Source of the DNA: a virus | Direction: 5' to 3' (one strand) | DNA length: 30,920 bases | Virus record (IMG/VR): IMGVR_UViG_3300044678_001378 | Location: 1 to 30,920 of that record | Shown: positions 1-30,920 of the stretch, piece by piece | How positions within the stretch are numbered: position 1 is the stretch's first letter | Layout: each line of letters begins with the position of its first letter | Made by a program: the position numbers and the translations under genes | The notes under the pieces: model-generated | Told to the model about the DNA's origin: nothing | Seen by the model: only the letters and a program-made list of their open reading frames with translations | The model's database searches: none

Positions 1-1
1 A

Positions 2-499
2 TATTCAGCATTATTGGCTTTTATTTTTATTGGTACTTATATTAATTATGTAGATAGACAGACTCCCTTGTATACCGCCGAACCTTTGGTGGCTGTCTCA
101 AAAGGACAAGCCACCTATAGTCCTTTAGAGGGGGTAATTACTGCAAGAGAATCTAACTCAGTTGTTGCTAGTCGTTCTAGGGCACAATTTAATGATCCTA
201 AATCTGAGTTAGCAGTTAAAGCCTATCAACACTATTTAAAAGAAAATATTCCAGCAAAAGAATTAAAGTGCTACTTTAAATTAGTAGATAGAGAAAGTCG
301 TTGGAATCCAGTTGCTCAAAACCCAAAGTCTACTGCTTTTGGTATAGGGCAGTTTCTTAATAGTACTTGGGCTCTTGTTGACTCTAAAAAGACTTCTGAC
401 CCATATGCTCAAATTGATGCAATGATTAAATACGTTAATTTGATTTATGGTGATGGATGTAAAGCCTTAGATTTTAGATTATATAAAGGCTGGTACTAA
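2..499 (+). CDS. Lytic transglycosylase-like protein, 5' end cut by window
   Basis: Probable peptidoglycan-cleaving (lytic transglycosylase, SLT/lysozyme-like fold) protein. The reading frame is open to the window edge, so the true start may lie upstream; an in-frame TTG sits at 14. The visible N-terminus is hydrophobic (LLAFIFIGTYI) and looks like a signal or membrane anchor. Counting from the TTG, the catalytic-type motif is RESRWNP with Glu94, followed by AFGIGQF (108-114), the usual glycine-rich Gln segment of the family, and a C-terminal DPYAQIDAMIKYV helix. It could serve in lysis or as a tail-associated wall-degrading enzyme. It is the only plus-strand gene at this end and converges on the minus-strand late region, overlapping the next gene by 4 bases. 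The fold is fairly certain; the role is inferred. Confidence 0.75.
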   Translation, partial: YSALLAFIFIGTYINYVDRQTPLYTAEPLVAVSKGQATYSPLEGVITARESNSVVASRSRAQFNDPKSELAVKAYQHYLKENIPAKELKCYFKLVDRESRWNPVAQNPKSTAFGIGQFLNSTWALVDSKKTSDPYAQIDAMIKYVNLIYGDGCKALDFRLYKGWY

Positions 500-1014
500 G
501 ACTTCTTTTTAAATATTAAAGAAGCATTACTAGTAGACCCTTGATTAAAGGCTCTATCATAGTATGTTTTATCTTTACTTGCTTTATTAGTAGGCTCTGC
601 TTGATGTTTTAATATTTCTTCATACTCAGGATTAAAAAATTTAACTATTGCTTCCCCTATAATTTTTCCATATTTATCCTGATCAATAGAATCATTTTGT
701 CTACATACATTTATAGTTAAAGTTAGATACTCTTTACTACTCCCATTATTTTGAGGGTATGAACTATTAATCAAATTATTTCTAAAATTTTCAGTAATAG
801 ACTTACCTATATTAGATACAAATTCACTATCATCATAAATATATACAACTGGATCTTTACTACCTAATTGCCTTTCTTTACCCAACTCTAGGGTAAGATC
901 AGCCTGGGGCTGAAAAAGAGCCTTCCTGTGCCCGCTATGCCTCTTTAAGAAGTCTTCTATAGATATTGCTAAAGGGTTTAATTCTTCTAAAGCAGATATA
1001 AAGATTTTTGCCAT
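496..1014 (-). CDS. Hypothetical protein, last gene of the late region
   Basis: I do not recognise this 172-residue protein. It is soluble, with no signal peptide or membrane segment. It begins MAKIFISALEEL, has a mixed alpha/beta-looking middle (PVVYIYDDSEF) and ends in a Lys/Ser-rich tail. It follows the glycosyltransferase gene at 1022 with a 7-base gap and ends inside the stop region of the convergent transglycosylase gene, so it is probably the last cistron of the minus-strand late transcript. Its position suggests a virion-related or host-modification role, but nothing in the sequence shows a function. Confidence 0.6.
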   Translation of the reverse strand: MAKIFISALEELNPLAISIEDFLKRHSGHRKALFQPQADLTLELGKERQLGSKDPVVYIYDDSEFVSNIGKSITENFRNNLINSSYPQNNGSSKEYLTLTINVCRQNDSIDQDKYGKIIGEAIVKFFNPEYEEILKHQAEPTNKASKDKTYYDRAFNQGSTSNASLIFKKKS

Positions 1015-1021
1015 GTATTAA

Positions 1022-2110
1022 TTATAACGCAAGAATCTTGTCAAATACTTCTTCCCAGTCAGCAGCCCTTGATTTCATACTAAACTTTTCGGCTACTATC
1101 TGTCTATTTCTTTCTCTTTCTTCTTTTCTTGTTTTTGGGTTTAGTAGTTCTTCTGCATGCTGTAGCCATTCATTTTCATCCTTTGCTATCCTACCAACAC
1201 CTTGCTCTGCTAGATAAACATACTCAGGACTTGGGCTAGCAATGAAAGGAATACCTGCTGCGGTATATTCAAGACCCTTAATAAAAGACTTAGCATCATT
1301 AAATTCTATATTAGTTAAAGGAACTATACCAACATCAATTTTTCTAAATAATTCAGGATAAGTTAATATTGGTTTCATAGGTTCATGAGTAAAGTATTTT
1401 TTATCTAATCCTATTTGTTTATTTACCTCTGGAGCATTAATAATACTACCAGCATGATGAAACTTACAATGTTGTTTTTCTATAAATTTTCCAAAATATG
1501 GACTAAGATTTTCTAAATCACCACTACGCCAAGGAGTAGCACCAACCCAACCATATGTTGGCAAATGTCCAGAATGATCGTTTCTTGGTGTCCATCTATC
1601 TAAATCAATTCCATTCCTTACTAAAAATATTGGTTTATCTGGGTGCTTCTTTTCATAAAATTCTTTTAAGAAAGGTGTTGACGTAATTAAAGCAGTAGCC
1701 TTTTCTATAATTTTAAAATAATGCTCTCTATTATTATTTGGATTCTTTTGAGGATCTGTCATAGTATAAGCAAGATTAGTTTTAGCCAAACCTTCCATAT
1801 GATCATCTAAATCAACAACTATTTTTTGTCCCATTGCAATTGCTTTATCTACTTGCTCTGCAACTTTTTCTAACATAATTAATTTAAGAACAACAATATC
1901 CCAACCATGTATTGCTTGTTTGTCAGGAATTAATATACCAAACCCATGTTCATCGTTATACCCTGGCATACCCATACCAGATTCATATTTATCTTTTTTT
2001 AATTCTTGAAGTGGTAAATAACATCTATACCAAGCACATCCATTTGGTTGAATAGGCTTTAATCCAAAAGCCCAATCATAGGTTAAAAATCCAATAGTAG
2101 GTCTACTCAT
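1022..2110 (-). CDS. Glycosyltransferase, GT-B fold (GT4-like)
   Basis: Probable glycosyltransferase of the GT-B, retaining GT4-like group, which transfers a sugar from a nucleotide-sugar donor. At 362 residues it has typical full length. The N-terminal half carries a GCAWYRCYLPLQEL segment (24-37) and a VVDLDDH strand (98-104). A conserved VRNGIDLDRW (164-173) marks the interdomain region. The C-terminal donor-binding half has GWVGATPW (187-194) and KSFIKGLEYTAAGIPFIAS (274-292), with Glu281 in the place of the family's EX7E signature. It is followed within 7 bases by the gene at 496 and preceded by small genes. Phage enzymes like this may glycosylate virion proteins, DNA or host surface sugars; the substrate cannot be told from sequence. 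Confidence 0.8.
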   Translation of the reverse strand: MSRPTIGFLTYDWAFGLKPIQPNGCAWYRCYLPLQELKKDKYESGMGMPGYNDEHGFGILIPDKQAIHGWDIVVLKLIMLEKVAEQVDKAIAMGQKIVVDLDDHMEGLAKTNLAYTMTDPQKNPNNNREHYFKIIEKATALITSTPFLKEFYEKKHPDKPIFLVRNGIDLDRWTPRNDHSGHLPTYGWVGATPWRSGDLENLSPYFGKFIEKQHCKFHHAGSIINAPEVNKQIGLDKKYFTHEPMKPILTYPELFRKIDVGIVPLTNIEFNDAKSFIKGLEYTAAGIPFIASPSPEYVYLAEQGVGRIAKDENEWLQHAEELLNPKTRKEERERNRQIVAEKFSMKSRAADWEEVFDKILAL

Positions 2111-2116
2111 ATTTTA

Positions 2117-2362
2117 CTATTCGTGTCTCTGTGGAGGAAAAAACATTTCCCCATCATAAAACCATCCAGGATTTGGACCATCTATAGAAAAGTCTCTTCC
2201 TGTTATATCTATAATTTTAGGATTACTTGTTAATATTGATCCTAATTTTTCATCAGCAATAAAAATCTCTGCTACTTCATCTTCTACTACAAATGCCAAT
2301 ACTGTTTTATCTTTATATATTTCTTCACTAGAAAAGAATACTTGCTCTTCTTCATTTGACAT
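2117..2362 (-). CDS. Hypothetical acidic 81-residue protein
   Basis: Unrecognised small acidic protein, MSNEEEQVFFSSEEIYKDK onward, ending with a Pro/Phe-rich GEMFFPPQRHE tail. An upstream in-frame ATG at 2398 exists. I chose 2362 because it places the start 11 bases inside the end of the preceding zinc-ribbon gene, with a GGGG stretch about 11 bases upstream, while the longer start would sit deep in that gene. The FFPPQRHE-type ending resembles small phage proteins that accompany tail-fibre genes (inference). No catalytic motif is visible. Confidence 0.6.
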   Translation of the reverse strand: MSNEEEQVFFSSEEIYKDKTVLAFVVEDEVAEIFIADEKLGSILTSNPKIIDITGRDFSIDGPNPGWFYDGEMFFPPQRHE

Positions 2363-2609
2363 TTTCAGTACCCCATTTTCCCAATGGACATTCAGCATGT
2401 GGTAATTTTGCCTTTAAGTTCATAACACATCCGCATTCTTTACATTGATGAGTAGCCTTAAATAGTCTATCACATCCTAAACAAATGTCAAGTCTTTTCT
2501 TAAAAGTATCGTCTGAAACATTTTGTATTTTAGGATTGATCATGTCCCAAGGACGTGCATAATCTCCAGGTTGTTTTTCTTTCCAAATTTCCCACTTTGA
2601 CTTGCTCAT
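2352..2609 (-). CDS. Small zinc-ribbon phage protein
   Basis: An 85-residue protein with a clear metal-binding pattern: CLGC (43-46), CKEC-GC (56-61) and a Cys in LPHAECPLGKW (70-80). The layout resembles a small zinc-ribbon family seen next to tail genes in T4-like aquatic phages, which ends in a similar LPHAxCPxGKW block (recalled family knowledge, not searched). Its start ATG overlaps the stop of the preceding structural gene (TAATG type at 2609) and its end overlaps the next gene by 11 bases, so it is translated as part of the late operon. The molecular role is unknown. Confidence 0.75.
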   Translation of the reverse strand: MSKSKWEIWKEKQPGDYARPWDMINPKIQNVSDDTFKKRLDICLGCDRLFKATHQCKECGCVMNLKAKLPHAECPLGKWGTENVK

Positions 2610-3481
2610 TATTGCTCCACTAAGTTTATATTAGTAACTACTGATGATAATAGGTAGGTACTTCCAGGGGTAAAAATTATACCAGACTTATATCCTTTGT
2701 TAGGATTTACAGCGGTATAAGATATAGCAGTTCCATAAAAATTGTTTGCATCATCTCTTGCTCTTACTGTTATAACATCTCCAGATGTTGAAACCTGAAT
2801 ACCATTTATATTATCGGTACTTCCAACGGTACAAGGAGAATTATTAGAAGTAACACTGCATAAACTTCTTAACAAAATATTAGTAACTTCAGATATAGTG
2901 CCATTCTCTGCTTTAAATAATTTTACATAAAACTTATATCTTTGTCTAGTTCCAGGACAAGCATAACATGTAGTTCCTCCACCTTGAGGTTCGCAACACC
3001 CTTGAGAACAACAACATTGGGTTGGTCCAGATTGGCAACCACATTGAAACGCTCCAGGGTTTCGACAAAAATAACTCCAAGGGTTTGTTGTTACACAACC
3101 ACAATTAATAATATCGGTTGAGTATCCTTCACTTTCAGATGTATAAAAGGTAGTTGCAGCCCACCAATTGTTTTCATCAATTAACCAAAATGCAAAACCA
3201 GGTCCAGCAGAAGCAAGAGATATTGTTGAAATTACGTCAGTTGCTCTAGAGTCAAAATTAGATAAAATTGGATAATTAGATGCACTAGTAGGTGTTGTTA
3301 GTTGATTACTTGAGACTGACCACGTTGAAGATCTGAGGGGTACAAAATAAGAATTTAATAAAGTAAAATTGTCACTATAAGAAGGATTAAGATCTTTAAA
3401 GGAATTACCAGTAACTCTTTTTGATAATTTTTTATTTGATAATGTTGTTCTTTTTACAACACTATTAGCACCGATTCTCAT
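2609..3481 (-). CDS. Putative virion surface protein with Cys-rich insertion
   Basis: A 290-residue protein of mostly Ser/Thr/Asn-rich beta character, as expected for a phage fibre or adhesin. An aromatic stretch (FAFWLIDENNWWAATTFY) looks like a carbohydrate-binding or LamG/concanavalin-like fold core, but this is inference. The middle carries a dense cysteine cluster (about residues 125-175: CGC, CRN, CGC, CCC, CCE, CYAC). I chose the ATG at 3481 over the in-frame ATG at 3499: AAAGGTGA lies 5 bases before 3481, and the longer start would place this ribosome site inside the coding region. A TGCTATAAT box lies just upstream, so the gene probably has its own promoter after the terminator of the holin-like gene. 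Confidence 0.75.
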   Translation of the reverse strand: MRIGANSVVKRTTLSNKKLSKRVTGNSFKDLNPSYSDNFTLLNSYFVPLRSSTWSVSSNQLTTPTSASNYPILSNFDSRATDVISTISLASAGPGFAFWLIDENNWWAATTFYTSESEGYSTDIINCGCVTTNPWSYFCRNPGAFQCGCQSGPTQCCCSQGCCEPQGGGTTCYACPGTRQRYKFYVKLFKAENGTISEVTNILLRSLCSVTSNNSPCTVGSTDNINGIQVSTSGDVITVRARDDANNFYGTAISYTAVNPNKGYKSGIIFTPGSTYLLSSVVTNINLVEQ

Positions 3482-3498
3482 AGTATCACCTTTTACCA

Positions 3499-3507
3499 AT
3501 TATAGCA
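3499..3507 (-). promoter_or_regulatory. Extended -10 promoter for the 3481 gene
   Basis: Minus strand reads TGCTATAAT, a perfect extended -10 element, 17 bases upstream of the chosen start at 3481. No good -35 hexamer is present at 17 bases. It lies directly behind the terminator hairpin at 3505-3532, so transcription restarts here. The same TGnTATAAT box precedes seven other late units. Confidence 0.6.
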
Positions 3508-3532
3508 GAAAAGGGGCAGATTTCTCTACCCC
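3505..3532 (-). terminator. Intrinsic terminator after the holin-like gene
   Basis: On the minus strand GGGGTAGA, loop GAAA, TCTGCCCC (one G-U pair) is followed by TTTTCT. This is a typical rho-independent terminator 20-50 bases after the stop of the gene at 3554. It isolates that gene as a single-cistron unit. Confidence 0.7.
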
Positions 3533-3553
3533 TATCTGTTTTAATATTACTTA

Positions 3554-3805
3554 TTATTTCTTTTTAGTTGATGCTTTCTTAGCAACTTCTGCTACTGCAC
3601 CGATACCAAATTTGGCATCTTTTGGATTAACTGCACGGATTACTACCCATGTTGCTGCAGCAACTGCTGAATTTAGGATTGTTCCTAAAGCATCACCAGT
3701 TAGAGCGGTTAAGTCGGCACCTGAGTCTACAAATTGAGTTACAAGTGCAATTACAAAAGCATTAAGTGCTGAACTTAATACCTTTTTATTTAGTACTGAT
3801 TCCAT
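3554..3805 (-). CDS. Holin-like small membrane protein
   Basis: An 83-residue protein with two hydrophobic segments (about 12-28, ALNAFVIALVTQF; about 45-60, AVAAATWVVIRAV) separated by an acidic turn, and a strongly basic C-terminus (AKKASTKKK). This size and charge pattern fits a holin, which would form membrane lesions to release the lysin. It could also be another small virion or membrane protein. AAAGGAGG lies 6 bases before the ATG, the strongest ribosome site in the late region. The gene is flanked by a consensus promoter (3832-3860) and a terminator (3505-3532), so it is expressed as its own unit rather than by read-through only. That independent control is consistent with a lysis-timing role but does not prove it. 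Confidence 0.65.
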   Translation of the reverse strand: MESVLNKKVLSSALNAFVIALVTQFVDSGADLTALTGDALGTILNSAVAAATWVVIRAVNPKDAKFGIGAVAEVAKKASTKKK

Positions 3806-3831
3806 TAGTCCTCCTTTAAGAACTTATGTAT

Positions 3832-3860
3832 ATAATACAGGAATATCAGGTAATTGTCAA
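3832..3860 (-). promoter_or_regulatory. Sigma70-type promoter for the holin-like gene
   Basis: Minus strand: TTGACA (3855-3860), 17-base spacer, TATTAT (3832-3837), then a leader of about 20 bases holding AAAGGAGG before the ATG at 3805. The -35 is a perfect consensus, unlike most other late promoters here. Confidence 0.7.
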
Positions 3861-3861
3861 G

Positions 3862-4179
3862 TTATGTTAGTTCTAATCCAGATATATGCATTGCTACCTG
3901 AGCAGACGCACTTGCTGCTACTCTAATGATGTTGCCAGTTTCTAATAAAGTTTTAGCATCTATAATTACAGAATCTTTTGCTGGAACTGTTGTTCCTGAT
4001 GCTAGTGGGATATCTGTTATTCCATTATATAAGTTTATTGTAAAAGTTCTTGCTGAAGCATCTTGATTAGCAACAACTATATTTGTAATTAAAGTTTTAG
4101 TAGCACCTGGTACTGTATAAACAGAACTAGCACTAGTTGGTGCAAAACCTCTAAATAATGCTTTGAATGTACTTGCCAT
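3862..4179 (-). CDS. Small beta-rich structural protein (paralogue family)
   Basis: A 105-residue Ser/Thr/Ala-rich protein, probably one beta-sandwich domain of the virion. It shares with the product of 8804-9139 a conserved plan: YTVPGATKTLITNIVVANQD here versus a TIAGPVATGRSWIVSTIVVCNQ-type block there, then TVPAKDSV versus TVPANDTV, and a similar ISGLELT/VFGTEIS ending. The 19017 protein has the same layout more distantly. The start at 4179 is 9 bases after the preceding gene's stop, with AAGGAGA upstream. The role is likely fibre or capsid decoration; the exact location is unknown. Confidence 0.7.
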   Translation of the reverse strand: MASTFKALFRGFAPTSASSVYTVPGATKTLITNIVVANQDASARTFTINLYNGITDIPLASGTTVPAKDSVIIDAKTLLETGNIIRVAASASAQVAMHISGLELT

Positions 4180-4188
4180 TTTATCTCC

Positions 4189-4851
4189 TTAAAGCCCTAG
4201 CAATGCTAAAACTTCTACCTCTCCTATTCTATCACCTAAACTACCATGTGACTCTAAATTTTCCCAAGTTGATCCATTAAATACCGATAATGAATTGCTA
4301 TCTTGTAAATATGCTACTAGCCCTTCTGCCCCTAAAGTTGGTGAGGAAATAGCGGTATCCCTAGCACTTGAATCAGCAAAAATATTAACACCCTCTTTTA
4401 TAAGAGCATATCCATCGGTGGTTATACTAGTAGTTACTGATAAATCTCCAGTTATATTTAAATCATCACCTAAATTAATATCTCCGTTAACAGTTAAATT
4501 ATTATTAACAGTTAAATCATTTGTTACGGTTAAATTATTTGGTGCAATAATATTATTAGGAAGACCTACAGTTACAAAGCCAGCAGAAGAGGATGTAGTT
4601 ATTTGGTCTAAGGTTCCACTAATTGTTAGTACAGCACTGGCTGCAATATTAGCCAAAAATTGTTGATATGACTTTATGTGACCATGAATACTATCTGCTG
4701 CTGGAATATCAGAATTTCCATCAAAGTTTTCTACACCAAAATGATAGGCTAAAAATGCTTCTCTAATATTAGCAGGATCAGTTAATTGAGGAATTAAAGT
4801 ATCAAACTCTGTTGCTGGGTAGTTACCAGCAATACTAATTAACTCAGCCAT
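4189..4851 (-). CDS. Tail-fibre protein with asparagine-rich beta repeats
   Basis: A 220-residue fibre-type protein. Residues about 105-140 form a short repeat ladder (NLTVTNDLTVNNNLTVNGDINLG) typical of the trimeric beta-helical shafts of phage fibres. The C-terminal part has ADSSARDTAI and GLVAYLQDSNSLSVFNGSTW, a motif common near the ends of phage fibre proteins (family memory). The final residues GDRIGEVEVLALLGL may be a trimerisation tip. The N-terminal 60 residues (MAELISIAGNYPATEFDTLIP) may be the attachment domain. It has its own extended -10 box just upstream and is followed closely by the gene at 3862. Confidence 0.75.
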   Translation of the reverse strand: MAELISIAGNYPATEFDTLIPQLTDPANIREAFLAYHFGVENFDGNSDIPAADSIHGHIKSYQQFLANIAASAVLTISGTLDQITTSSSAGFVTVGLPNNIIAPNNLTVTNDLTVNNNLTVNGDINLGDDLNITGDLSVTTSITTDGYALIKEGVNIFADSSARDTAISSPTLGAEGLVAYLQDSNSLSVFNGSTWENLESHGSLGDRIGEVEVLALLGL

Positions 4852-4866
4852 TTATTCACCATTCTC

Positions 4867-4875
4867 ATTATATCA
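4867..4875 (-). promoter_or_regulatory. Extended -10 promoter for the 4851 gene
   Basis: Minus strand TGATATAAT, 15 bases upstream of the ATG at 4851. It overlaps the TGA stop of the upstream gene at 4873. The short leader carries GGTGAATAA, the same weak ribosome site as in the leaders of the 6542 and 13279 genes. Confidence 0.55.
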
Positions 4876-6186
4876 AGCCTGAACCTTATCGCGAAGTAAA
4901 CATTTTACATCTGCTGGCAAAGTACCAGCGGTAGGAATAATTATAAATAAATTTAAAATTTTTGATCCACCAGAATTACTTGAAAAAAAAGCACCTATTG
5001 TAGTTGATATAAAAGCACTAGAAACAGTTGCATATTCATTACTAAAATAACTAGTTTCATTATGAGTTATCATACCCTTTATATATTTATGTTGATTATT
5101 TTGAGATACCTGAACCGCAAAATCAGCACTTCTATAAATTTCAGCATCAAAAGTTCCTATAAGAACAGAACCAGATGAGTTTACGGTAACTTCAGTTAAA
5201 TCAAGTTCATCAAAATTAAAATCAGTAACAAGGTCTCCTATATCTAATGTTATCTGTGCTCTAATATCATTTTCTGAAACTAAGTATAATTCTTCAGGGG
5301 CATTAAGTGGAACACTAAAATCTATATTACCTGTATCTATTCCATTGTTTACTACACCACTAGTCCAAGCAGAGGCTGTTCCAGAAATAGGAAATTCTTT
5401 AATCCAAGCATTATTTAATGGGGTATCTACAATAAATCTATAAGATAATCCTCTTAGTAATTCTAATCTAGTACCAGTATTTTTATACTCAACACCATCT
5501 ACATAATAAACATCTGGTGTACCAAAATCAAATGCAACTGATCCTGAAGAAATATAATATCCAACAGATCCAGATGATGGATTAATTTCTATATCATGAA
5601 TATCAAAAAATGTTGTTTCAGAACTTTCACCAGCAGGACCTTGATCACCTTGAATACCTTGAATTCCAGTTGGACCTTGTGGACCTTGTGGACCTGCTGG
5701 ACCTGTTGCACCAGTTGCCCCAGTTGTTCCAGTTGGACCAGTTGCTCCAGTTGCTCCTGGTGGAATAATTAAATTAAGAATTGCACTTCCAGATGTTCCA
5801 GTAAAGTAAGCACTTGCTGTAGCACCACTTGTTACACTGCCAACTGTAATGTTTGTAAATGGTCCTGCTACTCCTTGTTCACCTGGTAAACCTCTTAAGC
5901 CAGATTCTAAAATAAATTCCCATTGGCTATCATCTCCAGGAACTGCGGTATATTGATAAATAGAGCCATAATCTAAATCAACAGTGTTACTATTAATAAA
6001 TAAATCACCAATTATAGGTGTTTCGTTTAAAAATACTACACTACCTGCACCAGTAGGTTCTCCAGGACCAGCAAAGACATAACTACCACGATCGCCTTTT
6101 GGACCAATGTCAACTTGTAAATCAATAGATGATGGAGGTCCGATTACCGTAATTTCATCTGTGCTAATAACAGGACTAATAGCCAT
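4873..6186 (-). CDS. Collagen-like tail fibre protein
   Basis: A 437-residue fibre protein. The N-terminus is followed by a GPKGDRG start of a triplet region, and residues about 140-185 form a continuous Gly-X-Y collagen-like stretch ([13 protein letters not shown]..., [23 protein letters not shown]), which should form a triple-helical rod. The C-terminal half is beta-rich with a [18 protein letters not shown] block and a long globular head that probably contacts receptor or neighbours. The gene begins 3 bases after the stop of the gene at 6189, so the two are coupled. This is a receptor-binding or shaft fibre by analogy with phage collagen-like fibres. Confidence 0.8.
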
Positions 6187-6188
6187 AA

Positions 6189-6542
6189 CTACTCTCCAGT
6201 TCGTTTAACGTCTTGATTAACGTTTAGTGATCCAGTTAAAATTGTATACACTGTAGAAGACGATGCTTTTGTAATTTCAAGATCATAAACATATGATGAA
6301 CCAGTTAATTGATTACCAAATGTTGGATTAATTTTGCAAGTAATGCTATCAGTAGATCCGTTAACAGAAGCGGTACCAAATCCAATAAATTTAGTTGCAT
6401 CTCCTCTTTCGGTTGCTATAATAAATAAACCAGTATAGCCTGCTAAATCAAATGAACTACCGTCTGGATTTTTTGGGTTAACAATAAAATCATATTGATC
6501 TCCACGATAGTAAGCAATATTATAAGTTGCTGGAAATGCCAT
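6189..6542 (-). CDS. BppU-N-like fibre connector domain protein
   Basis: A 117-residue protein resembling the small beta-domain at the N-terminus of baseplate upper (BppU-like) proteins: a [26 protein letters not shown] opening, then [16 protein letters not shown], and a final [12 protein letters not shown]. The product of 23337-23687 follows the same plan (GSTFNRRLTYK, LTGYSSRLQVR, GNFVYDLEVQ, GSFIVSPEVTR), so the two are paralogues that likely link fibres to the tail. The gene directly precedes the collagen-like fibre, which fits a connector role. A TGATATAAT box lies upstream. Confidence 0.7.
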
Positions 6543-6559
6543 TTAATTCACCCTTCTTA

Positions 6560-6568
6560 ATTATATCA
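6560..6568 (-). promoter_or_regulatory. Extended -10 promoter for the 6542 gene
   Basis: Minus strand TGATATAAT, 17 bases before the ATG at 6542, abutting the stop of the gene at 6569. The leader contains GGGTGAATTAA. Confidence 0.55.
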
Positions 6569-6817
6569 TTACCAACCAATTATATTTCCATTTTCATCTA
6601 ATGGGTTTTCTGAAAAAGACTCGGCTGGAGGTAAGAAATTGTCATCTTCTTCTAAATATAGATATCCTGGCATAGCGTAAAATTTTCTAGGGGTATCTAT
6701 ATATGTTTCTACCCATCTTCCACCAAATGTATCAGTTAAATATTGTGCATCTGTTGCTTGTGTTACAAATTTAACAATATTTTCATTATCTAGCAAAGCA
6801 AAAAATTTAGCACTCAT
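6569..6817 (-). CDS. Small phage tail-associated hypothetical protein
   Basis: An 82-residue protein beginning FFALLDNENIVKFVTQATDAQYL with a Gly/Trp block (TFGGRWVETYID), a KFYAMPGYLYLEEDDNF segment and a Pro-rich acidic end (NPLDENGNIIGW). Similar short proteins with an LDENNIV opening and a GIGYTYD-type middle accompany tail genes in T4-like aquatic phages (recalled, unverified). It overlaps the upstream glycine-rich gene by 4 bases (ATGA), so translation is coupled. It may be a chaperone or cap for the preceding adhesin, but that is inference. Confidence 0.6.
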   Translation of the reverse strand: MSAKFFALLDNENIVKFVTQATDAQYLTDTFGGRWVETYIDTPRKFYAMPGYLYLEEDDNFLPPAESFSENPLDENGNIIGW

Positions 6818-7821
6818 CCTGTATTCTCCCTAATTATAATAATACCAGAACCGCCTTTTCCACTACCTCCGCCACCACCACCACCAGTATTTTGAGTTCC
6901 TGCAGATCCAGCATTTCCACCACCACCTAAACCTCCAGTTCCTCCGCTACCAGAACCAGCACCTCCTCCACCTCCACCAAATATGCAAGATGCTACAGCA
7001 GAACTAGAATTTACAAAAGTTTCACCCAATATATATCTTAAATCTACGCCATTTGCTCCATTTCCACCAACTGTTGTACTTACAGAATTACTTCCAAATT
7101 CTTTACAACTTCCTCCACCCCCACCAGAATTTGTATTTCCTCCCCCACCTTGAAATCCAAATCCTGGATGAACATATTTAGATGGAGAATCAGTACGCGT
7201 ACGACTTGCAAGTGGGTGAAATATTCCTCTATCTGTTGTTCCAGTACCAGAACCAGAGCCACCACCAGAACCAAAACTAAATCCATGCTCTCCTGTTGGT
7301 CCACCACCACCACCACCTGGAGAAATTAAAACTCTAGCATTTCCTATTCCTTGAAAGTTAGCAGTTGAAGCATTCCAGTTACTACTTGAGATAGTAGTTG
7401 AACCATTTCCAAAAGTGTTGGTTGGACTAAAAAATGTTGATTGACCCTGTGCACCAAGTGTAGTATTAGAACCATCCCAGTTTCCAACATTTCCACCTGT
7501 TCCACCATCTCCAATATAGTAGTACCAAGTATTTGTATCTCCAACAAAAAATTTTTTAATATAAGTTACTGCTCCACCGCCACCACCGCCACCAATTGAA
7601 CTACCGCCACCACCGCCACCGCCTACTAAAATAATATCTATATAATTAACATAAGGTGGTTTTGTCCATACAGATGCACCACTACCACCAATTGGGGTTA
7701 TTAAAAATTGTGGACTACCTAACCCACCAGAAACATTTCTATAATTTGATCTTATATTTCCAAATGTTTGATTACTATCAATTGAATGTATGTAACTTGT
7801 ATTTACTCTTCTTATACTCAT
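6814..7821 (-). CDS. Glycine-rich adhesin-like fibre protein (copy 1)
   Basis: A 335-residue protein whose last two thirds hold many polyglycine runs (GGGGGGGSSIGGGGGGG, GGGGGGPTGEHG, GGGGSGSGTGTT, GGGGGGAGSGSGG). Such runs form polyglycine-II helix bundles in some phage receptor-binding adhesins of the T-even gp38 type, with variable loops between them; an N-terminal VDIILVGGGG-like strand (PYVNYIDIILVGGGGGGG) is typical of many glycine-rich phage tail proteins. It ends GGSGIIIIRENTG. It is a paralogue of the 7818 product (shared MSIRR start, WYYYIGDGG versus WHFIIGAGG) and overlaps it by 4 bases. The role is predicted host recognition. Confidence 0.75.
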   Translation of the reverse strand: MSIRRVNTSYIHSIDSNQTFGNIRSNYRNVSGGLGSPQFLITPIGGSGASVWTKPPYVNYIDIILVGGGGGGGSSIGGGGGGGAVTYIKKFFVGDTNTWYYYIGDGGTGGNVGNWDGSNTTLGAQGQSTFFSPTNTFGNGSTTISSSNWNASTANFQGIGNARVLISPGGGGGGPTGEHGFSFGSGGGSGSGTGTTDRGIFHPLASRTRTDSPSKYVHPGFGFQGGGGNTNSGGGGGSCKEFGSNSVSTTVGGNGANGVDLRYILGETFVNSSSAVASCIFGGGGGGAGSGSGGTGGLGGGGNAGSAGTQNTGGGGGGGSGKGGSGIIIIRENTG

Positions 7822-8801
7822 AATGAATAGTGTTCCCTATACCCTGCTATTCCAGATCCACCAGCAAGCCCAGCAGCGTTAGCACCACCAGGTCTTCCAC
7901 TGCCACCACCTCCAGTATTGGTTGCTCCAGCATTACCTGATGCAGCACCACCAAAAGCAGTAGCACCTGTACCATTACCTCCAGCACCCCCACCACCATA
8001 TGCTCCAGAAAATGGACTTAATAAATTTCTACCTGCACCACCAGTTTGATTAGTTGTTCCAACGCCCGCACCACCACCAGCACCGCCAGTTCCACCAACT
8101 CCTCCACTGTCTTGACCACCTCTTCCTCCAAATCCAGTATACTGTTGTCTTGCATTATTAGTATGTGGATCAGAACCAATAATTAATCCATAAAGAAATT
8201 GCTCTGCTCTATTTGATCCCTGACCACCAGCAGTTGCAGTCCAAAATCCAGAACTTCCACATGGGTGTCCACCACCTCCACCACCTGGTGCCACTAAACT
8301 TCTTCTTAAATCAGTATTATCAATACCAACTAAATTTGTTTTAGTATCATCACTAAAAACATTTGTAAGAGGTGTAAAAAATGTTGGCATTCCATTAAAT
8401 CCCCATGCATTACAACAACAACTACTATTTGATGCTTCTGAACCACCACCAGCACCTATAATAAAATGCCATGTATTATAATCACCAATATAAAATTTAT
8501 TAACTTGTACTACCGCTCCACCACCGCCTCCACCACCTCTTCTTCCTCCGTTAGAAGATGATCCACCGCCACCGCCTCCACCACCACCAACTAAAAATAT
8601 ATCAAGAAAATGAACATTGCTTGGTCTATTATATGTTGTTGTTGTTATGAGTGTTACTACTGATCCAGTAAATGTTGGTATATACCCAGCAGATACTTTT
8701 TTATATGAATGATCGTTTAAATAATTTCTACCGTCAGTAAAACCTGTATCGGCATTATTTATACCAGACAACACTGATGCCTGTGCACGTCTGATCGACA
8801 T
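7818..8801 (-). CDS. Glycine-rich adhesin-like fibre protein (copy 2)
   Basis: A 327-residue paralogue of the 6814 product, sharing MSIRR at the N-terminus, a VHFLDIFLVGGGGGGGGG strand near residue 65, a WHFIIGAGGG block and several polyglycine runs (GGGGGGHPCG, GGGGAGGNGTG, GGGGSGRPGG). It differs in the loops between the glycine runs and adds a Cys triplet (SSCCCN) near residue 128. The C-terminus (GGSGIAGYREHYSL) differs from copy 1. It is placed 2 bases after the 8804 gene and overlaps copy 1 with ATGA, so both are made from one message. It is a probable receptor-binding protein with a binding loop set different from copy 1. Confidence 0.75.
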   Translation of the reverse strand: MSIRRAQASVLSGINNADTGFTDGRNYLNDHSYKKVSAGYIPTFTGSVVTLITTTTYNRPSNVHFLDIFLVGGGGGGGGGSSSNGGRRGGGGGGGAVVQVNKFYIGDYNTWHFIIGAGGGSEASNSSCCCNAWGFNGMPTFFTPLTNVFSDDTKTNLVGIDNTDLRRSLVAPGGGGGGHPCGSSGFWTATAGGQGSNRAEQFLYGLIIGSDPHTNNARQQYTGFGGRGGQDSGGVGGTGGAGGGAGVGTTNQTGGAGRNLLSPFSGAYGGGGAGGNGTGATAFGGAASGNAGATNTGGGGSGRPGGANAAGLAGGSGIAGYREHYSL

Positions 8802-8803
8802 TG

Positions 8804-9139
8804 TTAACTTATTTCTGTTCCAAAAACAGATACAGATATAGCACTATTTGTTCCAGATGCCATTATATATTTACCAGCCTGCATTGTAATACCTAGTGTC
8901 AGTGTCACTGTATCATTTGCAGGCACTGTAGAACCAAAAACTATAAATTCAGATGAAGAAGGTGCTGTTGATCCAGATACTGCAAGTCTATAAGTTTGAG
9001 CACTTGCTGTTTGATTACATACTACAATTGTTGAAACAATCCAAGATCTTCCAGTAGCAACTGGACCAGCAATTGTGTTATAAGTTGTGATAGCACCAGC
9101 AGTATTTGCTTGTCCTAAAATTCTATAATTTACAGCCAT
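8804..9139 (-). CDS. Small beta-rich structural protein (paralogue family)
   Basis: A 111-residue, probably single beta-sandwich virion protein related to the 3862 product: matching IVVCNQTASAQTYRL versus IVVANQDASARTFTI, TVPANDTVTL versus TVPAKDSVII, and a closing SVFGTEIS versus HISGLELT. It lies between a 59-residue connector-like gene (stop adjacent to this start) and the glycine-rich adhesin genes. Repeated use of this module next to different fibres suggests a decoration or fibre-base role. Confidence 0.7.
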   Translation of the reverse strand: MAVNYRILGQANTAGAITTYNTIAGPVATGRSWIVSTIVVCNQTASAQTYRLAVSGSTAPSSSEFIVFGSTVPANDTVTLTLGITMQAGKYIMASGTNSAISVSVFGTEIS

Positions 9140-9319
9140 TTATGCCCCCATCAATAAAAAAGGATGAACCATGTTATCTACATAAGTTTTTGTAGCGGCA
9201 TCCTGATCTACTAGCGGCTCTGCTAATCCCTTAACAGTACCACCAAACTGACTAATTCTAATTGAAGAAACCTCAAATGGGTTCTCTGGGTCATTATGCG
9301 TTGAGTAATCTAATGGCAT
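9140..9319 (-). CDS. Fibre connector-like 59-residue protein
   Basis: A small gene of 60 codons. The product begins MPLDYSTHNDPENPF and contains ISQFGGTVKGLAEPLVDQD, then AATKTYVDN. The GLAxPxxxQDAATKxYVD pattern is a hallmark of phage tail-fibre N-terminal or hinge segments, here encoded as a free protein. The start at 9319 has AGGAGG 6 bases upstream, overlapping the stop of the 1006-residue gene, and its stop abuts the ATG at 9139. The strong ribosome site and exact packing between neighbours support it as a real gene. It may assemble with the adjacent fibre proteins. Confidence 0.75.
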   Translation of the reverse strand: MPLDYSTHNDPENPFEVSSIRISQFGGTVKGLAEPLVDQDAATKTYVDNMVHPFLLMGA

Positions 9320-9327
9320 AATGCCTC

Positions 9328-12300
9328 CTATGCCTGTGCTTCAGTCCAGGATAGACGTCCAAGCACAGATGCAGAAGCAGATGGGCTTAGGTTAGTTACG
9401 GCAATTGTTAATGTGTCTGGACCATCTGGGTAGATGTTTACGTTGGATGTTGCTCCACCGCCACCCAAAATAGAGTTACCTAGATCACGAACAGGGTTAA
9501 GATCAACGCTGTTAGCACCTGATCCTACGAAGAAACCAGCAGTTATCTCACCACCAGAAATAGTTGTACTTCCTCCTGCATAGTTTGCAATTTGAGCAAG
9601 ACTTGAGTTTTGAACTGTTGTTACGTTATTTACAGCATTTGTCCAGTTTGTGGTTGAAGAAGGTGTTCCATTTAGCACTGCAGTAATTAAAAGATTTGAG
9701 TTAGCAGTATTGGTTGTAATATCTAGGGCACGAAGAACTAACTGCATTCTATTAATAAGTTCTCTTGCTCCAAAAGCACCAACAGTTCCTTGATCAATAG
9801 AAGGTGCTACACGAATTGAAAACAATGCTCTGGTTTGAGTTGCTGGCACACCAGTAAATCCTGTTTGACCATAAGTAAATACAAGAGATTTATCATCGTC
9901 AAATCTTCCATCCATAATTACAGATGTACCCCAATGAGATATAGTTGGTGCATAAGTTGGGAATGCTTGTTCAACTGCAACTGGTGCTGTTGCTGAAAAA
10001 GTAAATGATTGACCAGTTGTTGCACCCATTGGTGGGAATAACACATCTCCAGGATTGCTTCCTGTTGCTGCATTACTAAATGTTAAAGTTGTTCCAACAA
10101 TATTTGTTACAAAAGTTCCTTCAGGAAATGATGCACTTACAACTCTTTGACCAATCTGAATACCAGAAGCACTTACAACAGTACCACTATTAGTGCCACT
10201 TGTAATTGTTACAGTTACAGCAGTTGTTATACCTGCTTGTGCTCTAGTTAAACCACTAAATGCACTTGCGGACAATCCTGTATAGTTAACATATTCATAT
10301 TTAGAAGCATCTCTGATACATAATGTTCCACTTGGTGGAAATCCAGAAGTACTTGTTACAGGAAGAACGGTATCAGATGCACCAACGCTTGATGTAATTG
10401 TTGTTACATATGGAAATGTGATTGATTCGTAACGTGCTGGTAAGTTACCAGAACGCATATATGCTTCGTTATTAACATTATTATTTACTTGTTTGTGAAC
10501 ATAAAATACGTTTCCATTTGGACCTCTAAGTCCCCAACGAACAAATCCAGCACCGTACCAAGAATAATCTATATAAAACATTTGCATTTTAGTTAAATCT
10601 AAATTGTATCCAGAAGGACCAGTTCCATCACATTTATCTAAATTAAATTGTGATTGAGGAACTTTTGTATCTACCGTTTTAGAAACAATTACATGTGAGG
10701 CAGTTGCTCCTCTGTATGAAGGACTAATTGTCATAGAAGTATCTGATGCAATATCTTGCACTTTATATGACTGACCACGGATAACAATGAAATCACCTGG
10801 TGATAATTGTTTTGCAAGTATTGTTGGAAATGCTGCAACAGTTTGTGATACAGTGTTTGAACCGTTAGTGACGCTAACTCTACCCGCTAGTTGAAAAGTA
10901 GAAGATCTTTTTACTGCATACAAGGTTCTTCCGTCAAATTCAAAAAATAAACCATTTTGATCATCAAATATTCCTAGTGAGTTTGCTGCTCCGTACCAAG
11001 AATCAATTGCTGCATAGTATGGACCAGAGCCGATTCCAGAAGCAGGAATTGATAATGCTGTATATTGAAATGTATTAAATCCTGTTACAGAATTAACAAC
11101 AAATGTTCCATTATAGGCTGGGTCGGTAACACCACTAATAATGATTGTTGTGCCTGGAAGAATGTTATGCTTCTCTTTTGTTTGAACAGTTACTAATGAT
11201 CCAACTGATGTGATTGAATCTAATTGAAGATTTGGTTTTAATATTGTTCCAGAACTTGCTTGAATACCTTTACCTGATTGGTAACGGAAATAACGGCGAG
11301 TTTGGCGAATCATTTGCTCATAATTTGAACTTGAGTTTGAAGAAAAAATTACTCCACCATCAAAAGGTCTATGTAGAACTTGACCTTGAGGTAGATTATA
11401 AATAAATGCTGATGTTGCAACCAAAGTTCCAGTTGGAGCAGCAGCGGTATAATATCTAAATTGTGTTGGGCTAATAATTGTTGTTACTATAAAAGAACCA
11501 TTTGGTGCGTTTGTGCTAGCAGTTGTTCCAATTACAACAATTTCATTTCCAATAGATAATCCATGAGGAACTGTTGTTGTTACAGTAATTTGAGTTCCTG
11601 AGTAAGACATAGTTGGTGCTAAACCTATTCTTGCACTTGAATATTGTGATCCTTGAAAAATTGCGGTTTTATTACTATCAAAAATTGCAGTTACACCTGT
11701 AGAGTTTGCTGCACGAGCAGTGTATGTGGCTGAAGCAGTACCTCCACCAGTTTCAATCGTAAAGTTTCCATTTGCAATAGATAAGAATGTATCCTGAACA
11801 TATATTGCTGTACCATTTGCTGGAAATGTTCCAGAGCCAAGAACAACTGTGACTACTTTAGCGTTGGCAAGCATTGTCATAGATGTAATGTTAGGTATTT
11901 GAATAGATGAAGGGAAAGCAAAAGGTCTTTGATTAATCATTGCTAAGTTTTCCCACTTAGTAATCTGTGTACCATATTCAAAATCGGTATCAATAAGTGC
12001 TTGTGGTGTAGTTGTTCTAAGTTTATTAGTTGGATCAAGGAATGCTTCTGAAGGAGTAAATATTTCTTCATTTTGATCGACAATTATTTGTAATTTATCG
12101 GTAGAAGCCATAGAGGTAGTATTATAATTTAAAACAATAGTTGTTGTTTCTACCATTGCCGAGTTAATATTATTAGTATAAGCAGTTGCTTTTAATGATG
12201 GGTCTGAAAAGTTGTATATAACTTGATTAGTGGTTACGTTAGTAATTAATGCTAATTTTTCCCTGGGAATAAATTTACTGTTAATAACAATAGTTCTTGT

Positions 12301-12348
12301 TGCTGGGTTGAAAGTATAATCTAATCTTTCTAACACTTTTCTTGACAT
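9328..12348 (-). CDS. Large virion structural protein, tail or baseplate fibre
   Basis: A 1006-residue protein, the largest in the window, Thr/Ser/Asn-rich and beta-structured throughout. It carries repeated immunoglobulin-like units with the pattern HGL/HNI...G..I.I.GT....NG.F.V..I....F.Y (about residues 250-300 and 385-430). A conserved aromatic block IDYSWYGAGFVRWG, then NNNVNNEAYMRSGNLPARYE, is at about 590-640. This block resembles a large structural protein of T4-like cyanophages and related aquatic phages (recalled, not searched). The C-terminus ends LSPSASASVLGRLSWTEA. It sits 7 bases after the Mtd-N-like gene and before the 59-residue connector gene, consistent with a distal tail or baseplate fibre component. 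Confidence 0.75.
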   Translation of the reverse strand: MSRKVLERLDYTFNPATRTIVINSKFIPREKLALITNVTTNQVIYNFSDPSLKATAYTNNINSAMVETTTIVLNYNTTSMASTDKLQIIVDQNEEIFTPSEAFLDPTNKLRTTTPQALIDTDFEYGTQITKWENLAMINQRPFAFPSSIQIPNITSMTMLANAKVVTVVLGSGTFPANGTAIYVQDTFLSIANGNFTIETGGGTASATYTARAANSTGVTAIFDSNKTAIFQGSQYSSARIGLAPTMSYSGTQITVTTTVPHGLSIGNEIVVIGTTASTNAPNGSFIVTTIISPTQFRYYTAAAPTGTLVATSAFIYNLPQGQVLHRPFDGGVIFSSNSSSNYEQMIRQTRRYFRYQSGKGIQASSGTILKPNLQLDSITSVGSLVTVQTKEKHNILPGTTIIISGVTDPAYNGTFVVNSVTGFNTFQYTALSIPASGIGSGPYYAAIDSWYGAANSLGIFDDQNGLFFEFDGRTLYAVKRSSTFQLAGRVSVTNGSNTVSQTVAAFPTILAKQLSPGDFIVIRGQSYKVQDIASDTSMTISPSYRGATASHVIVSKTVDTKVPQSQFNLDKCDGTGPSGYNLDLTKMQMFYIDYSWYGAGFVRWGLRGPNGNVFYVHKQVNNNVNNEAYMRSGNLPARYESITFPYVTTITSSVGASDTVLPVTSTSGFPPSGTLCIRDASKYEYVNYTGLSASAFSGLTRAQAGITTAVTVTITSGTNSGTVVSASGIQIGQRVVSASFPEGTFVTNIVGTTLTFSNAATGSNPGDVLFPPMGATTGQSFTFSATAPVAVEQAFPTYAPTISHWGTSVIMDGRFDDDKSLVFTYGQTGFTGVPATQTRALFSIRVAPSIDQGTVGAFGARELINRMQLVLRALDITTNTANSNLLITAVLNGTPSSTTNWTNAVNNVTTVQNSSLAQIANYAGGSTTISGGEITAGFFVGSGANSVDLNPVRDLGNSILGGGGATSNVNIYPDGPDTLTIAVTNLSPSASASVLGRLSWTEAQA

Positions 12349-12355
12349 ATTTTTT

Positions 12356-13279
12356 TTATCCTCCCAAGGATATATCTATTGCTTTAAACGGATATATTCT
12401 CGTTCTTGTTGTGGTAGATGGTCCTGCTAATATTCTAGCATCGAAAGTTGCTCCGATTGGAACTGGCTCTGCGAACGCTATATATCCTTCGTTATCTATC
12501 CTAAATCCTCTTCTTGGCATCATTGACTGCCAGACAGTTTCAGGAAAGTCTACTGATTGTATTATACCATTAATTGAAATCATAAGTTTTAAAGGATTTG
12601 TAATTGCTACACTTGCACTTTGATAAGTTGGTAAAAATCTATTTTCTTTACCGTCAAAAAGTGGTTGAAGATCATCAAGTGGTATAATTTCTAAATCTGA
12701 GGATAGGGCAAGATCTCCACCTGCTGCAGCATTAAGTCTAATTCTATTATTTGTATCATCATAAGATGCTGTTAAGTTTGTATGAAAACCGTGAACAAAA
12801 AGTGGTGCTACTGTGTCTTGAATATATTCATTACCAGTGGCGTTTTGAGGTATAAATTGAGCAGATGCTCCTGCTGGTGTTAAAAAGATTGCTGAGGCAG
12901 CATTTATCTGTTCTACGGTGTTTGCAGAGGCTGTGGCATAGGCTGCAGCGGATGCTGTAACAATACTATTTGTAATATTAGTAAAGAAGTTTGGATCGTC
13001 ATTAATTGCTGCTGCTAATTCATTCAGGGTATCGAGGGTAGCAGGAGAAGCATCTATAATACTACCTATCTCACTATCAATATAAGCAATAATACTTGAT
13101 GATGCTGAATTTATAAAAGGAATAGCAAAATAATTTAAACTATTCCATAAAGTTATACCGTCACCAATTTTAAGTTTATTAGTATCTGTTTCTAGACCTA
13201 TTTCACCGCTAGAAAGAACAGGGTTTTCAAAAGTCCAAGATGAGGACAATCCTCTTCGAAGTTGGATCTTAGTTGCCAT
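12356..13279 (-). CDS. Fibre protein with Mtd N-terminal-like domain
   Basis: A 307-residue fibre protein. The N-terminal 50 residues, MATKIQLRRGLSSSWT, NPVLSSGEIGLETDTNKLKIGDGITLWNSL in outline, are the classic attachment domain shared by the Bordetella phage major tropism determinant and many aquatic-phage fibres. The middle is an Ala/Ser-rich helical and beta shaft (ASAAAYATASANTVEQINAA), then YIQDTVAPLFVHGFHTNL, a motif also present in the 19428 fibre (NEYIQDQAAALFNHASH). The C-terminal head includes a PFKAIDISLGG end. It has its own TGCTATAAT box and a GGGTGAAC ribosome site. No variable-repeat or reverse-transcriptase feature is seen. Confidence 0.85.
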   Translation of the reverse strand: MATKIQLRRGLSSSWTFENPVLSSGEIGLETDTNKLKIGDGITLWNSLNYFAIPFINSASSSIIAYIDSEIGSIIDASPATLDTLNELAAAINDDPNFFTNITNSIVTASAAAYATASANTVEQINAASAIFLTPAGASAQFIPQNATGNEYIQDTVAPLFVHGFHTNLTASYDDTNNRIRLNAAAGGDLALSSDLEIIPLDDLQPLFDGKENRFLPTYQSASVAITNPLKLMISINGIIQSVDFPETVWQSMMPRRGFRIDNEGYIAFAEPVPIGATFDARILAGPSTTTRTRIYPFKAIDISLGG

Positions 13280-13300
13280 TAAATAAGTTCACCCTTATTT

Positions 13301-13309
13301 ATTATAGCA
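13301..13309 (-). promoter_or_regulatory. Extended -10 promoter for the 13279 fibre gene
   Basis: Minus strand TGCTATAAT followed by AAATAAGGGTGAAC, 21 bases upstream of the ATG at 13279. No -35 match at the usual spacing. Confidence 0.6.
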
Positions 13310-13315
13310 TTAAGG

Positions 13316-14278
13316 CTATGACATTTTGTCGAAAAGCCTATTCCATTCCTTTGCTTTATCTTCCCAATTATAGTATTTGTTGTAAAAGTCAGATTGTTCT
13401 TTTAGTTTTTCTTGATTTTTTATACCCCAATAATTATCTATAGTTTCATTCAATGCCTCTGCATAAGATGCCACTATATCCTGCTCAGTAGCCTGTATTG
13501 GGACTAATTTGGCATACTCTGAGCCAGTTTCGTATAGTGCACCAATATTTGTGGTTACCATATCACAGCCAGCAGCACCAGCCTCAATCATTGCTAGGCA
13601 ACAGGTTTCTTCAAAAATACTTGGGTATGCAAAAATATGTGATTCTTGTAAAGCCTTTTTAACATATTCATTACTAGCATATCCTTTGTAATTAACATTC
13701 TTAGTATTCTTTGCTTTTTTAAATATTTCATCATATACATTTCCTGTATGATCCGCATAGTCAGATCCGTAAATATCATTTGATGAATAAACGTCTAGTT
13801 CTATATCGTCTCTATCTAATAAACTCATAACGTCTAATAAAATACCCAGTCCTCTAAATGGGGTAGAGGTATAAATAAGTTTTAACTTATCCCCTTTAGG
13901 CTTACTAATAAATTCAATAGGCTCAATAGCATTTTTAATAACGTACGCATTATGAACAGGTATTTGATAAATATATCTAAACTTTTCTATTTGCCAATTT
14001 GAAACATACACCCAAGAATCAATAGATTTTAAAAACCCTGGATCTTTTAATAGACCTAATGATGAATCACTATAACTTAAATGTTGCCACAATATATTTT
14101 TTTTAGTAAATTTAACATTTTCATAAGAAGGGGTAGAAAGTATAATATTTATATCTTTATGTTTAGATATGTTTGTATGTTTATATAGTCCTTGTCTAAG
14201 TATTTCACTACCGCCCATTGCTGGCATATAACTATCTTTCTTTATGTTTTTAACTGGTTTTTGTAAAAATTCAGACAT
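13316..14278 (-). CDS. Glycosyltransferase, GT-B fold (GT4-like)
   Basis: A 320-residue GT4-like glycosyltransferase. A GGSEILRQG motif near the N-terminus matches the donor or acceptor loop of the family. A YTSTPFRGLGILLDVM segment corresponds to the start of the C-terminal domain, and residues about 224-245 (FEETCCLAMIEAGAAGCDMV) carry the EX7E signature. An in-frame ATG exists at 14311. I chose 14278 because AAGGAA precedes it by 5 bases and it falls just after the stop of the upstream gene (14287). It is the third gene of a cassette (GT-A, unknown, GT-B) read from the consensus promoter at 15726-15754. It probably adds sugar to a virion or host molecule. Confidence 0.8.
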   Translation of the reverse strand: MSEFLQKPVKNIKKDSYMPAMGGSEILRQGLYKHTNISKHKDINIILSTPSYENVKFTKKNILWQHLSYSDSSLGLLKDPGFLKSIDSWVYVSNWQIEKFRYIYQIPVHNAYVIKNAIEPIEFISKPKGDKLKLIYTSTPFRGLGILLDVMSLLDRDDIELDVYSSNDIYGSDYADHTGNVYDEIFKKAKNTKNVNYKGYASNEYVKKALQESHIFAYPSIFEETCCLAMIEAGAAGCDMVTTNIGALYETGSEYAKLVPIQATEQDIVASYAEALNETIDNYWGIKNQEKLKEQSDFYNKYYNWEDKAKEWNRLFDKMS

Positions 14279-14286
14279 TCTATTCC

Positions 14287-15006
14287 TTATATATAGTTTT
14301 TCTTTTTCCAAAACTGAGTTTTGTAGGACCTAACTAGTTTAGATTTAAGTTTAAAAATATTCTTTTTATTATCATCTTCATTAAAAGGTACTTTTTCGCT
14401 ATCCCAGTCATCTCTTTTAAAAGGAATAACTTGGCATATTGGAGTTCCCTGTTCAAGTATAAAAATATCTTTTTCTATAGTGTTAAGAAGTTGAAAAGGA
14501 AGTTGAACCCCAAGTTCGTATAGATCAGTATCAACTACACCAGAAAATGTTCTAAATGGAAGATCGTGTCTATTTACTGGATGTGTAAAGAAAGAACTAT
14601 ATCCAGGAGGTGTAATTACTCTCCATCCAGGAATCCATTTCAATAAAGTTTCGTTTCCACCAAACGGTTCTGGTATTCCAGGTGCTTGTTCTGGGGTATG
14701 GGTAGAGATAAAATCTATATTAGTAGCCCATCTAATATTAATCATACCTTTATCATTTCTTCTAAATTCTAAATCAAAAGGTAGTTCAAATATATACCCA
14801 GAAGTTATTGCATCTAAAAATGGAGAACATCCCTTAAGTGTTAAATTACTAGTTACATTAGTATCTTTTGACAAACCGTCTTCTTTATCATTGTCCATAT
14901 GAATAGGCATATCTTTATACCATTTTGGTATTACTTGATTTGCTGGTTTTGGACAGTTAAAAAATAATTCTGTATCTTTATTAAAAGGTTCAAATTGTAT
15001 TTTCAT
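14287..15006 (-). CDS. Conserved phage protein of the glycosyltransferase cassette (DUF6065-like?)
   Basis: A 239-residue soluble protein with an N-terminal ELFFNCPKPANQVIPKWYKDM block, a central LKGCSPFLDAITSGYIF segment and a later GTPICQVIPFKRDDW strand. The opening, proposed here as DUF6065-like from memory, is shared by proteins found beside glycosyltransferases in aquatic phages. GTPICQVIPF resembles the end strand of a cupin-like beta-barrel, but no metal-binding triad is evident, so a small-molecule or sugar-modifying role is only a guess. It lies 1 base after the GT-A gene and 8 bases before the GT-B gene, indicating cotranscription. Confidence 0.6.
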   Translation of the reverse strand: MKIQFEPFNKDTELFFNCPKPANQVIPKWYKDMPIHMDNDKEDGLSKDTNVTSNLTLKGCSPFLDAITSGYIFELPFDLEFRRNDKGMINIRWATNIDFISTHTPEQAPGIPEPFGGNETLLKWIPGWRVITPPGYSSFFTHPVNRHDLPFRTFSGVVDTDLYELGVQLPFQLLNTIEKDIFILEQGTPICQVIPFKRDDWDSEKVPFNEDDNKKNIFKLKSKLVRSYKTQFWKKKNYI

Positions 15007-15007
15007 A

Positions 15008-15706
15008 TTACCCTAACTTATTAGACCAATCAACATCTACATTTGTCCAGTCAAGAATAATTTGTTTATGATGATGTACCCTCACTAAGGGGTCTACCCA
15101 TATATCCATACCCATTTTTTGTACCTTATTACACCATGATAGATCTTCACCCATTAATGGAAACTTATATTCAATTTCACCAGTATCTTTATTTTTAACT
15201 TCTATTTCTTCTTGAGAAAACCAGGGTCTTTTCATGTTTTCAAACACACCAGATTTTACACATAAAAATCCAAACCCAACCCCAAATGTTTTAAAAGGTT
15301 TGTCTAATTTAATTAATTCTTTTGCTGGCATTGCTGGACCAAGCGGTTCCATATAAACTGTTGCTGTATTATCTTCTATTTGATAACACCCAGAAATTAT
15401 TTGTTTATCTGAATTATAAAGTCTGAAAAAATCTATTGGTTCCCAAGATATGTCTGAGTCAATCCACATAATTTTGTCATATGTAAATTCTCCATGACCA
15501 GGATGGGTATTGGATGGATCTTGAGATCCAGTGCCACCAATTGTTTTTTCTCTAGCGTGAGAAACTAAAGAAGAGTATTCAGTCATATAATTCCACGACA
15601 AGTTTTCATTTTCTAATATTTTTACAGTTTTAAGTAAACTTCTAACATAACCTGGCAGCATCCCTTTTCCAGGGGTAGCAAAAACAACATTAAAATGTGG
15701 TTTCAT
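15008..15706 (-). CDS. Glycosyltransferase, GT-A fold
   Basis: A 232-residue protein with GT-A features. A VVFATPGKGMLPGYVRSLL opening and a WIDSDISWEP strand carry the metal-binding DxD motif (Asp83-Ser-Asp85). A GCYQIED region precedes the acceptor loop, and GEDLSWCNKVQKMGMDIWVDPLVRVHHHK gives the C-terminal acidic and His motifs typical of the fold. It is the first gene of the cassette behind a near-perfect sigma70 promoter; AGAAAGG is the ribosome site. It probably transfers a hexose onto a protein, glycan or nucleic acid; the acceptor is unknown. Confidence 0.8.
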   Translation of the reverse strand: MKPHFNVVFATPGKGMLPGYVRSLLKTVKILENENLSWNYMTEYSSLVSHAREKTIGGTGSQDPSNTHPGHGEFTYDKIMWIDSDISWEPIDFFRLYNSDKQIISGCYQIEDNTATVYMEPLGPAMPAKELIKLDKPFKTFGVGFGFLCVKSGVFENMKRPWFSQEEIEVKNKDTGEIEYKFPLMGEDLSWCNKVQKMGMDIWVDPLVRVHHHKQIILDWTNVDVDWSNKLG

Positions 15707-15725
15707 ATAACCTTTCTTTTATAAA

Positions 15726-15754
15726 ATTATATCATTATGCTGTTATATTGTCAA
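15726..15754 (-). promoter_or_regulatory. Consensus sigma70 promoter for the glycosyltransferase cassette
   Basis: Minus strand TTGACA (15749-15754), exact 17-base spacer, TGA-TATAAT (15726-15731, extended -10). This is the best promoter match in the window and should not need an activator. It starts a three-gene unit (15706 down to 13316). Confidence 0.8.
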
Positions 15755-15756
15755 TA

Positions 15757-16854
15757 TTAAGTTTTAATCCAAGGAGTATATTTATTAAATGCTGGAATTA
15801 CTGGAGATTGTCTAGTTAATGTTGATGTTCTTAATTGTCCAACATTACCAGCAGCAACCCACAAATTATCTCCATAGGCAACGGAGTTAATATACGCTAA
15901 ACCAGGGTTTAAATTACTTTGAAAAAAATTTGAGGTTTGAGTTGTCCAGGTTGTTCCATCTGTTGAAGTTCTTAATTGTCCAACACCAGCACCACCCACA
16001 ACCCACATGTTATTTCCATAGGCAACGGAATAAAGATCAGTTGTCCCAAAGTTTGAGGTTCGGGTTGTCCAGGTTATTGCATCTGTTGAAGTTCTTAATG
16101 ACCCATTTGAACCACCTGCAACCCACAGGTTATTTCCATAGGCAACGGAGTAAATTGATCCTGAAAAGTTTGAGGTTCGGGTTGTCCAGGTTGTTCCATC
16201 TGTTGAAGTTCTTAATGCCGCAGTACCAACAGCAACCCACAAATTATCTCCATAGGCAACGTAGTTAATATCACTTGTCCCAAAGTTTGAGGTTCGGGTT
16301 GTCCAGGTTGTGGCATCTGTTGAGGTTCTTATTTGTCCACCATTGCCACCTGCAACCCACAGGTTATTTCCATAGGCAACGGAGTTAATCTGAGTTGTCC
16401 CAAAGTTTGAGGTTTGTGTTGTCCAGGTTATGGCATCTGTTGAGGTTCTTATTTGTCCACCATTGCTACCTGCAACCCACAGGCTATTTCCATAGGCAAC
16501 GGAGAAAATATTACTTGTCCCAAAGTTTGAGGTTCGGGTTGTCCAAGTTATTGCATCTGTTGAAGTTCTTAATGCCCCACTTGAACCAACTGCAACCCAC
16601 AGGTTATTTCCATAGGCAACGGAGTAAATAATACCATTTGATAGAAATCCTGAGTCTCGGGTTGTCCAAATATGTAGTGATTCAAAATCTTTATAATTTT
16701 TAAAAGATTTTATTCTTGGATCAGTATCACTATAAACAATATCTGATCTAATCCAACCAGGACCAGGAGATCCTAATTCTGTTAATCTAAATATTACATC
16801 ACCAAAACGGTATTTATTTGTATTTTTAGTACCTTTAAAATTACCATTGTTCAT
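15757..16854 (-). CDS. Seven-bladed beta-propeller fibre protein (copy 3)
   Basis: A 365-residue protein made of a unique N-terminal region of about 60 residues (MNNGNFKGTKN, then a PGPGWIRSD motif) and seven tandem repeats of about 40 residues with the pattern ITWTTRTSNF-G-x-SVAYGNNLWVAGG-x-GQIRTSTDA. Seven WTT...W-V...RTS repeats should close as a seven-bladed propeller of BNR/YCF48 type. The last blade has an insertion (NFFQSNLNPGLAYI). The C-terminus is a hydrophobic, aromatic tail (FNKYTPWIKT). Propellers of this type commonly bind sugars or proteins, so this is a candidate receptor-binding head. It overlaps the preceding copy by 4 bases (ATGA). Confidence 0.85.
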   Translation of the reverse strand: MNNGNFKGTKNTNKYRFGDVIFRLTELGSPGPGWIRSDIVYSDTDPRIKSFKNYKDFESLHIWTTRDSGFLSNGIIYSVAYGNNLWVAVGSSGALRTSTDAITWTTRTSNFGTSNIFSVAYGNSLWVAGSNGGQIRTSTDAITWTTQTSNFGTTQINSVAYGNNLWVAGGNGGQIRTSTDATTWTTRTSNFGTSDINYVAYGDNLWVAVGTAALRTSTDGTTWTTRTSNFSGSIYSVAYGNNLWVAGGSNGSLRTSTDAITWTTRTSNFGTTDLYSVAYGNNMWVVGGAGVGQLRTSTDGTTWTTQTSNFFQSNLNPGLAYINSVAYGDNLWVAAGNVGQLRTSTLTRQSPVIPAFNKYTPWIKT

Positions 16855-18815
16855 TTTTTAATCCACCCAAAAATAGGTCCTATTTTTAAAAATGGAATAG
16901 TAACTTTCGTAAAATCAGAAGTTCTTAATAACCCACTTGAACCAACTGCAACCCACAGGTTATTTCCATAGGCAACGGAGTTAATACTACCTACCCCAAA
17001 GTTTGAGGTTTGGGTTGTCCAGGTTGTGGTATTTGTTGAGGTTCTTATTTGTCCAACATCGCCAACAGCAACCCACAGGTTATTTTCATAGACAACGTAG
17101 TTAATATCACTTGTCCCAAAGTTTGAGGTTTGGGTTGTCCAGGTTGTGGCATCTGTTGAGGTTCTTATTTGTCCAGACCGACCACCTGCAACCCACAGGC
17201 TATTTCCATAGGCAACGGAGACAATAATAGTTGTCCCAAAGTTTGAGGTTCGGGTTGTCCAGGTTATTGCATCTGTTGAAGTTCTTAATTCCCCAGTTGA
17301 ACCACCAGCAACCCACAAATCATTTCCATAGGCAACGGAGTAAATAGTACTTGACCCAAAGTTTGAGGTTCGGGTTGTCCAAGTTATTGCATCTGTTGAA
17401 GTTCTTATTTGTCCACCATCACCACCTACAACCCACAGGTTATTTCCATAGGCAACGGAGTAAATAGTACTTGACCCAAAGTTTGAGGTTCGGGTTGTCC
17501 AGGTTATTGCATCTGTTGAAGTTCTTATTCTTCCACCTACACCACCTGCAACCCATAGGTTATTTTTATAGGCAACGGAGTAAATAGTACTTGTCCCAAA
17601 GTTTGAGGTTCGGGTTGTCCAGGTTATTGCATCTGTTGAGGTTCTTATTTGTCCACCATTGCCACCTGCAACCCACAGGCTATTTCCATAGGCAACGGAG
17701 TTAATAGTACTTGTCCCAAAGTTTGGGGTTTGGGTTGTCCAGGTTATAGAACTAGGAAAATATTGTTGTAATAAACTAGATAATTTACTATTATTTGTGA
17801 TTAAAGAACCGTCTGCTTTAACCCAATCAGGACCTGGTGAAAAATATCCAAATCTTACTTCTCCAGTTTTGTACACTGATAAATTATTATTAGTACCGCT
17901 TAAATTACTTTTATTCATTTTGTAAAACCTCTAACAATATTATTAAATATAAATGGTGGTGCCGCTCTTTTAACGGTTGAAGTTCTTAATTGTCCAAAAT
18001 TACCAACAGCAACCCACAAATCATTTCCATAGGCAACGGAGTTAATACTTGTTTGCCCAAAGTTTGAGGTTTGGGTTGTCCAGGTTATTGCATCTGTTGA
18101 AGTTCTTAATCCCCCATTTGAAGCACCTGCAACCCACAGGTTATTTCCATAGGCAACGGAGTTAATATCAGTTGTAAAGTTTGACCTTTGTGTTGTCCAA
18201 GTTATTGCATCTGTTGAAGTTGATAAATTCGGAACATTACCAACAGCAACCCACAAATTATCTCCATAGGCAACGGATAAAATATTAACATTTCCTGAAT
18301 TAAAACCTGAAGATCTACTTGTCCAGGTTATTGCATCTGTTGAAGTTCTTAATTGTCCAGAATCACCAACAGCAACCCACAAATTATCTCCATAGGCAAC
18401 GGAGTTAACGCCACCTGATCCCAAAAAGTTTGAGGTTTGTGTTGTCCAGGTTATTGCATCTGTTGAAGTTCTTATTTGCAAACTCTCACCACCTGCAACC
18501 CATAGGTTATTTCCATAGGCAACGGAGTTAATCTGAGTTGTCCCAAAGTTTGAGGTTCGGGTTGTCCAGGTTATGGCATCTGTTGAAGTTCTTAATGCCC
18601 CAGAATTACCAACAGCAACCCACAAATCATTTCCATAGGCAACGGAGTTAATAGTACTTGTCCCAAAGTTTGAGGTTTGTGTTGTCCAGGTTATTGCATC
18701 TGTTGAAGTTCTTATTTGTCCACCACCGCCACCTGCAACCCACAGGTTATTTCCATATGCAACGGAAAAAACACCACTTCCCCCAAAGTTTGAGGTTTGT
18801 GTTGTCCAAATTGCT
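15835..18815 (-). repeat. Array of 120-bp propeller-blade repeats across three genes
   Basis: About 21 direct repeats with a 120-bp period (40 codons) run through the three propeller genes. Segments such as CAAAGTTTGAGGTTCGGGTT and TTTCCATAGGCAACGGAG recur almost unchanged, while short positions between them vary. Conservation at the DNA level, not only the protein level, means that recombination or slippage between repeats could shuffle, add or remove blades. Confidence 0.9.
16851..17918 (-). CDS. Seven-bladed beta-propeller fibre protein (copy 2)
   Basis: A 355-residue protein with a short N-terminal part (MNKSNLSGTNN, PGPDWVKADGS) followed by exactly seven 40-residue repeats (WTT..TSNFG....SVAYGN.LWVAGG.GGQIRTSTDA). 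It ends in an aromatic tail, IGPIFGWIKK. Blades are highly uniform; differences concentrate in the two to four residues after NFG and after VAGG, which form the exposed loops of a propeller. Coupled by ATGA to copies 1 and 3. Together the three genes give 21 near-identical blades. Confidence 0.85.
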   Translation of the reverse strand: MNKSNLSGTNNNLSVYKTGEVRFGYFSPGPDWVKADGSLITNNSKLSSLLQQYFPSSITWTTQTPNFGTSTINSVAYGNSLWVAGGNGGQIRTSTDAITWTTRTSNFGTSTIYSVAYKNNLWVAGGVGGRIRTSTDAITWTTRTSNFGSSTIYSVAYGNNLWVVGGDGGQIRTSTDAITWTTRTSNFGSSTIYSVAYGNDLWVAGGSTGELRTSTDAITWTTRTSNFGTTIIVSVAYGNSLWVAGGRSGQIRTSTDATTWTTQTSNFGTSDINYVVYENNLWVAVGDVGQIRTSTNTTTWTTQTSNFGVGSINSVAYGNNLWVAVGSSGLLRTSDFTKVTIPFLKIGPIFGWIKK

Positions 18816-19003
18816 GCATCGTAGTAAGAAATTCTATTAACAATATTAATACCATCTAATGTTTTATATCTATTATCAACTGGAAATCCTTCAAGTGTAT
18901 ATCTAATTTCATCAAAATCATTAATATCATTAGGTTCTGAATTTATTTCAGACGATGTTGAAATACCGTCAAATTTGGTACCTTTAAGGGTTCCTTTGTT
19001 CAA
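17915..19003 (-). CDS. Seven-bladed beta-propeller fibre protein (copy 1)
   Basis: A 362-residue first member of the propeller trio. The start codon is TTG at 19003 (MNKGTLKGTKFDG); it shares the MNK-x-L-x-GT opening with the other two copies, which argues for this start. A unique 65-residue N-terminal region precedes seven repeats. Blades 4 and 5 carry extra residues (SNFLGSGGVN, SGFNSGNVNIL) and blade 5 has LSTSTDA in place of RTSTDA. The end is FNNIVRGFTK. A GGGGG stretch about 10 bases upstream of the TTG, overlapping the stop of the 19017 gene, may act as a weak ribosome site. Confidence 0.85.
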   Translation of the reverse strand: MNKGTLKGTKFDGISTSSEINSEPNDINDFDEIRYTLEGFPVDNRYKTLDGINIVNRISYYDAAIWTTQTSNFGGSGVFSVAYGNNLWVAGGGGGQIRTSTDAITWTTQTSNFGTSTINSVAYGNDLWVAVGNSGALRTSTDAITWTTRTSNFGTTQINSVAYGNNLWVAGGESLQIRTSTDAITWTTQTSNFLGSGGVNSVAYGDNLWVAVGDSGQLRTSTDAITWTSRSSGFNSGNVNILSVAYGDNLWVAVGNVPNLSTSTDAITWTTQRSNFTTDINSVAYGNNLWVAGASNGGLRTSTDAITWTTQTSNFGQTSINSVAYGNDLWVAVGNFGQLRTSTVKRAAPPFIFNNIVRGFTK

Positions 19004-19016
19004 TTAGAACTACCCC

Positions 19017-19397
19017 CTAGAAGTCTCCACCAAATGCAGATACATGATATGTTTCTGATGCATGAGTAGTTGCACGTAGAGAGTATCCAGAAGGTAAAAC
19101 AAAATTGTTAAATGCTATTGTTGTTGTATATGAAGGAGTAGATGCTCCAGCAGTAGTTGCGATGGCTAAGATTTCTTGTAATAAATAATAAGTAGAGCCT
19201 GTGTAAATAAATAATCTAACTACGTTTGAAGTAGATGTTCCTGCTGCTGTAATTGTTACTTCATCAATTCTAGATCCAGAGGATCCTGCTGTAAAAACTG
19301 TGCCAACGTTAGTTGGTGCAGTGCGAGAGGTGTCTGCTGTTGATATTGATACACCACTATATCTTACTGTTGATGCAAAATTTGGGGTAGTTGCCAT
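19017..19397 (-). CDS. Beta-rich structural protein (distant paralogue family)
   Basis: A 126-residue protein (MATTPNFASTVRYSGVSIS) with SRIDEVTITAAGTSTSNVVRLFIYTG, a loop rich in Thr/Ser/Ala and a final LPSGYSLRATTHASETYHVSAFGGDF. The overall plan (an interface strand, a TV-x-L-FIY strand, then a polar apex and a closing aromatic strand) matches the 3862 and 8804 proteins. It is probably a small virion protein at a fibre base. Its start has AAAAAGGAGA and an extended -10 box upstream; the propeller trio follows after 13 bases, so the propellers are likely transcribed from here. Confidence 0.7.
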   Translation of the reverse strand: MATTPNFASTVRYSGVSISTADTSRTAPTNVGTVFTAGSSGSRIDEVTITAAGTSTSNVVRLFIYTGSTYYLLQEILAIATTAGASTPSYTTTIAFNNFVLPSGYSLRATTHASETYHVSAFGGDF

Positions 19398-19414
19398 TAT
19401 AATCTCCTTTTTAA

Positions 19415-19423
19415 ATTATACCA
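19415..19423 (-). promoter_or_regulatory. Extended -10 promoter for the 19017 gene and propeller trio
   Basis: Minus strand TGGTATAAT, 17 bases before the ATG at 19397, next to the stop of the gene at 19428. The AAAAAGGAGA ribosome site lies between. No clear -35. Confidence 0.6.
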
Positions 19424-19427
19424 TGTA

Positions 19428-21473
19428 CTATTTAAACGTACTTACTGCATATATTAATCCATATACGTTTGTTACGTCAGTCTGGGTTGCCCCAGCATTA
19501 TCTTCAACATTAAAACCTACAAGGTTTAACGTTGTTCTTTGGGTTTCAGCAATATCATTATCTTCAATAGTGGAGTATCCTCCACCTCCACCACCTCCTG
19601 CATTTGCAGTAATGATAACTATATTATTTGCATCGTCATATGTTGCTGAAGCATTTACATGTGATGCATGGTTAAATAATGCTGCTGCTTGATCTTGAAT
19701 ATATTCATTACCAGTAGCATTTTGTGGTACGTAAGAACTAGATGCTGATGACTGTGTTAAATAAAGAGATGATGCCCCAGATTGACTTAGGTAAGTTGAA
19801 CTAGCAGATGCTGCAGTTAATCCTGCTGATTGGGTTAAATAGGTGTTTGAAGCGTCTGTTTGTGTAAGGTAGGTAGCAGACAATCCTATAACATTAGAGT
19901 TATCAATATTTCCTTCAAAAGTTCCTGCTTTAATTGTTTCATATTGTGCGTTGGTAAAATCTATTGTTGTAGATATAGAACTTGCTGATACATTAGAAAA
20001 AAGTTTCCATTTGTTATCACTTTTATCATATACCAAACCTCTATGTTTATGAGTTTGTTCTGTATCTCCAGTTTGTCCATAAGATGCTGTAAATCCTTGA
20101 TCTAAAACATCTTCTTGTTGTTGCTGAGTTGATAAGTTAATAACTGAGTCTGTAACATTAAGATTTGTTGCATCTATATATGTTGCAGACCCTGCAACGT
20201 ATAGATTTCCACTTATTGTTAATCCACCTATAACACTTCCACCGCTTAATGGTAAATATGTAGCACTTGCTGCATTTATTGCTCTTTGGTTTGTAAAGTA
20301 TAAATTAGTTCCTTCTTCTATATTAGAAGTAGTTAAAGCATTTATTTGAGAATCTGTATACCCGCTTGCTGCGTTATAAGCAGAAACAGAGGCGGAATTT
20401 AAATAAGTTTGTAAACTTTCATTTTGCCATACACTAGAAGAATTGTTATAAAGTAAAATATCATTGTCTTGAGGACTAGATATAGATATGTCATGAATAT
20501 CTTCTAAATGCCCACTACTTGATGGTCTTACAAACAAAATTCCTGTTGTTTGGTGTCTTATTATAATTATTGCAACAACTATTTCATGTTGTGGTTTTAC
20601 ATTTGTTAATTTACCAGGAACTGTTGGATGAACATAAAGTATGTCTCCAGCAGACCAGTTTTCATCTCCAACACTTATTGATGTTGATGAAGTTCCTCTT
20701 GTATCTAAATCTCTTACGTATCCAAAATGCTGTACAAAACCATTTACCCCACTTGATATCGATTCTGTGGCAAGACCCATAAATCTAACTTCTCTAACTG
20801 ATCCATCTGCAACATATGGAGTAACTTGTATTCTTCCACTTGACTCAACACCAGATGCATAAAGTGCAGTTCCTTTTCCTATTGTAGAACCAGTTGAGTT
20901 TCTGACTCTAAAAACTGACTCTTCTCCAAGGTGTATATGTTTTCCTGAAGATAAACCTAAGTTTAAAGTTCCTTCTGCTGAGTCCCATCCCATTAATCCA
21001 GTAACTGGATTTGTATTTGCAGTAGTATCAAATTGTATATAATCGGGGGTAGAAATAGAATTAACATTAGTATAATTACCTGTTGAATTAATAGTAATAC
21101 TATCTGTTGTACCTGATGCTGATATAGTTATATTTTCACCAGCAATAAAAGTTAAAGTATCAGAGTTACTATCTGCAGAAATAGTTTCGGTAGAAGGGTT
21201 TGTAGTTATACTTGAAAATATATTTAATGATGATACTTCTGTATCTGTATAATAATTTGCTTCTGATAAAGCATATGCAGATGCACTTGATACTATAGAA
21301 TAATCAATGCTAACTGATCCAGATCCACCGCCACTTAACTCAGCCCAAGCACCATTAGAATAAACTTTTACAACATCATCGGTAGTATTAAAATATAGTT
21401 GACCCTCTGACCCAGTTGCTGGATCCGAGGCTAAACCTACTAAACCTAACGGTGTTAAAAACTTTTTTGCCAT
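19428..21473 (-). CDS. Tail fibre protein
   Basis: A 681-residue fibre protein with an N-terminal attachment domain MAKKFLTPLGLVGLASDP, then GSEGQLYFNTTDDVVKVYSNGAW, shared with the 21526 protein. Central parts include HLGEESVFRVRNSTG (about 180-195), QHFGYVRDLDTRG and a SVGDENWSAGDILYVHPTVPGKLTN block typical of aquatic-phage fibres. A distal shaft has repeated Ala/Ser-Tyr-Leu units (ASNTYLTQSAGLTAASASSTYLSQSGASSLYLTQSS), probably coiled or beta-helical, then NEYIQDQAAALFNHASH and a glycine stretch GGGGGGGYS before the end. A predicted long tail fibre. Confidence 0.85.
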   Translation of the reverse strand: MAKKFLTPLGLVGLASDPATGSEGQLYFNTTDDVVKVYSNGAWAELSGGGSGSVSIDYSIVSSASAYALSEANYYTDTEVSSLNIFSSITTNPSTETISADSNSDTLTFIAGENITISASGTTDSITINSTGNYTNVNSISTPDYIQFDTTANTNPVTGLMGWDSAEGTLNLGLSSGKHIHLGEESVFRVRNSTGSTIGKGTALYASGVESSGRIQVTPYVADGSVREVRFMGLATESISSGVNGFVQHFGYVRDLDTRGTSSTSISVGDENWSAGDILYVHPTVPGKLTNVKPQHEIVVAIIIIRHQTTGILFVRPSSSGHLEDIHDISISSPQDNDILLYNNSSSVWQNESLQTYLNSASVSAYNAASGYTDSQINALTTSNIEEGTNLYFTNQRAINAASATYLPLSGGSVIGGLTISGNLYVAGSATYIDATNLNVTDSVINLSTQQQQEDVLDQGFTASYGQTGDTEQTHKHRGLVYDKSDNKWKLFSNVSASSISTTIDFTNAQYETIKAGTFEGNIDNSNVIGLSATYLTQTDASNTYLTQSAGLTAASASSTYLSQSGASSLYLTQSSASSSYVPQNATGNEYIQDQAAALFNHASHVNASATYDDANNIVIITANAGGGGGGGYSTIEDNDIAETQRTTLNLVGFNVEDNAGATQTDVTNVYGLIYAVSTFK

Positions 21474-21489
21474 ATCAATCCTTTTGTAA

Positions 21490-21513
21490 GGAGGCAGATT
21501 TTATTCTGCCCCC
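21490..21513 (-). other. Intergenic hairpin between two fibre genes
   Basis: Minus strand GGGGGCAGA / TCTGCCTCC (one G-U pair) with a short AT-rich loop, between the genes at 21526 and 19428. It is not followed by a U-run on the minus strand, so it is probably an mRNA stability or processing hairpin rather than a full terminator. The same TCTGCC arm occurs in the terminator at 3505-3532. Confidence 0.45.
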
Positions 21514-21525
21514 CACTTTTTATTA

Positions 21526-22953
21526 TTACGCTATTATTACAACGCGATATGCATTGTTAGTTGGAACAATACCAAATGTAACTGTTACGTTATTTGCGTC
21601 TGTTCTAACTACGTCAACTTCAACTGTTTCATATGTTGAGTTGTCATAAACGTTTACTACAGCATCTCTTGAGTTAAGATTATGTGTAATTGCAAATGTT
21701 GTTGCAGATCCGTTTCCAACATTAGCAGATGCTTTTCTTGTGAAGCCATCTGTTACTAATGCTGCTTCTAGTGATACCTTATCTACACTTAAACCATTGG
21801 TTGTTGTTAAGAAAGATGCAGAGGCAGCACCAGAAAGAATTACATTTGCACGTAATTCTTCTTGTCCAGGTCCATTATCTTGATATACAAAATCAATTGT
21901 TTCGCTATCAAGCATAAATGAATTTACTGTACTTTTTACTGAAGAATTAAAATCAGTTATAACAGAAGCAGAATGTGTGTGTCCTTCTAATGAGAGTGCA
22001 TATGATGCACTACCGTTATTAGATGTCCATTTCTTTTCTGATTCATCCCAGAAAAGTTCTGCATTTGGAGCGTCTCCACGTTCTATTTCAATACCAGCAT
22101 CTGTAGTAGGTGCACCAGTAGCATTGCTATTTAGTACAACTTTATTATCTTCTACTTGTAGTGTTGCTGTATTTAGGTAGGTTGTGCTTCCAGAAACTGT
22201 TAAGTCACCAGTTACAACAAGGCTGCCACCGATTGTTACATCGTCTGGTAGTCCAATTGTTACTGCACCAGCGGATGCTGATACTGTAACTTCATTTGCT
22301 GTTCCAGATAGACTTGTTACACCAGTGTTAGAAATTGTTAGAGAAGATCCTTCTCCACCACTTCCAGAAACGCTAATTCCTGTACCAGCGGTTGCTCCAG
22401 CAACATAGTCACCAGTTGTATCGGTTCCTAATGCTACAGAGTTTGCTCCAACTGTTGCATTAATTGTAATATCTTGTGAACCATTAAATGATGCACTACC
22501 ACTTAAGTCTCCACCTAAACTAATTGTTCGAGCGGTTGCTAAAGTAGTTGCTGTGTTAGCATTTCCTGTTGTATCAGCATTGATAGTTGATGGTAAACTA
22601 ATTGTTACAGCACCTGCTGATGCAGATACTTCAACTTCGTTTGCGGTTCCTAAAACACTTGTTACTCCAGTATTTGCAATTGTTAAAGTTCCAGCCTCAT
22701 CATTATAATTTAATGATATTGCTGTTCCTGCTACTAATAAATCATTTACTGCGTCTTGTAGTTGTTCTACTGTTTGACCAATAACTTGCCAGGCTGATGC
22801 TCCACCATTGTAATACTTTAGTTGCGAATCCGCAGTATTATAATAAATTTGACCAGCGACTGGACTAGCAGGATCTGAGGCTAAGTTTTGAATTCGTGCA
22901 TTTTGCAGTTCTAACTTATTCAGATCAATTGGCGTTAAAAATTTTCTAGCCAT
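21526..22953 (-). CDS. Tail fibre protein
   Basis: A 475-residue fibre protein beginning MARKFLTPIDLNKLELQNA with NLASDPASPVAGQIYYNT, a very common fibre N-terminus in aquatic and actinobacterial phages. Two copies of a TSVLGTANEVEVSASAGAVTISLPS / TSLSGTANEVTVSASAGAVTIGLPD block (about 115-145 and 210-240) form an internal repeat. A GSTTYLNTATLQVEDNKVVLNSNATGAP stretch with IEIERGDAPNAELFWDES follows, another recurrent fibre motif. The C-terminus (ATTFAITHNLNSRDAVVNVYDN) resembles the tip strand of the 22987 protein. AAAAGGAGA precedes the start. Confidence 0.85.
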   Translation of the reverse strand: MARKFLTPIDLNKLELQNARIQNLASDPASPVAGQIYYNTADSQLKYYNGGASAWQVIGQTVEQLQDAVNDLLVAGTAISLNYNDEAGTLTIANTGVTSVLGTANEVEVSASAGAVTISLPSTINADTTGNANTATTLATARTISLGGDLSGSASFNGSQDITINATVGANSVALGTDTTGDYVAGATAGTGISVSGSGGEGSSLTISNTGVTSLSGTANEVTVSASAGAVTIGLPDDVTIGGSLVVTGDLTVSGSTTYLNTATLQVEDNKVVLNSNATGAPTTDAGIEIERGDAPNAELFWDESEKKWTSNNGSASYALSLEGHTHSASVITDFNSSVKSTVNSFMLDSETIDFVYQDNGPGQEELRANVILSGAASASFLTTTNGLSVDKVSLEAALVTDGFTRKASANVGNGSATTFAITHNLNSRDAVVNVYDNSTYETVEVDVVRTDANNVTVTFGIVPTNNAYRVVIIA

Positions 22954-22986
22954 TTGTTTCTCCTTTTATTTCTTTATTTTTTCGCA

Positions 22987-23337
22987 TTATGATAAATAAG
23001 CCTTCCCCGAGAACGCACTCGAAAAAGATAGTACTACAGTATTTGCATTTGGATAGTTATATGACCCCTCAACAACTGTTCCTCCAGAATCAACTACTGT
23101 TATATTGGGTACAAAACCCAAACCGTGTGTTATGTTCCATGTATCTGAAGCAATGTTTTGTGTATGAGCATATCCCAACGCTGTAGGATCTATTTGACCT
23201 GATGGACCTTGTGGACCAGATGTTCCGATACTTACTTCTACTAAAGTTTCATTTACTATTACATCTATGTTAGATTCAGTAATTGCTAATTCAATTGGGT
23301 TTTCTATTACTTCGATAGTTACATTTCCGTCAGCCAT
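22987..23337 (-). CDS. Short fibre-tip protein
   Basis: A 116-residue protein with an N-terminal beta-region (VTIEVIENPIELAITESNIDV), a very short collagen-like GTSGPQGPSG spacer and a C-terminal WNITHGLGFVPNITVVDSGGTVVEGS module ending in FSGKAYLS. The ITHxLGxxPxVTVVDSxGxxVEG pattern is a common terminal domain of phage tail fibres. It starts at a TAATG overlap with the 23337 connector gene, so the two proteins are coupled and may assemble together. Confidence 0.8.
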   Translation of the reverse strand: MADGNVTIEVIENPIELAITESNIDVIVNETLVEVSIGTSGPQGPSGQIDPTALGYAHTQNIASDTWNITHGLGFVPNITVVDSGGTVVEGSYNYPNANTVVLSFSSAFSGKAYLS

Positions 23338-23687
23338 TATCTGGTTACCTCTGGGCTAACTATAAAAGATCCTTCAACAAGTCTGTCAACTGTTCCATTT
23401 GCTGCTTGTACTTCTAGGTCGTAAACAAAGTTTCCAGCACTTAGTGCTGCTGTTGCGGATGCTGATATTAATATATCTATAGTTCCAGCACTACCACCAA
23501 GGGTAATGCCGCTGCCAGAAGTTAAAGATACTAATGTGCTTGTAGCGTAATGGGCTTCTCTTACTTGAAGTCTTGAAGAATATCCAGTAAGATTTACTGG
23601 TACATCTTCTATTTTATAAGTTAAACGGCGATTAAACGTGCTTCCTTGCGGGCATAAAAAGTTAACTCGTCCTGGGGTCAAGGACAT
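23337..23687 (-). CDS. BppU-N-like fibre connector domain protein
   Basis: A 116-residue paralogue of the 6189 protein: LCPQGSTFNRRLTYK, an LTGYSSRLQVREAH strand, SAGNFVYDLEVQ and final EGSFIVSPEVTR. The RNF/FNR turn and the YDLEV strand are the family's usual landmarks. It has GGAGTG upstream of its ATG and an extended -10 box with a small hairpin (23701-23718) in the leader. It heads the group of fibre genes 23687 down to 19428. Confidence 0.75.
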   Translation of the reverse strand: MSLTPGRVNFLCPQGSTFNRRLTYKIEDVPVNLTGYSSRLQVREAHYATSTLVSLTSGSGITLGGSAGTIDILISASATAALSAGNFVYDLEVQAANGTVDRLVEGSFIVSPEVTR

Positions 23688-23700
23688 ATTGACACACTCC

Positions 23701-23732
23701 TAGATGAAGTATCATCTAATCACATTATACCA
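23701..23732 (-). promoter_or_regulatory. Extended -10 promoter and leader hairpin for the 23687 gene
   Basis: Minus strand TGGTATAAT at 23724-23732, then a leader with the perfect hairpin TAGATGA-TACT-TCATCTA (23701-23718) just before the AGGAG ribosome site. The hairpin could shield or present the site. No strong -35. Confidence 0.55.
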
Positions 23733-23737
23733 AACTA

Positions 23738-24049
23738 TTATTTATCAACTATAACTGTAACTATGTCTTTAATGACCTTTAATTCCCCTGAGATCTCAGA
23801 TACCTGTTGTTTCATTTTGTTTTGGTCTCGGCGAATATAATCAATTTTATCTGACATTGATGAGCCACCATTGGGCAATATTTGTCTTTCAATTTTTTCT
23901 AGTCTTTCTATTAAAGTATCGCCTTTTTTATTTTTACCAAAAATTCCTTCGAATCGTCTGGCAATTGCATATCCTGTGGTTAACGCGATAACAACAACTG
24001 TTAACATCTGCCAGGTTTCGGCGAGGGTAGCAAGAATATTCATTTCCAT
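23738..24049 (-). CDS. Membrane-anchored coiled-coil protein (XhlA/holin-like)
   Basis: A 103-residue protein with one N-terminal hydrophobic segment (about 12-29, QMLTVVVIALTTGYAIARR), a basic linker (GIFGKNKKGDT), and a long heptad region with repeated Ile/Leu spacing (LIERLEKIERQIL, KIDYIRRDQNKMKQQVSEISGELKVI). The layout resembles XhlA-type holin partners or small spanin-like proteins, but this is inference. Two ATGs are possible (24049 and 24043). A TGTTATAAT box ends 10 bases before 24049, leaving almost no leader, so translation may be near-leaderless. It lies at the head of the late block. Confidence 0.7.
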   Translation of the reverse strand: MEMNILATLAETWQMLTVVVIALTTGYAIARRFEGIFGKNKKGDTLIERLEKIERQILPNGGSSMSDKIDYIRRDQNKMKQQVSEISGELKVIKDIVTVIVDK

Positions 24050-24059
24050 TGTAATAACA

Positions 24060-24097
24060 ATTATAACATTGACTTTTGTTATTTATACCACTATAAT
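24060..24097. promoter_or_regulatory. Divergent promoter pair
   Basis: Minus strand: TGTTATAAT (24060-24068), an extended -10 for the gene at 24049. Plus strand: TTGACT (24069-24074), exact 17-base spacer, TATAAT (24092-24097). For the plus promoter the predicted +1 falls at or next to the A of the ATG at 24104, so its transcript should be leaderless. The two promoters overlap, so polymerases on them may exclude each other. Confidence 0.7.
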
Positions 24098-24103
24098 TAG
24101 AAT

Positions 24104-24319
24104 ATGAACAAAACAAAAGAAAAAGTTGAATACTATTTAACAGCAGTCGATAGGTGTGATCGTTGCCAAGCACAAGCCTATGTTCGAGCCACAGGCGTGT
24201 CGGGCGAGTTGTACTTTTGTGGGCACCACTTTGCAGGTATGGAAGAAAGTGTTTCTAAGTGGGCATTTGAAGTTATAGATGAACGAGAAAAACTCGTTGA
24301 AAATAAATTAGTTGATTAA
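24104..24319 (+). CDS. DUF7455-like zinc-binding protein
   Basis: A 71-residue protein with an RCDRCQAQAYVRATG motif and LYFCGHHFAG, giving a CxxC plus CxHH zinc site at about residues 18-50. This layout is the DUF7455 family, common in actinobacterial chromosomes and phages, which points to an actinobacterial host. The C-terminal half is acidic and helical. No ribosome site precedes the ATG; instead a sigma70-type promoter puts +1 at or near it (leaderless). The function of the family is unknown; small size and the zinc fold suggest a protein- or nucleic-acid-binding role. Confidence 0.8.
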   Translation: MNKTKEKVEYYLTAVDRCDRCQAQAYVRATGVSGELYFCGHHFAGMEESVSKWAFEVIDEREKLVENKLVD

Positions 24320-24340
24320 TACTTAATATTAGTATATAAT
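24312..24340 (+). promoter_or_regulatory. Promoter for the candidate RNA
   Basis: TTGATT (24312-24317), 17-base spacer, TATAAT (24335-24340). The -35 lies over the end of the DUF7455-like gene. No coding start follows; the predicted transcript begins at about 24347 with the structured sequence described next. Confidence 0.55.
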
Positions 24341-24346
24341 AGATAT

Positions 24347-24449
24347 ACGGTCTGCCCAGGTACTTTAGTGTATCCATCTAGTCGGCTTCGTATCCGATTG
24401 GGCAACTAGGAAAGCGGTGTATCCACCAACACATACCGCACCGCTTTCC
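24347..24449 (+). ncRNA. Candidate structured RNA
   Basis: Downstream of a plausible promoter the sequence folds well by eye. TGCCCA (24353-24358) pairs with TGGGCA (24399-24404). CTAGT (24378-24382) pairs with ACTAG (24405-24409), which crosses the first stem and directly adjoins it, as in an H-type pseudoknot. TCGG/CCGA (24382-24385 / 24394-24397) makes a small inner hairpin, sharing one base with the CTAGT arm. An 11-bp perfect stem follows, GGAAAGCGGTG (24409-24419) with CACCGCTTTCC (24439-24449). GTATCC occurs three times in the loops. No open reading frame of use is present. It is not a tRNA: the segment closed by the first stem is 52 nt and lacks anticodon and D arms. The 3' end is uncertain because no U-run follows. 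Confidence 0.45.
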
Positions 24450-24632
24450 GCTTAAAATTCCGCGACATGTACACCCCTATCCCCCTATATCTTCCGATAT
24501 AAATATAGAATATGAGGGTGCGAATATAAAAGGGTATAAATATATCTACATATGATGATTATCTTATATGTTTGAATGCTTTATATATAATAAAGGATGC
24601 TACGCATATGTTTATGAATAAATAATCAAGGA

Positions 24633-24779
24633 TCATTTTCTACCCGATTTTTTAGATATCTTCATACATAATTTACACATAGATCTATAACCATCAGTAG
24701 ATTTATCATATTTATCAAAATCTGAAAAATTTTTTATTTCCCCACACCAAATACACTTCTTAGTATTAGACTTTATCAT
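24633..24779 (-). CDS. 48-residue zinc-finger protein
   Basis: A small gene encoding MIKSNTKKCIWCGEIKNF, then a DKYDKSTDGYRSMCKLCMK end. Two CxxC pairs (Cys9/12 and Cys35/38) flank a DFDKYxKSTDGYRS turn, the same pattern as the N-terminal zinc module of some phage HNH proteins (KxCxxCGExKxxxxFxKxxxxxDGxxxxCKxC). Here it stands alone without an HNH domain. Its ATG overlaps the stop of the 23-residue gene upstream (ATGA). Between 24450 and 24632 I see only AT-rich DNA with no convincing feature. Confidence 0.65.
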   Translation of the reverse strand: MIKSNTKKCIWCGEIKNFSDFDKYDKSTDGYRSMCKLCMKISKKSGRK

Positions 24780-24847
24780 CTATAAATATATAATGTTATT
24801 GCAAATACTAACATTGTTCCTAATAGTAAATAATCAAGAGGATTCAT
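24776..24847 (-). CDS. 23-residue membrane microprotein
   Basis: Encodes MNPLDYLLLGTMLVFAITL, then YIYR, a single membrane-spanning peptide. CGGGGG lies 6-12 bases before the ATG, and the end overlaps the next gene as ATGA, which supports translation. It resembles the 30-residue product of 25357-25449 (both MNPL followed by one hydrophobic helix ending in R). A TATAAT box on the minus strand at 24947-24952 could drive this pair, with a structured leader. Confidence 0.5.
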   Translation of the reverse strand: MNPLDYLLLGTMLVFAITLYIYR

Positions 24848-24870
24848 TAATACCCCCGATTTTTGTATAA

Positions 24871-24902
24871 CCCCCACGTAACGTTGTCGTTAGAGGTGGG
24901 GG
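24871..24902 (-). other. Strong leader hairpin
   Basis: CCCCCAC (24871-24877) pairs with GTGGGGG (24896-24902), and TAACG with CGTTA (24879-24883 / 24888-24892) inside, loop TTGT on the plus strand. It sits 24 bases ahead of the 23-residue gene. A second possible pairing, CTAAGG (24911-24916) with CCTTAG (24937-24942), lies further upstream. It may be a leader structure or an attenuator; no U-run follows on the minus strand. Confidence 0.45.
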
Positions 24903-25025
24903 TCTTGGTTCTAAGGGAGCGTATCCCCTACTAGATCCTTAGATCCATTATAAACCCATTTTAAGAAAATCTGTGTATTTTTCTAAGATGTATGATGCGT
25001 AATTTAAAAAACGATTTCAAAAATA

Positions 25026-25069
25026 ATTAGAGAGCACATAATCGTTTTATTTTAGAGATGCTCTCTAAT
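25026..25069. terminator. Bidirectional terminator
   Basis: ATTAGAGAGCA (25026-25036) and TGCTCTCTAAT (25059-25069) form a perfect 11-bp stem. On the plus strand it is followed by TTTATTTTC, on the minus strand by TATTTTTG. It lies 9 bases past the stop of the 25079 gene and closes that minus-strand cluster. Confidence 0.65.
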
Positions 25070-25078
25070 TTTATTTTC

Positions 25079-25360
25079 TTAAACTAGTCCTTCATTCTTT
25101 AGGCAAGGGAAGATAACCTCTACATCAGCAGTGAACTCATCTTCTACCCAACCACCATTGTTATAGATTGCTGTTAGTGCTCTGTCTACATCTTCACCCT
25201 CACCATATAGGAATTGAGTAGCAAGGATATCGGCTGTGTACTTATCAACACAATCAACATCATACTTATGCCAAACCATAACTAGTAGTAATGTCATTAG
25301 TATTGTGTAAAGGACAATGACTAAGTTCTTTCCTCTGCGTGTTAGGTTATTCCATGTCAT
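25079..25360 (-). CDS. Single-pass membrane protein
   Basis: A 93-residue protein with a short basic N-terminus (MTWNNLTRRGKN), one strong membrane helix (about 12-31, LVIVLYTILMTLLLVMVW) and an acidic domain of about 60 residues with two cysteines (DCVDK, FPCLK) that would lie outside or inside the membrane depending on topology; positive-inside predicts an external C-terminus. It is the last gene of the cluster 26070-25079 and its ATG overlaps the stop of the 30-residue gene. I do not recognise the family. It could be a superinfection or host-envelope protein (guess). Confidence 0.65.
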   Translation of the reverse strand: MTWNNLTRRGKNLVIVLYTILMTLLLVMVWHKYDVDCVDKYTADILATQFLYGEGEDVDRALTAIYNNGGWVEDEFTADVEVIFPCLKNEGLV

Positions 25361-25449
25361 CTTGCTATCTCCTCTGCTAATCTAATAAAGTGTATCAGTA
25401 CTGGCACAACTATTGCAAGAATAATAAACGCTATACCTAATGGGTTCAT
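25357..25449 (-). CDS. 30-residue membrane microprotein
   Basis: Encodes MNPLGIAFIILAIVVPVLI, then HFIRLAEEIAR: one membrane helix and a short charged tail. Its ATG overlaps the stop of the 25449 gene (TAATG) and its stop overlaps the next ATG (ATGA), so it is locked into the operon. GAGGAGATAG near its end is the ribosome site of the next gene. It may be a partner of the adjacent membrane proteins. Confidence 0.6.
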   Translation of the reverse strand: MNPLGIAFIILAIVVPVLIHFIRLAEEIAR

Positions 25450-25643
25450 TAGTTCACACTCGCAATATAGGCACATGCTACCCATGTAGTAACTAATGCT
25501 ATTGCTAGCCATGTCTCGTCATGTGCATAGCGTATGCTGTCTACTACATTGGACACATGATACTTAGTAGTATCCCATGCATTAGATAGATAGTATTTAG
25601 TGTTTTCTATTCTGTAATATGTTTTAGAGTATATAGATATCAT
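25449..25643 (-). CDS. Small membrane protein
   Basis: A 64-residue protein with a polar, Tyr-rich N-terminal part (YSKTYYRIENTKYYLSNAW) and one C-terminal hydrophobic helix (about 44-61, TWLAIALVTTWVACAYI). Overlaps neighbours at both ends (ATGA with the gene upstream, TAATG with the next). Unknown function; one of three consecutive membrane proteins in this cluster. Confidence 0.6.
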   Translation of the reverse strand: MISIYSKTYYRIENTKYYLSNAWDTTKYHVSNVVDSIRYAHDETWLAIALVTTWVACAYIASVN

Positions 25644-25786
25644 TTAATTTCTACCCCCGTAATTTCTGCACCTAGTTCGATTGTATTTTGTATAATCTCT
25701 AGAGCCTTTTGGATAGAGTCTATCTCGTAAATAAACGGCACTTCTAAGCCGTCATTTAGTCTGCTAGTAACTGATATTGTATTCAT
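25640..25786 (-). CDS. 48-residue hypothetical protein
   Basis: Encodes MNTISVTSRLNDGLEVPFIY and a helical end rich in Glu/Ile (SIQKALEIIQNTIELGAEITGV). Soluble and acidic. TAA-ATG spacing from the gene upstream and an ATGA overlap with the gene downstream support it. No family recognised. Confidence 0.6.
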   Translation of the reverse strand: MNTISVTSRLNDGLEVPFIYEIDSIQKALEIIQNTIELGAEITGVEIK

Positions 25787-25912
25787 TTAGTAACCTGCCT
25801 TATCCATGGCACAATCGCCACATAGTAGGACATTTGCTAAATCAAATCTATGCACTCTAATCATGTCCTCACACTTAGAGCAGTATGCTGTTAAATACAT
25901 ATTTTTTTTCAT
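25787..25912 (-). CDS. 41-residue zinc-ribbon protein
   Basis: Encodes MKKNMYLTAYCSKCEDMIRV with a second pair in LLCGDCAMDKAGY. The CxxC-x17-20-CxxC layout makes a treble-clef or ribbon zinc site filling the whole protein. The ending CGDCAMDKAGY closely matches the end of the plus-strand gene product at 27602 (CYDCAMDKVGA), so the two are paralogues in opposite clusters. Its ATG overlaps the end of the gene upstream. Confidence 0.65.
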   Translation of the reverse strand: MKKNMYLTAYCSKCEDMIRVHRFDLANVLLCGDCAMDKAGY

Positions 25913-26070
25913 TTAACTAATAACCCCTTTCTTAATTCGCCTAATCTAATTAGGTGACAATCTAAACATAGAAACATCATCTTACATAGATTGTCTGTGT
26001 GACACATCTTAGTTACAGAGGTTTCACATCCTACACATAGGAAAGTTATATCTACAATTTGTTTATTCAT
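25909..26070 (-). CDS. 53-residue cysteine-rich protein
   Basis: Encodes MNKQIVDITFLCVGCETSV, a Cys/His middle (MCHTDNLCKMMFLC) and DCHLIRLGELRKGLLVK. CVGC and CLDC pairs suggest a zinc ribbon; extra Cys/His residues may add a second ligand set. It is the first gene of the cluster 26070-25079. AAAGGA is its ribosome site, and the leader upstream contains the structured element at 26106-26169. Confidence 0.6.
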   Translation of the reverse strand: MNKQIVDITFLCVGCETSVTKMCHTDNLCKMMFLCLDCHLIRLGELRKGLLVK

Positions 26071-26105
26071 TTTATTTTATCCTTTCAAGATAATTCTTTT
26101 TTGTT

Positions 26106-26169
26106 GAGGTTAGTTTACTTGCTAGGCTCATACCCTTTCGGGTCTTATTTGCTAGGCTCACCTAACCTC
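26106..26169 (-). ncRNA. Structured repeat element, copy 1 (leader)
   Basis: Outer stem GAGGTTAG (26106-26113) with CTAACCTC (26162-26169); inside are two copies of TTGCTAGGCTCA (26119-26130, 26149-26160) flanking the hairpin ACCC-TTTC-GGGT. On the minus strand the hairpin reads CCC-GAAA-GGG, a GNRA tetraloop. The predicted +1 of the minus-strand promoter at 26180-26208 is at about 26173, so this element would form the 5' end of the transcript carrying the genes 26070-25079. Confidence 0.65.
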
Positions 26170-26179
26170 TTATACTTAT

Positions 26180-26208
26180 ACTCTAGCAGGGGGGTCTGAC
26201 ATTTTTGC
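26180..26208 (-). promoter_or_regulatory. Early promoter P1 (minus strand)
   Basis: Minus strand: TGC-TAGAGT extended -10 (-10 at 26180-26185), a spacer ATGTCAGACCCCCCTGC and a poor -35 (GCAAAA, 26203-26208). The spacer shares TGTCAGACCC with three other promoters. A CRP-like dyad is centred about 64 bases upstream of the -10, which could compensate for the poor -35. Drives the cluster 26070-25079. Confidence 0.5.
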
Positions 26209-26240
26209 TATCTAATGTCTGATTTATCCCATTTAGATTT

Positions 26241-26256
26241 TGTGACCTTGGTCACT
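26241..26256. promoter_or_regulatory. CRP/GlxR-like dyad A
   Basis: TGTGA-CCTTGG-TCACT: a TGTGA-N6-TCAC dyad matching the CRP/GlxR consensus except for the last base. Centre 26248.5, about 63.5 bases upstream of the P1 -10. It overlaps the outer stem of structured element copy 2 (GACCTTGGTCA), so it could be an RNA stem instead. Confidence 0.5.
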
Positions 26257-26314
26257 TATTCGCTAGGCTCATTCGGACATTTCCGACTTATTTGCTAGGC
26301 TCATTGACTAGGTC
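26244..26314 (-). ncRNA. Structured repeat element, copy 2
   Basis: Imperfect outer stem GACCTTGGTCA (26244-26254) with TGACTAGGTC (26305-26314); two repeats, TCGCTAGGCTCA (26260-26271) and TTGCTAGGCTCA (26292-26303), flank the hairpin TCGGA-CATT-TCCGA. Same plan as copies 1 and 3 with different stem sequences. Lies upstream of promoter P1. Confidence 0.6.
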
Positions 26315-26398
26315 TAATCTCTATTTAGTTATATTCTAAACCTATCAGAGGATATCCTAAAAGTCAAATCGACACGCCGTGTTCCTTAAAGTTTTTTG

Positions 26399-26441
26399 TG
26401 TGACCTTCCTCACACGCCGCGCGGGGGCTGTCCGATTTGTC
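26399..26441. repeat. 43-bp direct repeat, copy 1, with CRP/GlxR-like dyad
   Basis: A perfect 43-bp direct repeat of 26878-26920. It opens with TGTGA-CCTTCC-TCACA (26399-26414), continues through a GC-rich stretch CGCCGCGCGGGGG and ends with TGTCCGATTTGTC. CGACACGCC lies about 20 bases upstream (26370-26378). A diverged version follows dyad C at 29548. Confidence 0.85.
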
Positions 26442-26506
26442 TGTCTCTATCTTATTTGCTAGGCTCATCCCTTTCGGGCTTATTTGCTAGGCTCATATAG
26501 AGACAG
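26441..26506 (-). ncRNA. Structured repeat element, copy 3
   Basis: Perfect 10-bp outer stem CTGTCTCTAT (26441-26450) with ATAGAGACAG (26497-26506); two TTATTTGCTAGGCTCA copies with cores at 26456-26467 and 26484-26495, flanking CCC-TTTC-GGG (CCC-GAAA-GGG on the minus strand). It lies 8 bases past the stop of the 26515 gene, so it would be the 3' untranslated end of that small operon. Confidence 0.7.
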
Positions 26507-26514
26507 GCTAGGGG

Positions 26515-26616
26515 CTATTCGCCTCTAAACATCTTGTAGAACTGGTCGTAATCAGGTTCTACACCCTCTGGGAGTTCAGACTCCCAAGCCTCTAGGGCTT
26601 CAACGTATCCTCTCAT
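26515..26616 (-). CDS. 33-residue acidic hypothetical protein
   Basis: Encodes MRGYVEALEAWESELPEGVE, then a PDYDQFYKMFRGE end. Very acidic, probably helical. Its ATG overlaps the stop of the gene upstream (TAATG), with GAGGTGAAATA as ribosome site, so it is translationally coupled. No family recognised; the length is too short for function prediction. Confidence 0.55.
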   Translation of the reverse strand: MRGYVEALEAWESELPEGVEPDYDQFYKMFRGE

Positions 26617-26777
26617 TATTTCACCTCGATTTCTTGTACTGAGTATTCATCTGAGTAATCTTCTTTACCAGAATCTTTTAACATTTCAATTAGATACAAT
26701 TCTGCATCTTCTTTATTGATAAAGAAATTATCAAAATCAAATCCTTCATAATCTCTTACTATTCCGTATATCTTCAT
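26616..26777 (-). CDS. 53-residue acidic hypothetical protein
   Basis: Encodes MKIYGIVRDYEGFDFDNFFI followed by an acidic helical region with EDAELYLIEMLKD. The start follows AGAAAGGTAAATAA, a good ribosome site, behind the minus-strand promoter at 26816-26844. It resembles small phage proteins that carry a VRDxEGFDxxxFFxxxEDAE pattern only loosely. First gene of a two-gene unit with the 26515 gene. Confidence 0.6.
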   Translation of the reverse strand: MKIYGIVRDYEGFDFDNFFINKEDAELYLIEMLKDSGKEDYSDEYSVQEIEVK

Positions 26778-26815
26778 TTATTTACCTTTCTAGTAAATCT
26801 TTATCTTATATTCTT

Positions 26816-26844
26816 ACTCTATAGGGGGGGTCTGACAAAAACAG
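26816..26844 (-). promoter_or_regulatory. Early promoter P2 (minus strand)
   Basis: Minus strand: CTGTTT (26839-26844), 17-base spacer TTGTCAGACCCCCCCTA, TAGAGT (26816-26821). Same spacer motif as P1. The CRP-like dyad in the 43-bp repeat (26878-26893) is centred about 64.5 bases upstream of the -10, nearly the same distance as in P1. Drives the genes 26777-26515. Confidence 0.5.
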
Positions 26845-26860
26845 GGCGACACGCCGTATC

Positions 26861-26877
26861 TGCGTTACACTTTCTTT
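26861..26877 (+). repeat. 17-bp repeat TGCGTTACACTTTCTTT (copy 1)
   Basis: Exact 17-base match to 27218-27234. In both places CGACACGCC precedes it by 4-5 bases. Part of the repeat set at the divergence point. Confidence 0.8.
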
Positions 26878-26920
26878 TGTGACCTTCCTCACACGCCGCG
26901 CGGGGGCTGTCCGATTTGTC
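26878..26920. repeat. 43-bp direct repeat, copy 2, with CRP/GlxR-like dyad
   Basis: Identical to 26399-26441 over 43 bases, including TGTGA-CCTTCC-TCACA (26878-26893) and TGTCCGATTTGTC. CGACACGCC (26847-26855) and the 17-base repeat directly precede it. It ends 3 bases before the stop of the 26924 gene. Confidence 0.85.
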
Positions 26921-26923
26921 GGA

Positions 26924-27118
26924 CTATAGCCTCACAAACGTACGCCAGTTAATTCCACAAGCCTCTTGGAATCTTATATCGCTAAAGTTTTCATTATAGG
27001 CTAAAAATAAATCACCAAATTCCATAACGATTTCTTCAAAAGTTGTTTGAGGAATTTCATCTTGAAATTGTTTTAATATTTTAGCCACATGTTCGAAGTG
27101 TTGTTTTGTGTATGTCAT
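26924..27118 (-). CDS. Small actinophage-type hypothetical protein
   Basis: A 64-residue helical protein: MTYTKQHFEHVAKILKQFQ at the start and FSDIRFQEACGINWRTFVRL at the end. The pattern KxHFExxAxIxK...FxxxxFxxACGI recurs in small proteins of many actinobacterial phages (recalled, not searched); function unknown. AAAGGA is 6-11 bases upstream of the ATG. It is transcribed leftward from the promoter at 27147-27175 at the divergence point. Confidence 0.7.
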   Translation of the reverse strand: MTYTKQHFEHVAKILKQFQDEIPQTTFEEIVMEFGDLFLAYNENFSDIRFQEACGINWRTFVRL

Positions 27119-27146
27119 TTTTTATCCTTTGTTAGTTATTAATTTT

Positions 27147-27175
27147 AATCTATCACATACCCCCGACAAAACCAA
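27147..27175 (-). promoter_or_regulatory. Early promoter (minus strand) for the 26924 gene
   Basis: Minus strand: TTGGTT (27170-27175), 17-base spacer TTGTCGGGGGTATGTGA, TGA-TAGATT (-10 at 27147-27152). The spacer begins with TTGTC as in the other early promoters. Confidence 0.5.
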
Positions 27176-27177
27176 GT

Positions 27178-27244
27178 CGACACGCCGATCCTACGCCCGC
27201 GCGGCGACACGCCCGAGTGCGTTACACTTTCTTTGCGACACGCC
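27178..27244 (+). repeat. CGACACGCC iteron cluster at the divergence point
   Basis: Three copies of CGACACGCC at 27178-27186, 27205-27213 and 27236-27244, spaced 27 and 31 bases, and two more at 26370-26378 and 26847-26855. Two sit in a GGCGACACGCC near-dyad or GCGACACGCCG context. The 17-bp repeat (27218-27234) lies between the last two. It lies between divergent early promoters and next to AT-rich DNA, as origins or regulator-binding clusters often do. Confidence 0.65.
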
Positions 27245-27254
27245 GAGTTTGGAT

Positions 27255-27283
27255 TTGATTTTGTCAGACCCTTGTGTTAGGAT
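27255..27283 (+). promoter_or_regulatory. Early promoter (plus strand) for the small-gene string
   Basis: TTGATT (27255-27260), 17-base spacer TTGTCAGACCCTTGTGT, TGT-TAGGAT extended -10 (-10 at 27278-27283). The predicted +1 is about 25 bases before the first ATG at 27315. No CRP-like dyad is found at the distances seen for the other promoters. Confidence 0.55.
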
Positions 27284-27314
27284 TTTATCAAAGATAAAAA
27301 GTTAGGATATAAAA

Positions 27315-27443
27315 ATGGGTTATATAGAAATAATAGATATGGACGAAAACGGCGTGTCCGTTACAGATATGTCAGACGCTAATGATATTGTAAGATTAGA
27401 AATCATGTTAGCCATGATTAACGAAATGAAAGGTAATAAATAA
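27315..27443 (+). CDS. 42-residue hypothetical protein
   Basis: Encodes MGYIEIIDMDENGVSVTDMS followed by a helical, Met-rich end (EIMLAMINEMKGNK). Soluble and acidic. First gene of the plus-strand string; GTTAGGATATAAAA precedes the ATG as a weak ribosome site. Its stop abuts the next ATG. An inverted copy of the CGACACGCC-like motif (GGCGTGTCCG) falls inside the coding sequence at 27351-27360. Confidence 0.55.
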   Translation: MGYIEIIDMDENGVSVTDMSDANDIVRLEIMLAMINEMKGNK

Positions 27444-27602
27444 ATGAATAAAGATACAATGCTAGATTTAATTCATAGCGAATTAAGTGCTGAATATGGT
27501 GACCCTAAGTTGGCAGACTACGCTCTACTTGGTACACTAAAGTCATTGGTAACACATGACGCTTTAATTGGATATATAAATAGAAATGGTTGGAATAAAT
27601 AA
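27444..27602 (+). CDS. 52-residue hypothetical protein
   Basis: Encodes MNKDTMLDLIHSELSAEYGD with a helical middle (YALLGTLKSLVTHDALIGY) and an INRNGWNK end. Starts directly after the stop of the previous gene and ends in a TAATG overlap with the next. AAAGGTAATAA lies upstream. Unrecognised. Confidence 0.6.
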   Translation: MNKDTMLDLIHSELSAEYGDPKLADYALLGTLKSLVTHDALIGYINRNGWNK

Positions 27603-27712
27603 TGAGTCTAGTATGCTATAAATGTGAGGTGGATATTCCTATGAGTACCCCCCCAACTAATGACGAATATGCCCTTTGCTATGATTGTGCTATGGATAAG
27701 GTGGGTGCATAA
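27602..27712 (+). CDS. 36-residue zinc-ribbon protein
   Basis: Encodes MSLVCYKCEVDIPMSTPPTN and a CYDCAMDKVGA end: two CxxC pairs 17 residues apart, a minimal zinc ribbon. The end closely matches that of the minus-strand gene product at 25787 (CGDCAMDKAGY), indicating duplication between the two clusters. Coupled at both ends by TAATG overlaps. Confidence 0.65.
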   Translation: MSLVCYKCEVDIPMSTPPTNDEYALCYDCAMDKVGA

Positions 27713-27840
27713 TGAAAGGTATCAAGTGTTTATTCTGTGATGAATACCAAGTTGTTACATCATCAGAAAAAGATTGGTTTCTTTGTCTGCCATGTGGGTT
27801 AGACTTTGAGTTAATAGTAAAGGAGAAAATAAATGGCTAG
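27712..27840 (+). CDS. 42-residue zinc-ribbon protein
   Basis: Encodes MKGIKCLFCDEYQVV with a second pair in WFLCLPCGLDFELIVK. CxxC-x15-CxxC again fills the protein. Starts at a TAATG overlap and overlaps the next gene by 8 bases; AAAGGAGAAA near its end is that gene's ribosome site. Confidence 0.65.
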   Translation: MKGIKCLFCDEYQVVTSSEKDWFLCLPCGLDFELIVKEKING

Positions 27841-27982
27841 TTGGGCTAAATGCGAAATATGCAATAACGATAAAAAATATTTCCAAGTTGTATGTGAGGT
27901 GTGTTGGTCAAGAAGAAATCACCCTGCCTACTATGATAAAATAAGCGAAATAGAAAATAGAAAGGACTATCAAAGTGTCTAA
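27833..27982 (+). CDS. 49-residue zinc-ribbon protein
   Basis: Encodes MASWAKCEICNNDKKYF with VCEVCWSRRNHPAYYDK next, then an acidic helical tail. CxxC-x10-CxxC, the tightest spacing of this group, followed by a basic WSRRNHP turn that could touch nucleic acid. A strong ribosome site (AAAGGAG) lies 7 bases upstream. It overlaps the next gene by 8 bases. Confidence 0.65.
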   Translation: MASWAKCEICNNDKKYFQVVCEVCWSRRNHPAYYDKISEIENRKDYQSV

Positions 27983-28220
27983 TTCAACACAACTATGGTA
28001 TGCAGGAGAAATCACGCAATTTGGTGATATGCAAAAAATCTATGATGATGAAACATTGTGGACTCTTGAAAGTAAAGACGGCAAGTGGGCTAGTGTAATT
28101 CTTGACGGCGTTGATGTGTACAATGTTAGAGGTGAGGGTGCATGGAACTTAGCAAGAAAAGTTGCAGAATCCTTTTTACTTAAAAGAGAACAAGCAGAAC
28201 AAGAGGGTTGGGTAAAATGA
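27975..28220 (+). CDS. 81-residue hypothetical protein, GTG start
   Basis: A soluble protein: MSNSTQLWYAGEITQFGDMQ, then a beta-looking segment (LWTLESKDGKWASVILDGVDVYNV) and a charged helical end. The start codon is GTG, with AAAGGA 8 bases upstream. It overlaps its upstream neighbour by 8 bases and its downstream neighbour by 4 (ATGA). No family recognised. Confidence 0.6.
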   Translation: MSNSTQLWYAGEITQFGDMQKIYDDETLWTLESKDGKWASVILDGVDVYNVRGEGAWNLARKVAESFLLKREQAEQEGWVK

Positions 28221-28315
28221 AAGCAACATGTGCAGAGTGCAATAAATCATTTGATTTATTTTTTGAGGAAGATGCATCAGAATTATTAGACGGACACGAT
28301 TGCATGGCGTACTAA
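28217..28315 (+). CDS. 32-residue cysteine-rich protein
   Basis: Encodes MKATCAECNKSFDLFFEEDA with a GHDCMAY end. A CxxC pair followed by HDC may form a small zinc knuckle. ATGA overlap upstream, TAATG overlap downstream. Confidence 0.55.
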   Translation: MKATCAECNKSFDLFFEEDASELLDGHDCMAY

Positions 28316-28422
28316 TGACTACTTGCGATATGTGCAAAATTGATATAAACTATGATGAAGATGGTGGACATATATATCCAGACGGAAGCGTATTGTGTCC
28401 ACTTTGCGAGGGAGCAAACTAA
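28315..28422 (+). CDS. 35-residue zinc-ribbon protein
   Basis: Encodes MTTCDMCKIDINYDEDGGHI and a SVLCPLCEGAN end. Two CxxC pairs 20 residues apart. It joins the 27602, 27712 and 27833 products as a run of minimal ribbons in one operon. TAATG overlaps on both sides. Confidence 0.6.
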   Translation: MTTCDMCKIDINYDEDGGHIYPDGSVLCPLCEGAN

Positions 28423-28610
28423 TGCAAGCACAATGGATAGATTTGCTTAAAACAATTCAAGGCAAACTAAAAACATCTGGATACCAATTGCAAGAAGTTG
28501 CAACTTATTCAGAAACTAACTATAATGAAGAAATAATGAGATTGTCAGAGCATTGTGACAAAATGGTTAGAAATATAGACCTACTACTATCAGGAGAAAA
28601 AAATGCCTAA
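28422..28610 (+). CDS. 62-residue helical hypothetical protein
   Basis: Encodes MQAQWIDLLKTIQGKLKTSG and a helical end with RLSEHCDKMVRNIDLLLSGE. An upstream in-frame GTG at 28395 lies inside the previous gene; I chose the ATG at 28422 that overlaps its stop as TAATG. Probably all alpha. It overlaps the next gene by 8 bases, with AGGAGA as ribosome site for that gene. Confidence 0.6.
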   Translation: MQAQWIDLLKTIQGKLKTSGYQLQEVATYSETNYNEEIMRLSEHCDKMVRNIDLLLSGEKNA

Positions 28611-28872
28611 AGAAAAACCAATACATAAAATGGTTGAAGAAGTATTTGATAAAGATGTAACTCATGAGTTAATAGATGAATTAGTTGAGGAAAGAACTTT
28701 CATTGTCAATACCCTCAAAAAATTTGTTGAACATGATGAACTATGGGTACAACTTGTAGATAACATGGAAGCAAGAAAACAATTTTTAGTTAATCTACAA
28801 ATGTTATTCTTAAACGAAATAGAAAACTCAACACTAATTGAATTAGCAACTACTAAATGGGGTAATGACTAA
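28603..28872 (+). CDS. 89-residue acidic helical protein
   Basis: A soluble, strongly acidic, helical protein: MPKEKPIHKMVEEVFDKDV and an interior WVQLVDNMEARKQFLVNLQM stretch. Overlaps its upstream neighbour by 8 bases and ends with a TAATG overlap to the 26-residue gene. No family recognised; helical, acidic proteins of this size are often regulators or inhibitors in phages, which is only a guess. Confidence 0.65.
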   Translation: MPKEKPIHKMVEEVFDKDVTHELIDELVEERTFIVNTLKKFVEHDELWVQLVDNMEARKQFLVNLQMLFLNEIENSTLIELATTKWGND

Positions 28873-28952
28873 TGAGAATACTTATTGCTACTGGAATTAT
28901 TTTTTATTTAATTAGTTTATATTTGCAATGGATTGAAAATCCCCTGGACTAA
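28872..28952 (+). CDS. 26-residue membrane microprotein
   Basis: Encodes MRILIATGIIFYLISLYLQW with an IENPLD tail: a single membrane helix. TAATG coupling to the gene upstream supports translation. Last gene of the plus-strand string; a GC-rich CGCG-type hairpin (about 28957-28972) follows. Confidence 0.5.
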   Translation: MRILIATGIIFYLISLYLQWIENPLD

Positions 28953-29010
28953 AATCGCGCGGTGATCGCGTGCGTGCTGTTCATTAAGTTAAGAAGAATA
29001 GAATAAGGAT

Positions 29011-29048
29011 CCCCGACTTAGGGAAAATGAATTAAACCTAAGCCGAGG
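29011..29048 (-). terminator. Intrinsic terminator after the 29058 gene
   Basis: On the minus strand CCTCGGCTTAGG pairs with CCTAAGTCGGGG (two G-U pairs) and is followed by a T-rich stretch (CCTTATTCTATTCTTC). On the plus strand the two pairs become mismatches, so it acts leftward, ending the transcript from 29478. Confidence 0.6.
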
Positions 29049-29057
29049 AAGTTTTAT

Positions 29058-29255
29058 TTATTTATTTGCAGTTACGAAATCACGAATTGCAATTTCATAA
29101 GGCACATCAACATTAAACAACTCTTGCACTTTGTTTGGTGAAAGTTTTGCCAATGCTTGTTTAGCAACTTCGATTAGTGCTTTTTCTGATGTAAAATAAC
29201 CAGAACTCATTAACTTAGATTGTAAGTCACTAATCACTCTATCTGCTTTAGCCAT
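29058..29255 (-). CDS. 65-residue hypothetical protein
   Basis: A basic, helical protein: MAKADRVISDLQSKLMSSGY, a helix (SEKALIEVAKQALAKL) and an NKVQELFNVDVPYEIAIRDF stretch. It may be a small DNA- or protein-binding factor, but no motif proves it. CAAAGGAAAA precedes the ATG. Second gene of a two-gene unit with 29329; a small GGTAGT/ACTACC hairpin lies between the two. Confidence 0.6.
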   Translation of the reverse strand: MAKADRVISDLQSKLMSSGYFTSEKALIEVAKQALAKLSPNKVQELFNVDVPYEIAIRDFVTANK

Positions 29256-29328
29256 TGTTTTCCTTTGTTAGTAGGGTGGTAGTTTGTTCTCTACTACTAC
29301 CAAGATTATTTAGTTTTAGTCTACCAAT

Positions 29329-29478
29329 TTATTTGGCAGTTGTCCAGCGTTCTTTACCATTTGGTAATACTAGACGAACACGCAACGAGCCATTTGCGTT
29401 TTTTACAACTTCTTGAACAACGCCTGTGACTTTGCTCTTTTTTGTTGTAAATGATTGTCCGATTTCTAATGTCGGCAT
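29329..29478 (-). CDS. 49-residue conserved actinophage-type protein
   Basis: Encodes MPTLEIGQSFTTKKSKVTG, then a VVQEVVKNANGSLRVRLVLP strand pair and a KERWTTAK end. The pattern MPTLExGQxFTTKxSxVxGxVxEIVxN...RVRL...RWTT recurs in actinobacterial phage genomes (recalled, not searched). It looks like a compact SH3-like or OB-type barrel. GAAAGGAAG is the ribosome site 7 bases upstream. Its promoter at 29509-29537 shares the TTGTCAGACCC motif. Function unknown. Confidence 0.7.
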   Translation of the reverse strand: MPTLEIGQSFTTKKSKVTGVVQEVVKNANGSLRVRLVLPNGKERWTTAK

Positions 29479-29508
29479 AATCGCTTCCTTTCGTTTGTAG
29501 TTAATACT

Positions 29509-29537
29509 ACATTAGCACATGGGTCTGACAAGGTCAA
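29509..29537 (-). promoter_or_regulatory. Early promoter (minus strand) for the 29329 gene
   Basis: Minus strand: TTGACC (29532-29537), 17-base spacer TTGTCAGACCCATGTGC, TGC-TAATGT extended -10 (29509-29514). The CRP-like dyad C is centred 41.5 bases upstream of the -10. Confidence 0.55.
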
Positions 29538-29547
29538 GCCCTGCTCG

Positions 29548-29563
29548 TGTGATGTTGGTCACA
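29548..29563. promoter_or_regulatory. CRP/GlxR-like dyad C
   Basis: TGTGA-TGTTGG-TCACA, a perfect TGTGA-N6-TCACA dyad. It lies between divergent promoters: 41.5 bases from the -10 of the leftward one and 74.5 from the -10 of the rightward one. A diverged version of the 43-bp repeat tail (ending TGTCCGATTTGTC at 29580-29592) follows it. Confidence 0.65.
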
Positions 29564-29606
29564 AAGACTCGCGCAGCCGATGTCCGATTTGTCCCCTTTA
29601 AGATCC

Positions 29607-29635
29607 TTGACTTTGTCAGTCGAATATGATAAGTT
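29607..29635 (+). promoter_or_regulatory. Promoter giving a leaderless transcript (29642 gene)
   Basis: TTGACT (29607-29612), 17-base spacer TTGTCAGTCGAATATGA, TAAGTT (29630-29635). The ATG at 29642 is 7 bases after the -10, so the predicted +1 is the start codon itself. TGAC-TTT-GTCA forms a dyad over the -35. Confidence 0.65.
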
Positions 29636-29641
29636 AATCTT

Positions 29642-29797
29642 ATGAGTAACACATATAAAGATAGAAAAGTAGCACATGTTCAAGGACTACGCCGTAGCAA
29701 CGCCTCTGGTACACATAAAAATAAAATAAAAGATAGACAAAAACGCCTATCACATAGTAAGATATGGAAAGACTACTTAAAGGATGAAAATGAATAA
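29642..29797 (+). CDS. 51-residue basic hypothetical protein
   Basis: Encodes MSNTYKDRKVAHVQGLRRSN and a Lys/Arg-rich end (NKIKDRQKRLSHSKIWKDYL). Very basic and probably nucleic-acid binding or disordered (inference). No ribosome site lies before the ATG; the promoter puts +1 on the ATG (leaderless). It overlaps the GP88-like gene, whose ribosome site lies within its last codons. Confidence 0.6.
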   Translation: MSNTYKDRKVAHVQGLRRSNASGTHKNKIKDRQKRLSHSKIWKDYLKDENE

Positions 29798-30512
29798 GTT
29801 AAAACGCTCACACGATAGAAAAGTTACTAACCTAGTTAATAATGCTGGTAATGGTAGTTTAATTCAAAATACATTTGGTCTACCTGCTGGAAAAAATTAT
29901 TCATGCCCTAGTGCTACATCCATATGTGAGAAAGTATGTTATGCAGGAAAACTAGAAAAATTATACAAGGCAGTCAAGGCTAATCTATTGCATAATTGGG
30001 AATTACTAAAAGACGCTGATAGAATAACTATGTTCGATTTATTATCCGACATGGTAGCAGATTTCAAAAAAGACTGTGTTAAAAGAAATGCCGAAATGCT
30101 ATTTCGTATTCACTGGGATGGCGATTTCTTTAATGAGGAATACACACACGCATGGCGTTCAGTTATTGAGGAACAACCTGACATACAATTTTGGGTATAT
30201 ACAAGAGTAAAGTCTGCTGCTTTAATTCTTAAAGACATTCCTAATCTATCCTTATATTATTCTACCGATAGTGAAAATGTTGATAATGCTAAAGTGCTAT
30301 CTATTGACCATGGAATAAAATTAGCATATCTTGCAGATACATTCGCTATGGGTAAAGAGCAATTACTTAATCTAGTTAATGCCAAGGGTATTCCATGTCC
30401 TGAAAATAATAAGAAAATTCCTCTTATTGACAAAGGTGGTAGTGCATGTGTAAAATGTTCTCAATGTGTAGTTGGAAGGAATAATATATTGTTCTCTGCG
30501 ACTAAAAAATGA
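29790..30512 (+). CDS. GP88-family protein (radical-SAM-like fold?)
   Basis: A 240-residue protein of the phage gene-product-88 family: an N-terminal NKLKRSHDRKVTNL region, then a cysteine cluster SCPSATSICEKVCYAGKLEK (about residues 37-56; CxxxxxxCxxxC), a KANLLHNWELL helix, a WDGDFFNEEY block, LYYSTDSENV and a C-terminal CVKCSQC cluster (near residue 228). Known family members occur in many actinophages with unknown function. The N-terminal and C-terminal cysteine clusters resemble the iron-sulphur arrangement of radical-SAM proteins (inference). In-frame ATGs are at 29784 and 29790; I chose 29790 because AAAGG ends 6 bases before it. Confidence 0.75.
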   Translation: MNKLKRSHDRKVTNLVNNAGNGSLIQNTFGLPAGKNYSCPSATSICEKVCYAGKLEKLYKAVKANLLHNWELLKDADRITMFDLLSDMVADFKKDCVKRNAEMLFRIHWDGDFFNEEYTHAWRSVIEEQPDIQFWVYTRVKSAALILKDIPNLSLYYSTDSENVDNAKVLSIDHGIKLAYLADTFAMGKEQLLNLVNAKGIPCPENNKKIPLIDKGGSACVKCSQCVVGRNNILFSATKK

Positions 30513-30658
30513 AAATAGTATTTGCTCTAATAATGATAATCCTATTTATATTTATAGTTGTTATTCCATTATTAGGATTTATTATTGGCATTACCTCAAT
30601 TATTACTAGTGATAAAGGTCAAGATTGGGAGGGTGCTAAATACTTAGACGGAAGATAA
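30509..30658 (+). CDS. 49-residue membrane protein
   Basis: Encodes MKIVFALIMIILFIFIVVIP, then LLGFIIGITSIITS and a charged DKGQDWEGAKYLDGR tail. Two hydrophobic stretches, which could form one hairpin or one long helix. Its ATG overlaps the stop of the GP88-like gene (ATGA). Function unknown. Confidence 0.6.
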   Translation: MKIVFALIMIILFIFIVVIPLLGFIIGITSIITSDKGQDWEGAKYLDGR

Positions 30659-30691
30659 TTTTTAATCGCCCTGGATCCTTGGCGGCGCAGT

Positions 30692-30707
30692 TGTGACCAA
30701 TATCACA
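30692..30707. promoter_or_regulatory. CRP/GlxR-like dyad D
   Basis: TGTGA-CCAATA-TCACA, a perfect TGTGA-N6-TCACA dyad in the gap after the 30509 gene. Its centre is 52.5 bases upstream of the -10 of the promoter at 30729-30757, in helical step with the other dyads. Confidence 0.65.
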
Positions 30708-30728
30708 CCGATTAAGTTAAGAGGGGGC

Positions 30729-30757
30729 TTGCCCAAATCCCAGACTTATGCTATGTT
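30729..30757 (+). promoter_or_regulatory. Early promoter for the gene at 30792
   Basis: TTGCCC (30729-30734), 17-base spacer AAATCCCAGACTTATGC, TGC-TATGTT extended -10 (30752-30757). CAGAC in the spacer recalls the TGTCAGACCC of the other early promoters. Confidence 0.5.
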
Positions 30758-30791
30758 TAGATTGTAAAACCCTACTAACAAAGGAAATAAA

Positions 30792-30920
30792 ATGGCAAAA
30801 GCAATAAATGTAAAGGTAGCCAGAACTAAGGTTATCAAAGCATTAGAAGTAAAAGTAGAAGAAATGAAAAACCAACAAATGAATTATGAGTTGCTATTAA
30901 GTAAGCATGAAACAGACTAC
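30792..30920 (+). CDS. Hypothetical protein, cut by the right edge
   Basis: The first 43 codons are visible: MAKAINVKVARTKVIKALEV, then a long Lys/Glu-rich helix (KVEEMKNQQMNYELLLSKHE). A similar opening (VKVxxxKVIxALE with a following coiled coil) occurs in small actinophage proteins (recalled, not searched). AAAGGAAA 5-12 bases upstream of the ATG supports this start. It continues past the window. Confidence 0.6.
   Translation, partial: MAKAINVKVARTKVIKALEVKVEEMKNQQMNYELLLSKHETDY

Follow-up and report, generated by a model that had tools for sequence, protein, structure and literature searches.

Genomic locus of the element

The window, i.e. the whole stretch of DNA that was analysed, is a 30,920-base IMG/VR virus record. 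Three copies of the element studied here lie within it, all on the minus strand. The copies and their immediate surroundings are listed below; bit scores refer to the covariance model R1 introduced in the next section.

25909..26070, minus strand: 53-aa ORF, the first behind the three copies; Cys-rich small protein of unknown function without a PHROG match
26106..26169, minus strand: copy 1, double module (outer stem, module pair around CUAG, GAAA hairpin), 64.2 bits
26175..26203, minus strand: promoter-like hexamers for copy 1, ATGTCA (26203-26198), 17 nt, TATAAG (26180-26175); sequence reading
26241..26256, no strand assigned: CRP/GlxR-like palindrome TGTGACCTTGGTCACT with one mismatch, overlapping the 3' arm of copy 2 and upstream of the copy 1 promoter
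26244..26314, minus strand: copy 2, double module, 68.1 bits
26339..26367, minus strand: promoter-like hexamers for copy 2, TTGACT (26367-26362), 17 nt, TAGGTT (26344-26339); sequence reading
26399..26414, no strand assigned: CRP/GlxR-like palindrome TGTGACCTTCCTCACA, centred ~40 nt upstream of the -35 hexamer of the copy 2 promoter
26441..26506, minus strand: copy 3, double module, 69.2 bits
26515..26616, minus strand: 33-aa ORF MRGYVEALEAWESELPEGVEPDYDQFYKMFRGE, upstream of copy 3

On the RNA strand (minus), the copies are composed as follows, from 5' to 3'.

Copy 1: arm GAGGTTAG 26169-26162; core UGAGCCUAGCAAAUAA 26160-26145; hairpin gACCC-GAAA-GGGUa 26144-26131; core UGAGCCUAGCAAGUAA 26130-26115; arm CUAACCUC 26113-26106
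Copy 2: arm 26314-26305; core 26303-26288; hairpin 26287-26272; core 26271-26256 (3' end GCGAAUAA); arm 26254-26244
Copy 3: arm 26506-26497; core 26495-26480; hairpin 26479-26468; core 26467-26452; arm 26450-26441

An initial annotation of the window had proposed three copies with the order outer stem, repeat, hairpin, same repeat and closing stem. This plan is confirmed and all arms listed there are present. The claim that each copy carries the same conserved repeat holds only in part: one core of copy 1 contains AAGUAA and one core of copy 2 contains GCGAAUAA, so that the 16-mer does not occur six times in identical form. The GAAA tetraloop, previously pointed out in two of the hairpins, is frequent among the elements collected here and is not obligatory. 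Compared with dinucleotide shuffles, the minus strands of copies 1, 2 and 3 reach folding z-scores of -3.57, -3.78 and -3.56, respectively, and at most one of 200 shuffles (0-1/200) folds as well as the real copy. The plus strand likewise folds, and folding energy alone therefore cannot identify the transcribed strand.

The promoter calls in the window are based on sequence reading and on the occurrence of the same promoter class across loci, without experimental support. The 5' base of copy 1 coincides with the start site predicted from the ATGTCA-17-TATAAG promoter, which is consistent with the earlier placement of this copy at the predicted 5' end of a small-gene transcript. The start codon of the 53-aa ORF (26070) is located 44 nt beyond the last core of copy 1. 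Copy 3 begins 8 nt past the stop codon of the 33-aa ORF (26515-26616, minus strand), as had been noted before. Leftward promoter-like sites near 27169 and 26838, at least two in number, lack the element, i.e. only some promoters carry it.

Related elements in other viral loci

The exact core 16-mer was found in at least 120 viral stretches, mostly in two occurrences with a spacing of 25-34. This number is a lower bound, and so are the counts for two further core variants. The pooled set comprises at least 293 loci including the window, with 427 elements; at least ~290 IMG/VR loci besides the window thus carry a related element. As the collection was seeded with core 16- and 17-mers, the invariance of the loops is partly imposed by the search, while the covariation of the stems is not inflated by it. 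The phages bearing the element are related to each other, and locus counts are therefore not independent.

The covariance model R1 was built from 57 elements (alignment A1). It yields scores of up to 76 bits and matches the element in nearly all loci searched. Among 33 long records (54-116 kb), 31 contain one to three elements each according to this model; the remaining two contain chance 16-mers only. The IMG/VR records 2671180694 and 2744054579 were rejected as 16-mer matches without an element, as were three other non-metagenome records that share an identical, single and unpaired match.

A scan of 84,980 prokaryote genomes (257 Gb) with the exact 16-mer of one core variant returned 57 single matches, fewer than estimated for 257 Gb of uniform composition, and no paired element. 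Using blastn, the region and two element-like queries gave only short chance matches in 50,697 phage records. Cultured Planktophila phages (PMC10202952) were absent among the matches in the phage collection, and no cultured phage with the element was found. Our search of the open PubMed Central literature did not reveal a description of the motif.

The initial annotation knew of no named RNA family with this plan and suggested searches of Rfam and of viral sequences with a covariance model. The latter recovered the element in nearly all loci searched, as described above; the former returned no relevant family. No Rfam 15 model matches the window at the gathering threshold, and at E<=5 only Ysr209 is reported (18.5 bits versus a threshold of 59), between copies 1 and 2. 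In eight other loci bearing the element, Rfam 15 detected tRNAs only.

A recurring internal-loop module

The element is built from a recurring internal loop, 5'-(R)UGAGC / CAAAUAA(R)-3'. This loop is used singly, head to head around a helix of 4-5 bp (the form found in the window), in tandem or as a triple. Weak R1 matches proved to be of three kinds: single-loop hairpins of the form stem-UGAGC-helix-loop-helix-CAAAUAA-stem (e.g. L192, L199 and L091); tandem loops of the same orientation (L045 and L083); and elements with a third loop, with its own varying helix, outside the double one (L018, L037, L215 and others). A purely structural scan identified 265 module matches, compared to none in Markov-simulated sequence.

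What had been labelled a conserved repeat is accordingly better described as two internal-loop modules placed back to back, an interpretation inferred from sequence alone; the three-dimensional fold of the loop is unknown. The arrangement resembles a direct repeat because CTAG, the commonest core, is palindromic.

Covariation of stems, hairpins and core helix

The secondary structure of the element is conserved, with outer stems, inner hairpins and core helix all covarying. RNAalifold recovers the proposed pairs from the alignment alone, including the CTAG helix. In the 57-sequence alignment, 91.8% of 570 pair cells are standard pairs, two-sided changes are observed in 140 cells versus 42.7 in shuffles, and pairing falls to 21-49% if the partner positions are shifted. 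The ten highest MI-APC scores among 1653 column pairs (58 columns) correspond exactly to the ten proposed pairings; two of these are purine-purine contacts flanking the loops, in which A.G is swapped for G.A. The 59 distinct outer arm pairs are 91% Watson-Crick at the four inner positions, and the 35 distinct inner hairpins are Watson-Crick in 102 of 102 pairs.

A wider set contains 385 double elements, and in all but five of these one core helix is the exact reverse complement of the other (380 of 385). Eight sequences of two lengths were found: CTAG/CTAG, CTAC/GTAG, CTTAG/CTAAG, CTAAG/CTTAG, CTAT/ATAG, CTAAT/ATTAG, GTAG/CTAC and CTAGG/CCTAG. The suggestion that the core CTAG could self-pair is thereby supported, as it is replaced elsewhere by complementary CTAC/GTAG, CTTAG/CTAAG, CTAT/ATAG, CTAAT/ATTAG or GTAG/CTAC. 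The claim of a selected structure, made from covariation among the three copies, holds strongly on homologues. It would have been refuted by a lack of homologues with compensatory changes; such homologues exist. Between the two options left open before, RNA or cruciform DNA, RNA is favoured by a promoter just upstream, a start codon just downstream and a fixed orientation and, weakly, by the excess of G-U over A-C pairs on the predicted RNA strand (10 versus 3).

Position in leaders and neighbouring genes

The element occupies non-coding leaders, where it is mostly preceded by a sigma-70-like promoter and followed by a start codon. Of 88 upstream clusters, 37 satisfy a strict promoter rule, compared with 6 of 102 downstream controls. 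The distance from the end of the -10 box to the first loop base is mostly 25-44 nt. Downstream there is a ribosome-binding site followed by a start codon, and when a gene is close by, mostly 22-66 nt separate this codon from the last core. Class B loci have a second promoter downstream of the element and ahead of the gene, whose start codon is ~65 nt beyond the core; the element is therefore not needed on every transcript. About nine elements are intercistronic and follow closely behind a stop codon, as copy 3 of the window does. Most of these nine show no obvious promoter that would belong to them alone, and some elements lack a closely following gene.

The first genes behind the element are many unrelated small ORFs that do not form a single gene family. 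Among the near-element proteins of the window and its neighbours that were compared with PHROG, a single one had a match; this was weak and its function is unknown. In dozens of phages (e.g. L001, L018 and L255), the gene next to the class B element on its downstream side encodes a conserved orphan protein of 61-65 aa (MTYTVTLETFSGSTKKINLASKGAVAQF...); no PHROG or isolate-phage homologue of it was found. A coding repeat or uORF was rejected as an identity for the element, since module spacings modulo 3 are distributed 62/107/119 over 0, 1 and 2 and are not multiples of three.

Where elements occur on both strands of a locus, 62 arrangements are divergent and none convergent, mostly 1-2.5 kb apart; as these phages are related, the count overstates independence. 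Up to five elements are found in one leader (L277), and arrays of the type promoter-element-promoter-element occur. An intrinsic terminator is often present 340-950 nt behind the element. The unit closed by such a terminator usually has one to four small genes, and about half of the time the gene beyond the terminator lies on the other strand.

CRP-like sites and promoter-region boxes

CRP/GlxR-type palindromes (TGTGA-N6-TCACA) are present not only near copies 1 and 2 but also at window positions 26878-26893, 29548-29563 and 30692-30707. Across the 293 loci bearing the element, 809 exact TGTGA-N6-TCACA sites were counted versus ~3 expected, and control palindromes gave 0-7. The site centres prefer distances of 18, 29, 35, 39-41 and 45 nt upstream of -35 hexamers. 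Judging from site counts and spacing, these phages appear wired to a CRP-family activator of the host. In class B elements (L001, L002, L041 and others), the inner hairpin also reads as a CRP-like site, and the -35 hexamer of the next promoter follows ~35 nt downstream; this stretch may possibly double as an RNA hairpin and a DNA activator site.

Further boxes were observed in promoter regions. Those around GGGGGTCTGACA (TGTCAGNCCCCC on the minus strand) are located at window positions 26190-26201, 26826-26837 and 29519-29530, and the box CGACACGCCG at 26370-26379, 26847-26856 and 27178-27187. Both GGGGGTCTGACA/TGTCAGNCCCCC and CGACACGCCG are common to other phages bearing the element. A 64-nt block containing GTGTGACCTTCCTCACACGCCGCGCGGGGGCTGTCCGATTTGTC occurs in two leaders (26386-26449 and 26865-26928) with 89% identity and could represent a duplicated promoter or activator region.

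Probable hosts

WhiB, which is diagnostic of actinobacteria and their phages, is encoded in 18 of 33 records (PF02467). The GP88 protein of the window (PF17338) has homologues almost only in Mycobacterium and Streptomyces phages, with up to 57% identity. Together, the WhiB and GP88 genes indicate actinobacterial hosts. The median GC content of the loci is 37%. The hosts are likely freshwater low-GC actinobacteria (Nanopelagicales), with a habitat inferred to be freshwater from some IMG sample numbers, not from metadata. Cultured Nanopelagicales phages of ~39 kb exist (PMC10202952) and have not been tied to the element.

Two other regions of the window are worth recording. A 1006-aa structural protein (9328-12348) shares ~45% identity with T4-like cyanophage virion structural proteins and sits in a phage that is otherwise actinophage-like (GP88). 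Three consecutive proteins of 355-365 aa (15757-19003) consist of WTTRTSNFGTSTIYSVAYGNNLWVAGG-type repeats and may be beta-propeller tail or adhesin proteins.

Proposed function

We propose that the element is a new cis-acting leader RNA of phages and that an as yet unidentified protein docks at its loops and determines what becomes of the mRNA. We assign this reading a probability of roughly 45%; its mechanism is inferred and its function untested. The element would act as a structured RNA in the leaders of small-gene operons of probable low-GC freshwater actinobacterial phages, with each loop docking a protein made by the phage or the host, for which no partner is known. Docking of a protein is inferred because the loop bases are almost invariant, the helices vary freely and the number of loops is flexible; flexible copy number and the absence of a gene theme make a trans-acting protein a better candidate than a metabolite. 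A dimeric protein would match the head-to-head form. A dimeric binding partner had already been suggested in the initial annotation and is not shown by our data, nor is transcription of the copies.

Since the element adjoins the ribosome-binding site and copy 1 lies at a predicted 5' end, control of translation or stability is favoured: from a docking position close to the 5' end and immediately ahead of the ribosome-binding site, the protein would most likely set one or the other during infection. Genes with a second promoter downstream of the element may be expressed from transcripts both with and without it. Against the docking model stand the lack of a known transcript, protein partner or phenotype, the intercistronic copies and the second promoters of class B.

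A bolder reading, which we consider somewhat less likely than not, is that the UGAGC/CAAAUAA loop is an undescribed modular motif that many phages of freshwater actinobacteria have in common, serving as a common post-transcriptional switch for divergent small-gene operons, via a dedicated protein or by direct contact with the host polymerase or ribosome. The element is called new because neither Rfam 15 nor annotated phages nor the open papers searched contain it, and work elsewhere could exist. To our knowledge, nothing is known of regulation in phages of such probable freshwater actinobacterial hosts, and these phages have barely been cultured. A module found in ~290 sampled virus loci, which is a lower bound, would provide a handle on host takeover by these phages and an RNA tag by which they could be recognized in metagenomes; structural biology would gain a new recurrent RNA internal loop to study.

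Alternative explanations

The main rival, which remains possible, is a put-like processive antiterminator, where the nascent RNA of the element, alone or with a factor, would modify host RNA polymerase on divergent operons. In favour of it, the element is ~60-75 nt long, near promoters, divergent, not gene-specific and found in promoter-element-promoter-element arrays, often with an intrinsic terminator at the distance given above. However, these terminators mostly end units of one to four genes and are followed in about half of the cases by a gene on the opposite strand, so that read-through is not obviously needed. Elements are also found in intercistronic gaps, a short distance ahead of start codons, and put RNA folds into two stem-loops while the element forms one rod.

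A trans-acting or decoy RNA that is set free or builds up and titrates a host RNA-binding protein or nuclease, or works in the manner of a type III antitoxin RNA, is considered unlikely. Reiterated modules, up to five elements in a leader (L277), the variety of downstream genes and the absence of paired cellular copies from the prokaryote genomes scanned (with one core variant) would fit such a role. On the other hand, only one to three strong elements are present per 60-115 kb record, and a pure decoy would not need the consistent placement just before the ribosome-binding site.

There is very little to recommend a small-molecule riboswitch with the internal loop as its pocket. Near-invariant loop bases inside variable helices and the 5' leader position are compatible with it, but the expected coherent set of metabolic or transport genes is not found, the downstream genes being unrelated small ORFs without a metabolic theme. 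Moreover, Rfam gave no match, no expression platform is seen, and the loops occur back to back and as triples.

A DNA-level element (cruciform, single-stranded origin hairpin or operator) is considered very unlikely: paired arms could extrude, and class B inner hairpins and some 3' arms coincide with CRP-like DNA palindromes, but an operator does not need core-helix complementarity maintained through eight sequences, the predicted RNA strand tolerates G-U better than A-C, and the orientation is fixed relative to promoter and gene.

Comparison with known systems

The putL and putR RNAs of phage HK022 are ~70 nt long and located behind PL and PR (PMC9378689). They act on the host RNA polymerase and suppress termination and pausing via the zinc-binding domain of its beta-prime subunit. 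Like the element, put RNA is a structured RNA near the promoters of divergent phage operons and is not tied to a single gene. A location downstream of divergent phage promoters also applies to the element, given the divergent pairs and the promoter-like hexamers upstream. The two differ in that put RNA comprises two adjacent stem-loops, whereas the consensus of the element is one rod with internal loops; in addition, the hosts differ and there is no evidence of read-through for the element.

The manA and wcaG motifs of T4-like cyanophages are likewise candidate structured RNAs of aquatic phages derived from metagenomes. wcaG RNAs adjoin metabolic genes (PMC2864571), unlike the element, and no Rfam model matched the latter.

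The stoperators of cluster A mycobacteriophages are short oriented repeats in small intergenic gaps and serve as DNA repressor sites without paired arms. The element shares with them this type of repeat and its location, likewise in actinophages; in contrast to stoperators, it covaries as a helix. A DNA operator or stoperator is expected to be base-specific without requiring a complementary partner, and this is not what is seen, as the core helices remain complementary in 380 of 385 double elements despite sequence change.

In the UAA/GAN internal-loop motif, UAA on one strand faces GA on the other. The loop of the element also has UAA facing GA on the opposite strand, but it is longer (UGAGC/CAAAUAA), and the likeness is a lead only.

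T4 RegA sites and the MS2 coat-protein hairpin are RNAs bound by protein near a ribosome-binding site, and the coat protein binds as a dimer. The element resembles these phage translational operators as an RNA site near the ribosome-binding site, with a protein partner that is inferred and unidentified. It differs from them in that the known operators are single hairpins or unstructured, whereas the element is a reiterated internal loop found across many genes and phages.
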